A DNA stretch of 64,000 bases, from NCBI RefSeq assembly GCF_006385135.1, contig NZ_CP041025.1:2325501-2389500 (forward strand), written 5' to 3'. The stretch is from Paremcibacter congregatus (GTDB lineage: Bacteria; Pseudomonadota; Alphaproteobacteria; Sphingomonadales; Emcibacteraceae). A model generated the notes under the pieces. It searched no databases and was not told the origin of the DNA. It worked only from the letters and a program-made list of their open reading frames with translations. The position numbers and the translations under genes are program-made. The stretch's first letter is position 1. Each line of letters opens with the position of its first letter. This document shows, in pieces, positions 1-64,000 of this stretch.

Positions 1-747
1 CGCGACATCACCATTCATCGCCACCCGGTCGCAACCGACAACACACATGTCCACAGACTTGTTTTTCATCACAAAACCGGATGCGCCGTCCACAATAATC
101 TGATGTGAAATGCCCAGTTGCTGCAATTCCCATGAGGTCAGCCGCCCCCCTTGCAGACGCGGTCGGGTTTCATCGACATAAACATGAACCTTGCGTCCCG
201 CTTCATGGGCGATGCGGATAATGCCGAGCGCCGTGCCGTAATCCACCGTGGCGATGCCGCCGGTATTGCAGTGGTGAATGAATGTCGCCTCCTGCGGCAC
301 GATGTCCAATGCGGCATGGCCGATCGCTTTGTTTATTTCAACATCTTCCCGCGCCAGTGCATGTGCCGCGTCAACCAGGGCCGCACGATAGGCCACAAGC
401 GAGGTCGGTTGCTGTCGCGCGACCCGATTATGCATCTGATCCAGCGCCCAACAGAGATTTACCGCCGTCGGCCGGGACGCCCGCAGGATCGCATCCGCGT
501 CCGCCACCCGCGTCATCGTCGCTGATAACAGGTCACTTTCTTCCTGCCAGGCGGCAACGGCCAGACCATAGGCCGCCGTTACCCCGATCGCCGGTGCGCC
601 CCGCACCACCATATCGGTGATCGCCGCCGCGATATCCTCGACACGGGACAGGGTGACATATTTCAGCTCTGCCGGAATTTTGGTCTGATCAAGAAGACGC
701 AGGGCTTTTTGATCTTCCAGCCATTCGATACTTTTATAGGCAGGCAT
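1..747 (-). CDS. mtnA: S-methyl-5-thioribose-1-phosphate isomerase MtnA (3' end off the window)
   Basis: This aldose-ketose isomerase converts 5-methylthioribose-1-phosphate to the ribulose phosphate in methionine salvage. Relatives also act on ribose-1-phosphate or 5-deoxyribose-1-phosphate. The visible 249 residues (the family is about 350) include VVRGAPAIG near residue 50, the HHCNTGG segment with the catalytic Cys, the ETRPRLQGGRLTSWEL block, and GCDRVAMNGD, which carries the catalytic Asp (GADR is usual, so Ala to Cys here). The start is set by GAGGAG, which overlaps the end of the upstream phosphorylase gene, with only 3 bp between stop and ATG. The two genes therefore form one operon. 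The identity is secure; the preferred sugar phosphate is not. Confidence 0.93.
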   Translation of the reverse strand, partial: MPAYKSIEWLEDQKALRLLDQTKIPAELKYVTLSRVEDIAAAITDMVVRGAPAIGVTAAYGLAVAAWQEESDLLSATMTRVADADAILRASRPTAVNLCWALDQMHNRVARQQPTSLVAYRAALVDAAHALAREDVEINKAIGHAALDIVPQEATFIHHCNTGGIATVDYGTALGIIRIAHEAGRKVHVYVDETRPRLQGGRLTSWELQQLGISHQIIVDGASGFVMKNKSVDMCVVGCDRVAMNGDVA

Positions 748-750
748 GGG

Positions 751-1596
751 TTACTCCTCAAGCGTTTGAATAAAATTTTGTACCAGAAGGCGCAGACGCG
801 GAATGATCTGCTCTACATTCTCCCACACCTCTTCTTCTGTCGTAATTGCCGCCGCGTCAGGGTCATCAATAGCCATATTGGTAATGGCGCTGACCGCCAC
901 CACCCGAATTCCGGCATTGCGGGCCACGATGACCTCAGGCACTGTCGACATACCAACAGCGTCCACGCCCAGCTGGCGTAACAGTCTGATTTCCGCCGGT
1001 GATTCAAACGACGGCCCCACCAAAAAGCTATAGACACCTTTATGCAGCCGAACATCATGCGCCACCGCGCTCTGCTGCATCTTGATGATATGTGGTCGGT
1101 GATAGGCCTGATTCAGCGGTGTAAAGCGTGGACCAAGGTCTGGCAGATGCCGCCCCCGCGTCGGGTCAAGCCCTGTCATGCCCGCCAGATCAATATGGTC
1201 GTCAATAAGCATCAGATCGCCAACGGCATAGTCCCGGTTAATCCCCCCCGCCGCATTGGTGATCACCAGATCCTCGACACCGAGCATTTTCATGATCCGC
1301 ACCGGGAAAGTCACCTGTTGTGGCGTGTAGCCTTCATACATATGCACCCGCCCCTGCATGATTACCGCAGGCTGCCCCAGCAACATGCCTATATGCAGAC
1401 AGCCCGCATGGCCTGGCGCGCTGGAGGTCGGAAAATGCGGCAGTTGATCATATGGAATTGCCACCGCATCACTCATCAAGGCCGCAATATCGCCCAGACC
1501 GGACCCCAGAATCAGGCCCACTTTCGGGCGTAACGGCGTCAGGCCGGCAATCGCCGCGCAAGTTTCTTCATACTGCGCCAAACTGTAATCAGTCAT
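751..1596 (-). CDS. Purine nucleoside phosphorylase (trimeric PNP/MTAP family)
   Basis: This cytosolic enzyme splits purine (deoxy)nucleosides with phosphate to give base and (deoxy)ribose-1-phosphate. Family motifs run in order: LILGSGLG (phosphate loop), GHAG, QGRVHMYEGY, TNAAGG, GPSFESPAEIR and VGMSTVPEV. AITNMA near the C-terminus has the Asn that marks 6-oxopurine nucleoside phosphorylases, where methylthioadenosine phosphorylases have Asp. About 281 residues is normal for the family. Two adjacent ATGs exist (1596 and 1599) and a further in-frame one lies at 1623; no strong ribosome site decides among them. It is the first gene of an operon with mtnA. Tandem palindromic operators lie 65-93 bp upstream. 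Confidence 0.92.
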   Translation of the reverse strand: MTDYSLAQYEETCAAIAGLTPLRPKVGLILGSGLGDIAALMSDAVAIPYDQLPHFPTSSAPGHAGCLHIGMLLGQPAVIMQGRVHMYEGYTPQQVTFPVRIMKMLGVEDLVITNAAGGINRDYAVGDLMLIDDHIDLAGMTGLDPTRGRHLPDLGPRFTPLNQAYHRPHIIKMQQSAVAHDVRLHKGVYSFLVGPSFESPAEIRLLRQLGVDAVGMSTVPEVIVARNAGIRVVAVSAITNMAIDDPDAAAITTEEEVWENVEQIIPRLRLLVQNFIQTLEE

Positions 1597-1647
1597 CATG
1601 GAATCAGAGGTCTTTGTGCACATCAGATAAATATCCGGTTTTTTGAC

Positions 1648-1690
1648 TTATGAACTTATGAACATATGATCATAGTATTAACATATGTAA
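1648..1690 (-). promoter_or_regulatory. Operator array upstream of the PNP-mtnA operon
   Basis: Two near-palindromic 10-mers, AACATATGAT (1661-1670) and AACATATGTA (1680-1689), start 19 bp apart. The same spacing and core occur in front of nupC. Next to them is a tandem 8-bp repeat, TTATGAAC at 1648-1655 and 1656-1663. Inference: binding sites for a regulator of nucleoside use, most simply the SorC-family protein encoded at 3045-3998. Confidence 0.6.
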
Positions 1691-1725
1691 ATAATGTCGT
1701 CAAGAGTGGCCAAGTAGCGAGTATA

Positions 1726-2943
1726 TCACAAACTTAACAACAGGCTTACCAGAGCGGCACTCATCATATTGGACAGGAAGCCAGCCACGACAGCTTTAAA
1801 TCCCATCCGGGCGATTTCCGCCTTACGGGCTGGTGCCATCGCCCCTAGCCCGCCGAGAAGAATAGCGATGGAACTTAAATTGGCAAAACCGCAAAGCGCA
1901 AATGTCGAAACAATGACCGTATGAGGGTCCAGGCTATCCTTGATCTGCTGCAGTTGAGCATAGGCAACGAATTCATTGAGGATAAATTTCTGCCCCACCA
2001 GATTGCCCGCCGCCGCCGCATCCTGCCAGGGAATCCCCAGAAGATACATCACTGGCGACAGCAATTTTCCAAGGATCAGATCCATCGTGATACCTTCAAA
2101 ACCGGCCAGGCTGGCCAGCCCCCCGACCATGCCATTGAGCATGGCGATCAACGCCACGAAAGCCACCAGCATCGCACCGATAATGGCGGCTATCTTCAGC
2201 CCTGCCGCCGCGCCACTGGCTGCCGCATCAATGACATTGGCCGGACGTCCCTCATCCTCGACCGCCATAATGTCGATCACCGGCTCTGGCCGCGTCAAAT
2301 CGTCCGGTTTCATTATCTTGGCCATCAGCAGCCCCCCGGGCGCGGCCATAAAACTCGCCGCGATCAGATAATCAAGCTGCACGCCCATACTGGCGTATCC
2401 TGCCAGAATGGCACCCGATATTGACGCCATACCGGACACCATAATGGTAAAGAGCTGCGCCTCGCTCAACTGATTAAGGTAGGGCCGAACCACCAGAGGC
2501 GATTCCGTATGGCCTAGAAAAATATTGGCGGCGGCACAGAGCGATTCCACCCGCGATGTCCCGATCAGCTTGCGCATAATGCCCCCGACAAGCATCACCA
2601 CCCACTGCATGATATGAAGATAATACAATACCGAGACCAGGGCTGAAATAAAGATGATGACCGGAAGAACACGAACAAAGACCAGAAAACCATATTTATT
2701 CGTCGCCAAATCACCGAAGAGAAATTCAATGCCGTAGCCCGAATAATCTATAACATTCTGAACCCCGGACGACATGACTGCCAACACGTCCTTGCCCAGA
2801 GGGACGTACATGGCAAAAGTCGCCAGGGCCGCCTGCAATAAAAACGCGCTCCCAACAATACGAAGGTTAATTTTTTTACGGTTTTCCGACAGGAGCCAGG
2901 CCAGTAACAACACCAGAATGATACCAAAAAATCCAGATCCCAC
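1726..2943 (-). CDS. nupC: NupC-family concentrative nucleoside transporter
   Basis: This inner-membrane cation:nucleoside symporter (CNT family) has 405 residues, typical for bacterial NupC. Visible hallmarks are the N-terminal membrane helix, the gate region with GIMRKLIGTSRVESLCAAANIFLG, HTESPLVVRPYL, and the C-terminal NEFVAYAQL and STFALCGFANLSSI motifs that line the nucleoside and cation sites. The start is GTG at 2943, preceded at 5 bp by GGGAGAG. Two perfect AACATATGTT palindromes lie 21-49 bp upstream, over the expected promoter. It probably feeds nucleosides to the phosphorylase encoded next to it. The gene lies between the PNP operon and the SorC regulator, all on the minus strand. 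Confidence 0.95.
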   Translation of the reverse strand: MGSGFFGIILVLLLAWLLSENRKKINLRIVGSAFLLQAALATFAMYVPLGKDVLAVMSSGVQNVIDYSGYGIEFLFGDLATNKYGFLVFVRVLPVIIFISALVSVLYYLHIMQWVVMLVGGIMRKLIGTSRVESLCAAANIFLGHTESPLVVRPYLNQLSEAQLFTIMVSGMASISGAILAGYASMGVQLDYLIAASFMAAPGGLLMAKIMKPDDLTRPEPVIDIMAVEDEGRPANVIDAAASGAAAGLKIAAIIGAMLVAFVALIAMLNGMVGGLASLAGFEGITMDLILGKLLSPVMYLLGIPWQDAAAAGNLVGQKFILNEFVAYAQLQQIKDSLDPHTVIVSTFALCGFANLSSIAILLGGLGAMAPARKAEIARMGFKAVVAGFLSNMMSAALVSLLLSL

Positions 2944-2963
2944 GCAACTCTCCCTTTACATCT

Positions 2964-2992
2964 AACATATGTTCAATAATGAAACATATGTT
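2964..2992 (-). promoter_or_regulatory. Tandem palindromic operator upstream of nupC
   Basis: Perfect 10-bp palindromes AACATATGTT occur at 2964-2973 and 2983-2992, 19 bp apart (about two helical turns). They lie 21-49 bp before the GTG start of nupC. The core and spacing match the pair in front of the PNP-mtnA operon. Inference: a shared repressor or activator site. Confidence 0.65.
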
Positions 2993-3044
2993 GATTATTG
3001 TGCAAAAGCAACTTCTGACTAATGAGACAGCACCGTCCCTTAAC

Positions 3045-3998
3045 CTATCGGGCGATACTACGGGTCATGGCTTCGGCGAGTTCCACATCAATGATAATGC
3101 GGTTAAGGATACCGCAGCGAATGGCGCCAACCATCGAATTCGCCTTGTCAGCGCCGGCAGCCACACCAATGATATTGTCAATATTACGCAACTGCGCCAT
3201 ATCGATGGATATCATCGCCTCCTGCCAGGCCGTTTTGATTTCCTTGCCTTCAATGTCGTAATAATGGGACAAGACATCTCCGACCGCTCCTTGCCGCGCG
3301 ACCTTATCCAGTTCATCTGCGGAAATATATCCGGCCTTGACCAAAGTGGACTCCGTACTGACGTCACCAATCCCGACAAGGCCGATATTGCACTTTTCAA
3401 CCCAATGCAGGGTATTCTTGATTACAGGGTCCTGCATCAGACTATCCCGAACGGCCGGGTCCTTCAGGATCACGGGGGCCGGCAGAGATTCCACAGGAAT
3501 GCCAAACGAAAGCCCCAGACGCAAACATATATCCTGTGCATTCGCCGTGGCGATCCCACCGACATAACCGCCGAGTTGCACCACCCGTTCCGGCGCATAT
3601 TTTTCCTTCCGCAACAAATCTGGAATCTGCATCAGGGTACTGCTCCAGCCAATCCCCAAAATATGATCCTGCCTTAAGTTCTGGGACAGATATTGCGCGG
3701 CCCGTTCCGCAACTGCGGCTTTGGCGTCATTGTCATAGTTTTCGACCACGATAACCTCCAGCAGATTATCTGATGCAAATTCATTCTCTATCAGGGTTTC
3801 CAGATGCGTGGCGTGGGACAATTTCCTGGTAATTTTAATCTCGACGAATCCTTTCTGCCGCGCCTGCTTCAACAATCGAACAACCGTCGGACGCGAAAAG
3901 CCAAATTTCTTGGCAATCTGCTCCTGGGTATTACCATTGGTGTAATATAACGTAGCAGCCTTCAAAATCAGTTCATCGTTATTTTTTTCACGGGGCAT
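3045..3998 (-). CDS. SorC/DeoR-type sugar-binding transcriptional regulator
   Basis: The 317-residue protein has an N-terminal helix-turn-helix at about residues 20-50 (NTQEQIAKKFGFSRPTVVRLL) and a SorC-family sugar-phosphate-binding domain from about 60 to the end (GIGWSSTL, VVQLGGYVGG, VGIGDV, GVAAGADKANSMVGAIRCG). Family members bind phosphorylated sugars. Bacillus subtilis DeoR, of this family, senses deoxyribose-5-phosphate and represses nucleoside genes including nupC. Together with the adjacent nupC, PNP and mtnA this suggests a nucleoside-catabolism regulator. A 14-bp inverted repeat upstream (4041-4072) may be an autoregulatory site. The ligand is inferred from context only. Confidence 0.88.
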   Translation of the reverse strand: MPREKNNDELILKAATLYYTNGNTQEQIAKKFGFSRPTVVRLLKQARQKGFVEIKITRKLSHATHLETLIENEFASDNLLEVIVVENYDNDAKAAVAERAAQYLSQNLRQDHILGIGWSSTLMQIPDLLRKEKYAPERVVQLGGYVGGIATANAQDICLRLGLSFGIPVESLPAPVILKDPAVRDSLMQDPVIKNTLHWVEKCNIGLVGIGDVSTESTLVKAGYISADELDKVARQGAVGDVLSHYYDIEGKEIKTAWQEAMISIDMAQLRNIDNIIGVAAGADKANSMVGAIRCGILNRIIIDVELAEAMTRSIAR

Positions 3999-4040
3999 GA
4001 AAGTTTCCTTAATTTCTCTTCACCGAGCCATAGCATATCC

Positions 4041-4072
4041 TGACAAAATATTCACTTCTGAATTTTTGTTCA
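4041..4072. promoter_or_regulatory. Inverted repeat upstream of the SorC regulator gene
   Basis: The arms TGACAAAATATTCA (4041-4054) and TGAATTTTTGTTCA (4059-4072) are inverted with a 4-nt spacer. The site is 43-74 bp upstream of the regulator ATG, suitable for autoregulation. The arm read as TGAACAAAAATTCA resembles my recollection of the B. subtilis DeoR operator, but it differs from the AACATATGTT sites nearby. Confidence 0.5.
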
Positions 4073-4141
4073 GTAAAAACAGACTTTCTGGATAATTACA
4101 GCCAGATCTTCTCCCTCATTCCGTCTTTCCTGGCGCGAAAT

Positions 4142-4188
4142 AAAACTGTCCCATTTTGGGAAAACTGTTAAGCATTCTTTACAGTTTT
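4142..4188 (+). promoter_or_regulatory. Candidate enhancer-binding-protein site array (three AAAACTGT elements)
   Basis: AAAACTGT occurs at 4142-4149 and 4161-4168 (19-bp period) and inverted as ACAGTTTT at 4181-4188. Relative to the start predicted from the -24/-12 promoter they fall at about -131, -112 and -92, the usual range for activators of sigma-54 promoters. The 3999-4427 stretch has no gene; it holds this array, the promoter and two inverted repeats. Confidence 0.5.
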
Positions 4189-4246
4189 CACACAGAAATA
4201 TTTTCACTATGCATCGAAACTGCAGAAACCTTATGGTTAACAAAAC

Positions 4247-4262
4247 AGGCACGATAATTGCA
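4247..4262 (+). promoter_or_regulatory. Sigma-54 (RpoN) type -24/-12 promoter
   Basis: The sequence AGGCACGATAATTGCA (4247-4262) matches the TGGCACG-N4-TTGCA consensus at all but the first base. The invariant GG (4248-4249) and GC (4260-4261) are separated by exactly 10 nt. Transcription is predicted to start near 4273, giving a leader of about 155 nt before the metzincin gene. The PEP-CTERM system has been linked to sigma-54 and the PrsK/PrsR two-component pair. Confidence 0.68.
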
Positions 4263-4271
4263 TGTAATCTA

Positions 4272-4323
4272 ATACAACCGTCAATAAGTAGAATAGTCTA
4301 AAAAAAATCTACAGCGGTTGTAT
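4272..4323 (+). repeat. 9-bp inverted repeat in the 5' leader
   Basis: ATACAACCG (4272-4280) and CGGTTGTAT (4315-4323) are perfect inverted copies separated by 34 nt. The left arm coincides with the start predicted from the sigma-54 promoter, so the transcript would begin in a stem-loop. This could stabilise the mRNA or bind a regulator; neither is demonstrated. Confidence 0.4.
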
Positions 4324-4427
4324 ATATGGAGAAAATTAATCAACAATTTTCAGAACTAAATCAAACGTCATTATCGGCCCTAAAAAGGTCCATCATAATG
4401 ATACCCAATGGAGGGGATATATTTAAT

Positions 4428-5999
4428 ATGAAAAGTACTTTTCTAAGTTCAATCGCAATAGCACTTGTCGCCTCAGTTTCTATACCCGCACTGGCTTCCG
4501 CCAGTGTTGTTAATAGTACTGATTTAATTATCGATTTAGACACAATTAATCAACATGTCCACGGGCCGGCCTGCAGTCACAATAATGCCCTGTCTTCCGC
4601 TCTGGAACAAAAACATCAGGCAATCTCCGGAAATGCAGCCTATGTCGCCATGGCGCCCGCCATCGCGGCCGTCGCCCCCGGCGTACCGGCCTCAACCGGG
4701 GCCAGCAGCCAGGGAACCCAGTTGGTATTCCTCGACTTTGACAGCGCAACCACAGGTACATACACCCGGACTTATAAAGAGAATGCCGACGGCTCCGGAG
4801 CCGACGTTACCCAGGTATTCCAGGAACATATCTACACAGCCCCGGAACGTGCGGCTGTAATGGCCAGCATGCAAAATGATTACGGCCATTTCGATATCGC
4901 TTTTACGACGGAAAAACCGGCAGGCGGCGAGTATTCCACACTGTTTTTTAACGCCAACATGCCCGGCGAAGGCAACGGCGTTGAGGCCGGCATACGGGTC
5001 GCTGACGGGGGCCGGGTAACAGGCATTCTCTGGGGTGCAGCGGACAATATCGACTTCCGCAACCTGAACCGCACAGATAATGCCAACCTGGACGCCAATT
5101 TCTGGGATGTTATTTCTGATAGTGGTTTTACTACCGTAACCGGCTTGGCCGCGACAGAAGAAAACCGCGCCATCGCCATTACCCGCCAAACCGCCCAAAC
5201 CGGTTCCCATGAACTGGGGCATGATCTGGGACTACGCCACCACGAAGCATGGGGGCCTCTCGGTACTGGATTGCCCACCACCGGCGTACCAGCTGATGGT
5301 CAATTCATCCCTGTTTATACTGGCCCACGAGGGGCGGATGAAACAACCCGACACCTGATGGTATCAGGGGCCAGCGGCGGCTCCAGTCTCGGTGGCTCTG
5401 TCACACAAGACAGATTCTTTGGCCTGCGCTCCGCTACAAAATTGACTTTCAATGAAGAAGGTCGGGTAATTCAGGAACAGGCTGGCCCGGGAGCACAATT
5501 TGTCGAACTGGTTAATCTTGATGTACCAAATACCGTAGAAAACGGACGGGACAAGAACAACCGGATCAGAGTTGCTGCGATTTCCATCGAAGGCCGGATT
5601 AGCGAAAGCGATGAAACCGACCTGTATATGTTTGAAGGAAATAAAGGCGATATCTTTAACTTCGAACTGACCTCCTTCGTCAATTCCAACAACCTTGATT
5701 ATATGGATGGTATTTTGGCGATTTTCGATGATCTTGGTAATTTCCTGACCTATAATGATGATGATTTTGAAGGTGTGGATTCGTTCCTGTTCGATTTCGT
5801 CCTCGAATATACCGGGAGATTCTTTGTACAGGTAAGTTCTTATAACTTCCTGCATCCCATTGATACTGTTGACGGAGACTTCTCTATCGGTAATTATCAA
5901 TTATACGCAACCCGGACCACCATTCCGGCACCAGGCATCTTCGGATTGATGATTCTGGGCCTCGTCGCTATGGGGCGCCGGAAATCATTGCTGAAATAA
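4428..5999 (+). CDS. Secreted metzincin-type zinc metalloprotease with PEP-CTERM anchor
   Basis: I recognise the domains but not a named family. A signal peptide (residues 1-25) is followed by a catalytic region with HELGHDLGLRH near residue 260, the HEXXHXXGXXH zinc site of metzincins. LMVSGAS about 65 residues later fits the Met-turn. A beta-rich domain at about 360-490 (DETDLYMFEGNKGDIF onward) resembles the bacterial pre-peptidase C-terminal domain. The protein ends in a PEP-CTERM-like signal, IPAPG then a hydrophobic helix and GRRK, recognised by exosortases. The only cysteine lies in HGPACSH near residue 45. The start at 4428 is set by GGAGGGG at 4410-4416; an upstream in-frame ATG (4326) lacks a ribosome site. 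It is followed 22 bp later by a small secreted protein in the same operon. No exosortase gene is in the window. Confidence 0.82.
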   Translation: MKSTFLSSIAIALVASVSIPALASASVVNSTDLIIDLDTINQHVHGPACSHNNALSSALEQKHQAISGNAAYVAMAPAIAAVAPGVPASTGASSQGTQLVFLDFDSATTGTYTRTYKENADGSGADVTQVFQEHIYTAPERAAVMASMQNDYGHFDIAFTTEKPAGGEYSTLFFNANMPGEGNGVEAGIRVADGGRVTGILWGAADNIDFRNLNRTDNANLDANFWDVISDSGFTTVTGLAATEENRAIAITRQTAQTGSHELGHDLGLRHHEAWGPLGTGLPTTGVPADGQFIPVYTGPRGADETTRHLMVSGASGGSSLGGSVTQDRFFGLRSATKLTFNEEGRVIQEQAGPGAQFVELVNLDVPNTVENGRDKNNRIRVAAISIEGRISESDETDLYMFEGNKGDIFNFELTSFVNSNNLDYMDGILAIFDDLGNFLTYNDDDFEGVDSFLFDFVLEYTGRFFVQVSSYNFLHPIDTVDGDFSIGNYQLYATRTTIPAPGIFGLMILGLVAMGRRKSLLK

Positions 6000-6021
6000 A
6001 CCTGATCAGGAGCACCCCAGG

Positions 6022-6555
6022 ATGAAATTATCTCTTGTTTATTTTATCCTGCTGCTCATGCTAACAACCGCCGCGCCTTGGCATCTGAATGCCCAAGGCG
6101 CGGCGGACCTTCAAAACGCTGCCGCACCAGATAAATCCTATCGCGTGGACATTGCCGCAGCCCCCCTCACCCGGACGATTCAAAACGCCGCCGCCATTGT
6201 GGTGGCCCATCGTGAGAATAAGTTCCCTCTCTCTTCCTCCCATGATCAAACCGTCACCTATACTTTTAAAGTAGTGCAGTCTTTGAAAGGCGATGTGCCA
6301 GATTTCATTGAGGTTCAAAGCCCTGGTTCCACCATGCCTTTTTCTCCACAAAAAGATCAGGACTACCTGCTTTTCCTCGCCTCACAGAGCAACGACGGGA
6401 CCGCAAAATCCTACGGAATCATGTCCCACGCGCTTACCACCGCCCTGATCTTTCCAGTAGCGGCAACCGGACAGTTAGGCGGACGCAAGCCGCCCGGACG
6501 TGACTGGCAAAACCTTACTCTTGATAAAGTCAAAACCCTGATCGCATCTGAATGA
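6022..6555 (+). CDS. Small secreted protein with TIMP/netrin-like sequence pattern (function unknown)
   Basis: The 177-residue protein has a signal peptide cleaved near LNA-QGA at residue 25 and no cysteines. I see the order: a hydrophobic AAAIVVAHREN strand, then TYTFKVVQSLKGD, FIEVQSPGS, and DYLLFLASQSNDG. This pattern occurs in the OB-fold of tissue inhibitors of metalloproteases and in many bacterial secreted proteins. The catalytic-site-binding N-terminal Cys of animal TIMPs is absent. AGGAG stands 8 bp before the ATG and the gene begins 22 bp after the metzincin stop, so the two should be co-transcribed. A partner, chaperone or inhibitor role is inference only. Confidence 0.75.
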   Translation: MKLSLVYFILLLMLTTAAPWHLNAQGAADLQNAAAPDKSYRVDIAAAPLTRTIQNAAAIVVAHRENKFPLSSSHDQTVTYTFKVVQSLKGDVPDFIEVQSPGSTMPFSPQKDQDYLLFLASQSNDGTAKSYGIMSHALTTALIFPVAATGQLGGRKPPGRDWQNLTLDKVKTLIASE

Positions 6556-6562
6556 GAAAATA

Positions 6563-7651
6563 TTACCGTCGCCGGGGTGATCTGCGGATTTTCTTCTCCT
6601 TCGGGGCAATTACATCAGCATATTCACTCAATGCCTTACCGCGAATGGCCTGTTTATCAGTTGCACTGGCCAGGGTCAGATCATAATCCGCAATATAGCG
6701 ATAATTGGACACAGACGCCCGGGATTGAGCAAAACCTCTTTCAAAGAAGTTCAGGTGGTCCGTAATATTGAAATGATCAATCTTGCGCGTTAAACGAATG
6801 GTGCCGGTCATTTTCCGTCCTCCGCCATGCGCCGTTACCTCGATGACGCTAGGATAAGATGATTTCTTCTCCGCCTTGATCATTTTTTTATACTTGAGCC
6901 GGACATCCTTGAATTCAGTAATACTGCCGTCGACGCCTTTCAGGGTAAGGACAATATCTTTCCCCCCGTCGGGACGCTCAACCGCCGACAGCAGGGGCAC
7001 CGGCTGCGCCGTCTCTCCCTGAAGGCCGCTGACCCGCAGCCAGCTGTCAATCAAATCCTCCAGAGGCGCATTAAGTTTTACATGGGTAGCAAAACCCTGC
7101 AGTTTCCCTGCCCCCTTGACAAAAGAAACGCCATCTTCCTGCAATATCGCCCAGTTTCCCTCACCCTCAAGGTAAGGCTGATAGATCGCTGCTTCCATAA
7201 ACGCATCATCCTCTTCAAAACGCTTATGTTTCAAAGGTGAAATCTCGGTCCTCCCCCGCATATTGACCTCATTCTTGTCATCCGCCCCAAGGTGGACTTC
7301 ATGCAGGCCATTTTCCTCCTTGATGCGGTGGGTATGAATAAACAGATTGAATTTTTCCTTGTCAAAACCCCATTCACCGGGATTGCGGCCATTCTTGATG
7401 ATCGTGCGCCGCCCATCCGGGGTTACCACGGTCGAAACCATAATTGCGTGGTCATCGCCAACCGGCCAGGGGAAATTGGCCACCAGGAACTGACTGGTGA
7501 CAAACGTGCCGTCCTCAAACAGAACATGCTGTTCCCAATATTCCTTGTAATGCTCATCCGGAAGCATCTCTGGTTTGCTATGATCCATCGCATGCAGGTT
7601 GCAAGGCAGATAAAATGCCATCGCAATCAATAATAGTCGTACCGATTTCAA
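6563..7651 (-). CDS. Secreted protein of unknown function, possibly lipocalin-like (AttH/Svf1-like)
   Basis: I chose the TTG at 7651 because GAGGAG (7659-7664) lies 7 bp before it. The product then begins with a clean signal peptide, charged start KSVR, core LLLIAMAFYLP and cleavage after LHA. An ATG at 7687 has no ribosome site. The mature part is rich in beta strand. The stretch FEDGTFVTSQFLVANFPW followed by a glycine-containing turn and VVTPDGRR recalls lipocalin-type AttH/CrtC or Svf1 proteins, a weak resemblance. The C-terminus is basic (KKIRRSPRRR). It is convergent with the metzincin operon, 7 bp apart. Confidence 0.7.
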   Translation of the reverse strand: MKSVRLLLIAMAFYLPCNLHAMDHSKPEMLPDEHYKEYWEQHVLFEDGTFVTSQFLVANFPWPVGDDHAIMVSTVVTPDGRRTIIKNGRNPGEWGFDKEKFNLFIHTHRIKEENGLHEVHLGADDKNEVNMRGRTEISPLKHKRFEEDDAFMEAAIYQPYLEGEGNWAILQEDGVSFVKGAGKLQGFATHVKLNAPLEDLIDSWLRVSGLQGETAQPVPLLSAVERPDGGKDIVLTLKGVDGSITEFKDVRLKYKKMIKAEKKSSYPSVIEVTAHGGGRKMTGTIRLTRKIDHFNITDHLNFFERGFAQSRASVSNYRYIADYDLTLASATDKQAIRGKALSEYADVIAPKEKKIRRSPRRR

Positions 7652-7801
7652 ACGCTTACTCCTCAATCGTTTTGCCCCAACACACAAATCCCAGACCTAA
7701 AAGGCCTTTCCCCTTCAGATAACCGCTGTTATCGCCACAAACTATGGCATTTTCTTGGCTGAGGCTACAATATCAGTTTTTCAACTTCCTGGGATAGATA
7801 A

Positions 7802-7844
7802 AAAAACGCCTCAGGCGACTTTTCACAAGTCAGTCTGAGGCGTT
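7802..7844 (-). terminator. Rho-independent terminator of the M3 peptidase gene
   Basis: AAACGCCTCAG (7803-7813) pairs with CTGAGGCGTTT (7834-7844), with an inner GACT/AGTC pairing. On the minus strand a run of T follows (complement of the A tract at 7798-7804). The rest of 7652-7801 shows nothing recognisable. Confidence 0.85.
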
Positions 7845-7863
7845 TCAAAAACTTAAGCAATGG

Positions 7864-10026
7864 TTACTTTACCGGAAAGCCCCGATCCCGCATCAAAGCG
7901 CCAACTTCCGCATCACGCCCGCGGAACAGGCGATAGGCGTCAGCCGGATCAATGGAGTTCCGCACAGAAAACAGATGATCAACAAGCTTCCTTGCCATCT
8001 CCGCATCATAAAAACCACCGGGCGATTCTGCAAAAGCCTCTGCAGCATCCGAGGTCAGAACCTCAGCCCACATATAACCATAATAACCGGCGGCATAGCC
8101 TTCCCCGGCAAAAACATGACCAAATTGCGGCGTCCGATGACGCATCACCAGTTCCTCCGGCATTCCCAATGCAGTCAGTGTTTCGCGTTCAAACGCATCC
8201 GGATCAATATTATCCGGGTCTGTCGTATGTAACTTCAAATCAATAATAGCCGACGCCAGATATTCCGTTGTCTTAAACCCCTGATTAAAGGTGGCGGCAT
8301 TTTTGATCTTCGCCACTAATGCTGCCGGCATCGGTTTGCCGGTTTTATAATGCACCAGATACTGGCTTGTCACTTCATCTGTCAGCAGCCAACGCTCCAG
8401 AAGTTGTGACTGGAATTCCGTATAATCCCGCACCCCTCCATTCAATGTCGGATAGGCGACATTGGATGAGAAATAATGCAAGGCATGGCCAAACTCATGA
8501 AAAAATGTCTCCGCATTATCCCACGAAATCAGGACCGGCTCGCCCTCGGGTCCCTTGGTAAAATTGGAATTATTCGACCCCAGAACATTTTTATCCCCGT
8601 CAAAGGTCGAATGGCTGCGATAAGTCGTCGCCCAGGCGCCTGAGCGTTTGCCTTTACGTGCAAAAGGATCCAGATACCACAATCCAATATGGTCGCCTGT
8701 TGTTTTGTCTGTGACTTCCCAGACCTTCACATCCGGATGAAACACGGGCACGGTTCCGTCTTCTACCGGCGTGAATTCAAAGTTAAACAACCGGCCCGCA
8801 ACAAAGAACATCGCCTCACGCAATTTATCCAGCTGCAAGTATTCCTTCACCTCGCTGGAATCAAGGTCATATTTTTGTTTTCGAACCTTTTCAGAATAGA
8901 AGCGATAATCCCACGGCTTGATTGTGATATTAGCACCTTCCGCATCGGCCACGGCCTGCATATCGGCAACTTCCTGATCAACCCGGGCAATCGCCGCCGG
9001 CCAGACGGATTCCATCAAGGCGGCCGCCCGTTCCGGGGTTTTCGCCATACGGTTTTCCAGACGCCACTGGGCATAATTGTCATAGCCCAGCAGACCAACC
9101 CGTTCATCACGTAATTTCAGGATTTCGGCAATGATGGTATTATTATCAAATTCACCGCCATTATCACCGCGGTTATAATAGTTATTCCACACCGTCTTGC
9201 GCAGATCCCGTTCCGTAGAATATGTCAGAAAAGGGTCCATCGAAGAACGTGTATTGGCAAAGGCATATTGCCCCTCCTTGCCATCGGCTTTGGCGGCGGC
9301 CGCGGCGGCCGTGACAACAGAGTCAGGCAACCCAGCCAATTGGTCTTTCGTCACATAAAGAGTATAGCCATCTTCATCGGCGAGCAGATTATTGCTAAAT
9401 TTTGTATAAAGCTCCGCCAGGCGTTGATTGATTTCTGCATAGCGGGCTTTCCCCACCGCATCAAGCGCCGCGCCATTGCGGGCAAACCCGTCATACGTCA
9501 ACTGGACCACCCGTTGCTGATCCGGACGCAAACCTTTCATTTCCTCGCCTTCATATACCGCTTTGATACGGGCAAAAAGAGCTTCATTCTGGGTAATTTT
9601 GGAATAGAAAGCCGACAGGACTGGCGCCATTTCCGCATTAATTTCCCGGGATTCCGGCGTAGACATATTGCTGCGCCAGATGCCCCGGAAGGTGCCGACC
9701 CGGTTCATCAGTTTGCCCGAACGTTCCAAAGCAACAATGGTATTTTCAAAAGTCGGCGCATCCGGGTTGTTGGTAATTGCATCCATTTCCGCCAGATTTT
9801 CGGCCATGGCGGTTTCCAGAGCCGGCTTCAGGTCAGACAGTTTTACGGTATCGAATGCAGGTAATCCCTGATAAGGCCCCTTCCATTCCTGCAACAAGGT
9901 ATTTTCAACACTGACTTCCTGAGAAGCCGTGGCCGAAGATTTGTTTTCTGCGATGATATCTTCAGAACATCCGGCCAAGGCCAGCATCGTCGCAATCACG
10001 GAAAGGCTGACGAGATTAAATTTCAT
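7864..10026 (-). CDS. dcp: M3-family zinc peptidase (peptidyl-dipeptidase Dcp-like), lipoprotein
   Basis: This is a 720-residue thimet-oligopeptidase-type enzyme that trims peptides, probably C-terminal dipeptides, in the periplasm. The zinc site FFHEFGHALHYF is at about residue 510, with the third ligand Glu in YTEFQSQLLERW. The N-terminus carries a lipoprotein signal with lipobox LAGC at about residue 21, followed by a low-complexity linker, so the enzyme is likely membrane-tethered. The start at 10026 is preceded by AAGGGG; the longer in-frame ORF from 10167 would place the signal internally. The gene is monocistronic with its own terminator. Confidence 0.92.
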   Translation of the reverse strand: MKFNLVSLSVIATMLALAGCSEDIIAENKSSATASQEVSVENTLLQEWKGPYQGLPAFDTVKLSDLKPALETAMAENLAEMDAITNNPDAPTFENTIVALERSGKLMNRVGTFRGIWRSNMSTPESREINAEMAPVLSAFYSKITQNEALFARIKAVYEGEEMKGLRPDQQRVVQLTYDGFARNGAALDAVGKARYAEINQRLAELYTKFSNNLLADEDGYTLYVTKDQLAGLPDSVVTAAAAAAKADGKEGQYAFANTRSSMDPFLTYSTERDLRKTVWNNYYNRGDNGGEFDNNTIIAEILKLRDERVGLLGYDNYAQWRLENRMAKTPERAAALMESVWPAAIARVDQEVADMQAVADAEGANITIKPWDYRFYSEKVRKQKYDLDSSEVKEYLQLDKLREAMFFVAGRLFNFEFTPVEDGTVPVFHPDVKVWEVTDKTTGDHIGLWYLDPFARKGKRSGAWATTYRSHSTFDGDKNVLGSNNSNFTKGPEGEPVLISWDNAETFFHEFGHALHYFSSNVAYPTLNGGVRDYTEFQSQLLERWLLTDEVTSQYLVHYKTGKPMPAALVAKIKNAATFNQGFKTTEYLASAIIDLKLHTTDPDNIDPDAFERETLTALGMPEELVMRHRTPQFGHVFAGEGYAAGYYGYMWAEVLTSDAAEAFAESPGGFYDAEMARKLVDHLFSVRNSIDPADAYRLFRGRDAEVGALMRDRGFPVK

Positions 10027-10173
10027 GATGGTATCCCCTTCATAATGGTTTGATTGTTTTTTTTGAATGATCATGCAAACATTACCGATCCTGACAGAAA
10101 TGGTCAATGTTAGTGACCTTTTCTCCATATATCTAAGACGAATATGTCCACTCAAACGGCCCACCAAAATACA

Positions 10174-10206
10174 AAAGCCCCTTCAGAATAATTCTGAAGG
10201 GGCTTT
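10174..10206 (-). terminator. Hairpin terminator after the zeta-inhibitor gene
   Basis: AAAGCCCCTTCAG and CTGAAGGGGCTTT form a near-perfect long stem around AATAATT. It lies 19 bp beyond the stop of the DUF1476 gene on the minus strand. The T tract is short and interrupted. Confidence 0.7.
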
Positions 10207-10224
10207 AATACTGAAAAAAGCGGA

Positions 10225-10560
10225 TTAATTCGCGCCTTTAAGCTCTTTGGTCAACTGATCACGGGCAATGCTCAGTTGATCTTCCATTTCCCGACGCACT
10301 TGATGTTCGGAAAGGACAATACCCTTGGCATCCAGATCGCCTTTTACTTTACGGTAGACATCTTCGTCACCGGCTTCTTCAAAATCAGCAACCACCACTT
10401 CCTTGGCATACGCCTCGGCAGCGTCCGCGTCCAGGTCCATCTGGCCTGCAGCCCATAACCCGAGCAGCTTGTTGCGACGCGCCATGACTTTAAAGTCAAA
10501 TTCTTCATTGCGGGCAAACTCTTTTTCATAGGCTTGTTCGCGGTCGTCAAATTGGGTCAT
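10225..10560 (-). CDS. DUF1476 protein, F1-ATPase zeta-type inhibitor
   Basis: The product has 111 residues, highly charged and largely helical. It starts with TQFDDREQAYEKEFARNEE and contains FKVMARRNKLLGLWAA, the signature of DUF1476. In Paracoccus denitrificans this family is the zeta subunit, which inhibits ATP hydrolysis by F1 through its N-terminal segment. The family is nearly confined to Alphaproteobacteria, which supports the taxonomic call. The gene stands alone, divergent from purC across 262 bp (10561-10822). I see no clear operator or riboswitch in that stretch. Confidence 0.92.
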   Translation of the reverse strand: MTQFDDREQAYEKEFARNEEFDFKVMARRNKLLGLWAAGQMDLDADAAEAYAKEVVVADFEEAGDEDVYRKVKGDLDAKGIVLSEHQVRREMEDQLSIARDQLTKELKGAN

Positions 10561-10822
10561 TTATCCAATCTCCTTTGAATACTCAATTCTCATTTAGACT
10601 CTGTATGCTTCTTATGTACGCCAGTTGACGACATCTTTCCATATTTTTATATGGAGATTACACGTTTATTTTTAAAGATTACAGCAGGATAAATCTAAAG
10701 TGACATTTCCGGGACCTTAATCGCTTCTCTCCAATTGTTTTCTTCGACCAATTGGGATATGTTCGCCTCGCTTGATTCTATCAACCACATAAGTTTGTTA
10801 CATCAGCTACAGGAACCCTGAT

Positions 10823-11563
10823 ATGCCTAAAGGTGAGAAGCTTTACGAAGGTAAAGCAAAAGTCCTCTATAAGGGGACAGAACCCGGAACGATTGTCCAA
10901 TATTTCAAAGATGACGCCACTGCATTCAATGCCCAGAAAAAGGGTACGATTGCCGGAAAAGGTATTATCAATAACAAAGTCACCGAACTGGTGATGCATA
11001 ACCTTGAAAGAATTGGCATCCCGACCCATTTCATCGAGCGTCTGAGCGACCGCGAGCAGCTGGTCCGCGAAGTCGAAATCGTGCCCCTCGAAGTGATCGT
11101 GCGTAATGTGGTTGCCGGCACCATGGCCAAACGCCTGGGCATGGAAGAAGGCATTCGGCTCGAACGCCCGCTCGTCGAATTCTCGCTCAAGGACGATGCC
11201 CTCGGCGATCCGTTGATTGCGGAAGAACATATCCTCTCCCTTGACCTTGCGGATGAAGACGAATTGTCGGAAATTTTCGACATGACCCATCAGATCAATG
11301 ACTTCCTGCGCGGTATGTTCGCCGGCATCGGTATTGAACTGATCGACTTCAAACTGGAATTTGGCCGTCTCTATGAAGAAGACGAAGTCAGCTACAGCCT
11401 GATCCTAGCCGATGAATTCAGCCCCGATAATTGCCGTCTGTGGGATTTGAAAACCGGCGAGAAAATGGATAAAGACCGCTTCCGCCGCGATCTCGGCGGG
11501 GAAGTCGAAGCCTATCAGGAAGTTGCCCGGCGTCTCGGTATCAGCCTTGAAACCGAAGAATAA
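10823..11563 (+). CDS. purC: Phosphoribosylaminoimidazole-succinocarboxamide synthase
   Basis: SAICAR synthase joins CAIR to aspartate with ATP in de novo purine synthesis. The 246-residue length fits the short bacterial form. Visible motifs are [12 protein letters not shown] at the N-terminus (ATP-binding strand), [30 protein letters not shown] and [21 protein letters not shown] precedes the ATG. It leads a purC-purS-purQ-purL operon, with purS 36 bp downstream. Confidence 0.97.
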
Positions 11564-11599
11564 TATTTAGCTCTAAGTATATAAAGAAAGGGACACACC

Positions 11600-11839
11600 G
11601 TGAAAGCACGTGTTCATATCACTTTAAAAAACGGCGTTCTTGATCCACAGGGCAAGGCGATTCAGCATTCCTTGTCCGCCCTCGGGTTTGACGGCGTCGA
11701 AGACGTCCGTCAGGGAAAATACATCGAAGTCGACCTGACGGAAACAGACAAAGACAAGGCCTATGCCGCCGTTGAGGAAATGTGCAAGAAGCTTCTGTCG
11801 AATATGGTCATCGAGAATTACGCCATCGATATCGAGTAA
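11600..11839 (+). CDS. purS: FGAM synthase subunit PurS
   Basis: The small 79-residue subunit bridges PurQ and PurL in the three-part formylglycinamidine ribonucleotide synthase. It begins [20 protein letters not shown] and has [19 protein letters not shown], both typical of the family. AAAGGGA precedes the start. Its presence agrees with the small-type PurL encoded downstream. Confidence 0.96.
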
Positions 11840-11865
11840 CGCTAAATTTAATGGGATTATCGTCC

Positions 11866-12555
11866 ATGAAAACTGCTGTAATTGTATTCCCGGCGTCCAA
11901 TTGCGATCGTGACATGATTGTCGCGCTCGAAAAAGTGACCGGCCAAAAACCCCACGTCATCTGGCATCAGGATTCAGATATCCCTGACGTTGACCTGATC
12001 GCCCTGCCGGGCGGTTTTTCTTTTGGTGATTACCTGCGCTGTGGCGCCATGGCGGCCCAGTCACCGGTAACAAAAAAAGTCATCGAGCATGCGGACCGCG
12101 GCGGTAATGTTATCGGAGTCTGCAACGGCTTCCAGGTCCTGACCGAAACCGGCCTGCTCCCCGGCGCCCTGATGCGCAATGAAAGCCTGAAATTTGTCTG
12201 TAAAGATGTGAAGCTGAAGGTGGAAAATAATGACACCCCCTTCACCAACGCCTATCAACCCGGACAGATCATTACCACCCCTGTTGCTCATCATGATGGC
12301 AATTACTTCGCCGATGACGATACCCTCAAGGCCCTCGAGGACGAAGGCCGGGTCGTATTCCGCTATGTGGATGATAATGGCCAGGCCACAAAGGCCGCCA
12401 ACCCCAACGGATCGCGCAATAACATTGCCGGGATCATCAGCCGCCGCAAGAATATTCTCGGTACGATGCCCCATCCGGAACGGCTGATCGAAGCGCCACA
12501 AGGCGGCACCGACGGCCTCGGTTTCTTTGAAAGTATGATCAACGCTCTAAATTAG
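11866..12555 (+). CDS. purQ: FGAM synthase glutaminase subunit PurQ
   Basis: This class I glutamine amidotransferase (229 residues) supplies ammonia to PurL. The nucleophile Cys sits in [11 protein letters not shown] near residue 86, and the His/Glu pair in MPHPERLIE near the C-terminus. The sequence starts [14 protein letters not shown], which fixes the ATG at 11866; the open frame extends upstream into purS but without family similarity. The ribosome site is weak, 26 bp after purS. Confidence 0.96.
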
Positions 12556-12565
12556 GTATCTCAAG

Positions 12566-14788
12566 ATGTCCCAAACACCCGCCTGGAATAACAACGTCGA
12601 AATTACCGATGCCCTGGTCAAGGAACACGGCCTGAGCGATGATGAATACGCCCTGTGCCTGAAAATTCTCGGCCGTACGCCGACCCTGACCGAACTGGGT
12701 ATTTTTTCTGTCATGTGGAGCGAGCATTGCTCTTACAAATCCTCCAAAAAACACCTTAAAACCTTGCCGACCAAGGCGCCCTGGGTGATCCACGGTCCCG
12801 GTGAGAATGCCGGTGTGATCGATATTGGTGACAATCAGGCCATTATCTTTAAAATGGAAAGCCATAACCACCCGTCCTATATCGAACCCTATCAGGGCGC
12901 GGCGACCGGCGTTGGGGGTATCCTCCGCGATGTCTTCACCATGGGCGCCCGGCCCATCGCCAATATGAACGCCCTGCGCTTTGGCTCCCCTGATCATCCC
13001 AAGACCAAACATCTGCTCGGCGGTGTCGTCGAAGGCATTGGCGGTTACGGCAATTGTGTCGGTGTTCCCACTGTTGGCGGTGAAACCAATTTCCACCCCT
13101 CTTATGACGGCAACATCCTGGTCAACGCCATGAATGTCGGTCTGGCACAACAGGACAAGATTTTCCTGTCCGCCGCCGCCGGTATCGGCAACCCTGTGAT
13201 TTATGTCGGCTCGAAGACCGGACGTGACGGCATCCACGGCGCCACCATGGCGTCTGCCGAATTCACAGAGGACAGCGAAGAGAAACGCCCGACCGTGCAA
13301 GTCGGCGACCCCTTCACCGAAAAACTGTTGATCGAAGCCTGTCTCGAACTGATGGCCACCGACATGATCGTCGCCATTCAGGATATGGGGGCGGCTGGCC
13401 TAACCTCTTCCTCCGTCGAGATGGCATCTGGCGGCGGTGTTGGTTTTGCCTTTAATCTCGATATGGTGCCCCAGCGCGAAGAAGGCATGACGCCTTACGA
13501 GATGATGCTGTCGGAAAGCCAGGAACGCATGCTGATCGTCCTGAAACCGGGTCGTGAAGCGGAAGCCAAGGCAATCTTTGATAAATGGGATCTCGACTTT
13601 GCCGTGATTGGCAAGATCACCGACACCGGCAACCTGACCCTGACCTTCAAAGGCGATGTGGTCGCCGATATTCCCACCAAACCCCTGGCCGACAATTCCC
13701 CGGAATATGATCGTCCCTGGGTCAAACAGGAACCCAAAGCCATCCTTGGCGCGGACAGCTTCCCCGCCCCTGCCGATATGGCCGATACGTTGCTTAAAAT
13801 GGTCGGGTCTCCCGATCTGTGCAGCCGTGAATGGATCTGGCAACAATATGACCATCAGGTGATGGCCGACACCATTCAGAAACCGGGCGGCGACGCCGCT
13901 GTAGTCCGCGTGCATGGTACCGACAAGGCCGTGGCGATTTCCACTGACTGTACGCCACGCTATTGCTACGCCGATCCGGTTGAAGGCGGCAAGCAGGCCG
14001 TGGCGGAAACCTGGCGTAACATTACCGCCGTCGGCGCAAACCCTCTGGCGATCACCGATTGTCTCAATTTCGGCAACCCCGAACGCCCGGAAATCATGGG
14101 TCAGTTTGTTGGCTGTATCGAAGGCATGAAGGAAGCCTGTGAAATACTCGACTACCCCGTCGTCTCCGGCAATGTCTCGCTCTATAACGAGACCAACGGA
14201 ACCGGCATTCACCCAACGCCGGCCATTGGCGGCGTCGGCCTGTTGTCAGACAGCAGCAAGATGGTCACCATCGCCCCGAAAACCGCAGGGGAAGTTCTCC
14301 TGCTTGTCGGTGAAACATCAGGCCACCTCGGCGCTTCACTGTATCAGACTGTGATGCAGGGTGAAGAAGCCGGCGCCCCGCCAAAAGTAGACCTGCGACT
14401 TGAAAAGAAGAACGGTGATTTTGTCCGGGCCCAGATCGACGCCCGCAACATTTCGGCCTGTCACGATATTTCAGACGGCGGCCTGATGGTGGCGCTCGCC
14501 GAAATGGCGATGGCGGCAAAAATGGGTATGGATGTTACGCTGAACGGCGGCGATATCCCACTGCATGCTTACGGCTTCGGCGAAGATCAGGCCCGGTACA
14601 TTCTGTCTGTTTCTCCTGAAAAAGCCGATGACGTCCGCGCCGCCGCGGCTCAGGCCGGCATCACCCTGGAAACTTTAGGAAATACCGGTGGCGATACGTT
14701 GACGTTCAATAACGACATCACCCTATCAATGTCACAACTGCTTGACACCCATCAAAGATGGATGCCAGACTATATGAGCATAGACTAA
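12566..14788 (+). CDS. purL: FGAM synthase large subunit PurL (small form)
   Basis: The 740-residue ATP-dependent amidotransferase works with PurS and PurQ. Motifs include [14 protein letters not shown] near residue 50, [34 protein letters not shown] and [13 protein letters not shown]. The second AIR-synthase-like half has [16 protein letters not shown]-type sequence (positions about 14040-14090) and [20 protein letters not shown] precedes the ORF, 10 bp after purQ. In many relatives bolA follows directly; here a foreign-looking gene intervenes 9 bp after the stop. Confidence 0.97.
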
Positions 14789-14797
14789 GAAAAATTT

Positions 14798-15796
14798 ATG
14801 TTTTTATCACACATACATAACTTTCGCGCCCTAGCTATAATAGGAATAATATGTACACATAGTCTGGATGCTTTTCAGTGGAATGATAATCCCGAAGTGT
14901 TTAGGCTTTTTAAGTCTGTTGTTGACGGATCATCGTTACTGTTCACTTTTATTTCTGGTTTTTTATTCCAATATCTCAGCAAAAATTTTGAAAAAGAGAA
15001 ATATTGGAAAAACAAGGTGAAGAATGTCATTTCACCTTATTTCTTTATGTCTATACCGGCCTTGTATTATTTTACGCAAATAGAAATACAAGACTCTGTT
15101 GAAGCAAGCTTCTATGCTCTGCCTACCTATCAACAAATCTTATACTTCCTTGGTACAGGGCGGCATATGGCGCCCTATTGGTTCGTCCCCGCAGTAACAA
15201 TATTTTTTATTCTTGGCCCCTTTCTTGTGTGGGCTGAAAGAGAAGGCACAATATATAAGCTGATGCCACTTTTTATTGTTATATCTTTTTTTCATGGAAA
15301 AGGAGGACAATTGGGTCCGCTTAGTCATGCAATATATATGTTTTCCATATATTTAGCAGGTATGTATTTTGCGCGTCATCATGATAGGCTGATCATTACA
15401 ATCTCGAAGTATCACCTCATACTTCTGGCAGCCACTATACTCTTCTCATTAGGGCAAATCATCTACTATGAAGAATATAGAAACTACTTCATGTATTTAC
15501 ACAAACTTGTCATATGCCCTCTTTTGATATATTACCTCTATCAGACAAGAGAGTTGTTCGGGCATACATTGACGAAGATTGGTCATTTTAGTTTTGGAAT
15601 TTTCTTCATACATGCATATATTCTTCCCCTACTTAAAAGAATATATGTAAAATTTACTGACCATATTGAAATGCCAGAAGGAGACATTATCTCTTCTGTA
15701 GGACTAACACTATTTGTTTTGATCATATGTGTATTAATTGTTTCTTTATCGAATAAAGTAGGTAAAAAATACAGTAAATTAGTAATAGGATCATAA
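14798..15796 (+). CDS. Acyltransferase family 3 membrane protein (AT-rich, probably acquired)
   Basis: The 332-residue integral membrane O-acyltransferase begins FLSHIHNFRALAIIGIICTHS, with the Arg and His typical of the OafA/NolL-type fold. About ten hydrophobic segments follow (for example residues 10-25, 45-62, 80-95, 125-145 and 205-225). Such enzymes acetylate or succinylate surface polysaccharides; the substrate here is unknown. By eye the GC content is about one third, far below purL and bolA. It sits 9 bp after purL and 13 bp before bolA, so it is transcribed with them. No transposase or repeats flank it. Confidence 0.82.
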   Translation: MFLSHIHNFRALAIIGIICTHSLDAFQWNDNPEVFRLFKSVVDGSSLLFTFISGFLFQYLSKNFEKEKYWKNKVKNVISPYFFMSIPALYYFTQIEIQDSVEASFYALPTYQQILYFLGTGRHMAPYWFVPAVTIFFILGPFLVWAEREGTIYKLMPLFIVISFFHGKGGQLGPLSHAIYMFSIYLAGMYFARHHDRLIITISKYHLILLAATILFSLGQIIYYEEYRNYFMYLHKLVICPLLIYYLYQTRELFGHTLTKIGHFSFGIFFIHAYILPLLKRIYVKFTDHIEMPEGDIISSVGLTLFVLIICVLIVSLSNKVGKKYSKLVIGS

Positions 15797-15809
15797 AGAA
15801 AGAATAAAT

Positions 15810-16043
15810 ATGGCAATGGAAGCATCAGAAATTGAAGCGATGATCCGGGAATCCCTTCCCGATGCGAAAGTCACGATTCAGGACCTGCGCGGGGATGGCG
15901 ACCATTATGCCGCTCTCGTCGTGTCAAGCGCATTTGAAGGCATCAGCCGCGTCAAGCAACATCAAATGGTGTATCAGGCGCTGAAAGGCAAGATGGGGGA
16001 CGATCTGCATGCCCTCGCCCTGCAAACTGCCGTGCCCGAGTAA
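15810..16043 (+). CDS. bolA: BolA-like protein
   Basis: The 77-residue BolA/IbaG-type protein partners monothiol glutaredoxins in handling Fe-S clusters. Characteristic features are the N-terminal EASEIEAMIRESLPDAKV helix, the GDGDHYAALVVSSAFEGISRVKQHQMVYQAL core with the conserved His residues, and HALALQT at the end. AAGAAAG precedes the ATG. The adjacent grxD, 28 bp downstream, matches the known functional pairing. Confidence 0.94.
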   Translation: MAMEASEIEAMIRESLPDAKVTIQDLRGDGDHYAALVVSSAFEGISRVKQHQMVYQALKGKMGDDLHALALQTAVPE

Positions 16044-16071
16044 CACAGAAACAAATTCAGGAAGTAAAATT

Positions 16072-16404
16072 ATGACAAATCCGGTTTTCGCCCGTATCGA
16101 GCAAGACATTCAGAAAAGCGATATCGTGCTCTACATGAAAGGCAGCCCCATGTTCCCGCAATGCGGTTTCTCGGCCGCCGTTGTCGAAGTCCTCAACCAT
16201 TTCAATGTGGAATTTGAAGGGTTTGACGTGCTGCAGGACCCGGCCCTGCGTGACGGCATCAAAGAATATAGCGAATGGCCCACCATTCCGCAGCTTTATG
16301 TCAAAGGTGAATTCGTTGGCGGCTGCGACATCATCCGTGAAATGGCCGCCAGCGGTGAGCTGGTTGGACTGTTCGAAGAAAAAGGCATCGCGCCGAAAGC
16401 CTGA
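16072..16404 (+). CDS. grxD: Monothiol glutaredoxin Grx4/GrxD
   Basis: The protein of 110 residues binds a [2Fe-2S] cluster with glutathione and BolA. The active site is QCGFS near residue 32, preceded by VLYMKGSPMFP, with WPTIPQLYVKGEFVGGCDI further on (the TVP-like loop and GG motif that bind glutathione). The ATG at 16072 follows AGGAAG. Last gene of the purC-to-grxD run, closed by a strong terminator. Confidence 0.96.
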   Translation: MTNPVFARIEQDIQKSDIVLYMKGSPMFPQCGFSAAVVEVLNHFNVEFEGFDVLQDPALRDGIKEYSEWPTIPQLYVKGEFVGGCDIIREMAASGELVGLFEEKGIAPKA

Positions 16405-16416
16405 CCTTGATTTTTT

Positions 16417-16456
16417 AAAAAGCCCGCCCTGGCGATAGCGTCACGGCGGGCTTTTT
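16417..16456. terminator. Bidirectional rho-independent terminator
   Basis: AAAAAGCCCGCC (16417-16428) pairs perfectly with GGCGGGCTTTTT (16445-16456). It serves grxD on the plus strand and the convergent serine protease gene on the minus strand. Confidence 0.92.
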
Positions 16457-16461
16457 CTATC

Positions 16462-17328
16462 TCAATCGACAACACAGACAACTTTGGCCACTGAAAGCCT
16501 TTTGCGCAGCAGGTTACCCTGATCCCGCAACCTGTCCACTCGGTACGGCTGATCACTCTGCTGTGTCACCGCCTGATAATCCGTCTGCTGAAGCAGGCTG
16601 GTTACGGTTTCCGGCAAAGAAGAATAAGACCGCCCCCGGCGCACGGACCCCGCAATATGAACCCCCACCAGATGTCCGCGGGCGTTGAGAACCGGTCCGC
16701 CACTGATGCCGCCAAGCGACAGGTTATGATCCGGCTGCCGGATCTTCTCGGCCCAGACCAAGACAGCTTCCCGGCCTTTCCGCACTCCCTGGGTCTTAAT
16801 AATCCGACGCCCGATCAGGCGGGAATAAACATTGCCCGGCTCCCCCCGGGGATAGCCGAAATGGAACCCTTCCGCATTATAGGTTAATGTGTCGGTTTCT
16901 ATCTGAAAAGCCTTGGCGCCCGCAACAGTCTTTAAAATACTGACATCGGCGGTCGGGTGCGGAATAACCTCCTCCACCCGATACCCCTTGCGCGGCGAGG
17001 TAAGCACGATCAGCCGGGTGCAGTCTTCCGTCACATGCCGCGCCGTGCCCCATATCCCCTCATCTGACAAGGCAAAGGCGGTGCCTGTCGACATGCTCCC
17101 GTGCTGTTTTTGCTCTACATTGATCAAAATTTCAGGGTCCAGACGGCTCTTCTGTTTCAATTCCCCCTCGCCTTCCGGACGCAATTCCCGCAAGGGCGGC
17201 GGCGCCGTTTCACCGACAACAGATTTTGGGCGTACAGGCGGCACAGAATCCACGCCCCCTTCCGGCAAAGACGAACTGATTGCCGTAAAAATAATAAACA
17301 AGGAAAGCCAGAAGTAAAACTTGCTCAT
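16462..17328 (-). CDS. Secreted trypsin-like serine protease (HtrA-like fold, no PDZ)
   Basis: The 288-residue protein has an N-terminal hydrophobic signal (residues 3-20), a Pro/Glu-rich linker to about 65 and an S1-type protease domain. The triad can be read as His in GTARHV (about residue 97), Asp in TADVSILK (about 130) and Ser in GGISGGPVL (about 217). No PDZ domain follows; the C-terminus is short and basic, ending with a VVCVVD tail. It starts 5 bp after the DUF350 gene, so the two form an operon. The substrate is unknown. Confidence 0.84.
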   Translation of the reverse strand: MSKFYFWLSLFIIFTAISSSLPEGGVDSVPPVRPKSVVGETAPPPLRELRPEGEGELKQKSRLDPEILINVEQKQHGSMSTGTAFALSDEGIWGTARHVTEDCTRLIVLTSPRKGYRVEEVIPHPTADVSILKTVAGAKAFQIETDTLTYNAEGFHFGYPRGEPGNVYSRLIGRRIIKTQGVRKGREAVLVWAEKIRQPDHNLSLGGISGGPVLNARGHLVGVHIAGSVRRGRSYSSLPETVTSLLQQTDYQAVTQQSDQPYRVDRLRDQGNLLRKRLSVAKVVCVVD

Positions 17329-17333
17329 CGGGA

Positions 17334-17747
17334 TCAGGCCGCAATCGCAGCTGCATTAATCATCGCCACCGATATTTTCCCGGAAAAAAGCAGAATCGCC
17401 GGACCAATTTCATCCCGTTCAATCCGCCCCTGCAGGTCATCAATGATAAAATGCGCCGCATAAAAGGCGATAATCTGTACAACCAACGCCACAATCCCCC
17501 AGATGATGATATCCCAGTGATTGACGCTGCCTGCGAGACAAAACGCCAACGGAATGGCCAGTCCGAGAATACCCGCCGACAGAGAAATGGCCGCAGATAT
17601 ATTACCCTCCTTAACCATCTTGATTTCCCGAAACGGGGTAATTTTTTCATAAATGATAACCGCGATGACGAACATCGACAGCGTGATCATAAAATGTAAA
17701 ATGAACAGAGGAAAACCTGCTAGAAAACTTTGTAAAACCGCCGACAT
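17334..17747 (-). CDS. DUF350 inner-membrane protein
   Basis: The 137-residue protein has four predicted membrane helices (about 10-30, 50-72, 78-100 and 115-135). The motif FREIKMVKEGNISAAISLSAGILGLAI after the first helix is typical of DUF350 (YjfL-like). Function is unknown; relatives often accompany secreted or membrane-stress genes. GGGAGTGAT precedes the ATG. The downstream serine protease is almost certainly co-transcribed. Confidence 0.85.
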   Translation of the reverse strand: MSAVLQSFLAGFPLFILHFMITLSMFVIAVIIYEKITPFREIKMVKEGNISAAISLSAGILGLAIPLAFCLAGSVNHWDIIIWGIVALVVQIIAFYAAHFIIDDLQGRIERDEIGPAILLFSGKISVAMINAAAIAA

Positions 17748-17846
17748 ATCACTCCCTGAAAGATGTTTTTTTGATGCGTGAACCCTACCAGCTTCCGAGG
17801 GGAATCTGTAGAAAAAACTTATCCGTGATAAAAGAGACAGAAATAA

Positions 17847-18251
17847 TCAGACGCGATTATACCCGATGGTCACCAGATGTTCGGCGAATTTCAGATCACG
17901 TTTCAGAATCAGCGATAACAAGCTGTCCCGCATGGTAAACAGGCAGGTCTCCCAGCCCCCCAATGTAGTACATCCCTCCCCCAGTGACTTGGCGATCTTA
18001 ATGATTTCCTGATGTTCTTCTTCATGACCGGCGCTTTCCCGGAATTCGAATTGCCGCATGATGGCTTCTTCTGTCGCGAAATGAATTTCGAGCTTGTGGC
18101 AGAACTGCTGCCATTTATCATGACATGCCGTCAAATCTTCCGCCATATAGGCATCCACCATCTTGTTCAACAGGCTGACAAGCGCCGCATGATCCGCGTC
18201 TATTTCTTTATGGCCAATAAAAAAAGCGGGTGTTAGTTCGAATTTATTCAC
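17847..18251 (-). CDS. Bacteriohemerythrin
   Basis: The 134-residue single-domain di-iron oxygen-binding protein has ligand residues in IGHKEIDADHAALV, KLEIHFATEEAIM, GHEEEHQEII and FAEHL, the full hemerythrin set. The start is GTG at 18251, with GGGA upstream. Members store or sense oxygen or act as iron and NO buffers. It lies 143 bp downstream of a hybrid histidine kinase on the same strand; a link is possible but unproved. Confidence 0.93.
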   Translation of the reverse strand: MNKFELTPAFFIGHKEIDADHAALVSLLNKMVDAYMAEDLTACHDKWQQFCHKLEIHFATEEAIMRQFEFRESAGHEEEHQEIIKIAKSLGEGCTTLGGWETCLFTMRDSLLSLILKRDLKFAEHLVTIGYNRV

Positions 18252-18394
18252 GTGACTATAATCCCTTAAAAGAGCCCGATTCTAACGGAAGAAATATTAA
18301 AAAACTCTAAAGCAACGGCGCCTTGATGGGAAGAAAATTATTTCAAATTCCCCGTGCATTTTAGCAACCGGTCCACACCTGTTTTCCGCACAGG

Positions 18395-20377
18395 TCAGCA
18401 TATCTTAATCGCATCACACTGGCGGGTCAGGGCATCAAAAAAAGCCTTCTTTTGTATTGGCTTACTAATATAGTCCTGCATACCGCCGGCGAGGTATTTT
18501 TCTTTATCTCCGGCCATGGCATTGGCGGTCAGGGCGATAATCGGGATGTCTGTCTGTCCGGTCGGCATATTGCGAATAACCCGGGTTGCTTCCATACCAT
18601 CCATTTCCGGCATCTGAATATCCATCAGCACCAGATCATAGTGCTGTTTTTTAATCATTTCGACAGCCTTTATGCCGTTTTCGGCTTCATCAATCAGCAG
18701 TTTGTCATATTCCAGCAAAGACAGAACAATCAGCCGATTAATTTCATTATCCTCAGCCAGAAGTATTCGCACTTCACGGGAAAGAACCAAATCAAAATCT
18801 CCCCCAAACTCCACGACGCCAAGTGCATTACACAAAGCGTTCCTGTCCGTCAATTTGTGTAATTTAAGAGAAAAGCAAAATGTTGTCCCCTGCCCGCTTT
18901 GACTATCCAGCATGATTTCTCCCCCCATGAGTTCCACCAGCTGTTTACAAATCACCAAGCCAAGCCCTGTTCCACCGAACTTACGACTGATCGATGCATC
19001 CGCCTGCACAAATTTATGAAACAGCTCATCCTGAACTTCAGGGGCAATACCAACTCCGGTGTCTGTAACCTGAAAAGTAATCAGCCATTCCATGTTTTCT
19101 GCCTCGACCCCGGTCAGAAGAATAGTCACCCCGCCCTGAGACGAGAACTTGATCGCATTACTGACAAGATTGGCCAGCACCTGCCGCACCCGTAACGGAT
19201 CGCCAAGAAAGGCATCTGGCAGTTCATCGGAAATGGTAACATTCAGGTCCAGTCCCTTCTCTTCCGCTATCGGCCGCCAGAGTATCTCCGTATCAATCAG
19301 AATGTTCCGCAAACTGATCTCGACAATATCCAGTTCAATTTTTCCGGCTTCGATCTTGCTCAGGTCAAGAATATCATTCAGTAATTGCAGCAGCCGCTCG
19401 CCGGAGCTCGTGGCGGCGGTTGTGTATTTATGCTGCTTATCATCCAGATCTGTCGACATGAGCAGGGAAAGCATCCCGAGAACCCCGCTCATCGGCGTCC
19501 TCAACTCATGGCTCATGGAGGCGAGAAAGTTAGACTTGGCGATGCTTGCCTGCTCCGCCGCCTCCCGCGATTGCATATTCTCCTGCGCCAATGCCTCTAC
19601 TTCACCATGTTTCAGCCGCAGGGCGCGCTGCATTTCCTGTAACGCCTTATTCTGACTTTCCAGATTGGCCCCTACTATTTCGGCCCTGTTTTTTTCCGCG
19701 ACGGCCTGCTCGGCAAGCTCTATATTCTTGTGCTTCGTAATAATCTGTTGCTCTATCATAAAACCAATGTTTTTAGAGAGATTCGCGACAAACAAGAAAT
19801 GCACCAAAAGCAGGGTTGAATACTCATAATGGCCTTCATAAATGAAATATAAGGCCAAAGCCCCCAACACGGGGGTATTGAATGTAAGAACCGCGATCTT
19901 GTCCCCGGCGGTAGAAGCGACGATGCCGGAAGTAATCCCGGCAATGACAAAAGTGATCAGATAAATATTCAATTCATTGCTGCTGAGTTGCGCCAGCCAT
20001 ATGCAATATGCCCAGAGAAGACCCATGACAAAGATCGCCAGCATATACCACCGCCGCCAGGCGATAAGAGATTGTATGGAATGATCCCGGGAAAACAAAT
20101 ACCACGCGTACAGGCGGACAATACTCACCCCCACGATGCCACCGAACCACGCCCACAATTCCCAAGTCGGCGTTGTCCCCAACATGATCCAGCCCACCAG
20201 AGCCGACAACAAAATATTAGCCCCTACCGTGAGGGGCAGATTATTATACAGCAACCTGACGCTTTCTGAGAATACGGCAGATGATCTTTCTGTAGATGCT
20301 GTAGATTCGCGCTGACTTGGTAAAAGTCCTTGTTCTTCCATAGGATGCCGCTCATTCACTAGTAGGTTTGACATCAT
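18395..20377 (-). CDS. Membrane hybrid histidine kinase with receiver domain
   Basis: The 660-residue sensor has an N-terminal block of about six membrane helices (about 45-210), a coiled coil (about 215-280), HisKA with the phosphoryl His in MSHELRTPMSG (about residue 290), HATPase_c (NLVSNAIKFS, DTGVGIAP, GGTGLGL) and a C-terminal receiver. In the receiver, AEDNEINR supplies the acidic pair, LMDIQMPEMDG the acceptor Asp, ALTANAM the Thr, and SKP the Lys. No PAS or periplasmic sensor domain is visible, so the membrane block probably senses. No output response regulator is encoded nearby. Two adjacent ATGs; the first is listed. Confidence 0.92.
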   Translation of the reverse strand: MMSNLLVNERHPMEEQGLLPSQRESTASTERSSAVFSESVRLLYNNLPLTVGANILLSALVGWIMLGTTPTWELWAWFGGIVGVSIVRLYAWYLFSRDHSIQSLIAWRRWYMLAIFVMGLLWAYCIWLAQLSSNELNIYLITFVIAGITSGIVASTAGDKIAVLTFNTPVLGALALYFIYEGHYEYSTLLLVHFLFVANLSKNIGFMIEQQIITKHKNIELAEQAVAEKNRAEIVGANLESQNKALQEMQRALRLKHGEVEALAQENMQSREAAEQASIAKSNFLASMSHELRTPMSGVLGMLSLLMSTDLDDKQHKYTTAATSSGERLLQLLNDILDLSKIEAGKIELDIVEISLRNILIDTEILWRPIAEEKGLDLNVTISDELPDAFLGDPLRVRQVLANLVSNAIKFSSQGGVTILLTGVEAENMEWLITFQVTDTGVGIAPEVQDELFHKFVQADASISRKFGGTGLGLVICKQLVELMGGEIMLDSQSGQGTTFCFSLKLHKLTDRNALCNALGVVEFGGDFDLVLSREVRILLAEDNEINRLIVLSLLEYDKLLIDEAENGIKAVEMIKKQHYDLVLMDIQMPEMDGMEATRVIRNMPTGQTDIPIIALTANAMAGDKEKYLAGGMQDYISKPIQKKAFFDALTRQCDAIKIC

Positions 20378-20414
20378 GAGGACAAGGACGCGAAATTTAA
20401 ACGCAACGAACTGA

Positions 20415-20440
20415 TAAAACCTTTATATCATTAGGTTTTA
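20415..20440. repeat. Inverted repeat upstream of the histidine kinase gene
   Basis: TAAAACCT (20415-20422) and AGGTTTTA (20433-20440) form an 8-bp inverted repeat with a 10-nt spacer, 38-63 bp before the kinase start. It may be an operator or the end of a transcript. The rest of 20378-20573 shows nothing else I can support. Confidence 0.35.
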
Positions 20441-20573
20441 TTAAATCAGGTTATGTCATTGAACCCCATGAAAGGTCACATACGCAAATACTATCTTCAC
20501 AATATTTACTCAAAACTGGCGATAGCTCACTTTTCGACATACCGGCGGGTGCCTGAAACACCCGGCATAAAAA

Positions 20574-20601
20574 AAGTGCCCAGTAATATTACTGGACACT
20601 T
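20574..20601 (-). terminator. rpsD terminator
   Basis: AAGTGCCCAGTAAT pairs with ATTACTGGACACTT with one mismatch. The minus strand continues into a run of T (complement of the A tract before 20576). It is 28 bp beyond the rpsD stop. Confidence 0.85.
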
Positions 20602-20628
20602 AATTAATATTATCTAAATTAGAAGATA

Positions 20629-21246
20629 TTAACGGGAATAAAATTCCACGATAAGATTTGGTTCCATTTGAACCGGATAAGGAATTTCATCCAGAACCGG
20701 TACGCGCAGGAAGGTAACTTTTGTACCGTTATTTTCCAGCGCCAGATATTCAGGAACATCGCGTTCGTTTGAATCAATGCCTTGCAGGACCATCGGGATC
20801 TGACGTGATTTCTCACGGATCTCAACAACGTCACCGGCTTTAACCCGGTAGCTTGGGATATTCACTTTTTGACCGTTCACTGTTACGTGACCGTGGTTAA
20901 CGAACTGACGGGCTGCGAAGACGGTCGGAACAAATTTTGCGCGGTAAACCAGCGCGTCCAGACGGCTTTCCAACAGACCCACGAGAATTTCACCGGTATC
21001 CCCTTTACGACGGTCCGCGTCTTTATAAACACGTTTAAACTGTTTTTCAGTGATATCGCCGTAATAACCTTTCAGCTTCTGCTTGGCGCGCAGCTGGATA
21101 CCGAAATCGGACAATTTGCCGCGACGGTTCTGGCCGTGCTGACCCGGTGCATATTCACGGGAATTCACAGGAGACTTGGGACGTCCCCAGATATTTTCGC
21201 CCATACGGCGGTCAATTTTATATTTGGCTTGTGTACGTTTAGTCAT
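20629..21246 (-). CDS. rpsD: 30S ribosomal protein S4
   Basis: This primary 16S rRNA-binding protein of the small subunit has 205 residues. It has the N-terminal S4 region ([34 protein letters not shown]) and the S4 RNA-binding fold ([30 protein letters not shown]). The start at 21246 gives the usual MTKR N-terminus; the longer ORF to 21288 adds nonfamily residues. It is monocistronic, as is common in Alphaproteobacteria. Confidence 0.98.
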
Positions 21247-21399
21247 ATTATAGAATCGCTTCTGTTTAAATGTTGATATCAGCGCCATGAGACGTGGAAA
21301 CCACTCTCATGCAACCCGAGATTTTCACCCGAGTCATTCACGATGGGCGGAATATAGTGCAGAAGCACGGAAAGTCAACAACAAAGCCAGCTTTTCAGC

Positions 21400-22245
21400 C
21401 TATTTGCCATCCTTTTCGGGGGTTTTATTGACGCCGCCTTCGGGATCAAGGCCCAGTTCGGCTTTTTCCGCCAGCCAGCCCGGCCCGCCGCCGGTCGCCA
21501 GCGCCTTGATCACCCCACGCAACGTGCTGACCTCTTCCTTTGTCATATCGGCGCGTTTGAAGATATTGCGCAGATTACGTTTCATGGTCGCCCGGCGCTG
21601 GGCATGACGGAAATACCCCGCTTCCGTCAGTTCCACCTCCATATGATCAAACAACTTCTGAAGGTCCTCGGACGTCGCCGGCGTGGTATCCAGTTGCGGC
21701 GTATATTGATCCGGCTGATCCGCGCCAGTCTGGAACCATTCGTAGGACATCAGGATCACCGCCTGGGCCAGGTTGATCGAGGCAAAGGCGGGATTGAGCG
21801 GCACCGATACAATTGCATCGGCCAGCGCCACGTCGTCATTCTTCAGACCGGCTTTTTCCGGGCCGAACAGCAAACCGAATTTCTGCCCCGCCGTCGCATG
21901 TTCCCGCATGAGACTGGCACATTTTCGCGGCGTCACCACGGTTTTAATCATATCACGCCGCCGCGCCGTTGTGGCATAAACAAAACTGAGATCGGCAATT
22001 GCTTCCGCCGTCGTCTCAAACACCTGGGCCTTTTCCAGCACGATATCGGCGCCCGCCGCGGCAGGGACTGCCGCCGGATTGGGCCAGCCATCACGGGGGG
22101 CGACCAGACGCAGGTCGGTCAGCCCGAAATTATACATGGCCCTGACTGCCTTGCCGATATTCTCGCCAAGCTGTGCCCCGATCAGGATAATCGCTGGTCC
22201 GTCCTGCTGAAGTTTTTCTGCTTCCGTATGATTGGTGCCTGCCAT
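21400..22245 (-). CDS. trmJ: tRNA/rRNA 2'-O-methyltransferase, TrmJ family
   Basis: This SPOUT-class enzyme of about 281 residues probably methylates ribose 32 of tRNA. Motif 1 is AIILIGAQLGENIGKAVRAM, motif 2 GLLFGPEKAGL, motif 3 VSVPLNPAFASINLAQAVILMSYE, followed by an alpha-helical C-terminal extension. The ATG at 22245 shares a base with the stop of the GNAT gene (TGATG), indicating translational coupling; an ATG at 22263 is possible. It is divergent from no gene; rpsD follows on the same strand after about 150 bp. Confidence 0.9.
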   Translation of the reverse strand: MAGTNHTEAEKLQQDGPAIILIGAQLGENIGKAVRAMYNFGLTDLRLVAPRDGWPNPAAVPAAAGADIVLEKAQVFETTAEAIADLSFVYATTARRRDMIKTVVTPRKCASLMREHATAGQKFGLLFGPEKAGLKNDDVALADAIVSVPLNPAFASINLAQAVILMSYEWFQTGADQPDQYTPQLDTTPATSEDLQKLFDHMEVELTEAGYFRHAQRRATMKRNLRNIFKRADMTKEEVSTLRGVIKALATGGGPGWLAEKAELGLDPEGGVNKTPEKDGK

Positions 22246-22760
22246 CAGGGTAACGTCTTCCACATATATCGAATGTCTATGGTATAGCCCGGCGCGACTT
22301 CCGGCTGTTCATCGCGGCCCGGCTGATAGCCGTGGGCCATGTAAAAGGGAATAGCATTTTTCGTCGACCAGAGATAAATGTCTCTCACCCGTCCGTCTGC
22401 GGCAATATCCTGTTCCAGATGGGTAATCATTTTATGGCCTAACCCCCGGCCCTCGTGTCCCGGTTTGACATAAACCGCATTAATCCGCGCATGGGTCGGC
22501 TGCTCAACCTTCCGGTCCCCGATCGGATGCAGATCCACTTTATCCGTCAGACTCCATCCACCAACCGCAATGATCTCGCCCGCCTCTTCCGCAACAAAAG
22601 CGAAGGCCGGTACCCTGAAATGAAACGCCGGATTATCGTCAGACACCCAGGCGGCTGTGATATCCGCGCCGTACGTGTCTGAGCAGATGCCCGCAATGGA
22701 AGCTTTCATAATATCCTGAAAGCTTTTTTCATCATTAGCAGTGACCCGGCGAATGATCAT
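22245..22760 (-). CDS. GNAT-family N-acetyltransferase
   Basis: The 171-residue acetyl-CoA-dependent transferase has the acetyl-CoA loop in VKPGHEGRGLGHKMI at about residues 97-111, preceded by the strand ARINAVYV, and motif B near IPFYMAHGY. The substrate cannot be read from sequence. It overlaps trmJ by one base and starts 12 bp after der, so der, GNAT and trmJ may share a transcript. Confidence 0.88.
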   Translation of the reverse strand: MIIRRVTANDEKSFQDIMKASIAGICSDTYGADITAAWVSDDNPAFHFRVPAFAFVAEEAGEIIAVGGWSLTDKVDLHPIGDRKVEQPTHARINAVYVKPGHEGRGLGHKMITHLEQDIAADGRVRDIYLWSTKNAIPFYMAHGYQPGRDEQPEVAPGYTIDIRYMWKTLP

Positions 22761-22772
22761 TGAATGTTCCCC

Positions 22773-24194
22773 TTATTTCAGCGACTTGCCATAAGGGTTA
22801 TCGCCTTTCCGCATCAGCACGCGGATCGGCACGCCGGGCAGTTCAAAGTCCCAGCGCAACTCGTTCAGCAGATAGCGTTCGTAACTGCGCGCCACATCGG
22901 CGGTGCGGTTACAGAAAATCGCGAATGTCGGCGGCCGGGTTTTCACCTGGGTCATATAGCGCATTTTGATCCGGCGGCCCTTGACGGACGGATGCGGATG
23001 ATAGGCGACGGTCGCCGCCAGCCATTTATTGAGCTTTGCGGTACTCACCCGGCGGTTCCACAAACGATATGCCTCGAACACAGCCGGCATCAGTTTGTTG
23101 ACGCCTTTACCCGTCAGGGCCGAAATCGGGACAATGGGAATGCCTTTAATCTGCGGCAGGGAATGTTCCAGCGTTTCCTGAATATCCTTCATGATTTCCT
23201 GACGGTTTTCCATCAGGTCATATTTGTTGAGCGCAATCACCAGAGAGCGGCCTTCCTGAACCACCAGGCTGGCGATACTAAGGTCCTGTTTCTCAAACGG
23301 CATCGTCGCGTCGATCATGAGCACGACCACCTCGGCGAAGTTCAGCGCCCGAATAGTATCGGCAACCGACAGCTTCTCAAGTTTTTCCATCACTTTTGAC
23401 TTGCGGCGCAGGCCCGCCGTATCAAACATGCGGATTTCCCGGTCTTCATAAAAATAGGTCACCCCGATGGCGTCGCGGGTCAGACCGGCTTCCGGACCGG
23501 TAATCTGCCGGTCTTCCCCGAGCAAATAGTTGACCAGCGTCGATTTCCCCACATTGGGGCGCCCGACAATCGCCATCTGCAGCGGCAGACCGGTGTCATA
23601 CTCTCCTTCGGTATCGGCTTCTTCATCACTGATCTCGCCATCGATATAGACGGCCTTGCTGGTGACTTCACCCGGTTCTTCCTCAACAACCAGGTTGTTG
23701 TCGAAAATCACCTTATCGAAGGCTTCGATCAATTCTGACAGGCCTTCGCCATGTTCGGCGGATATGGAAACCGGCTCCCCGAGACCTAACGAGTAGGATT
23801 CGTAGATCCCCGCTTCCGCCGCCCGGCCTTCGGCCTTGTTACAGATCAGGATCACCGGTGTTTTTCCGCGCCGCAGCAAATCGGCGAAATGCTTGTCGAG
23901 CGGCGTCACACCAGCCCGGGCATCAATCATGAACAGGGCAAAATCAGCCTCATTGATCGCCAGATCGGTCTGGGCCCGCATGCGCGCCGACAGCTTTGTA
24001 TCGCCGTCTTCTTCCAGCCCGGCGGTATCAATAGCGAGAAAACTCATTCCGCCGAGACTCGCCATGGCCTCGCGGCGATCCCGGGTTACCCCCGGTGTAT
24101 CGTCGACAAGCGCCAGTCTTTTACCGACTAATCTGTTAAATAAAGTCGACTTTCCCACATTCGGGCGGCCGACCATTGCAACCTTGATGGTCAT
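22773..24194 (-). CDS. der: Ribosome-assembly GTPase Der (EngA)
   Basis: This tandem-GTPase protein of 473 residues acts in 50S subunit maturation. Two G domains are visible: GRPNVGKSTLFNRL near residue 10 and GRPNVGKSTLVNYL near 215, each with DTAGL and NKAE or NKYD motifs, followed by the C-terminal KH-like domain (KMRYMTQVKTRPPTFAIFCN). An acidic linker (EEEPGEVTSKAVYIDGEI) joins the G domains. The start at 24194 gives MTIKVAMVG. Upstream, bamB and a YfgM-like gene complete a conserved order. Confidence 0.97.
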   Translation of the reverse strand: MTIKVAMVGRPNVGKSTLFNRLVGKRLALVDDTPGVTRDRREAMASLGGMSFLAIDTAGLEEDGDTKLSARMRAQTDLAINEADFALFMIDARAGVTPLDKHFADLLRRGKTPVILICNKAEGRAAEAGIYESYSLGLGEPVSISAEHGEGLSELIEAFDKVIFDNNLVVEEEPGEVTSKAVYIDGEISDEEADTEGEYDTGLPLQMAIVGRPNVGKSTLVNYLLGEDRQITGPEAGLTRDAIGVTYFYEDREIRMFDTAGLRRKSKVMEKLEKLSVADTIRALNFAEVVVLMIDATMPFEKQDLSIASLVVQEGRSLVIALNKYDLMENRQEIMKDIQETLEHSLPQIKGIPIVPISALTGKGVNKLMPAVFEAYRLWNRRVSTAKLNKWLAATVAYHPHPSVKGRRIKMRYMTQVKTRPPTFAIFCNRTADVARSYERYLLNELRWDFELPGVPIRVLMRKGDNPYGKSLK

Positions 24195-24241
24195 GTTTCT
24201 ATCCAATTCAACGGCATAATATTTGATTATGCCAAACAACA

Positions 24242-24272
24242 ATTGGCCCGTCTTAACGCAAAACGGGCCAAT
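24242..24272 (-). terminator. Hairpin between bamB and der
   Basis: ATTGGCCCGT (24242-24251) pairs perfectly with ACGGGCCAAT (24263-24272). On the minus strand it is followed by TTGTTGTTT, not a clean T run. It could end the bamB transcript or attenuate der expression. Confidence 0.5.
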
Positions 24273-24331
24273 AAAGCAATCATTATCATACCCCGTCAGC
24301 AGCATCACCGCCACGAGGTCCTGTCGGGATG

Positions 24332-25681
24332 CTACCGCATCGCGACCAGTTTCGCATCCCGGGTGAGAAAATACAGCATGTCATCCACCACAATTGGCGC
24401 CATTTCCATATCATCACCCATATCCATGCCACTGATAAAGCTGCCATCATAAGGCGACAGAGACATGGCATAACCATGTGAAGATGTTACGATCAAACGG
24501 TCACCGGCGAGCGTTGGCCCATGCCATAGAACCGCTTCCTTGCGGCGATCCGGATCCTTGAAACGTTCCAGCTGCTGAATCCAGCGAATCAAACCTGTGC
24601 GACGAGTAATGCACACCACCTGGCCTTCAGGTGTCACCACGTAAATATATTCGCCTGCGACCCAGGGAGTATGTTGAGATCCGATATTTTGCTCCCATAC
24701 CCGAACCCCGGTGCGCAGATCAATAGACACCATGCGGCCACTATGACTGATCGCATATACCTTGCCATCATAGATTACCGGGTGTCCGTCAATATCCCGC
24801 AAGGTGGACATGGCATTCAGCCGGGTTTGCGTATTCAGAGTATCGGACCACAGAACCCGGCCATTTTCCACCCGCATGGCGTAAAGCTCGCCGGAAGAAT
24901 AGGCGGATATCACCGTATTGCCAATCACAGCCGGGCTCGCCGCACCGGCAAGACCCGCATTTTCAGAAATCCCGACTTCGTTCCACAGGATACTGCCATC
25001 CGTCGCATTCAGGGCGTAGGTCTGGTTATCATGGGTCAAGGCGAACAGGCGACCATCGGCATAGGTTGGCGCTCCACGCATTGGAACGGCAAGTTTTGTC
25101 ACCCATATTTCCGCGCCAGTGCTTTTGTCAAGCGCCGCAACATGGCCATATCCATTGGTTACATACAAGGCGTCCGGCCCCGCTGTAATCCCCCCACCGT
25201 AAGCGATATTTTCTGTTTCGCCCGGCTCTTTGAATTTCTTCTGCCAGACTTTCTTGCCTGTTTGTGCAGTATAGGCGGTTACTTTGGCCATGGAATCCAT
25301 GGCATAGACCACGCCATTTTCAATGATCGGCATACTGACAATACTACGGCGACCGTTGGATTCTTCACCAATATCCGCCGACCAGACCTTCTGAGGATTA
25401 TCCCCAAGGCTCAGATGCTGCATCACATGGTGTTGATTGCCCCCGGCCTGGGCCCAGCTCTTGTTGCGGTAAGGCCGTGGCAACTGTACCTGCAGGTTTG
25501 CCAGTTCTTCACTTTCGGCCAAGTTCTGTTCAAACGTCAGAACCGGAATGCGTTCGCCTTCAAGCCGGTTCTTGTTTCTTTTCTCGTCCGATCCGCCACT
25601 ACAGGCCATCAGGGCCCCGCAGAGGACGAAACCGATAAGAGCTTTTGAAATTGTCATCCCTGCTGTGTTCTGAAACGTCAT
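24332..25681 (-). CDS. bamB: Outer-membrane assembly lipoprotein BamB
   Basis: This eight-bladed beta-propeller lipoprotein assists BamA. The signal ends in lipobox LMAC followed by SGG. PQQ/WD-like repeats run from about residue 90 to the end (for example VYAMDSMAKVTAYTAQTGKKVW and YALNATDGSILW). The ATG at 25681 is preceded by AAAGGATGG; a later ATG (25657) would also leave a complete lipoprotein signal. It is flanked by the YfgM-like gene and der, a common arrangement. Confidence 0.93.
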   Translation of the reverse strand: MTFQNTAGMTISKALIGFVLCGALMACSGGSDEKRNKNRLEGERIPVLTFEQNLAESEELANLQVQLPRPYRNKSWAQAGGNQHHVMQHLSLGDNPQKVWSADIGEESNGRRSIVSMPIIENGVVYAMDSMAKVTAYTAQTGKKVWQKKFKEPGETENIAYGGGITAGPDALYVTNGYGHVAALDKSTGAEIWVTKLAVPMRGAPTYADGRLFALTHDNQTYALNATDGSILWNEVGISENAGLAGAASPAVIGNTVISAYSSGELYAMRVENGRVLWSDTLNTQTRLNAMSTLRDIDGHPVIYDGKVYAISHSGRMVSIDLRTGVRVWEQNIGSQHTPWVAGEYIYVVTPEGQVVCITRRTGLIRWIQQLERFKDPDRRKEAVLWHGPTLAGDRLIVTSSHGYAMSLSPYDGSFISGMDMGDDMEMAPIVVDDMLYFLTRDAKLVAMR

Positions 25682-25703
25682 ACAGCCGCCCATCCTTTAA
25701 TTT

Positions 25704-26348
25704 TTATTGTATTACGGATTTGAAATCTTTGGCGCGCGTTTTGACATCATCAGGCGCTTCCAGATCCTGTTCCAATTCGGTCAGAAGGTTTTTGGCTTCT
25801 TCCCCATGGCCCGCGGTCAATGCCGCCATTGCCAAAAGTTCCTTCGCCATGTATTTCCAGCTGTTGCCTTCAATGGTCAAGGGGGCCAGGCGGGCTTTCG
25901 TCTCGTCATAGGTCGCCGTATCCATGGCGATCATCGCCGCCTTCAGACGCGCAAGGTCCCGGTACACTTTCTCAACACCCGCCGCGGACGACAGTTCGTC
26001 CAAGGCAACAACAGCCTTTTCCGTTTCGCCTTTTTGCATATGGATATCGGCCGCTTTGAAGCCGATGAGAATCTTATAGCCTTCTACATCCGTGCCTGAT
26101 ATCGCTTCGATATCCTTCAGGGCCTGGTCCAGCTGATTGGCCGTCACATCCGCCTGCACCTTGCCATATTGTTCCGCCACTTCGGCATATTGGCTTTCAT
26201 TATAATTTTTCAGGGTCACGTTACCCGCAACGAATATAACAATCCCCACCAAAAAGGCGATAAGATAGGACCCGTATTTCTGCCACAAGCCGGTCAACTG
26301 TTTCTGGCGCAGGTCTTCGTCGACTTCGCGAATAAATTCTTCGGACAA
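25704..26348 (-). CDS. YfgM-like tetratricopeptide membrane protein
   Basis: The 214-residue protein has a short cytosolic N-terminus (EEFIREVDEDLRQKQL), one membrane helix at about 27-46 (SYLIAFLVGIVIFVAGNV) and a periplasmic helical-repeat domain. The family (ancillary SecYEG translocon subunit) works with periplasmic chaperones. The start is TTG at 26348, with AGGAG 7 bp before it. It is followed 22 bp later by bamB. The 26349-26553 stretch upstream contains only a poly-A run and no feature I can support. Confidence 0.88.
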   Translation of the reverse strand: MSEEFIREVDEDLRQKQLTGLWQKYGSYLIAFLVGIVIFVAGNVTLKNYNESQYAEVAEQYGKVQADVTANQLDQALKDIEAISGTDVEGYKILIGFKAADIHMQKGETEKAVVALDELSSAAGVEKVYRDLARLKAAMIAMDTATYDETKARLAPLTIEGNSWKYMAKELLAMAALTAGHGEEAKNLLTELEQDLEAPDDVKTRAKDFKSVIQ

Positions 26349-26553
26349 TAAATGCTCCTGTTTTTCTTTGTATAGCCTTTAAGCGGCACAAGATAGCCCG
26401 CCTCTTCCCAGAAGGCAATCAGGCAATGCTCTATCCCCGCAAAAAAAAACAATTCACGGATAATTAGGTGTCTTAAGCGCCAAAAATGTCAGGAATGTGG
26501 ACAGAAAAAAGACGAATGCCGGAGACATCCGCCTTCTCTAGCCCTGGGGTCTG

Positions 26554-27372
26554 CTATTTCTTGGCGTGATAGGTATGTTCCGGCGCCGGAAATATCCGGG
26601 ATTTCACATCATCGGCATACTGCTTGACCGCCTGATCGATAACCTGGCCGACTTCGGCATAGCGTTTGACGAACTTGGCGTTGGAAGGGAAATAACCCAG
26701 CATATCCTCGACCACCAGAATCTGACCGTCACAATCCGGCGACGCCCCAATGCCGATGGTGGTAATGTCCAGTTTTTCTGTAATCTCCGCCGCGAGCGGT
26801 TCCGCAACGCCTTCGAGCACCACAGAAAAGGCTCCGGCCTTTTGTATGGCGAATGCATCTTCAATCATCTGGGCCCGTTCTTCCTGGTTCTTGCCCTGGG
26901 TGCGGTAGCCGCCCATAACGTGAACCGCCTGGGGACGCAGGCCAATATGCGCCATCACCGGCACATTGCGTTCCACCAGAAACTGAATGGTTTCCGCCAT
27001 TGCCGCGCCACCTTCAAGCTTTACCGCCGCACAGCCGGTTTCCCGCAAGGCCCGCGAAGCATTCTCGAAGGCCTGTTCTTTCGATTGTTCAAATGACCCG
27101 AATGGCATATCCAGAATAACCATGGCCTTTTGCGCCCCGCGCATCACGGCCTTGGTATGTTCAATCATGGTGTCAAGAGACACCCCGATGGTGCTTTCCA
27201 TGCCGTAAAGGACCATCGCGAGACTGTCGCCCACCAGAAGAAAATCCACATATTGGTCAAGCTGCGCCGCCATCGGGGCGGTGTAAGCCGTCAGAGATAC
27301 GACGGGGCGCTCACCTTTCAGTTTGGTGATGTCCCTAACGGTATTCCGGCGCACTTTGTTATCTGCATACAT
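26554..27372 (-). CDS. panB: 3-methyl-2-oxobutanoate hydroxymethyltransferase
   Basis: This is the first committed enzyme of pantothenate synthesis, 272 residues. Motifs: SLTAYTAPMAAQLDQYVDFLLVGDSLAMVLYG (metal and substrate pocket, positions about 27190-27300), DMPFGS, AVKLEGG, HIGLRPQ, GIGASPDCDGQILV. AGGAGAAGACTA precedes the ATG. No panC is adjacent. guaA ends 65 bp upstream. Confidence 0.97.
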   Translation of the reverse strand: MYADNKVRRNTVRDITKLKGERPVVSLTAYTAPMAAQLDQYVDFLLVGDSLAMVLYGMESTIGVSLDTMIEHTKAVMRGAQKAMVILDMPFGSFEQSKEQAFENASRALRETGCAAVKLEGGAAMAETIQFLVERNVPVMAHIGLRPQAVHVMGGYRTQGKNQEERAQMIEDAFAIQKAGAFSVVLEGVAEPLAAEITEKLDITTIGIGASPDCDGQILVVEDMLGYFPSNAKFVKRYAEVGQVIDQAVKQYADDVKSRIFPAPEHTYHAKK

Positions 27373-27437
27373 TAGTCTTCTCCTGATCTTTTTTATACTT
27401 ATAAAAAGTCAGTCTCCCAAAGCCGTAAAGCCTTCCT

Positions 27438-28985
27438 TTATTCCCACTCGATGGTGCCCGGTGGTTTTGAGGTAATATCATAAACAACACGGTTTATGCC
27501 CCGGACTTCATTGATAATCCGAGTTGATACCCGGCTAAGAAATTCATGGTCAAAATGAAAATAATCAGCCGTCATGCCATCCGTCGAGGTCACCGCCCGA
27601 AGCGCACAGACATAATCATACGTCCGGGCATCTCCCATAACCCCAACAGTACGCACCGGCAACAGAACCGCAAAAGCCTGCCAGATCGTATCATACAGAC
27701 CCGCCAGTTTGATTTCCTGCAGATAAATATCATCCGCCTTTCGCAAAATATCGCATTTTTCCGGCGTAATGTCACCCGGAATGCGGATCGCAAGACCCGG
27801 CCCCGGGAAAGGATGACGCCGGATGAAGGCTTCCGGCAGACCCAGCTCACGGCCAAGTTCCCGCACTTCATCCTTGAACAGTTCCCGTAACGGCTCCACC
27901 AGATCCATCTTCATACGCGCCGGCAGTCCGCCAACGTTATGATGGGATTTAATGGTGACGCTTGGTCCGCCCGTGAAAGATACGCTTTCAATCACATCAG
28001 GATACAATGTTCCCTGAGCGAGGAAATCGGCGCCGCCAATTTTCTTGGCTTCCGCGTCAAACACATCAATAAACAGGCCACCGATGATTTTGCGCTTCTT
28101 CTCCGGATCATTCACCCCTTCGAGCTTACCGAGAAACAGATCCGCCACATCCTTGTGGATCAAATTAATATTGTAATGATCCCGGAACAGGGTCACCACT
28201 TCTTCCGCCTCGTTCAGACGCATCAATCCATGGTCAACAAACACACAGGTCAATTGGTCGCCAATGGCCTCATGCAGCAGGACGGCGACAACAGAACTGT
28301 CGACCCCGCCGGACAGGCCGCAAATTACACGCCCTGATCCTACCTGCTTGCGGATGGTGTCAATGGCTGTTTCCTTGAAAGACGCCATGGTCCAGTCGCC
28401 CTTAAGACCGACAACTTTATGTACGAAATTGGCGATGATGCGGGCCCCGTCCGGAGTATGCACCACTTCCGGATGGAATTGAACCGCATAAAATTTACGG
28501 GCTTCATCGGCGATCGCCGCATAAGGCGCGTTGCCGCTGGTGGCGGTGACGATAAAGCCTTCCGGCAGTTCGACCACTTTATCACCGTGGCTCATCCAAA
28601 CCTGATGACTTTCCCCTTTGGCCCACACGCCTTCGAACAAAGCACAATCCGCCTTGATGTCGATAAAAGCGCGTCCGAATTCTTTTTCCTCGGAGAGACT
28701 GACCTTGCCACCAAGTTGCTGACACATCAGCTGTTCACCGTAACAGATGCCCAGGATCGGAACACCCATGGTGAAAATTTCTTCTGGCGCCTGCGGGGCT
28801 TCAATGCCGTTGACGGAATTCGGCCCGCCCGACAGAATAATCCCTGCCGGATTAAAGTCCGCCAATACTTCCGCCGCCTTGTTGAAAGGCACAATCTCTG
28901 AATAAACACCGCTTTCCCGAACCCGGCGGGCGATCAGCTGCGTTACCTGGGAGCCGAAATCGATGATGAGAATTTTATCTGTCAT
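27438..28985 (-). CDS. guaA: GMP synthase (glutamine-hydrolysing)
   Basis: The 515-residue enzyme aminates XMP to GMP. It has an N-terminal glutaminase ([15 protein letters not shown] with nucleophile Cys near residue 86, FHPEVVHT with the His/Glu), an ATP-pyrophosphatase domain ([12 protein letters not shown]) and the C-terminal dimer domain ending KPPGTIEWE. The start at 28985 gives [13 protein letters not shown]. It is downstream of guaB and rsmB on the same strand, an order common in Alphaproteobacteria. Confidence 0.98.
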
Positions 28986-29034
28986 GCTTAAAATTACCTT
29001 GCCTAATATAACTTGTCCAGCCTGGAGGGCGGCT

Positions 29035-30327
29035 CTATGCGCTCTTCTCCAGGATGGCCACAAAAAATCCATCAGTACCGTGGGAATACGGCGACAGCGC
29101 CAAACATTCCGGCAGTGTGGATAAACTCTTTAATTCAGGAGCCCCTTCTCCCTGATCAATGCTTCTGTAAGACACGAGTTTCGCGTCCTTCTGTTCAGCC
29201 AGAAATGTCTCTATCTGGTGTTCGTTTTCATCGACGAACAGAGAACAGGTCATATAGATCATGCGTCCGCCGGGCTTGACAAACCCCCACCCCTCGGTCA
29301 GTAAATTCTTCTGAATCCGACAATATTGGGTAAGTTTCTCTTCTGTCAGCCGCCACTTGGATTCCGGATTCCGACGCCAGACCCCGCTGCCGCTGCAGGG
29401 AACATCAAGCATCACCCGATCCATCCTGGCTTCATGTTCCGCCAGAATGCTTTTACGCTTGCCCCCTGCGGTATCAATCAAATGCGCCTGCAGAATACGG
29501 GCATCGGCCCGCTTGGCGCGGGGCTTCAGATCCTTCAAACGATATTTGTTATTGTCAAAAGCATAAATCTGCCCCTTGTTATCCATCAGGGCCGCAGCAG
29601 CCAACGTCTTACCCCCCGCCCCGGCACAAAGGTCCATCACCTGCTGACCCGGCTTGATATCTGCCAGCCTGACGGCAAGCTGCGCCGCCTCATCCTGAAC
29701 CTCAATCAACCCGTCCTGATAAATTTCCCAGGCGTCAATACGTGGATTTTCATCGAGAATAAGAGCGGTATCTGCCCACTTTCCTTTTTCAAAGGCAAGG
29801 CCTTCGGATTTCAGAAACGCTTCAACCTTATCCCCCTCGCCCTTACCTGCATTAACCCGTAATTCAAACGGCGCCCGCCCGTTTAACCGGGCGAGTTCAT
29901 CTGAAAAATTATCGCCGAAACGCATCTTGAGACGGTCTTCCAGCCACAGAGGATAATTCAGGTCATGATGCGGCAATTTTTCATGCGCCTCTAACACGAA
30001 CGCCCGTTCTTCATCGCTCAACACATCCGGCGCATGGTCCGCCCCGTTAAACAATGCCTCAAGGCTTTCACTATCCTGGGTCTCTGACAGGTTGAGCAAC
30101 AACATGCGACGCATGTCTCCGGCCGCCTGCTCACAAAGATATCCCCAGTTCCGGATCACCTGATACACCAGCGCCGTGACAGCCCGGCGATCGCGGGAAC
30201 CGGCATAACGCCGGGTGCGGAAATATTTACGGATCAGCACATCGGCCGACGCCCCGTCTGCGGACAGGCTGTCGGCCACCTGTTCCAATATGTCGAGGGC
30301 GGCCTGTATGCGGGCGGGTTCAATCAT
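29035..30327 (-). CDS. rsmB: 16S rRNA (cytosine-5) methyltransferase, RsmB-like
   Basis: The 430-residue protein has an N-terminal NusB-like helical domain (about 1-140) and an m5C methyltransferase domain. SAM motif I is [17 protein letters not shown], motif [21 protein letters not shown], and motif [15 protein letters not shown] with the catalytic Cys. The target is expected to be C967 of 16S rRNA. It begins 9 bp after guaB stops and precedes guaA by 49 bp. Confidence 0.93.
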
Positions 30328-30336
30328 GTTAATGCC

Positions 30337-31809
<1,473 letters not shown>

Positions 31810-31933
31810 TTAGGTAAGGCAAAAAAAAATATCCCGCTGTGGTATAAAAATTACAACATCATCAGGAAAGTTTTCTGCAGATAGCAGCTATTGGCATAAA
31901 GGTCAAAAAGAAAGCGTCAAAAAAGACGATTTT

Positions 31934-32668
31934 CTATTCCTCCACTTTATTCTGCGGACTTTTAAATCCCTGAGCCACCAAGTAGGTTTCTGCAGACTCG
32001 GGCCGGCTCGCCGGCGGCTTGTAATGACGTACCGTTTTAAAACACTGTTTCAGTTCTTTTAAAAGCTCCTGATCGGCACCGCCCCGGAAAACCTTGGCCA
32101 CAAATACCCCGTTTGGCCCCAATGTCTTTTTGGCAAAATCAAAGGCCACTTCCACCAGCGCCAGAGTGCGAATATGATCGGTCTGCTGATGTCCTGTGGT
32201 CGCTGCCGCCATATCACTCATCACCAGATCAACCGGGCCGTCCAGAAGCCCAAGCAGTTCCCGTTCCGCCTCGTCAGTGGTAAAATCCATCTGCAGGAAG
32301 GTCGCCCCTTCAATCGGCACAATTTCCAGAAGATCAATACCGACCACCTTGGCCTTCTTGCCTTTTTTCTTCAACGCCACCTGGGTCCATCCGCCCGGCG
32401 CCGCGCCCAGATCCACCACAGATTTTGCATGTTTCAACAAACCGAACTTTTCGTCAAGTTCCGTCAGTTTATAAGCCGAACGCGCCCGATAGCCGTCCCG
32501 GTTCGCCGCATCAACATAAGGATCGTTCAATTGACGCTGCAACCAGCGTACAGAAGAAATCTTGCGCCCGCGCGATGTTTTGACACGGAACTTTTCCCCC
32601 CGGGTCAGGCCACGAGGGTCGGTTTTACGTTCTTTACCGGTTCCGGTCAATTTTGGTCTTTTAATCAC
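31934..32668 (-). CDS. rlmE: 23S rRNA 2'-O-ribose methyltransferase RlmE (FtsJ/RrmJ)
   Basis: The 244-residue protein has a basic N-terminus of about 40 residues, then the FtsJ domain with SAYKLTELDEKF (Lys of the catalytic tetrad), VVDLGAAPGGWTQVAL (SAM motif), MSDMAAATTGH (Asp) and FVAKVFRGG (Lys). The target is U2552 in the A loop. The start is GTG at 32668, with AGGAAG upstream. It lies 38 bp after the ppx/gppA gene on the same strand, a conserved alphaproteobacterial pair. Confidence 0.95.
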   Translation of the reverse strand: MIKRPKLTGTGKERKTDPRGLTRGEKFRVKTSRGRKISSVRWLQRQLNDPYVDAANRDGYRARSAYKLTELDEKFGLLKHAKSVVDLGAAPGGWTQVALKKKGKKAKVVGIDLLEIVPIEGATFLQMDFTTDEAERELLGLLDGPVDLVMSDMAAATTGHQQTDHIRTLALVEVAFDFAKKTLGPNGVFVAKVFRGGADQELLKELKQCFKTVRHYKPPASRPESAETYLVAQGFKSPQNKVEE

Positions 32669-32706
32669 GTGATACTTCCTAAGCGCGCCGGGTTTATCGG
32701 CACACC

Positions 32707-33975
32707 TTATTTCTTCGCCGCCTTGCTATTGCGGTTTCGGTTAGGCCGGTTCCGGCGGCGATTGTTTTTCTTGCGGCGGGGCGTTGTCGTTTCCATCATG
32801 TCCAGCAACATGCCCTCGCGAATGCCGCGGTCCGCAACCCGTATATCACGGATCGGCCATAAATCCATAATGGATTCCAGAATGGCGCAGCCTGCGACCA
32901 CAAGATCGGCCCGGTCCTTGCCAATACTCTTCAGCGCCACCCGGGCGTCATAGTCGAGCCCCGACATCTGCTGACACAGCGCCTGTATTTCAGCGGCCTT
33001 GACCTTGGTGCCATCAACCTTGTTGCGGTCATAGGTTTCCAGCCCGAGTTGCATACTGGTCAACGTCGTGATCGTCCCGGATGTCCCCAGCAGTTGCACC
33101 CGACCTTCACCGACCTCTGCCGCCATATTGTTTTTGGCTTCAAAGGGCAGAATAACATCAAGGATACTTTGTCTCATCTCCGCATAATGATCGGCTGAAA
33201 TCGCGTCCTTGGTGCCATACTTCTCCGACAGGTTCACCACCCCGAACGGAATCGACGTCCAATCAAGGATTTCCGGCATGCCGTTCTTATGCACCTTGAC
33301 CCAAATCAGTTCCGTACTGCCACCGCCAATATCAAAGACGATCGCCCGCGGTGTGTTACGGTCCAGTAGAGCCTTGCAGCCCATCACCGCGAACCGCGCC
33401 TCTTCCATGGGGTCGATGATATCAAGCTTGATGCGAACCTCTTTTTCCACCCGCTCGACGAAGGCATCACAATTCAGGGCTTCCCGGCAAGCCTGGGTCG
33501 CCACATTGCGCATGTGGGTTACGCCACGGCGTTTGATCTTGGCAACGCAAATGTCGAGAGCCGCGATGGTGCGGTCAATTGCGGCTTCGGACAAAGTTCC
33601 ATTCTGTCCCAATCCTTCCCCGAGACGCACAATCCGTGAGAAACTGTCAATAACCTTGAACCCGCCCTCGGTTTGCTGCGCCACCAGAAGACGGCAATTG
33701 TTGGTGCCCAAGTCAATCGCACTATAGATATGATTGGAAATCGGTTTTTGAAATTGCGGATTGCGATTAGAATTATTTTTTCTATTCGGACGCGCCTGAC
33801 GCACGGCCGGCCTGTTTTTGCCGCCATCCGGTTTTTCAGGCGCAGTTCCGGCCGCCGAACCCCCATTATGGTTCCGCGTCGCCTTGTTTTCTGGACTCGA
33901 CACGGAACCCGTATCAGACTGTGACGTTTTTTTCTTTCGCCTCCGGTCCGGTCGATTGTTAATTTCTGTATTCAT
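32707..33975 (-). CDS. Ppx/GppA family phosphatase with basic low-complexity ends
   Basis: The phosphatase acts on polyphosphate or pppGpp. The actin-like ATPase fold shows SAIDLGTNNCRLLVA near residue 85, FSRIVRLGEGL, and FDIGGGSTELIW (phosphate loop). Only one domain pair is present, so it is the short form. Unusual are an Arg/Asn/Lys-rich N-terminal extension of about 80 residues and a C-terminal tail of R, K and N runs after residue 400. These look disordered and nucleic-acid binding. The start at 33975 is chosen over a GTG at 34032. AGGAGG lies 25 bp before 33975, too far, so the start is uncertain. Confidence 0.85.
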   Translation of the reverse strand: MNTEINNRPDRRRKKKTSQSDTGSVSSPENKATRNHNGGSAAGTAPEKPDGGKNRPAVRQARPNRKNNSNRNPQFQKPISNHIYSAIDLGTNNCRLLVAQQTEGGFKVIDSFSRIVRLGEGLGQNGTLSEAAIDRTIAALDICVAKIKRRGVTHMRNVATQACREALNCDAFVERVEKEVRIKLDIIDPMEEARFAVMGCKALLDRNTPRAIVFDIGGGSTELIWVKVHKNGMPEILDWTSIPFGVVNLSEKYGTKDAISADHYAEMRQSILDVILPFEAKNNMAAEVGEGRVQLLGTSGTITTLTSMQLGLETYDRNKVDGTKVKAAEIQALCQQMSGLDYDARVALKSIGKDRADLVVAGCAILESIMDLWPIRDIRVADRGIREGMLLDMMETTTPRRKKNNRRRNRPNRNRNSKAAKK

Positions 33976-34142
33976 TACAGGCAAAATACTCTTAAATTTT
34001 ACCGGATCCTCCTGGATAAGGTAATTTATCACTTTTTATATAATGCCTCGAGGGCCAGTACCAACCAAAAAACCAAAAATATTTCTGGACCTCATAAAAA
34101 AAATCATTATATAGGGCACATCAAATGCTCAAGCGCATCTGA

Positions 34143-34216
34143 TCCGGAGTAGTTTAATGGTAGAACTATGGACTCTGACTCCATCAGTAGTGGTTCGAAT
34201 CCACTCTCCGGATCCA
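34143..34216 (+). tRNA. tRNA-Gln (anticodon CUG)
   Basis: A complete cloverleaf is visible: acceptor TCCGGAG/CTCCGGA, D arm GTTTAATGGTAGAAC, anticodon arm ATGGA-CTCTGAC-TCCAT with anticodon CTG, T arm with GGTTCGAATCC, and encoded CCA at 34214-34216. It lies 167 bp downstream of the divergent ppx start. No integrase or duplicated 3' end is seen nearby. Confidence 0.96.
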
Positions 34217-34446
34217 ATTCTCCACAAATCAGACCAACAAAGTGGTCCCACACCTTTCATTACCCTCATCCAGACTGTCGGTGATACCACAGTACCGTGT
34301 TCTCTTTTCGGTTTTATACCTCTCCTTTTTTCCCCGGATATATTTTCCTCCTGTAAACCTTTCCGTATTATACTGTTAAGTATTTCCCCCTGATGTGATA
34401 ACCTCATCTGGGGTAATGAGCAGAGTATCTTTCCGGGAATTCTAAA

Positions 34447-35268
34447 GTGAAGTTTTTTCTGATTATCATCCTGTCGCTAACAACGCTCGCAGCTCACCTC
34501 CCTGCAAGCAGTGCTGCCGCCAAAGTCGTGCGCATGATTTCTTCCGACTGGCCCCCCTATTCAGGATCAGATCTACCTGAGCAGGGTGCAACCATCAAAG
34601 TGGTGCGGGCGGCGTTTGCCAAAATGGGATACCACTTGATTGTCGAGCACCACCCCTGGGAACGGGCGATTAGCATATCCCGGCATAATCCGGAATATAT
34701 TGGCATTCTGCCCATCGCATATTCAAAAAAACGCGAGAAAACATGTATTTTCTCTCAACCTGTCGGCGCCAATATGCCCACTCTGGCCTATCATCGCGAT
34801 GACCCTGTGGAGTGGGACAAACTCACCGACCTGAAAGGCATTCCTATTGGTACCGTCAGAGGGTATTTGAATTCAGTGGAATTTGACCGCCTGGCGGCAG
34901 AAAATATCCTTACAGTACGCCCGGTCGCAACTGACAATATCAATCTCCGGAAATTGGCGGCCCACCGTCTCCGTCTGGCCGTGGTTGATCTTCATGTTCT
35001 GCATTACCTTTTGGAGACTGATCCTGATCTTGTGGAAGAACGAAAGAAAGATAAAAAAGCCCTCCCCCTTCTCATACCTTCAAAAATTATTGAAAAGTCG
35101 GATCTTTTTATTTGTTTCAGCAGGTCCAGAAAAGGCAAGAGAATGAATGCTCTTTTCTCAAAGGGGCTAAGCAAAATTGACCCAGAAAAAATATTTTCCC
35201 GTTATATGAATGACCTTAAAATAGCACGCGATCAAGATCACCTTATTTCAGGGCCGGGCAAGCCATAA
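34447..35268 (+). CDS. Periplasmic solute-binding protein (SBP_bac_3 type), orphan
   Basis: The 273-residue protein has a signal peptide to about residue 24 (ASSAAA) and the amino-acid-binding family fold: MISSDWPPYSG at the start, GYHLIVEHHPWERAISISR, AYHRDDP, LKGIPIGTVRGYLNS and RLRLAVVDLHVL. No permease or ATPase gene is adjacent, so transport cannot be assumed; single-gene members often serve other sensory or enzymatic roles. It ends in its own terminator. The 34217-34446 region before it shows no feature. Confidence 0.8.
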   Translation: MKFFLIIILSLTTLAAHLPASSAAAKVVRMISSDWPPYSGSDLPEQGATIKVVRAAFAKMGYHLIVEHHPWERAISISRHNPEYIGILPIAYSKKREKTCIFSQPVGANMPTLAYHRDDPVEWDKLTDLKGIPIGTVRGYLNSVEFDRLAAENILTVRPVATDNINLRKLAAHRLRLAVVDLHVLHYLLETDPDLVEERKKDKKALPLLIPSKIIEKSDLFICFSRSRKGKRMNALFSKGLSKIDPEKIFSRYMNDLKIARDQDHLISGPGKP

Positions 35269-35297
35269 AAAAGGCCCTCATCACTGAGAGCCTTTTT
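35269..35297. terminator. Bidirectional terminator between the binding protein and symporter genes
   Basis: AAAAGGCCCTC and GAGAGCCTTTTT form a stem with one bulged or mismatched base, A and T tracts on either side. It serves the plus-strand binding protein and the minus-strand symporter. Confidence 0.85.
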
Positions 35298-35313
35298 CTT
35301 GCGATGGAACACT

Positions 35314-36588
35314 TTATTCCGATGCGGTTGCTTCGTGAGGCTCAAGCGCCTCCTCCAGCGCCACTTCTTCTTTAGAGACCATATATTTATTCATCACCGC
35401 CGCGCCAACAGAATCGCCCCAGACGTTCACGGTGGTGCGGAAACGGTCAAGGAACCAGTCAACGGACAGCAGAATGCCAATACCTTCGGCCGGAAGCCCA
35501 ACGGCGCCCAGCACAATCAGCATGGTCACGGTCCCGGCCTGCGGAATACCGGCCGCCCCGATCGCCGCCAATGTCGCCGTCACCACGATCAGGATCTGCG
35601 CGCCAATACCAAGGTCGATGCCATACATTTGGGCGATAAACATCGCGGCAATCGCTTCATAAAGCGCGGTACCGTTCATATTCACCGTACTACCCAATGG
35701 CAAAACAAAGCGCACAGATCGTTCACTCAAGCCATGTTCATGCGCGCATTCCATCGTCAGCGGCAATGTCGCCGAGGAACTGGCCGTACCGAATGCCGTC
35801 AGCAAAGCCCGGGCCATATCCTTGACAAAGCCTACACCACGACCAGACATGGTCATCATGATCAAGAAAAGCACAACAGAATGGACCGCTAATGCAATCA
35901 AGACAGTGGCAACATATTTGCCAATCCCATAAATGGTTGCCAGGAAAGCCTCGCCGCCGCCCGCTTCGCCCAGAGATGTTGCCACCAAAGCGAAGACGCC
36001 GATTGGCGCGAAATACATGATCCAGCCGACGATTTTCATCATGGCGTCATTCAGGCCTTCGAAAAAGTCGATCACTTTCCCGCCGGCCGTGCCAACTGTG
36101 GTCACCGCAGCCCCGAAAATCACGGCAAAGAACACCAGCGGCAATAACTGCAGATCAACCGCCGACTTCACCAGATTGGGCGAAATCAGACTAAGCAGGA
36201 TGTCGCTGAATGTCATGCCGCTATTGCTTTCGGCTTTCGCCTGCCCTGCCTGCAAGGCCTCTGCACTCATTTCAACACCAACGCCCGGCTGAATCAGATT
36301 TACCAGCACCAGACCAATGATAATCGCAATCACGGTGGTGGAGAGATAATAGAGCATGGTCAGACCACCCGGCCGGCCAAGCTTGCGGATATCACCCAGA
36401 GACGCAACGCCTGAAATCACCGCCGCCAAGATCAATGGCACGATGGTCATTTTCAACGCATTGAGGAACAAAGTCCCCATCCATTTGATCACCAGAACAT
36501 CTTCCCCGAAGAACCAGCCTGCCCCAAGGCCCGCGACCATTCCGACCACGATTAAATATAACACTATCATTGAATGCTTATGCGACAT
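35314..36588 (-). CDS. Dicarboxylate/amino acid:cation symporter (DAACS family)
   Basis: The 424-residue inner-membrane carrier resembles DctA/GltP. The serine-rich hairpin is FGTASSSATLPLTMEC near residue 280; NMNGTALYEAIAAMFIAQ is the cation-site helix, and GIPQAGTVTMLIVLGAVGLP the second hairpin. FRTTVNVWGDSVGAAVM near the C-terminus supplies the substrate Arg/Asp/Asn positions. Dicarboxylate or glutamate preference cannot be told. GGGAAGACGAC precedes the ATG. It is divergent from trpG across 200 bp. Confidence 0.93.
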   Translation of the reverse strand: MSHKHSMIVLYLIVVGMVAGLGAGWFFGEDVLVIKWMGTLFLNALKMTIVPLILAAVISGVASLGDIRKLGRPGGLTMLYYLSTTVIAIIIGLVLVNLIQPGVGVEMSAEALQAGQAKAESNSGMTFSDILLSLISPNLVKSAVDLQLLPLVFFAVIFGAAVTTVGTAGGKVIDFFEGLNDAMMKIVGWIMYFAPIGVFALVATSLGEAGGGEAFLATIYGIGKYVATVLIALAVHSVVLFLIMMTMSGRGVGFVKDMARALLTAFGTASSSATLPLTMECAHEHGLSERSVRFVLPLGSTVNMNGTALYEAIAAMFIAQMYGIDLGIGAQILIVVTATLAAIGAAGIPQAGTVTMLIVLGAVGLPAEGIGILLSVDWFLDRFRTTVNVWGDSVGAAVMNKYMVSKEEVALEEALEPHEATASE

Positions 36589-36788
36589 GTCGTCTTCCCT
36601 TTTTATACATTCTTACTCTTTAAATTGACGGCGCCCCAAACCGGCGTTCGTCCTCTGTCTATTTTCTTAAGACGATTCCCAAATGATAATTGGAACTTTT
36701 AATTTTTGTCCTTAAATTTATTAATAGCACTGTAACGGCTTTTTTTGTAAAAGGAACGCAGACTATAACAGGCCATGATGAGAGTTCA

Positions 36789-37385
36789 ATGTATTACCTG
36801 ATCGATAATTATGACAGCTTTACCTATAATTTATTCCATTACATGGGCGAGATTGGCGCAAATGTTGAAGTCTTCCGTAATGACGCCATCAGCGTGGATC
36901 AGATCCTGGCCGACTATAAGGCAGGAAAAATCAAAGGCGTTATTCTGTCTCCCGGACCCTGCACCCCAAATGAAGCCGGCATCTGCCTCGATCTGATCGA
37001 AAAAGCGGCAGGCTCATTACCAATTCTTGGCGTCTGTCTTGGCCACCAGTCCATCGGCCAGGTCTATGGCGGCAAAGTCATCCGCGCGCCTTATCTGATG
37101 CATGGTAAAGTCAGCGATATTTATCACCAGCAGAAAAGCATTTTTGCCGGATTCGACAGCCCGTTTCGCGCCACCCGCTATCATTCGCTTATTGTCGAGA
37201 AGGAAAGCCTGCCGGACTGTCTGGAGATAACTGCAGAAACAGAAGACGGTCTGATCATGGGCCTGTCCCATAAAAGCCACCCGGTGCATGGGGTTCAATT
37301 CCATCCCGAAAGCATCGAATCCCAGAATGGCCACGCCTTGCTGCAAAACTTCATCGACATAGCAACAGAGTTTAACGCCCCATGA
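36789..37385 (+). CDS. trpG: Anthranilate synthase component II / aminodeoxychorismate glutaminase
   Basis: The 198-residue class I glutaminase provides ammonia for anthranilate and possibly aminodeoxychorismate synthesis. Motifs: [14 protein letters not shown] at the start, [22 protein letters not shown] with nucleophile Cys near residue 80, and VQFHPESI with His/Glu. The start at 36789 gives the family N-terminus. The stop overlaps trpD (ATGA), indicating coupling. trpE is not in the window, so it lies elsewhere. I found no leader-peptide attenuator upstream. Confidence 0.96.
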
Positions 37386-38413
37386 GCCCTGATTTCAAAA
37401 CGATCATCGACCGGATTGCCCGCGGAGAAAGCTTAAGCCAACAAGACGCCCGCAATGCCTTTAATTATATGATGAGCGGCGACGCCACCGGCGCCCAGAT
37501 TGGCGCCTTCCTCATGGGGCTGCGCCTGCGCGGTGAAACCATCGATGAAATCATCGGGGCAACCCAGGCCGTCCGCGCCAAGGCCCATACCATTAAAGCT
37601 CCCGCCGACGCCATTGACCCTTGCGGCACCGGCGGCGATGGCAGTCACACTTATAATATCTCCACGGCCGCCGCGATCGTGCTTGCGGCTTGCGGCGTTA
37701 CCGTCGCCAAGCATGGCAATCGGGCGATTTCCTCCAAATCCGGGTCAGCCGATGTGCTGGAAACCCTTGGTATCAATATCGACGCCGATATGGAAAATGT
37801 CGAACGCAGCATAGCGGAAATCGGTATTGGCTTTATGATGGCCACCCGTCACCATAGCGCCATGCGTCACGTGGGCCCGTCCCGCACCTCGCTCGGCACC
37901 CGCACCATATTCAACCTTCTCGGCCCGCTGGCCAATCCCGCCAAGACCAAATTTCAGGTCATTGGCGTTTTTGATAAAAAATGGACCGCCCCGCTGGCGG
38001 AGGTGCTCGGCAGACTCGGATCCGAACGTGTCTGGGTTGTACATGGCGCTGATGGCCTTGACGAATTGAGCATTTCCGGCCCCTCCTATGTCAGCGAATT
38101 TTATCAGGGCAAGGTCACCAGTTTTGAAGTAAATCCTGAAGAAGTCGGCTTAAGCCTTTCTCCAATATCAGAAATTCAAGGCGGAGATTCGGAATATAAC
38201 GCAGCAGCCCTGCGTCGGATGCTGGCCGGTGAAAAGAATGCGTTCCGCGACATCACCCTGCTCAATTGTGCCGCATCTCTGGTGGTTGTCGGAAAGGTTC
38301 CTGATCTCGCCGCAGGGGTGAAACTCGCCGCTGAGGCCATTGACGGCGGCGCGGCGACTGCGAAACTTGATCAGTGGGTTATGCTGTCCAACGAGGAGAC
38401 GGTCGATGAGTAA
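37382..38413 (+). CDS. trpD: Anthranilate phosphoribosyltransferase
   Basis: The 343-residue enzyme transfers phosphoribose from PRPP to anthranilate. Motifs: [17 protein letters not shown] (PRPP loop, near residue 80), [41 protein letters not shown] and [13 protein letters not shown]. It overlaps trpG by 4 bp and trpC by 8 bp. Confidence 0.97.
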
Positions 38414-39200
38414 TATTCTCGAAAGAATTGCCGCCGACAAACGCCTGCATGTCACCGATTGCAAGGCGCGGATGCCACTAAGCGACCTCATGCAGGCGGC
38501 AAAAGCGGCCTCCGCTCCCCGTGGATTTTATCAAAGCTTACAAAAAGCACAGGCCGATGGGCGCTATGGTCTGATCACCGAAATCAAGAAAGCCAGCCCG
38601 AGCAAAGGCTTGATCCGGGAAGATTTTAACCCGCCCCTGTTGGCCCGGGCCTATGAAGAAGGTGGATCAAGCTGCCTGTCAGTCCTCACCGACGTGCCAT
38701 ATTTTCAGGGCGATGACAGTTATCTGATCGCCGCCCGCGAGGCGGTGTCCCTGCCCGTATTGCGCAAGGATTTTATGATTGATCCCTATCAGGTCATCGA
38801 AGCCCGCGCCATGGGGGCCGATTGCATCCTGTTGATCATGGCGATGCTCGATGACACGCTGGCCCGGGACCTGGAGCAGACCGCCGTCGACTATGGCCTC
38901 GACGTCCTGATCGAAACCCATGACGAAGTGGAAATGGAGCGCGCTCTCAAGCTCAAAAGCCCGATGATCGGCGTAAACAACCGTAATCTGAAGACTTTTG
39001 AGGTATCGCTTGATGTGACCCTGAGGCTCGCCGAAATGGTCGGGCCGGAACGGCTGTTGATCAGTGAAAGCGGTATATTTACACCTGAAGACATGGCGAT
39101 GCTGAAAGAGAAAGTCGGCGTCACCAGCTTTCTGATCGGCGAATCCCTGATGCGACAGGATAATGTCGCCCAGGCCACCCGCACCCTGATTGGAGAATGA
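38406..39200 (+). CDS. trpC: Indole-3-glycerol-phosphate synthase
   Basis: The 264-residue TIM-barrel enzyme performs the ring closure of tryptophan synthesis. Motifs: [20 protein letters not shown] (catalytic Glu and Lys), [33 protein letters not shown] and [12 protein letters not shown]. The ATG at 38406 lies inside the end of trpD, preceded by GGAGACGG. It is a monofunctional enzyme with no PRA isomerase fused. Confidence 0.97.
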
Positions 39201-39201
39201 T

Positions 39202-39678
39202 ATGACAAAACTCACCCATCTTGATGATCAGGGCAAGGCGCAAATGGTCGATGTGTCCCTGAAAGCCGAAACCCATCGCCGCGCCGACGCCCGGGGCCGG
39301 ATTTACATGGCGCCGGCAACTCTGGCTCTGATTGAAGAAGGCGGTGTCAAGAAAGGCGATGTCTTTTCTGTCGCCCGCCTCGCCGGCATCATGGCCGCCA
39401 AAAAAACCGCCGACCTGATCCCCTTGTGCCACCCGCTACCGCTACAGAACATCCAGGTGGAGTTGAGCTGCAATACGGCCGAAAGCTGTGTCGATATTTT
39501 CGCGACCGCCAATCTTTATGGTCGCACCGGCATCGAGATGGAGGCCCTGAGCGCCGTCAGTATCGCCGCCCTCGCCATTTATGACATGTGCAAGGCCGTG
39601 GATCGTGGCATGCGGATTTCCGATGTGCGCCTGACCCATAAATCCGGTGGCAAGTCAGGTGAATTTAACGCCGACTGA
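39202..39678 (+). CDS. moaC: Cyclic pyranopterin monophosphate synthase MoaC
   Basis: The 158-residue enzyme acts in molybdopterin synthesis after MoaA. Motifs: [34 protein letters not shown] (active-site His), [26 protein letters not shown] and [16 protein letters not shown] at 39202 follows the trpC stop by one base, with GGAG inside the end of trpC. trpC-moaC-moeA is a conserved alphaproteobacterial order. Confidence 0.97.
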
Positions 39679-39704
39679 CCCCTCCCTTACAAAAAGGAGC
39701 CCCC

Positions 39705-40925
39705 ATGACCCTCATGCCGGTAGAACAGGCCCTGCATCTCATATCACAAGCTTTCACCCCCCTTGGGTCAGAAATCATCCCTCTGGATCAGGCCCTGGGC
39801 CGCACCACGGCCATAGATCATCAGGCCGCCCTCACCCAGCCGCCCTTTGATGCATCCGCCATGGATGGTTACGCCGTGCGGGCGGAAGACCTGAAAGACG
39901 GTCCAACCGAGCTAAAGCTGATTGGAGAAGCCCCGGCAGGACAACATTTTACGGGCACTGTCATCGCAGGCACGGCAGTACGCATTTTCACCGGCGGTCC
40001 TGTTCCTGCAGGCGCCGACACCGTAATCATGCAGGAAAACACCACCCGACCGGATGACCATTGTATCCGCATCACGGTTCCGGCAGAAAAAGGCCGAAAC
40101 ATTCGTCCGGCGGGCAATGATTTTTCCCACGGCCAAATCCTGGTGAAACAGGGAACTGTTCTCACCGCCCGGCATATCGGCATGATGGCTGCTGCGAATA
40201 TCGCCCACCCTAGCGTTACCATTAAACCACGCATCGCCTTGCTGTCCACCGGTGATGAACTGGTCCAGGTCGGCGAAACCCCGGGACCGGGTCAGATCAT
40301 CAACAGCAACAACCTGCTCCTGAGTACTCTGATCTCTGAAAATGGCGGTATCGCAGTCGATCTTGGCATTGCCCGGGATAACCGCACGGCACTGGAAGAC
40401 AGGATAGCCTTGCTCGACAAACAGCAGGATATTGATCTTTTCATCACCATAGGCGGCGCCTCGGTGGGAGATCACGACCTGGTGCAGGACGTTCTTGGTC
40501 AACATGGTCTGAAAGTCAACTTCTGGAAGCTTGCCATTCGCCCGGGAAAACCAATGATCTTCGGCCACTTCAAAAACTGCCCCATGATCGGACTGCCGGG
40601 GAATCCGGCCTCGGCCTATGTCTGTGCGGTGAATTTTCTGGTGCCGGCCCTGCATATCATGCTCGGACGACAAAATACCGGCGCCCCGATATCCATAGCC
40701 CGGTTGGCCCACGACCTGCCTGAAAATGGCGCACGTCAGGATTATATGCGGGCGCATTTTACCGAGGATGACACCGGCGCCAAAATCGTCACTGCCCTGC
40801 CGCGTCAGGACAGCGCCAAGCTTAGCAGCCTCGCTCTGGCCAATTGTCTGCTGATCCGCCCCCCGCATGCGACCGCGGCAAAATCAGGAACATCTGTGTC
40901 CATTCTACACTTGACAAAAGAATAA
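39705..40925 (+). CDS. moeA: Molybdopterin molybdenumtransferase MoeA
   Basis: The 406-residue enzyme inserts molybdate into adenylated molybdopterin. Motifs: PPFDASAMDGYAVRAED, FTGGPVPAGADTVIMQE, STGDELVQVGETPGPGQIINSN, TIGGASVGDHDLVQDVL and FGLPGNPAS-like GLPGNPASAYVC. AAGGAG precedes the ATG by 6 bp. It is followed by lexA after 51 bp. Confidence 0.97.
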   Translation: MTLMPVEQALHLISQAFTPLGSEIIPLDQALGRTTAIDHQAALTQPPFDASAMDGYAVRAEDLKDGPTELKLIGEAPAGQHFTGTVIAGTAVRIFTGGPVPAGADTVIMQENTTRPDDHCIRITVPAEKGRNIRPAGNDFSHGQILVKQGTVLTARHIGMMAAANIAHPSVTIKPRIALLSTGDELVQVGETPGPGQIINSNNLLLSTLISENGGIAVDLGIARDNRTALEDRIALLDKQQDIDLFITIGGASVGDHDLVQDVLGQHGLKVNFWKLAIRPGKPMIFGHFKNCPMIGLPGNPASAYVCAVNFLVPALHIMLGRQNTGAPISIARLAHDLPENGARQDYMRAHFTEDDTGAKIVTALPRQDSAKLSSLALANCLLIRPPHATAAKSGTSVSILHLTKE

Positions 40926-40976
40926 AAAAAGAACATAACAAATACATATGAAGATTATTCAGTCGGGAGCCAAGAT

Positions 40977-41663
40977 ATGTTGACCAAAAAGCAACGGGAT
41001 CTGTTGTTGTTTATCCATAAAAAATTGCAGGAAAATGGCGTTGCTCCGTCTTTTGACGAAATGAAAGATGCTCTCAATCTCAAATCCAAGTCCGGTATTC
41101 ACCGCCTGATCGGCGCACTGGAAGAACGCAACTTTATCCGGCGCCTGCCCAACCGGGCCCGGGCTCTCGAAATTCTCCGCCTGCCCGAAGATACCGACAC
41201 GGCCAATGTCGACAGTGGCCCCGCAGCAGATAACCTGTTCAAACCCGACTTTGGCAAGGCCACAGAAGTGGTATCCGATCCCAACAGCATTGATATTCCC
41301 CTTCACGGCAAGATTGCCGCCGGGACCCCGATCGAAGCCCTCGAACAATTTGAGAATATTCCCATTCCAGCCCATATGGTCGGCAGCGGCAGCCATTACG
41401 CCCTTGAAATCGACGGTGACTCCATGATTGAGGCCGGCATTCTCGATGGTGACACCATTGTCGTTCAACGCTGTGATACAGCGGAAAACGGCGCCATTGT
41501 CGTTGCCCTGATTGATGAAGAAGAAGCCACGTTAAAAACCTTGTACCGCAAAGGACCTGATGTGGCCCTGGAACCGTCCAACCGCACCTATGAAACCCAG
41601 ACCTATCCGGCAAACCGGGTCCGAATCCAGGGACGCCTGGTGGGCCTTCTGCGGCGATACTAA
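40977..41663 (+). CDS. lexA: SOS repressor LexA
   Basis: The 228-residue autocleaving repressor has an N-terminal winged helix ([49 protein letters not shown]). The Ala-Gly cleavage bond lies in [10 protein letters not shown], and the catalytic Ser in [13 protein letters not shown] and Lys in [14 protein letters not shown] lies 9 bp before the ATG. Only one good half-site of the alphaproteobacterial GAAC-N7-GAAC type box is present upstream (40931). The dinucleotide order moeA-lexA-comEC is typical. Confidence 0.97.
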
Positions 41664-41697
41664 GCCCCCTTATGCAGTAATTATTTTCGTTAACTCC

Positions 41698-43758
41698 TTA
41701 TTTCCACCGACTCCAGGGGCGATCCCCCCGGACCCCAGCCACGGTCTTCACGGTAATCCAGTCACCGCTTTTTTCCGGCAGCCACAGAGCATGCCCGCCC
41801 TTATGATAGAAATCCCACCTGTCAATCACCAGCTTCGCTGACGGGCAATAGATATCGACCGGCACCAGACTGATCACCACCTGGGCGTTGCGACAATCTT
41901 CCGACAAGGCCCGCTCATCCTTGACCAGCGCGATCAATGTATCCCGGCTCTTATGATCCGGCCGATACAAACAGCTCAGACGGTCGCAGGCAAGCCACTT
42001 GTCTTCTGGATATGTAGTATCCTCATACTGCCATTTTTCCGCGTCTTCCTGACCCGCCCTCTGGGCCCAACGTTCCCGGACCATCCGCCCGGCCCGCAAA
42101 CTGGATAACTCCAAATCCGCTGCCGCATTGCGAACCCCGATCAGTTTACCTTTATTATCGATCAGAATATCCGGCTGCTGTGTGAAAAACGACGCCGTGA
42201 CACCAAGAGCCATCCCCAGAAGACCAAAATAACGCCACCTCAACCGCCAGATTCCAAACCATAATGCCCCCAGCGCAATCACCACAACAGGTCCCAACGC
42301 CATGGACGGCACCAGACGATATGACCCCGGCGCATGAGAAACATATCCGGCAATGCCCATAATCGCCTCCAGACCATACGACATGGGATAAAGCGCAATT
42401 TCGCCAAGGCCAAAGGGAGCCAAAAGCAAATAGGCCACAACCCAGGGCATCACCCAGAAGGCCATAATCGGCATCGCCAGCAAATTTGACAACAAGCCAT
42501 ATTGCACCAACTTGTTAAAATGAAACAAAGCAAACGGTGCAATCGCCATTTCTGCCACCAAAGTGGTAAATAAACTGGCAGCAATATACAGCATCAGTTT
42601 ATGCCCCCATCCCTGATTTTTATGGATCGTTAAATAGCCGCCCATATTTTCATAAGCCACCACCAACGCCACCACGGCGGCAAAAGACATCTGGAAGCTT
42701 ACCGAGAGTAAAGCCTGCGGGCTCATGACCAGAATAACCATTGCCGCAATGGCAACCAGCCGCAGTGAAATCGCTCTCCGGTCTGCCACTATGCCTAAAA
42801 ACAGAATCGCCGCCATGATAAAGGCCCGTACTGTCGGAATCCCCCCGCCGCTCAGAGTGACATAAACCAGACCGGCACCAATGGCGATCACCGCCGCGAT
42901 TTTTTTTACCGGATAACGCAATGTGAGATACTCTGACCGGGTGAGTAAAAAACGGGCAAAAAAGAATGCCGCCCCACACAATAAGCCCATATGAAGACCC
43001 GATATGGCCAGCAGATGAGCCAAGCCGGAATTGCGCATATTGTCGGCAACCTCCTTCGAGATGCCATCCCGCTGTCCAGTGATCAGCGCCGCCGCCAGCC
43101 CCCCGACGTCTCCCGGTAAACTGCGCCGGATATTGCCCGCCATAGTCTGTCTTATCCCACGCATTGATATCAGCCGTGCGGGCGCTTTTTCCATAATCTC
43201 CGGTGATGTAACCCCGTAACCAACCGCACCGATGCCCTGAAACCAGATCTGGCGCGCATAATCAAAATCACCCGGCATGGTTGGTGGCGGGGGTGGCAAT
43301 AACCCGGCCTTTATTCTGATCCGGTCACCTGGCGTGGGTACGGCATCATATTTATTCACCTTAATCCGCAGTTTGTCGAGAGTTGGCCCGCGTTTAATCT
43401 CCGGTTGCCTGATCACCACGTGCATCTTGCCGCTACGATACTGGCTTACTTTCTCAACAGTACCAATGATCATTCTCGGCGAGAGTGGTTTTTCAAGTAC
43501 CGGTGTCGCCAGTTGCCAGCTTTTCAGCCCCCCTGTGGCGAATCCTGCCGCCATCAGGGTGACGACAATAAGCAGCAACCGCAACAGAAAAATCCGCCAT
43601 ACCAAGCCTGTAAATATAATCAACCCCAGACATCCATACAGCGCCAACGAAAGCGCAGGCTCCGTCGCCAGGGAAAAGTACCATCCGATGCCAAAGCTGA
43701 AAAAAATCGGCGCCCACAGCAGCAAACGCTCCTGCTCCTGAAAGAACACGTCTTCCAT
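41698..43758 (-). CDS. comEC: ComEC/Rec2 family DNA-uptake channel protein
   Basis: The 686-residue protein has an N-terminal DUF4131 region with three helices and an OB-like domain (PGDRIRIKAGLLPP), then the competence domain (ALITGQRDGISKEVADNMRNSGLAHLLAISGLHMGLLCG, GGIPTVRAFIM) with about ten helices. The C-terminal ~150 residues are a degraded beta-lactamase-like domain without the zinc HXHXDH motif, as in many Alphaproteobacteria. ATG at 43758 has GAAGG 8 bp upstream; a GTG at 43773 is less likely. Convergent with lexA, divergent from gltX. The 43759-44063 gap shows no supported feature. Confidence 0.9.
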   Translation of the reverse strand: MEDVFFQEQERLLLWAPIFFSFGIGWYFSLATEPALSLALYGCLGLIIFTGLVWRIFLLRLLLIVVTLMAAGFATGGLKSWQLATPVLEKPLSPRMIIGTVEKVSQYRSGKMHVVIRQPEIKRGPTLDKLRIKVNKYDAVPTPGDRIRIKAGLLPPPPPTMPGDFDYARQIWFQGIGAVGYGVTSPEIMEKAPARLISMRGIRQTMAGNIRRSLPGDVGGLAAALITGQRDGISKEVADNMRNSGLAHLLAISGLHMGLLCGAAFFFARFLLTRSEYLTLRYPVKKIAAVIAIGAGLVYVTLSGGGIPTVRAFIMAAILFLGIVADRRAISLRLVAIAAMVILVMSPQALLSVSFQMSFAAVVALVVAYENMGGYLTIHKNQGWGHKLMLYIAASLFTTLVAEMAIAPFALFHFNKLVQYGLLSNLLAMPIMAFWVMPWVVAYLLLAPFGLGEIALYPMSYGLEAIMGIAGYVSHAPGSYRLVPSMALGPVVVIALGALWFGIWRLRWRYFGLLGMALGVTASFFTQQPDILIDNKGKLIGVRNAAADLELSSLRAGRMVRERWAQRAGQEDAEKWQYEDTTYPEDKWLACDRLSCLYRPDHKSRDTLIALVKDERALSEDCRNAQVVISLVPVDIYCPSAKLVIDRWDFYHKGGHALWLPEKSGDWITVKTVAGVRGDRPWSRWK

Positions 43759-44063
43759 TTGCAAGACCTTCACCGTCAGATGGCCTGTGCTTATATGTCC
43801 CAGATATAATGCGATACGCCGGTCCCCTTGTAAAAAGTCGCCCTATTTTACGCGGCATTTTTCTTTCATATATAAAATATATTCTCTTTTTTTTAGTTAT
43901 TTTAGCATAACAGGCTTCCATTTTTCGTATTATTTTGCTAAAAAGCACCCAGCTAAAGGACATATGGGCCTTTAATCAAAAAATTTAGTATCTTCCTGCG
44001 CGGTCAATGGCATGCTCCCATGTCGTATGTCCGCTCAATATTGACTGTGGAACATTAAGCAGA

Positions 44064-45473
44064 ATGACGAAGAAAGTAATCACACGCTTCGCCCCGTCTC
44101 CTACGGGATTTTTACATATCGGCGGTGCCCGTACGGCCCTCTTTAACTGGCTGTTTGCAAAGCATCACGGCGGCGAGTTTCACCTGCGGATTGAAGACAC
44201 GGATCGCAAGCGCCTGACCGAAGGCGCCGTGGAAGCCATCCACGAGGGCATGGCCTGGCTCGGCCTGTCCCATGACGGTGATGTCATCAGCCAATTTGAA
44301 CAGCGGGATCGTCACGTCGAAGTTGCGCAAAAACTTCTGGCCGAAGGCAAGGCCTATTACTGTTATTGTTCCCCGGAAGAATTGACGGAAATGCGTGAGA
44401 AAGCCCGCGCAGAAGGCAAGCCCATCGGCTATGATGGCCGCTGGCGTGACCGGGATCCGTCTGAAGCCCCCGAAGGCATCAAGCCTGTTGTACGCTTTAA
44501 ATCCCCGAACGAAGGCCAAACCGTTATTCACGACAAGGTTCAGGGCACCGTTACCGTTGAGAATACCCAACTGGATGATATGATCCTGTTGCGCGCCGAT
44601 GGCTCTCCGACTTACATGCTGTCGGTGGTGGTTGATGACCATGATATGGGCGTTACCCATGTAATTCGTGGGGATGACCATCTGACCAATGCCGCACGTC
44701 AGGCTCAATTGATTGAAGCCATCGGATGGGATCTGCCGGTTTATGCCCATATCCCGTTAATTCACGGGCCCGACGGCGCCAAATTGTCAAAACGCCACGG
44801 CGCTCTTGGCGTTGAAGCCTATCGCGACATGGGATACCTGCCCAGCGCTCTTAAAAATTATCTGGTCCGCCTTGGCTGGGCTCATGGCGATGACGAAATT
44901 TTCTCCGAACAGCAGGCCATTGAATGGTTCAGCCTGGAAGGGATCGGCAAATCCCCGTCACGGTTTGATTTCGTTAAGCTGGAAAACCTCAATGGTTATT
45001 ACATCCGCGAGGCGGCCTCTAATGAGACCTTGGTTGAAATATGCCGGCCCTTGATTGAGAAAAATCTGGGACGGCCGCTTACAGATGATGAGGCTGCTTT
45101 ACTGGTTCCCGCCATGGATGAATTCAAACCCCGGGCCAAAAACCTTAATGATCTGGCGGAAAGCACCCTGTTTCTGTTTGCAGAACGTCCGCTGACCATG
45201 ATCCCGAAAGCGGAAAAAATTCTGACAGAAGATGCCAAACAAATCCTGACCAAGGCCATCGCGGTTCTCGATCAGGCGGCGGCCTGGGACATCGAAAGCC
45301 TGGAAGCCGATATCAAGGCGTTTGCCGAAAATCAGGACCTGAAACTGGGAAAAGTCGCCCAACCGCTCAGGGCAGCCTTGACCGGAAGCAATGTTTCGCC
45401 CGGAATTTTCGATATATTGGTCTGGCTCGGGAAAACAGAAAGTCTGGCTCGGTTAAAAGATCAAGCCGCCTAA
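44064..45473 (+). CDS. gltX: Glutamyl-tRNA synthetase
   Basis: This class I synthetase has 469 residues. The HIGH-type signature is [18 protein letters not shown] near residue 10 and the KMSKS-type signature [10 protein letters not shown] near 240. The zinc-like region [12 protein letters not shown] and the C-terminal helical anticodon domain are present. Alphaproteobacteria often carry two gltX genes, one charging tRNA-Gln for amidation; which form this is cannot be decided by eye. The start is fixed by [13 protein letters not shown]. Confidence 0.97.
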
Positions 45474-45652
45474 TTTCGCATAAGAAAGCGAAATATTAAT
45501 AATTGGTAATATATAGGTAACTTAATTGACCTGAATATTACATATAACATGTTATCAGCAGACATATCATGCCTGCTGGTCTTAATACGGAAGCGCATAA
45601 TTACAATCCATAACGCGACTTCCCAAGTTCAAACGAGAAAGGATGTGGGTTT

Positions 45653-46969
45653 ATGACGAAGAATGTATTTGATAAAACATTATCAGAAGAGAAGGCAACA
45701 CTGACCATCGGAGGTAAGTCAATTGAACTTCCCATTTATTCAGGCTCCATAGGGCCAGATGTCATCGACATCCGAAAGTTATATGCCACCACCGGGAAAT
45801 TCACTTATGATCCCGGCTTTACTTCTACCGCCAGCTGCGAATCCAGCATCACCTATATTGACGGTGATGAAGGCACCCTGCTCTATCGCGGTTACCCTAT
45901 TGATCAATTGGCAGAAAAAAGTGACTTTATGGAAGTTGCCTATCTGCTGTTGAACGGTGACCTGCCGACAGCCGAGGAAAAAACCGATTTCAGCAACACC
46001 ATCACCTATCACACCATGGTTCATGATCAGATGAATTCCCTGTTTAAGGGGTTCCGTCGTGATGCGCATCCCATGGCGATTATGGTTGGTGTTGTTGGCG
46101 CCATGTCCGCCTTTTATCATGACAGCCTGGATATCAATGATCCGTTGCAGCGGAAAATAGCCTCTCACCGTATGATCGCGAAAATCCCGACCATCGCGGC
46201 TATGGCCTATAAATATTCTGTCGGACAGCCATTTGTTTATCCACGCAATGACATGACCTATGCGGAAAACTTCCTGCATATGACATTTGGCGTTCCCCAG
46301 TGTGAAGAATATCATGTCAGCCCGATACTGGCCAACGCCATGGACAAGATCTTCATTCTCCATGCTGACCATGAACAGAATGCATCCACCTCCACGGTGC
46401 GCTTGGCCGGCTCCTCTGGCGCCAATCCTTTTGCCTGTATTGCAGCCGGTATCGCCTCTCTCTGGGGCCCAGCACATGGCGGCGCCAACGAAGCCTGCCT
46501 GAACATGCTGGAAGAAATCGGTACAGTAGACCGTATTCCGGAATATATCGCCAAAGCCAAAGATAAAAATGATCCTTTCCGTCTGATGGGTTTTGGTCAC
46601 CGGGTCTATAAAAACTTTGATCCACGCGCCAAGGTTCTGGCTCAATCCGCCAAGGAAGTGCTCGACGAACTCGGCGTCAATGACCCGATGCTGGACGTTG
46701 CCCGTGAACTGGAGCGTATTGCCCTTGAAGACCCTTATTTCATTGAGAAGAAGCTCTATCCGAATGTGGACTTCTATTCCGGTATCATTCTGAAAGCCAT
46801 GGGCTTCCCGACAGAGATGTTCACCGTGCTGTTTGCTCTGGCGCGGACAACCGGCTGGATTTCACAGTGGGGTGAAATGATCGAGGACCCGACCCAGAAA
46901 ATCGGCCGTCCCCGTCAGCTGTTTACCGGCGACAAAAAACGCGATTATGTCGAGGTTGAAAACAGATAA
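45653..46969 (+). CDS. gltA: Citrate synthase
   Basis: The 438-residue enzyme is the type I hexameric, NADH-sensitive form. Active-site residues lie in [15 protein letters not shown] (His), [13 protein letters not shown] (His and Arg) and [14 protein letters not shown] (Asp). AGAAAGGATG precedes the ATG. The 179-bp stretch upstream (45474-45652) is AT-rich and probably holds the promoter. A strong terminator follows. The neighbouring gltX is 179 bp upstream. Confidence 0.98.
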
Positions 46970-46990
46970 GTCTCGCACCACACCAGATAA

Positions 46991-47021
46991 AAAAAGCCCG
47001 GACGATTTGTCCGGGCTTTTT
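46991..47021. terminator. Bidirectional terminator between gltA and gloA
   Basis: AAAAAGCCCGGAC pairs perfectly with GTCCGGGCTTTTT around a 5-nt loop. It serves gltA (plus) and gloA (minus). Confidence 0.95.
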
Positions 47022-47042
47022 ACATTCTGGCAGATGCTTTTT

Positions 47043-47438
47043 TTAGCGTTCGATAAATTCAATCATATAACCGTCAGGATCCCGCACAAAGGCAATCACA
47101 GTCGTACCGTGCTTCATGGGCCCCGGTTTGCGTGGGACCTCTATCCCTTGCGCTTCCAGTGCCTCACAAACACTGTAAATATCCTGCACCCCGATTGCAA
47201 TATGACCAAAGGCGTCGCCGAGGTCATAAGCTTCGGTCCGGTCCCAATTATGGGTCAGTTCCAGAACCGTATGATCGCTTTCCGCCCCGTATCCAAGGAA
47301 GGCCAGCGTGAAGCGACCTTCAGGATGCTCTGTTCTCCGCAATAATGTCATACCAAGATGCGTACAGTAGAAGTCCATGGACTTTTCAAGGTCCCGCACC
47401 CGCAGCATGGTATGGAGTAATCGGTTTCCTTTGGTCAT
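47043..47438 (-). CDS. gloA: Lactoylglutathione lyase (glyoxalase I)
   Basis: The 131-residue enzyme converts the methylglyoxal-glutathione adduct to lactoylglutathione. Metal ligands are His in LLHTMLRV (residue 9), Glu in LELTHNW, His in GHIAIGV and Glu in YMIEFIE. GRFTLAFLGYG and KPGPMKHGTTVIAFVRDPDGY are family segments. It occupies the position between fabZ and gltA where lpxA, lpxI and lpxB are commonly found in Alphaproteobacteria; 13 bp separate it from fabZ. Confidence 0.96.
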   Translation of the reverse strand: MTKGNRLLHTMLRVRDLEKSMDFYCTHLGMTLLRRTEHPEGRFTLAFLGYGAESDHTVLELTHNWDRTEAYDLGDAFGHIAIGVQDIYSVCEALEAQGIEVPRKPGPMKHGTTVIAFVRDPDGYMIEFIER

Positions 47439-47451
47439 AAAAATACCTATT

Positions 47452-47916
47452 CTATTCGTCTGCGATCATCGCCGTATAGGTTGCTTCCGCCACGACCTTA
47501 CCATTAACCTTGCCTTCTGCGGTGAAGCGCCAAACCGGGCCCCGATTGCGGTCTTTCCTGATATGCAGCTCGAGACGGTCACCCGGCACAACCGGTTTGC
47601 GAAATTTCGCACCATCAATGGACATAAAGTAAACCAGTTTCTTACCCGCCTCGTCTTTCAGGGAATACATGACCAGTGCCGCGGCTGTCTGCGCCATCGC
47701 TTCCACGATCAAAACGCCGGGCATGACAGGTTTCCCTGGGAAATGCCCTTGAAAGAACTCCTCATTCATCGTAACGCATTTAATGCCGACGGCAGCCTCC
47801 GCAGGTTCAATTTCGGTCAACTGGTCAATCAACAGCATCGGATATCTATGGGGAATAAGCTCCATAATTTCTTCAACGCCGATTGCGGCCAGATCTTTGG
47901 TTATTTCTTCCGACAT
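47452..47916 (-). CDS. fabZ: 3-hydroxyacyl-ACP dehydratase FabZ
   Basis: The 154-residue hotdog-fold enzyme dehydrates 3-hydroxyacyl-ACP in fatty acid synthesis. IMELIPHRYPMLLIDQL holds the catalytic His, and GHFPGKPVMPGVLIVEAMAQTAA the Glu helix. GGAAGAGCACAT precedes the ATG. It is usually flanked by lpxD and lpxA; neither is present. Tandem hairpins separate it from skp upstream, so it starts its own fabZ-gloA transcript. Confidence 0.97.
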   Translation of the reverse strand: MSEEITKDLAAIGVEEIMELIPHRYPMLLIDQLTEIEPAEAAVGIKCVTMNEEFFQGHFPGKPVMPGVLIVEAMAQTAAALVMYSLKDEAGKKLVYFMSIDGAKFRKPVVPGDRLELHIRKDRNRGPVWRFTAEGKVNGKVVAEATYTAMIADE

Positions 47917-48020
47917 ATGTGCTCTTCCGCCCTTCGTAAATAATTATCTTCATCAGGATCATGCCCCTGATCATCATACAGGCAACCTTACTGCATGCTG
48001 CCGCGAATTAGAATGAAAAA

Positions 48021-48079
48021 ATCCCCGCAGGGGATCATTCTATCCAAACGTAAAAAACCCCGCCTAAAGCGGGGCTTTT
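48021..48079 (-). terminator. Tandem terminator hairpins after skp
   Basis: The first hairpin reached by minus-strand transcripts is CCCCGC-CTAAA-GCGGGG (48058-48074) followed on that strand by TTTTTTA. The second is ATCCCC-GCA-GGGGAT (48021-48035) followed by six T. They would end the bamA-skp transcript before fabZ. The remainder of 47917-48094 is the fabZ promoter region. Confidence 0.8.
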
Positions 48080-48094
48080 CGCAAAATCTGTTTA

Positions 48095-48682
48095 TTACTG
48101 TGCCGCTGATGCCGGCGCTGTCGGCAGAACAACCTTAACAGTTGGCAAGACCTGGTCCAGCTGCTCAATCACAGCTGTTGTCACGTCAAGACCAGTCGCC
48201 TTTTCAATGACAAGACTGACGTCCATGATCATGGTGGCTTTATGGTCTTTCAGGACTTTCTGCAAAATCGGCTTCAGGGCCCGTTGCAACTCGTTCTGTG
48301 CATTGGTCAGAGCTGTTTCCAGCTGTTGATTCTTAAGCTGCACTTCCCGTTGTACGGTCACGACTTTATTTTGAAAGTCCCGCAACTTGGCATCATAGGA
48401 TTCTTTCGGCAAAATCGACCGCTGAGTTTTCAACGTCGCTTCTTCCGCTTTCAGAACATTTTCCTGCTCGGCTATTTCAGCCTGAAATTTTTTGCGAATG
48501 GTGTCCAGCTGCGCCTGGATATCCTGACCAGCAGCAGATTTAAACCGCACCATACGGCTATCAATTACAGCAATAACAGCTTGTGGCAAAGCCTCGGCTG
48601 CGATCGCATTCCCCATATTTGTTGTGAATGTCGCTGCGGTAACGATAGCCGCCATCACTGTGTTTCTTATTATCTGTTTCAT
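48095..48682 (-). CDS. skp: OmpH/Skp-family periplasmic chaperone
   Basis: The 195-residue protein has a signal peptide cleaved after AIAA near residue 30, a core strand AVIAVIDSRMV, then a long charged coiled coil (about 60-140) rich in Glu, Lys and Gln, and a C-terminal strand region (TMIMDVSLVIEKATGLDVTTAVIEQLD). These are the tentacle and body parts of Skp, which holds unfolded outer-membrane proteins. It begins one base after the bamA stop. Confidence 0.92.
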   Translation of the reverse strand: MKQIIRNTVMAAIVTAATFTTNMGNAIAAEALPQAVIAVIDSRMVRFKSAAGQDIQAQLDTIRKKFQAEIAEQENVLKAEEATLKTQRSILPKESYDAKLRDFQNKVVTVQREVQLKNQQLETALTNAQNELQRALKPILQKVLKDHKATMIMDVSLVIEKATGLDVTTAVIEQLDQVLPTVKVVLPTAPASAAQ

Positions 48683-48683
48683 A

Positions 48684-51035
48684 TTAAAATCTTGTTCCGA
48701 TGTTAAATTGGAAGAATTCAGTTTTATCAAACTCGTTTGACATTATTGCCTTTGCAAAGTCAACCCTAAATGGCCCGAAAGGGGACATCCATGTAAAGCC
48801 GACACCTGCTGACACGCGTGGCGTCATCGTATCGCCAACAACCGTATGGGTCAACCCAGTAGTGTTAACGAGAGTATTGGGCAGATCAACATTGAACAAG
48901 GCGCCGGCATCAACGAAGGCGCTTGCCTCAATCCCAAGTTCACGCGCACCGGACCCCAAAGGAATATAAAGTTCCAAAGTACCTTTGTAGAAAACATTGC
49001 CCCCCAACGCATCACGAGTCACGTCATCCCGTGGCCCGATACCGGCCTGTTCAAAGCCGCGGATGCGTGGATTACCTAGGAAAAATCGGTCATTAATACG
49101 CACATCCCGGCCTAAACCCATGATATGTCCCCCTTCGGCTTTTACCCCGAAGATCCAGCGCCCGTAGACCGGAACAAAGTAGTTATAGGTTGCCTGAGAA
49201 CGCAGATATTTCACATTTCCGCCAATACCGGCAAAGTCCTGATTGAACACGATATTCTGGCCACGGTTTGGCTTCTGACGATTATCCAGGGTGTTATAAG
49301 AAATACCATACCCGACAGAAGATGTGACGAACGTTCCGATATTGGTGGTCACGAATGGGCTGCGGGTTGCTCCCAACAAGCTCGTTGGAATATCAATTTT
49401 ATCCCGACGCAGGTTATAACGGCTGCTCATCACAATATATTCGGTCAGTGGAAAAGCCGTCCGGAGTCCCATGCCAAGAGAGACTTCTTCATAGTTGGCT
49501 TCCCGGAAACTGTTGTCCCGGAAATAGACATCAACTCCGGCCACGACCTGACGTCCCATCAGATAAGGCTCGGTAAAGCCAATATCCACTTCCTTGCGGC
49601 GTCCGGAAATTCTGGTTCCCAGACGCAGATCCTGCCCGCGCCCCAGAAGGTTTCTTTCCCGAATGCTGAAATCAAACAACAGGTTTTCCTGACTGGAATA
49701 ACCGGCCCCGACCGACAGTTCCCCTGTCGCCTGTTCTTCGACTGTCACTTCAAGAATGGTTTTGTCGTTTGTGGAACCTTCGACCTGATTGATTTCAACT
49801 TCCTTAAAGAAGCCCAGTCCCTTGATGCGGATTTCAGAGCGTTTCATTTTGGAAGAGTTATAGGAATCTCCTTCAATCAGACGCATTTCGCGCCGAATGA
49901 CCCGGTCATGGGTGCGGACATTACCGTTGATCTGCACCCGTTCGACATAGACACGCGGCGCCTTATTGACAATATAGGTAATATTCACCGCTTTATTTTC
50001 GCGGTCTCGACTGATCCGGGGCCGAACATTGACGAAGGCATAGCCCTTCAGGCCCGCCACATCCGTCAAATATTCCACCGTCTGGTCAATCAGTTCAGAA
50101 TTATACAATTTCCCTTTGCGGGTAAAGACCAGAAGTTGAAGCACCTCCGATTTCAGGTCCGGGATCTGGCTTTCGACCTTGATTTCACCAAAGTGATACA
50201 GCTCCCCTTCTTCAACCGTCATGTTGATAAAGAAGTCTTCTTTATTCGGCGCCAGTTCCGTCACCGCCGATGTAATACGGAAATCTGCATAGCCTTGCGA
50301 ACGATAAAAATCGCGCAACAGCTGCTTGTCGTAAGCCGTTCTGTCCGCATCATAAGTGTCATCAGACGTCAAAAACCGCCACCAACGGCTTTCCCGTGAG
50401 CGAATAACCGCCCGCAGGTCATCGTTGTTGTAGATTTTATTGCCCATGAAATTGATCTTGCCGATGCTGCTTTTCGGGCCTTCTGTCACTTCGAACACCA
50501 GGTTAACCCGGTTTTGGTCCAGTTGAATGACTTTCGGCTCTACACTGGCTGCGAAACGCCCCCCTTTACGGTAAACGTCGAGAATGCGCGATACATCGGC
50601 CCGGACTTTAGAGCGGGAAAACACAATCCGGGGACGTAGCTGAATTTCTTCATACAGCTTGTCGTCTTTCTTATATTTATTACCTTCGAAAACAATCCGG
50701 TTAATGATGGGGTTTTCCGCAACTTCAATCACCAACGTTTGACCCGACCGGCCAATTTTAACGTCGGAGAAGAGACCTGTGTTAAACAGGGATTTCAGAG
50801 AGCGATCCACCTGTTTCTCATCATACAGATCGCCCTTGCGGACAAAAATATAGGATTTAACCGTCTCAACCTCGATGCGCTGGTTTCCCTGAACCAGAAT
50901 ATCGGAGATAACATCTTGATTGCCATAGGACGATTGCTGAGCAAGCACCGTCCCCGTGCCAACGACAGAAATTCCAAAAGAGGAAACAATCCAAAAAGAC
51001 CCAACAATACAACTTTTAAATATGCGATTTATCAC
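48684..51035 (-). CDS. bamA: Outer-membrane assembly factor BamA
   Basis: The 783-residue Omp85 protein inserts beta-barrel proteins. A signal peptide ends near LAQQ (residue 33). Five POTRA domains follow (residues about 40-440; for example ISDILVQGNQRIEVETV and VERVQINGNVRTHDRVI), then the 16-strand barrel with GNPRIRGFEQAGIGPRD (lid-lock VRGF/Y-type motif) and a terminal Phe after NIGTR. The start is GTG at 51035 with AGGAT upstream. It lies between rseP and skp. Confidence 0.97.
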   Translation of the reverse strand: MINRIFKSCIVGSFWIVSSFGISVVGTGTVLAQQSSYGNQDVISDILVQGNQRIEVETVKSYIFVRKGDLYDEKQVDRSLKSLFNTGLFSDVKIGRSGQTLVIEVAENPIINRIVFEGNKYKKDDKLYEEIQLRPRIVFSRSKVRADVSRILDVYRKGGRFAASVEPKVIQLDQNRVNLVFEVTEGPKSSIGKINFMGNKIYNNDDLRAVIRSRESRWWRFLTSDDTYDADRTAYDKQLLRDFYRSQGYADFRITSAVTELAPNKEDFFINMTVEEGELYHFGEIKVESQIPDLKSEVLQLLVFTRKGKLYNSELIDQTVEYLTDVAGLKGYAFVNVRPRISRDRENKAVNITYIVNKAPRVYVERVQINGNVRTHDRVIRREMRLIEGDSYNSSKMKRSEIRIKGLGFFKEVEINQVEGSTNDKTILEVTVEEQATGELSVGAGYSSQENLLFDFSIRERNLLGRGQDLRLGTRISGRRKEVDIGFTEPYLMGRQVVAGVDVYFRDNSFREANYEEVSLGMGLRTAFPLTEYIVMSSRYNLRRDKIDIPTSLLGATRSPFVTTNIGTFVTSSVGYGISYNTLDNRQKPNRGQNIVFNQDFAGIGGNVKYLRSQATYNYFVPVYGRWIFGVKAEGGHIMGLGRDVRINDRFFLGNPRIRGFEQAGIGPRDDVTRDALGGNVFYKGTLELYIPLGSGARELGIEASAFVDAGALFNVDLPNTLVNTTGLTHTVVGDTMTPRVSAGVGFTWMSPFGPFRVDFAKAIMSNEFDKTEFFQFNIGTRF

Positions 51036-51085
51036 AGAAACAATATCCTGTTATTTTTTTGTTTTTTTAGAATAGATAGCATGTA

Positions 51086-52216
51086 CTACCAATTAAATTT
51101 CAATATGTCGTTGAACGTAGCCACCATCATTAACCCAAGAACAAGCACTAATCCAATACGAAATCCAAATTCTTGCGTTCTTTCACTTAATTTTCGCCCT
51201 AAAGCAGCTTCAAAGCCGTAATAAAGCAGATGTCCACCGTCCAGTAGCGGTATCGGGAACAGATTAATCATGCCCAGACTGATCGAAATCAGCGCCATAA
51301 CCTGTATCCAGTAATGTATGCCCCGCCGCGCCGCTTCCGCGGTCACCTGAGATATTCCGACCGGACCACTCAGTTCCTTTACAGAACGGGTTCCCACGAT
51401 CATCTGGCGGATCCCCCGTAACGACTGCTTTACAATCGTTCCTGTGTGCAAGACCCCGGCCCACACCGCAGAGCCAACCGTATGCTCTATAAATATTCTT
51501 TCTTCCGAATTCTGCACCCCGATCTGATAGGCTTTCAGAGGCTTGCCATTAGGATCGAGTTGAACTTCTCCTTCCCGTGTAATGATCTCTTCCTGAGGGA
51601 CCACCGTCACTGTTACCTCTTGACCATTGCGCAGTACGGTAATATCCAGGCCTTCGCCCGCGCTATATAAAACCTGCAGCACCAGGTCCTGAAAGCTGTA
51701 AATCTCGTCCCCGTCTACCGCGATAATTTTGTCACCGATTTGCAATCCCGCTTCCGCAGCCGGTTTTCCTTCGACCAGATTAGACACAATCGCAGCCCGT
51801 TCCGTCTGGCCATATAGATAAAACAATGTGGCTAGAATAAGGATCGCAAAGATAAAATTGGCGAGCGGACCCGCAAAGACGATTGCGGCTCTTTGGTATA
51901 ACTTTTTGAAATGAAAAGATTCTTTCTTTTCCTTATCACTCATTTTATCAAGATCACTGTCCGGCGTGCTCGCTGCACTGGCGTCGCCGAAGAATTTGAC
52001 ATATCCCCCCAGCGGGACGGCGCTTACCTTCCAGCGGGTGCCATTCTTATCATTCCGCCCCCATATTTCCGGTCCAAAACCGATGGAAAAGACTTCAACC
52101 CGTACGCCATTCATACGCGCCACAATATAGTGGCCCCATTCATGGACAAAAACCAGAATGGTCAGCATCCCCAAAAAGGAAGTGGCATAAATTACAGCAT
52201 TGAGCAGAGCGTCCAT
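51086..52216 (-). CDS. rseP: Site-2 protease RseP/MmpA
   Basis: The 376-residue intramembrane zinc metalloprotease releases anti-sigma or regulatory factors. The zinc site is FVHEWGHYIVAR near residue 25; one PDZ domain lies at about 125-200 (NLVEGKPAAEAGLQIGDKIIAVDG); the third ligand is in NLFPIPLLDGGHLLYY near residue 320. Four membrane helices are visible. Two adjacent ATGs; 52216 has AGAGG at better spacing than 52219. Only 6 bp separate it from dxr. Confidence 0.95.
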   Translation of the reverse strand: MDALLNAVIYATSFLGMLTILVFVHEWGHYIVARMNGVRVEVFSIGFGPEIWGRNDKNGTRWKVSAVPLGGYVKFFGDASAASTPDSDLDKMSDKEKKESFHFKKLYQRAAIVFAGPLANFIFAILILATLFYLYGQTERAAIVSNLVEGKPAAEAGLQIGDKIIAVDGDEIYSFQDLVLQVLYSAGEGLDITVLRNGQEVTVTVVPQEEIITREGEVQLDPNGKPLKAYQIGVQNSEERIFIEHTVGSAVWAGVLHTGTIVKQSLRGIRQMIVGTRSVKELSGPVGISQVTAEAARRGIHYWIQVMALISISLGMINLFPIPLLDGGHLLYYGFEAALGRKLSERTQEFGFRIGLVLVLGLMMVATFNDILKFNW

Positions 52217-52225
52217 CATATACCT

Positions 52226-53416
52226 CTAAATATCTTCAATAATCCGAGCGGCCAAACGGCGGGCATCCTGATCCACCTCCTGCACCATATTCAAACATGT
52301 CAGGGGAACCACATCATATTTGTCCAGACTTTCCTCGACCACACGGGCAATGTCAAGAAAACCCAGACGGCCCTGCAGGAATGCCCCGACCGCAATCTCG
52401 TTCGCCGCGTTGAGGATAGTAGGCGCAGTCCCGCCAAGACGCAATGCTTCTCTGGTCAGGCGCAGGGCCGGAAAACGTTCTTCGTCCGGTTCCTCAAAAT
52501 CAAGTCGGCCCAATTCAGCCAAGTTCAGTTTCTTCGCCGGCGTCGTCAGCCGGTTCGGCCAGCCCAGAGCATAGGAAATCGGAATTCGCATATCCGGTGA
52601 GCCCAATTGCGCCAGTACCGAACCATCACGATAGGTCACCATACTGTGGATAACCGATTGAGGATGGACCACCACCTCAATTTGGCTCTCCGTGACCGGG
52701 AACAGGTGATAGGCCTCTATCATCTCCAGGCCTTTGTTCATCATCGTCGCAGAATCCACAGAGATTTTCGCCCCCATATCCCAATTAGGATGCGCCACGG
52801 CCTCAGCCGGAGTAACGTGCCGCATGTCTTCCAGGGACCGGTTGATAAAGGGCCCGCCAGATGCCGTCAGCGTAATACTGTCTACGCCTGCCGCACGGTC
52901 AAAATCGAACACCTGAAAAATGGCGTTATGCTCGGAATCCACCGGCAAGAGTGTCGCTGCATGGGCTTCCACCTCTTGCATCATCAGATCCCCGGCGCAG
53001 ACCAGACATTCCTTGTTGGCAAGCGCCACAGTAGCGCCACGCCGAACCGCCGACAAGGTGGGCCGCAAGCCTGCCGCGCCCACAATCGACGCCATTACCC
53101 ATTCCGCCGGCAGATGTGCCGCCTCGTCCAGGGCACCCTGCCCTGCGGATACGGCAATATCCGTGCCCGCCAGGGCTTCTTTCAATTGTCCGTAACAGCT
53201 TTCATCCCCAATGACCGCTGACCGCGCGTTAAATTCACGCGCCTGCCGGCCCAAAAGATCAACGTTTTTATGCGCCGTCAAGGCCACGACATCATAAGCC
53301 TGAGGGTCCTGAGCAATTAAATCAAGCGTATTGCAGCCGACCGAGCCTGTGGAACCGAGAATCGTAACGGTCTTAGGCTCACACACGCGCCCCGCTTGAT
53401 CAGATGACACTTTCAT
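52226..53416 (-). CDS. dxr: 1-deoxy-D-xylulose 5-phosphate reductoisomerase
   Basis: The 396-residue NADPH enzyme makes MEP in the non-mevalonate isoprenoid pathway. Motifs: VTILGSTGSVGCNTLDLI (NADPH), NKECLVCAGDLM, VDSEHNAIFQ (metal), LTASGGPF, and MGAKISVDSATMMNKGLEMIEA. It supplies isopentenyl precursors for UppS two genes downstream. Confidence 0.98.
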   Translation of the reverse strand: MKVSSDQAGRVCEPKTVTILGSTGSVGCNTLDLIAQDPQAYDVVALTAHKNVDLLGRQAREFNARSAVIGDESCYGQLKEALAGTDIAVSAGQGALDEAAHLPAEWVMASIVGAAGLRPTLSAVRRGATVALANKECLVCAGDLMMQEVEAHAATLLPVDSEHNAIFQVFDFDRAAGVDSITLTASGGPFINRSLEDMRHVTPAEAVAHPNWDMGAKISVDSATMMNKGLEMIEAYHLFPVTESQIEVVVHPQSVIHSMVTYRDGSVLAQLGSPDMRIPISYALGWPNRLTTPAKKLNLAELGRLDFEEPDEERFPALRLTREALRLGGTAPTILNAANEIAVGAFLQGRLGFLDIARVVEESLDKYDVVPLTCLNMVQEVDQDARRLAARIIEDI

Positions 53417-53430
53417 TTAAACTCCACCAT

Positions 53431-54246
53431 TTACAGATATAGAAACAAGGCCACGACCGGCGCGGCAAAAACCACGCCGTCTACCCGGTCCATTATGCCA
53501 CCGTGTCCCGGAATGATGGCGCCCGAGTCCTTAACGGCAAAATGACGCTTCAGGGCCGATTCAAAGAGATCGCCAATCTGGCTCCAGATGGCGAGCCCCG
53601 CCGCAATCGGAACCACCCATTGCCATGTCCAAACAACATGTACAGCAGCGAGATCAAAATAATATCCCGCAATCAGACCCGTTATCACGGCCGTCAGCGC
53701 CCCACCGACAAGACCCGCCCAGGTCTTGTTAGGGCTGATGCGGGGTGCGAGTTTCGGTCCACCAATATTCTTCCCGGCAAAATAAGCGCCCGTATCCATA
53801 GACCATACTATAATCATGCACCACAACACAATAAATCCGCCAAGTTCCACTGTCTCCCGCAGCCAAATCATCGACGCTGCCGGCACCGCGGCATAAAGCG
53901 CGCCCAATACCGCATAATGGGGTTTTATCCTGAAAATAAAAGCAACCGGAACAAGGCTGACCAGCAACCCGCCCCAGACATAAGGCGCCGGTACATCTGC
54001 AATGCCATCAAAGACAATCATCAGGATCAACAACGCCTGAATATAAAAAACCGCATTCAGCGGTCTCTTTTCACAAATTCCGTTCCATTCAAACAAAATC
54101 AGGATCGAAAACAACGCCACAAATACCTGATAAACCACCCCGCCCTGCAAAATGATAAAAATTGCAATAGGAAGCATGACCAAGGCTGAAAGGACTCGCA
54201 GCATCAGTCCGCTCTTTTTGGCAGGGGGTGGGGATTTTTCGGTCAT
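53431..54246 (-). CDS. cdsA: Phosphatidate cytidylyltransferase
   Basis: The 271-residue integral membrane enzyme makes CDP-diacylglycerol for phospholipid synthesis. About eight helices are visible. The C-terminal signature SALKRHFAVKDSGAIIPGHG followed by GIMDRVDG is present, as is DTGAYFAGKNIGGPKLAPRISPNKTW. It is between uppS (6 bp) and dxr (14 bp). Confidence 0.97.
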   Translation of the reverse strand: MTEKSPPPAKKSGLMLRVLSALVMLPIAIFIILQGGVVYQVFVALFSILILFEWNGICEKRPLNAVFYIQALLILMIVFDGIADVPAPYVWGGLLVSLVPVAFIFRIKPHYAVLGALYAAVPAASMIWLRETVELGGFIVLWCMIIVWSMDTGAYFAGKNIGGPKLAPRISPNKTWAGLVGGALTAVITGLIAGYYFDLAAVHVVWTWQWVVPIAAGLAIWSQIGDLFESALKRHFAVKDSGAIIPGHGGIMDRVDGVVFAAPVVALFLYL

Positions 54247-54252
54247 ATAATA

Positions 54253-55002
54253 TCAGGGTCTCGCGCCAAAGCGGCGGTCACGTCCGCCGTATTCATCCAG
54301 CGCCTGCTCAAGAACCTCACGGTTAAAATCAGGCCACAACACGTCCAGAAACACGAATTCCGCATAGGCAATCTGCCACAACAGAAAATTACTGATCCGC
54401 TGTTCACCGCTTGTGCGGATAATCAAATCGGGATCGGGAATATCATGGGTGTGCAGCTTACCGGAAAATGTTTCTTCCGAAATATCTTCAGGTGAAATTT
54501 TCCCAGCCTGCACCTGTTCGGCAAGCTTCCGCGCCGCATCGACGATCTCTGCCCGGCCGCCATAACTCAACGCCAGCGTCAGGCACAGCCGGCTGTTATT
54601 CAGCGTTCTCTGTTCCGCCGCCTCAATCAGCGCCCGGATATCCGGGCTCAGTTTTGACCGGTCACCAATGAAGGCCAAACGAATATTTTTATCATCCAGT
54701 TCATCGACTTCCTTGGTCAGGTAACGGTGCAATAATCCCATAAGATCATTGACTTCATCTTCCGGCCGGTTCCAGTTTTCCGATGAAAAGGCATAAAGCG
54801 TGAGATATCTGATCCCCAGATCAATGGCGTCTTCAACACAGCGCCGGACGGCGTCCGCGCCCCGTTTATGCCCTGCGACTTTAGGCAGCATACGCTTTTT
54901 GGCCCACCGTCCATTGCCATCCATAATAATGGCGACATGAACGGGAGGTTCGGAATTTTTACTTTTTTTCCGGGAAGCGAAACCTTCCTTCACCATCAAC
55001 AT
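54253..55002 (-). CDS. uppS: Undecaprenyl diphosphate synthase
   Basis: The 249-residue cis-prenyltransferase supplies the cell-wall carrier lipid. Motifs: VAIIMDGNGRWAKKR (catalytic Asp) near residue 25, YAFSSENWNRP, LALSYGGRAEIVDA and DLIIRTSGEQRISNFLLWQIAYAEF (positions about 54330-54430). AAGGAG lies 12 bp before the ATG, just after the frr stop. Confidence 0.98.
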   Translation of the reverse strand: MLMVKEGFASRKKSKNSEPPVHVAIIMDGNGRWAKKRMLPKVAGHKRGADAVRRCVEDAIDLGIRYLTLYAFSSENWNRPEDEVNDLMGLLHRYLTKEVDELDDKNIRLAFIGDRSKLSPDIRALIEAAEQRTLNNSRLCLTLALSYGGRAEIVDAARKLAEQVQAGKISPEDISEETFSGKLHTHDIPDPDLIIRTSGEQRISNFLLWQIAYAEFVFLDVLWPDFNREVLEQALDEYGGRDRRFGARP

Positions 55003-55018
55003 GAACCGGGTTTACTCC

Positions 55019-55579
55019 TTACACCTGCATAATTTCTTTTTCTTTGATTTCCGTCGTTGCATCGACGTCCTTGATCATTTCGTCCGTCAGTTTTTGGATC
55101 TGATCAGAATAGTTTTTTTGTTCATCCTGACTGATTTCACTGTCTTTTTCCAGCCTTTTGATTGTATCCATACCGTCCCGACGCACGTTACGAATGGCGA
55201 TGCGGGCCTGTTCGGCATATTTACCGGCGACCTTGGTCAATTCCGCACGACGCTCTTCGTTAAGTTCCGGGATCGGAATGCGCAACGTCTGACCGTCCGT
55301 GACCGGGTTCAGGCCAAGTCCGGCATTACGAATGGCTTTTTCCGTCGCCGCAACCATGGTTTTATCCCAAATCTGCACACTGATCAGGCGGGACTCAGGT
55401 GTTGAAACCGTCGCCACCTGATTGAGAGGCATTTTAGAGCCATAGGCATCCACAACCACCGGGTCAAGAAGATGAACCGACGCCCGACCTGTCCGCAGGC
55501 CGGCAAATTCATTTTTCAGATTTTCGATCGCGCCATTCATCCGGCGCCGCAGGTCATTAAGATTTATTTCAGCTGACAT
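55019..55579 (-). CDS. frr: Ribosome recycling factor
   Basis: The 186-residue L-shaped protein splits post-termination ribosomes with EF-G. It has the usual [34 protein letters not shown] and [21 protein letters not shown] segments. It is 6 bp after pyrH and 16 bp before uppS. Confidence 0.98.
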
Positions 55580-55585
55580 TTTAGC

Positions 55586-56308
55586 TTACTCCTTGCATAT
55601 AATAGTAAATTCACCGCTACCGCACATCACGCGGGCAAATTCGCCATGCTTATGAATTGAAAAGACAACAATGGGAATATCATTTTCCCGCGCCAATGCA
55701 ATTGCCGAGGCGTCCAGAACTTTCAGATCTTTGGTCAGAACCGTATGATAATCAAGTCTGTCATATTTTTCCGCCGTCGGGTCAGTTTTGGGATCCGCTG
55801 TGTAAACACCGTCCACCTGGGTGCCTTTCAGCAGCCCGTCACAGCCCATTTCCGCCGCCCGCAGCGCCGCCGCCGTGTCGGTGGTGAAGAATGGATTACC
55901 AGTGCCGGCAGCAAAGACCACAACACGGCCCTTTTCCATATGGCGTATTGCCTTGCGCCGAATATAAGGTTCACACACAGACGCGATCGGAAATGCGGAC
56001 TGGACCCGGGTATCGACGCCTTCCTGTTCAAGGGCGTTTTGAATGGCGATAGAATTCATCACGGTGGCCAGCATTCCCATATGGTCGGCAGAGGTTCGGT
56101 CAAACCCGCTCGCCACGCCTGTCATTCCCCGGAAAATATTACCGGCGCCCACCACAAGACAGACCTGAACACCAAGTTCCTGTACGGTCTTTATTTCGCG
56201 GGCGATTCGGCTGACCATCTTGGGGTCAATACCATAGTCCAGTTCCCCCATAAGGGCCTCACCGGAAAGTTTTAACAAAACGCGTTTATACTGGGGGGTA
56301 TCAGTCAT
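55586..56308 (-). CDS. pyrH: UMP kinase
   Basis: The 240-residue amino-acid-kinase-fold enzyme phosphorylates UMP. Motifs: [67 protein letters not shown] at 56308 has AAAGGG about 5 bp upstream; the GTG at 56314 is less likely. It follows tsf after 145 bp that contain a hairpin. Confidence 0.97.
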
Positions 56309-56393
56309 TATCACCCTTTACCTTTGGCCTTATTCGCGTCGCTTGAACGACGTCTTGAACTTATTTATAAAATTTATAGGGCAGAATATACAA

Positions 56394-56445
56394 TTCGGGC
56401 CCAAATGCGAATAAACTTTTACATTAATTCGCAAATGAGCCCGAA
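56394..56445 (-). other. Two-part hairpin between tsf and pyrH
   Basis: TTCGGGC (56394-56400) pairs with GCCCGAA (56439-56445), and inside it GCGAAT (56407-56412) pairs with ATTCGC (56427-56432). No T run follows on the minus strand. It may be a partial terminator or processing site that separates tsf from pyrH. Confidence 0.45.
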
Positions 56446-56453
56446 ATAAGGTG

Positions 56454-57380
56454 TTATTTACCTACGGCAGCAGCAACTTCAGCAGCGAAATCGCCTTCTT
56501 CTTTTTCAATGCCGTCACCAAGTTCAAGACGAACATAGCCCGTCAGCTTGATATCCGTACCGGCAGCTTTGGCAGCATTCTCGATGACCTTGGCGATTTT
56601 TGTTTCGCCGTCAACGATGAATGTCTGCTCCATGAAGACAACTTCCTGATAGAATTTTGACATCCGGCCAACAATCATTTTTTCAATAATGTTGTCAGGT
56701 TTGCCTGATTCCCGCGCCTGTTCGATCAGAACATTACGCTCGCGCTCAACCGCTTCCGGATCAAGTTCTTCGGTTGTCATCGCCAGTGGGGATGTCGCCG
56801 CCACATGCATGGCCAGCTGTTTCCCCAAGGCAGTCAGCGTTGCTTCGTCCGCAGCGGACTCAAGCGCCACCAGAACCGCGATCTTGCCGAGGCTTGGCGC
56901 GACGCTGTTATGGATGTATGTCGCGACAATACCGTTATCAACAGAAAGTCCAGTCGCACGACGGAAATTCATATTCTCGCCGATGGTGCCGACGGCTTCG
57001 GTCAGCTCATCTTTGACAGAACGGCCTGTGCCGGGATAGGCGGCCGCCGCTGTTGCGTCAAAGTCGCCATTATTTTCAAGGGCAACCGCCGCAACATTTT
57101 TCACGATGTTCTGGAAACCTTCGTTCCGGGCGACAAAGTCAGTTTCGGAGTTGACTTCAACCGCAACAGACGTCGTACCGTTAGTCGCAACCGCCACCAG
57201 ACCTTCGGCCGCAACACGACCTGATTTCTTGGCCGCTTTCGCGATACCCTTCTGACGCAACCAGTCCATGGCCGCTTCGACATCACCGTCGTTTTCTTTC
57301 AAGGCGTTTTTACAATCCATCATACCTGCGCCGGATTTCTCGCGCAGTTCTTTAACAATAGCAGCTGTAATCTGAGCCAT
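56454..57380 (-). CDS. tsf: Elongation factor Ts
   Basis: The 308-residue guanine-nucleotide exchange factor for EF-Tu. Motifs: [36 protein letters not shown], and two dimerisation subdomains. Two adjacent ATGs (57383 and 57380); the second has better spacing from AAAGGAAG. It follows rpsB after 69 bp that hold a strong hairpin. Confidence 0.98.
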
Positions 57381-57409
57381 CATTCTTCCTTTAAACTGTG
57401 ATAATAATC

Positions 57410-57438
57410 GTGAAAGCCCGGTTCATCCGGGCTTTCAC
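57410..57438 (-). other. Strong intercistronic hairpin between rpsB and tsf
   Basis: GTGAAAGCCCGG (57410-57421) pairs perfectly with CCGGGCTTTCAC (57427-57438) around a 5-nt loop. On the minus strand it is followed by GATTATTATC, not a T run. It could be a leaky terminator or an RNase barrier that sets the rpsB to tsf ratio. Confidence 0.6.
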
Positions 57439-57449
57439 ATCTATTGAAC

Positions 57450-58271
57450 CTACTCAGAAGCGGCAGCTTTTTCAGCAGACGCCTCTTCCGCAGGGGCTTC
57501 TTCGGCTGGCGCTGCTTCAGCAGCCAGTTCTTCAACAACAGGGGCAGCTTCCGCTGCGCCAAGGTCGACACCCTGGTCAACCATTTCCTGCTGAATACCG
57601 TCGAGAACCGCACCGGCAACCAGATCACAATAAAGCTGAACCGCACGGGTCGCGTCATCATTCCCTGGAACCGGGAATGTTACGCCGTCCGGGTTACAGT
57701 TTGTGTCAAGAACGGCGACAACGGGAATGCCAAGTTTGTTGGCTTCCTGAATGGCCAGTTCTTCTTTATTGGTGTCGATGACAAAGATGATGTTCGGAAT
57801 GCCGCCCATATCTTTGATACCGCCCAGCGCCCGCTCCAGTTTGTCACGCTCGCGTGTCATCTGCAGCAGTTCTTTCTTGGTCAGGCCAGTCTGTTCATTG
57901 TCCAGCTTCTCATCAAGTTCTTTCAGACGCTTGATGGATTTGGAAATGGTCTGCCAGTTGGTCATCATGCCACCGAGCCAGCGGTGATTGACGTAATACT
58001 GACCACAACGTTTCGCGGCTTCGGCGATCGGGCCAGAGGCCTGACGCTTTGTACCAACGAAAAGAACACGACCACCAGCGGCCGTAACGTCACGGACCTG
58101 TTCCAGCGCACGGGCCAGCAAAGGCACGGTCAGGGACAGATTGATGATATGAACTTTATTGCGGGCACCAAAGATGTATTCTTTCATCTTCGGGTTCCAA
58201 CGGTGGGACTGATGTCCAAAATGTACACCAGCTTCCAAAAGCTGACGCATCGTAAATGTAGGCGTTGCCAT
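57450..58271 (-). CDS. rpsB: 30S ribosomal protein S2
   Basis: The 273-residue small-subunit protein starts [20 protein letters not shown] and has [39 protein letters not shown] and [26 protein letters not shown]. The last ~45 residues are an Ala/Glu-rich low-complexity tail common in Alphaproteobacteria. It heads the rpsB-tsf-pyrH-frr cluster. The 172-bp stretch 58272-58443 is the leader and promoter region; I see no certain structure in it. Confidence 0.98.
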
Positions 58272-58443
58272 ACGATTTTTCCTTTTTTTCCGGTTAATCC
58301 TCCGCGAGAGTGTGGCCCCTTATGGGACACCGGAAAGTTTTCCTCAATATGTAGGAGGTCAACTTAATTCCCGCGTGTGAAGTAGGCGCGTAATAGCGCC
58401 CTTTCAGCCAAAGATCAAGGGGTTTCTGCCCCCACCATCAAAT

Positions 58444-59268
58444 TTATCCGTTTTTCAGATCAATGGCGGTGCGGGTGCGGGTCTGGTCGACATCTTCATA
58501 ACCGGCCGCGGCCGGAATCTTGCGGAAACTGACCTTGTCGCCCTCGATCACTTCCGGGGTGACGGTCACGATCTCGCGCTGACCCAACAGTTCCAGAGCC
58601 TCCGCCACAGACCGCGCCTGACCGAGCATTTTCAGGTTCATCATGGTCGGGAACATCAGAACCCCGTCGGATTCCTCCACCAGCTTCATGGGATACATCC
58701 ATTGCACCTCGGTGATCTCATGTCCATCCGGGCTCGGCAGTTGGCCGGTCGGCGCCACGGTCAGGTAGAAACGGGTGTCAAAGCGCACCGGATAGACTTC
58801 CGGCGTGATCCAGTGGGCAAAGGGATAACAATCCCCCATATCCAGCGTCACGCCCGACCGGGCGAGGAAATCCGCCAACGTCAGGCTGCCGTCGAGAAAC
58901 GCCTGACGATAATCCCGGTCCAGCGCCGCCCGGCCCGCCTCGTCGATGGCCTGACCCGCTTGCGTACCGATCACCAATCCGGTTTCCTCGAACACTTCCC
59001 GCAGCGCTGCATAGCGCAACCCGCGAAACTCGGCCGAGATATCCGCCGCCGCATCCTTTTGATCCTGTTCTTCCAACGCCCGATCCGCCGGATCAAGCTT
59101 GCCACCGGGAAAAACATAAGCCCCCCCGGCAAAACGAATTTTCTGATGGCGTTTGACCATCAGGATTTGCAGGGCGCCATAGCGGTCATGCACCGCCCCG
59201 TCCCGGATAATCAGAACAGAGGCGGAATCTTTCGCTTCTACAGGCGCGGATGCAGGCGTATCGGTCAT
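58444..59268 (-). CDS. Nudix hydrolase (NUDT7/19-like)
   Basis: The 274-residue protein has the Nudix box split as GGKLDPAD, then AALREVFEETGL about 20 residues later, near residues 55-100; the spacing is longer than in small Nudix proteins, as in the acyl-CoA/NUDT19-like group. VFPGGKLD and FDTRFYLTVAP are also typical. Substrate unknown, perhaps a CoA derivative. It lies downstream of no gene on its strand within 90 bp of the cupin gene's 5' side, which is transcribed in the same direction. Confidence 0.87.
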   Translation of the reverse strand: MTDTPASAPVEAKDSASVLIIRDGAVHDRYGALQILMVKRHQKIRFAGGAYVFPGGKLDPADRALEEQDQKDAAADISAEFRGLRYAALREVFEETGLVIGTQAGQAIDEAGRAALDRDYRQAFLDGSLTLADFLARSGVTLDMGDCYPFAHWITPEVYPVRFDTRFYLTVAPTGQLPSPDGHEITEVQWMYPMKLVEESDGVLMFPTMMNLKMLGQARSVAEALELLGQREIVTVTPEVIEGDKVSFRKIPAAAGYEDVDQTRTRTAIDLKNG

Positions 59269-59357
59269 ACGAGCAGTCTCTTCAGGTTAAAATATCGTGC
59301 CCCAGCTATACCCTTTGCCGCGCGGGAAAGAAAGGGGCGAACCTGAAAAGAATATGC

Positions 59358-60050
59358 TTAATCCCCACAGACTTTGGCATAACGTTCATTTTCCCGGGCA
59401 AACATGGCGCGGATCACATCACCGTCGGACGGTTCCACCTGAAAGGTTTCCGGGTCCCACTGACGGCGTTCCGTGGCGAAAAAATCACCGCCGTAGATAT
59501 GGATGCCGCCGGTAAAGCGCTGCAGCGGGTTGGTGACCGAATGAATGGCGTTGGCGTCCAGCGTCGCCACATCGCTTTCAAACAGGCAATTGGCGGCATA
59601 GGCCTCCAGGCCGTTATCGCCCTCGCGCCATAGAATATTATCCTCGCGCCCGGCATAGATGCCGATCAGGGCCCACATCTTGTGATCATGGGCCAGCAAA
59701 TTCATTTGCGGCGTCCAGCTGGCGGCAAAGATGGTCAATGTCGGGGAAGACAGTAATACATCGAGCCCGGCGGCTTTCGGTTTCCCCAGTCCGGCCAGTA
59801 CCGCGCCCGGCCGGGACACCGCCCGCGCCAGAACCTCTCGTACTGCCGCAACCGGATCCGTTTCCATGTGAGCCCAAATGCAGTCCTCGACAAATCTGTC
59901 CCGGTCAAAGCGCGCTCCTGCCCCGCCGCCGGTTCCGGTTGTGGCGGTAAACCGCATCTTTTGCGGCATTTCATGGGCAAGGACGGGTTTTACGGCCATG
60001 CTGGCGGCTCCTCCGATTAAAAGACTGCGACGGGTCAGGCTTAACGTCAT
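59358..60050 (-). CDS. Tat-exported cupin-type metalloprotein (cysteine-dioxygenase-like)
   Basis: The 230-residue protein starts MTLSLTRRSLLIGGAASMA, a twin-arginine signal, so it is exported folded. The body resembles cysteine-dioxygenase-like cupins: LLAHDHKMWALIGIYAGRED supplies an HXH metal pair, and NAIHSVTNP a third His; GGIHIYGGDFF follows. Its activity is unknown. The start at 60050 is set by GAGGAGAG; an in-frame ATG at 60116 is unsupported. It is divergent from the HxlR regulator across 143 bp with an inverted repeat, so control by that regulator is plausible. Confidence 0.72.
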   Translation of the reverse strand: MTLSLTRRSLLIGGAASMAVKPVLAHEMPQKMRFTATTGTGGGAGARFDRDRFVEDCIWAHMETDPVAAVREVLARAVSRPGAVLAGLGKPKAAGLDVLLSSPTLTIFAASWTPQMNLLAHDHKMWALIGIYAGREDNILWREGDNGLEAYAANCLFESDVATLDANAIHSVTNPLQRFTGGIHIYGGDFFATERRQWDPETFQVEPSDGDVIRAMFARENERYAKVCGD

Positions 60051-60116
60051 GATATCTCTCCTCTTCAGTATAATATAAATTGTCTCCCGACAGAATTGTA
60101 TTTTCCCACATTTCAC

Positions 60117-60139
60117 TCAAGTCAATAATCTGGACTTGA
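60117..60139. promoter_or_regulatory. Candidate HxlR operator in the divergent region
   Basis: TCAAGTC (60117-60123) and GACTTGA (60133-60139) form a perfect 7-bp inverted repeat with a 9-bp spacer. It lies between the divergent cupin and HxlR genes, near the expected promoters. Spacing suits a dimeric winged-helix regulator. Confidence 0.55.
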
Positions 60140-60193
60140 TTGCAGTGTTAGCCTGTGGTCGAATGAATGCCGCCCTTTGAGAAGGAGAAAAGG

Positions 60194-60871
60194 ATGACAT
60201 TCGGACAATTCTGCCCTGTGGCTCTGGCCTCGGAAGTTCTGACCCAGAAATGGATGCTGCTGATCATTCGTGAACTTACCGCCGGCAGCCAGCGGTTCAA
60301 CGACATCCGCCGCGGTGTGCCCCGTATTTCCGCCACCCTGCTCAAGCAACGCCTGGATCAGCTGGAACATGCCGGGATCGTGCGCCGCACCCCGCAGAGT
60401 AAAGCCGCCACCCCCGCTTACCAACTGACCGAGGCCGGGCGCGACCTGAAACCGGTGCTCGGGGCCATCGGCGAATGGGGCCAGCGCTGGGCCCGGGAAA
60501 TTGAAGAAGATGATCTCGACGCCGGTTGGCTGGTCTGGGGCATGCATCGCCGGCTGGATCTCGCCCAGATGCCGCCGGGTCAAACCGTGCTCGAAATTGA
60601 ATTCACCGATGCGCCAAAGGACAAACGGTTTTTCTGGCTGGTTTGCGGTCCCGATAAAGTGGATGTCTGTCTCAAGCCCCCCGGACATGAGGTTGACCTT
60701 GCGGTGAGCACCGATGTGCGCACTCTGGGCGAGGTCTGGCGCGGCATTCGCCCGTTACAGCCGGAACTCGCCGCCGGCCGCGTCAGGCTCACCGGCCCCC
60801 GCCCCTTGCAACAGGCCTTCCCCGACTGGCTGATGCTCAGCATTTTCGCCGGGATAGAAAGGCGGCGCTAA
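60194..60871 (+). CDS. HxlR-family transcriptional regulator with SCP2-like C-terminal domain
   Basis: The 225-residue protein has the HxlR winged helix at about 5-100 (CPVALASEVLTQKWMLLIIRELTAGSQRFNDIRRGVPRIS, positions about 60205-60330) and a C-terminal SCP2/alkyl-sulfatase-like domain (about 125-220). The start at 60194 has AAGGAG 7 bp upstream; an ATG at 60167 lacks one. The family often senses redox or aldehyde stress. It probably regulates itself and the divergent cupin gene. Confidence 0.85.
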   Translation: MTFGQFCPVALASEVLTQKWMLLIIRELTAGSQRFNDIRRGVPRISATLLKQRLDQLEHAGIVRRTPQSKAATPAYQLTEAGRDLKPVLGAIGEWGQRWAREIEEDDLDAGWLVWGMHRRLDLAQMPPGQTVLEIEFTDAPKDKRFFWLVCGPDKVDVCLKPPGHEVDLAVSTDVRTLGEVWRGIRPLQPELAAGRVRLTGPRPLQQAFPDWLMLSIFAGIERRR

Positions 60872-60943
60872 AGGATGTCAGCGCGTGTCATCCCCTCATG
60901 CCAGCGAAGGCCGGCATGCAGAAATCAGTCACAAACATAATAA

Positions 60944-62047
60944 TTACGTACTATACCAAGAAATATCCAACCCCTCTAACGCGCCAAGATACTCATCACG
61001 CGTGATAAAGCCAACGCAGGGAAAAGCGCCTCTTACTTTTACGTCATCATTGGCAAGTTTTTTTGCCATTAAGATGGCAGGCATCGTCGGGATATAAGGG
61101 CCATCACCTGAACGGGCAGTGAGTTCAAATGTTATTGACTTTGCGGCTCCAGCACGCCCCTTACCGGACAATGTCATATGGAAGGCACTAGTATCCGTGC
61201 CCAGAAAATCAAAAAGATGTGATATGCGCAACATCAGTGGGGCAACCTTCTCCAGATTCCGTATCCCGCCTATCCGCACCATCCCTGAAAGCATCCAGAG
61301 GGTGAGGTGAATAAACGAAATTTCAAGCCCAGCGTAGAATCGAATGGTTTTAAGTCCCGGGTATCGTTTTGGAAATAAAGCTAAATCAGGGACATCGCAA
61401 TATGCCAAGAACCGCCGACCAAGCATTCTATATTTCCGCGCCCGCAACCCCTGCCACCCGAAGACATGGCACCACTCCCCCTCAATCAAAGTCTTGATCG
61501 GCTTGCCCACATAGCCAAGAATAGCCTCAGTTGTGGCAAGCCCACGCGCCGTTTTCTGTGCTGTTGTAATACCGTAGTCCAGAACTTCGAGGATGCTAAA
61601 CTCCCCTTTATAATAATCAACCAACGCAGCTGTCAGGCATGGCACTGAACTTGCGCCACTCACAACAAGGACATCATTTTTTTTTGCTTGGCCATCCAGT
61701 TCACCAATACCTGCTACAAAATCACGCCCATCTGCCAAATCAATATAATGTATGCCTTGATCAATACAGATATTGGCAACGTCATATCCTTGTGACTGAA
61801 AGGGCCCAGATGTGTGAATTACAATATGAGGAGCTATTGAGGATAATGCTTCTGAAAATTTTTGGTTAATATCTGTGTAACAAACTTCAACATCATTCAC
61901 GGCGTCAATCGTTGCGGCAAGACGTTTTGCTTTTTCTAGCGAACGTCCTGCAATAATAACACGAATATTTTTCTCCTGCGCCAGTGATTTCGCGATAAAC
62001 CACCCGAAGTTTCCATACCCTCCAATGATAAGAACGCGTTTAATCAT
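60944..62047 (-). CDS. Saccharopine-dehydrogenase-like NAD(P)-binding protein
   Basis: The 367-residue protein starts with a Rossmann motif, VLIIGGYGNFGWFIAKSLAQ, and the segment VVIHTSGPFQSQGYDVANICID, like the saccharopine dehydrogenase NADP-binding family. The C-terminal half is unassigned, with a hydrophobic segment near 240-260. It is not expected to be a lysine-pathway enzyme. Its ATG overlaps the stop of the DUF4166 gene by 4 bp (ATGA). GC content is lower than in the flanking genes. Confidence 0.85.
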   Translation of the reverse strand: MIKRVLIIGGYGNFGWFIAKSLAQEKNIRVIIAGRSLEKAKRLAATIDAVNDVEVCYTDINQKFSEALSSIAPHIVIHTSGPFQSQGYDVANICIDQGIHYIDLADGRDFVAGIGELDGQAKKNDVLVVSGASSVPCLTAALVDYYKGEFSILEVLDYGITTAQKTARGLATTEAILGYVGKPIKTLIEGEWCHVFGWQGLRARKYRMLGRRFLAYCDVPDLALFPKRYPGLKTIRFYAGLEISFIHLTLWMLSGMVRIGGIRNLEKVAPLMLRISHLFDFLGTDTSAFHMTLSGKGRAGAAKSITFELTARSGDGPYIPTMPAILMAKKLANDDVKVRGAFPCVGFITRDEYLGALEGLDISWYST

Positions 62048-62649
62048 ATGTTTTTCTTGACCTTAAAACGCCCACCATACTGATAAACCTTTCCCCACCA
62101 CGGATGCGTAATAGTAACTTTCATATCAAAGCTGTTATCATCGATGGCGATCTCTTCGGCATTACCTTCTCCCAAAAGAAATGTCAGAGGAAGCGGAATC
62201 AGACACCCAAACAAGTGAAAAACATATCCTTTATGTTTAAGCTTCACGCGTCCGGCTTCCCAAACATAGTGCATTCGCCAGCCAAAGCCGGACCACATAA
62301 TCTCCACCACTTCATTATCTTTAATCTGCATCATTCTAGAATTAAAGCTGTAAGGTTTGCGTGTTTTGAAATTAAAAATGCGCCTGAAATGAAAAAAATT
62401 ACTCTCTTCATCACTCTCGAAATTCACTACTACAGAAACATCCACCTCCGTATGTGGCGGAATACCACGCATAAGCCAAAAAATTGGCGCTAGGAATTTT
62501 ATAGGTCCCGCACACATGACATCCAATGTCCCTTCAACTGTCGCCAAATCGGTTGTATAGGGACGATTGGCATAATGTTTATGCATTACGGGGGGAAGTT
62601 TATTCCAATCTTCGCCAAAAATAGTTTTAAATATAGGGTCTTGTGTCAT
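62044..62649 (-). CDS. DUF4166 domain protein
   Basis: The 201-residue protein starts TQDPIFKTIFGEDWNKLPPVMHKHY, typical of DUF4166, with repeated beta strands (FFHFRRIFNFKTRKPYSFNSRMMQ, positions about 62340-62420). DUF4166 is often fused or next to saccharopine-dehydrogenase-like proteins; function unknown. The ATG at 62649 overlaps the DUF2269 stop by 4 bp, and its own stop overlaps the dehydrogenase start, so all three are translationally coupled. Confidence 0.85.
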   Translation of the reverse strand: MTQDPIFKTIFGEDWNKLPPVMHKHYANRPYTTDLATVEGTLDVMCAGPIKFLAPIFWLMRGIPPHTEVDVSVVVNFESDEESNFFHFRRIFNFKTRKPYSFNSRMMQIKDNEVVEIMWSGFGWRMHYVWEAGRVKLKHKGYVFHLFGCLIPLPLTFLLGEGNAEEIAIDDNSFDMKVTITHPWWGKVYQYGGRFKVKKNI

Positions 62650-63119
62650 ACTGGTTTCATCACCATCAAAAAGAAAACAGCAACAAGCCCAATGAATGCT
62701 GGGCAACCGAGGATGAACCAAATTTTGAAGAGGGAATGATAACGTTCTGGTAAGTCTGTTTTTTCTGAAACGCTTTCCAGAATTTTCTTGAGCTCAATTT
62801 GAATCCAGACGACCGGCAACCAACAGGCCCCCGCAATCGCGTAAATCACATATGTGATCACCAGCCAAGGTACCGTCCAGTCGTATCCAACTTGCCAAAC
62901 TAGCCAGAACCCTGTTACAGGCTGAATAATCACGGCAGGCAAGGTAAAGATATAGTCAGCAAGAACTGTTGTCCGCACGGCATATAGTTTCGCCGCATGG
63001 TCAGCTCCAAAGTAAGAACGGAACATGAAGAACGCAATCCCGACACCAGTGCCAAACACTATCGTCGAGCTTATGATATGTAACGTCCTGATAATAAGAT
63101 ATGGATCAATATCCACCAT
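62646..63119 (-). CDS. DUF2269 integral membrane protein
   Basis: The 157-residue protein has four membrane helices (about 10-32, 50-75, 80-105 and 130-153). The opening YLIIRTLHIISSTIVFGTGVG and conserved His suit DUF2269, a family of unknown function. GGGGGAATAA precedes the ATG. It lies 28 bp downstream of the dnaE stop, so may be read through from dnaE or have its own promoter. It leads the coupled three-gene set. Confidence 0.83.
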   Translation of the reverse strand: MVDIDPYLIIRTLHIISSTIVFGTGVGIAFFMFRSYFGADHAAKLYAVRTTVLADYIFTLPAVIIQPVTGFWLVWQVGYDWTVPWLVITYVIYAIAGACWLPVVWIQIELKKILESVSEKTDLPERYHSLFKIWFILGCPAFIGLVAVFFLMVMKPV

Positions 63120-63147
63120 TTATTCCCCCAGCCCCTTAAATCTCGCT

Positions 63148-64000
63148 TTAAATCTCCCGGGCATCCATCACGCCCTTCATGGTGATCAGCGCACTTCTGA
63201 TGTCAGGTGAAACTTTATATTTATCTTTTAATTCTATATCGATATCATACTCATCTTCATCCTTCACTTTAATTTTGAAAGTGACAAAACCCCGGCCGCC
63301 CTTGTGGTTGTCGAGTATTTCGCGGATGGCGGTGATGTTGCTGGCGTCGGTGAGGAATATCTCCAGCCCCTTGGCGCTGTTGGCCGCCACCACCTCGATC
63401 GCGGCAAAGCTTTTCGCCGTCACCCGCAGGCCGCGCTCCGGATCAATGCTCGCTTCCACGGTGGCAATCACCGAACTGCCCATCTGCAAAATTTCGTCAG
63501 CACTGTCGAGCAGTTCGGAAAACACCATCGTTTCCCAGCCGCCAAAGGCGTCGGAAAAGCCGATAAAGGCGAATTTCTTGCCGCGCTTGTTCTTCATCAC
63601 CCGGATGGTCTGCACCGTCCCGGCGAGCTTCACTGTACCGCCGCCCTTTGCTTTACGTTCCAGTTCGGTCGAGGGCAGGATTTTCTGGCGCTCGAGAATG
63701 ACTTTATAGGCATCAAGAGGATGGGCCGAGAGGTAAAAGCCAATGGCGTCTTTTTCATGGTTGAGCCGGACAATCAATTCCCAGTCCCGCGCTTCCGGCA
63801 GGGCAAGGGCCTGCGGTTCGACCACATCGCCGAACAGGCTGACCTGATTGCTGTTGCGGGCTTCGGTGGCGGCGCTGGCCTGTTTCAGGATCATCTCGAC
63901 CGACGCCAGCATCTGGGCCCGGTTAGGGTTGATGCTGTCAAAGGCCCCGGCCTTGGCGAGGTTTTCCAGCGCCCGTTTATTGACATGCTTGGTGTCGAGC
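63148..64000 (-). CDS. dnaE: DNA polymerase III alpha subunit, C-terminal part (5' end off the window)
   Basis: About 283 residues of the replicative polymerase are visible (the full protein is about 1150). The region starts in the helix-hairpin-helix segment (KRALENLAKAGAFDSINPNRA), passes the beta-clamp-binding area, and includes the OB fold (VKLAGTVQTIRVMKNKRG, GWETMVFSELL) and the tau-binding C-terminal domain. The catalytic PHP and Pol3 domains lie outside. Confidence 0.95.
   Translation of the reverse strand, partial: LDTKHVNKRALENLAKAGAFDSINPNRAQMLASVEMILKQASAATEARNSNQVSLFGDVVEPQALALPEARDWELIVRLNHEKDAIGFYLSAHPLDAYKVILERQKILPSTELERKAKGGGTVKLAGTVQTIRVMKNKRGKKFAFIGFSDAFGGWETMVFSELLDSADEILQMGSSVIATVEASIDPERGLRVTAKSFAAIEVVAANSAKGLEIFLTDASNITAIREILDNHKGGRGFVTFKIKVKDEDEYDIDIELKDKYKVSPDIRSALITMKGVMDAREI

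Follow-up and report, generated by a model that had tools for sequence, protein, structure and literature searches.

The closest described promoters are those of PEP-CTERM genes. Excerpts of Haft et al. (2006; PMC1569441) report a motif layout that precedes 99 of 167 proteobacterial PEP-CTERM genes and tie it to PrsK, PrsR, and PrsT. The spacer between the motifs had a mean of 62.8 (SD 10.6, range 32–92), and the distance from motif 2 to the start codon had a mean of 71 (SD 38.5, extreme 221). These excerpts hold no mention of helical spacing classes or of an IHF-like site. For pepA of Aquincola tertiaricarbonis, a mapped -24/-12 start, RpoN1 dependence, and a predicted upstream enhancer are described in the relevant part of PMC9850573. 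The nifLA promoter was shown to depend on the face of the helix (Minchin, 1989, as cited in a passage of PMC7408454), and the placement of IHF between enhancer and promoter is, according to the corresponding part of PMC7962754, an established trait of RpoN promoters generally.

Here, we analyzed a window of 64 kb (G000:C1:2325501-2389500), by which we mean the whole stretch of DNA under study, taken from the single 4.19-Mb contig of genome G000, hereafter the own genome. The features around the gene of a putative metalloprotease are as follows.

3045..3998, minus strand: DeoR/SorC-type regulator gene, divergent (PF04198 over cut-off; NF053881 214.5 bits, cut-off 420)
4147..4163, plus strand: distal element TGTCCCATTTTGGGAAA, which begins within the AAAACTGT copy at 4142
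4166..4183, plus strand: motif 1-like enhancer of the PrsR type in an 18-bp register, TGTTAAGCATTCTTTACA, by matrix score
4184..4245, plus strand: enhancer-promoter spacer of 62 nt, main helical class by spacer classes, IHF-like site absent
4246..4262, plus strand: sigma-54 -24/-12 element CAGGCACGATAATTGCA, score 28.5 of 30.5 with our own weights
4272..4323, plus strand: inverted repeat, hairpin at the predicted mRNA 5' end
4273, plus strand: predicted transcription start, 12 nt past the C of the -12 GC
4297..4313, minus strand: leader element, aligned with the inverted motif 1 of the ortholog loci L098 and L099
4428..5999, plus strand: secreted metalloprotease with HELGHDLGLRH and the PEP-CTERM-like tail IPAPGIFGLMILGLVAMGRRKSLLK, by motif and tail profile
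6022..6555, plus strand: 177-aa ORF, starting 22 nt past the protease stop

We consider it very probable that the stretch in front of the protease gene serves as promoter for one of the genes in this genome's PEP-CTERM regulon, which would be under the control of RpoN and PrsR. As far as the excerpts of PMC1569441 describe the class, the locus shares with it the TTTACA 3' end of motif 1, a spacer (62 nt) within the published range, the -24(GG)/-12(GC) of motif 2, a large intergenic region, and a genome encoding PrsR, PrsK, PrsT, and RpoN. It differs in motif 1, which spans 18 bp from TGT to ACA instead of 17, and in the start codon, which lies 165 nt past motif 2. Since a 17-nt motif 1 is missing, we term the protease promoter a variant and not a plain member of the class. 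The pepA promoter is alike in its -24/-12 element 5' of a PEP-CTERM gene and its predicted enhancer upstream, but it serves another gene, and the 18-bp variant goes unmentioned in the consulted part of PMC9850573. The likeness to NtrC/NifA-type sigma-54 promoters lies in the tethered activator, the loop, the face-of-the-helix dependence described for nifLA, and the IHF position given in PMC7962754; the activator and its sites are different, and the PEP-CTERM spacing rule presented below spans a whole class in many genomes. The overall design has been largely known since 2006, and the earlier note, which had proposed that an enhancer-binding activator switches on the protease, was right in kind. 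What is added, as predicted from sequence comparison, is a conserved enhancer variant of 18 bp, the division of the spacings into helical classes, an IHF-like site, and a putative enhancer copy in the leader.

Core promoter

All sigma-54 scores, at 4246-4262 and elsewhere, were obtained with a consensus and weights that we assume. Against this consensus (YTGGCACGNNNNTTGCW), the 17-mer at 4246-4262 has one mismatch, whereas every other site of the 64 kb has at least two; the -24 box of the 17-mer is AGG instead of TGG. The GG (4248-4249) and GC (4260-4261) of this 17-mer, contained in AGGCACGATAATTGCA, lie exactly where a GG-N10-GC at 4248-4261 had been reported before. Matches with up to two mismatches number 5 in the window versus 6.4 in shuffles. 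The convincing part is the combination of enhancer and promoter rather than the modest -24/-12 match alone: the joint arrangement (enhancer ≥20 in the 17- or 18-bp register, sigma-54 ≥26, spacing 40–99, all thresholds fixed only after the site was known) occurs once in the window and in none of 120 simulated 64-kb sequences, 60 of which had the base composition of the protease intergenic region. A relaxed minus-strand pair near 45210 (enhancer 16.9, spacer 71, sigma-54 24.5) overlaps a plus-strand ORF, and in the sigma-54 match listed at 45123 GA replaces GC; the pair was regarded as chance.

By sequence geometry, transcription would start at 4273. The protease most likely begins with the ATG at 4428, with GGAGGGG at 4410-4416, so the leader would comprise about 155 nt.

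PEP-CTERM regulon of the own genome

Promoter and upstream element, which the earlier note had proposed to look for across the genome, recur in front of other PEP-CTERM genes. The PF07589 (PEP-CTERM) profile search yielded 21 places, 16 of them over the cut-off; L035 (12.1 bits, start codon missing) was excluded, which left 20. At 15 of these the sigma-54 score is at least 26.5 (14 of the 16 over the cut-off and one of the four below it, L031), and at the remaining five it does not exceed 24.5. Every one of the 15 strong sites has an TGTCAGGATTCTTTACA-like enhancer with 0–4 mismatches 53–83 nt upstream, which supports the proposed control by sigma-54 and an enhancer-binding activator. The enhancer of L023 is inverted, while L015 and L021 have a direct plus an inverted copy; in L021 and L023 the copy nearest the consensus is the inverted one, and the spacing lists take the direct copy for L021 (75) and the inverted copy for L023 (83). 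Throughout the own genome, 29 enhancer sites with up to two mismatches were counted versus 5 for the reversed pattern.

Two further loci were observed in this genome. The minus-strand ORF 485-1162 of L305 has a PEP-CTERM-like tail, DAPASMGLLLLGIMVLGVRLRLR, is missing from the PF07589 list, and is preceded by a regulon-type promoter (L295, spacer 74). At L309 (G000:C1:1571823-1572138), which lies about 2 kb away from the single exosortase gene that was found, enhancer sites lie in both directions next to a trypsin-like protease ORF (PF13365); the sole sigma-54 match listed there is on the minus strand and has a TTGAA end without GC.

The regulators named in the earlier note, PrsK and PrsR, are both encoded. 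PrsR reached 699.7 bits (cut-off 502.6), whereas the other nine of the 10 strong sigma-54 activators fall below this cut-off. In the same 18 kb, the prs/eps locus, PrsK and PrsT are over their cut-offs, and so are three glycosyltransferases specific to the system and an acyltransferase associated with the exosortase; one RpoN and one exosortase were found in the genome. The prs/eps locus (L096, G000:C1:2042000-2060000) has a PEP-CTERM gene at its edge and comprises two PEP-CTERM glycosyltransferases, PrsT, PrsR, PrsK, an EpsB-type transferase, and the exosortase-associated acyltransferase.

In a search of 99 genomes with completeness of at least 90, the own genome included, PrsK was over the cut-off in 64 and the strict enhancer-promoter pair was present in 26. 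All 26 belong to the PrsK-positive genomes (26/64 vs 0/35 in the others; hypergeometric 1.2e-6, relatedness not corrected), and the other 38 of the 64 are without a strict pair. Seven genomes of genus g5 in the same family (G020, G021, G022, G024, G027, G028, and G029) have PrsK over the cut-off and no strict pair.

Spacing between enhancer and promoter

The spacers of the 15 own promoters are 53, 61–64, 74–75, and 82–83 nt. The public scan was restricted to gaps of 46–76 and covered 80 of at least 119 listed loci; it gave 81 pairs (79 after removal of near-duplicates) with spacers of 50–52, 58–64, and 69–75 and none of 53–57 or 65–68. The search of relatives gave 71 pairs at 50–54, 60–65, and 72–74 and overlaps the own set, as it includes G000 and promoters present in other sets. 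Within 2.6 nt of 62 + n × 10.5 lie all 15 own spacers, 78 of the 81 external ones among the matches listed, and 61 of the 63 non-own pairs of relatives, where a uniform spread would place a fraction of 0.52. None of 20,000 smoothed nulls reached the observed concentration. The period of 10.5 is compatible with the data rather than measured, because the best-fit period ranges from 10.2 (own) to 11.6 (external). Four of 96 promoters (L130, L160, L177, and L190) have no enhancer of at least 14 and were left out of the spacing list.

A blind set of 39 further loci among the matches listed, unseen earlier and examined last with fixed criteria, gave 39 pairs, 37 of them in phase and none at 53–57 or 65–68. 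Judged from these sequences, the enhancer-promoter spacing falls in helical-turn classes, and the blind loci confirm it. No report of spacing rules for PEP-CTERM promoters was found in the open-licence literature.

The 18-bp enhancer and the distal element

On a matrix built from the genome's 15 other sites, which themselves score 22.6–33.0, the protease enhancer scores 6.4 in the 17-bp register. Skipping one base raises this to 25.9, inside the range of the other sites, although the higher score is favored by the choice among four places for the skip. The enhancers of the orthologs L098 and L099 likewise need the 18-bp register (27.0 and 23.6). This register was found in 4 of 43 promoters of four genomes (17 own, with the window and L295 included, 14 of G016, and 6 each of G017 and G018, that of G018 after two exclusions, the pairs of these three picked irrespective of the left half), and three of the four are those of the protease and its orthologs. 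The fourth, L286 in G016, is upstream of an ordinary PEP-CTERM-like gene and has a perfect IHF-like site. L302 and L303, both with spacer 67 and lacking the left half, were not counted among these pairs of relatives.

The palindrome GAAAACTGT-N12-ACAGTTTTC (4160-4189) occurs once in the window versus 0.05 expected at up to three mismatches, and AAAACTGT occurs five times (4142, 4161, inverted at 4181, and two more) versus 1.5 expected. An array of upstream elements had been seen in the copies at 4142, 4161, and 4181. The three copies are there, but they do not form a three-enhancer array: those at 4161 and 4181 are the flanks of one palindromic 18-bp site, and the one at 4142 borders the separate distal element.

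It is possible that the distal element at 4147-4163 represents a degenerate second activator site. The pattern TGTCNCATTTTGNNACA is present with up to two mismatches in 4 of 16 promoters (the window, L019, L028, and L025; mononucleotide shuffles mean 0.03, maximum 1), of which only L025 is independent, since the other three had served to define the pattern by eye. Directly 5' of the enhancer, a TGTCYCATTTTGRRACA element recurs in L019, L028, L025, and at 4147-4163 of the window. A plain tandem motif 1 was rejected for the distal element, which is absent from the top 17-bp matrix matches of the region.

IHF-like site

Alignment of the 63 main-class spacers revealed TAA....TTGA about 30 nt 5' of the sigma-54 site. 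We call this element IHF-like on the basis of an IHF consensus that we assume, and it is a probable DNA-bending site. Matches were counted in one orientation within -34..-28 with at most one mismatch, and the shuffles were mononucleotide shuffles. The site was present in 29 of 81 external spacers among the matches listed (shuffles mean 0.7, maximum 3), 14 of 26 spacers of relatives (0.3, maximum 2), 3 of 15 own spacers (0.2, maximum 2), and 13 of 39 of the blind set among the matches listed (0.33, maximum 3). The 39 loci are the sole blind test, as the placement was learned on the external and own promoters, and the 26 promoters of relatives are not blind because the idea came from reading their spacers. 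At up to two mismatches, the signal is found in 57 of 81 spacers of the 58–65 class vs 6 of 22 of the 69–75 class. No statement on IHF at PEP-CTERM promoters was found in the open-licence literature.

The share of promoters with the site ranges from 20 to 54% by set, and it is absent in the protease group. In the protease spacer the best match has three mismatches anywhere and four at the usual place, and in the window and both orthologs there are 3–4 mismatches at the usual place. At the protease alone this is unremarkable, since 12 of the 15 own promoters also lack the site.

Leader

The 9-bp inverted repeat that had been noticed near the predicted start was found again, with arms at 4272-4280 and 4315-4323. 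Its fold z is -2.98 over 158 nt and -4.08 over the first 60 nt. At the 5' ends of the 15 own promoters the mean is -0.63 (only L030, -4.51, is as strong), the orthologs have -0.53 and -0.32, and the mean of 81 external promoters among the matches listed is 0.10. The hairpin was rejected as a class-wide feature by these z values.

About 25 nt past the predicted start, the leaders of the protease and of its two orthologs have an element in common, which is an inverted 17-bp motif 1 in L098 (15.3) and L099 (20.9) and a weak remnant in the window (1.06). The window element at 4297-4313 apparently is a decayed inverted motif 1. A downstream site of at least 14 was found in 0 of 96 other promoters among the matches listed. 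A role of the leader element as the enhancer of an opposite-strand promoter was rejected, because the best minus-strand sigma-54 scores are only 16.5–19.5 vs 26.5–30.5 for the 15 real sites.

Metalloprotease and neighboring genes

The 523-aa product contains the metzincin motif HExxHxxGxxH as HELGHDLGLRH at residues 261-271, and the H, E, L, G, H, G, R, and H of this zinc motif are invariant in six homologs. Matches to Reprolysin_5 and Reprolysin_2 stay below the cut-off, PDB matches are weak (best E 0.014), mostly to metzincins and around the zinc motif, and the AlphaFold model (mean pLDDT 39.5) is too poor for fold comparison. The N-terminus is signal-peptide-like, and the tail reads by eye as IPAPG-helix-RRK. 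Against a profile of 16 own PEP-CTERM tails, E is 1.8e-7 for the tail alone and 1e-5 for the whole protein, with 0.023 as the best of 200 shuffles; the protease is absent from the PF07589 places (E ≤10) and from the NCBIfam matches (E ≤0.01). Its PAPG-type tail resembles those of L026, L030, and L031, the ortholog tails have IPAPS and VSAPA, and the more distant homologs L100, L101, and L103 have no recognizable tail. These sequences make the product a well-motivated candidate protease and candidate substrate of the exosortase.

Homologs of the protease were found in 7 of 147 genomes, the own included. Only two are orthologs of the same family; they belong to two other genera (56 and 54% identity), and their promoters, L098 and L099, retain the enhancer, the spacing class, and the -24/-12 element, with spacers of 73 and 64. 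The 177-aa ORF is probably cotranscribed with the protease, and a homolog of it also lies 3' of the ortholog in L099 (35% over 128 aa). On the other side, window positions 751-3998 hold a nucleoside uptake cluster with the DeoR/SorC-type regulator, a NupC transporter, and a purine nucleoside phosphorylase. The DeoR/SorC-type regulator is not part of the PEP-CTERM system.

Alternative explanations

Regulators of the DeoR/SorC type often adjoin their own operator, and the gene of this one is divergent from and adjacent to the protease, so the AAAACTGT palindrome could be its operator and govern the nucleoside operon, in which case the sigma-54 site would be incidental. However, the element does not travel with the regulator in two dissociation tests: L098 and L099 keep the enhancer next to a divergent chromate transporter ORF (PF02417), with no regulator found there, and the regulator ortholog of G004 (79%; genome 69% complete) is without the element in 520 bp upstream. 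A close homolog of the regulator was found only in the own genome and G004 among 60 genomes. As the element is, moreover, common to 15 PEP-CTERM promoters, we regard the operator as highly improbable. Even less credible, to a degree that is practically negligible, is a fortuitous -24/-12 match in an AT-rich intergenic region; such matches are indeed no commoner in the window than in shuffles, but the joint arrangement never appeared in the simulated sequences, and it is conserved in the orthologs.

An enhancer-binding protein other than PrsR might read the 18-bp variant at the protease, a reading that we consider unlikely, although less so than the operator. It is a candidate because five of the 10 strong activators (L002, L004, L006, L007, and L008) reach no named NCBIfam cut-off, and the rarity of the 18-bp register, nearly confined to the protease and its orthologs, would agree with it. 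On the other hand, the half-sites and flanks match the regulon, the spacing is in the common class, and the 18-bp L286 precedes an ordinary PEP-CTERM gene together with its perfect IHF-like site.

Proposed activation and significance

We hypothesize that control by RpoN and PrsR operates as follows. PrsR, activated by the kinase PrsK, would bind as a dimer to the palindrome, whose center lies about 98 nt 5' of the predicted start, oligomerize, contact the promoter over the spacer of six helical turns, and use ATP to open the sigma-54 holoenzyme. At many promoters of this class elsewhere, IHF about 30 nt upstream probably bends the DNA. The exported metalloprotease would be made along with the exosortase substrates, about fifteen other surface proteins. 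Because of its 18-bp enhancer and missing IHF-like site, the protease promoter may respond more weakly or later. We put forward only tentatively, and at somewhat less than even chance, that PEP-CTERM promoters follow a strict plan, in which the enhancer is held on a fixed helix face relative to sigma-54, often with IHF, and that the protease promoter departs from this plan in a conserved way, giving the protease other timing or activation that limits itself. This exception would comprise the 18-bp enhancer, the lack of an IHF site, and, in two of three genera, the inverted enhancer copy in the leader.

In the open-licence literature, the control of exosortase substrates by PrsR remains the prediction made in 2006. 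With the spacing rule and the IHF-like site, this logo-level prediction becomes a directly testable geometry. A co-regulated metalloprotease suggests that remodeling of surface proteins is switched on alongside the surface proteins. If the protease is indeed the exception to a strict plan, its timing would differ from that of the surface proteins that it may process.
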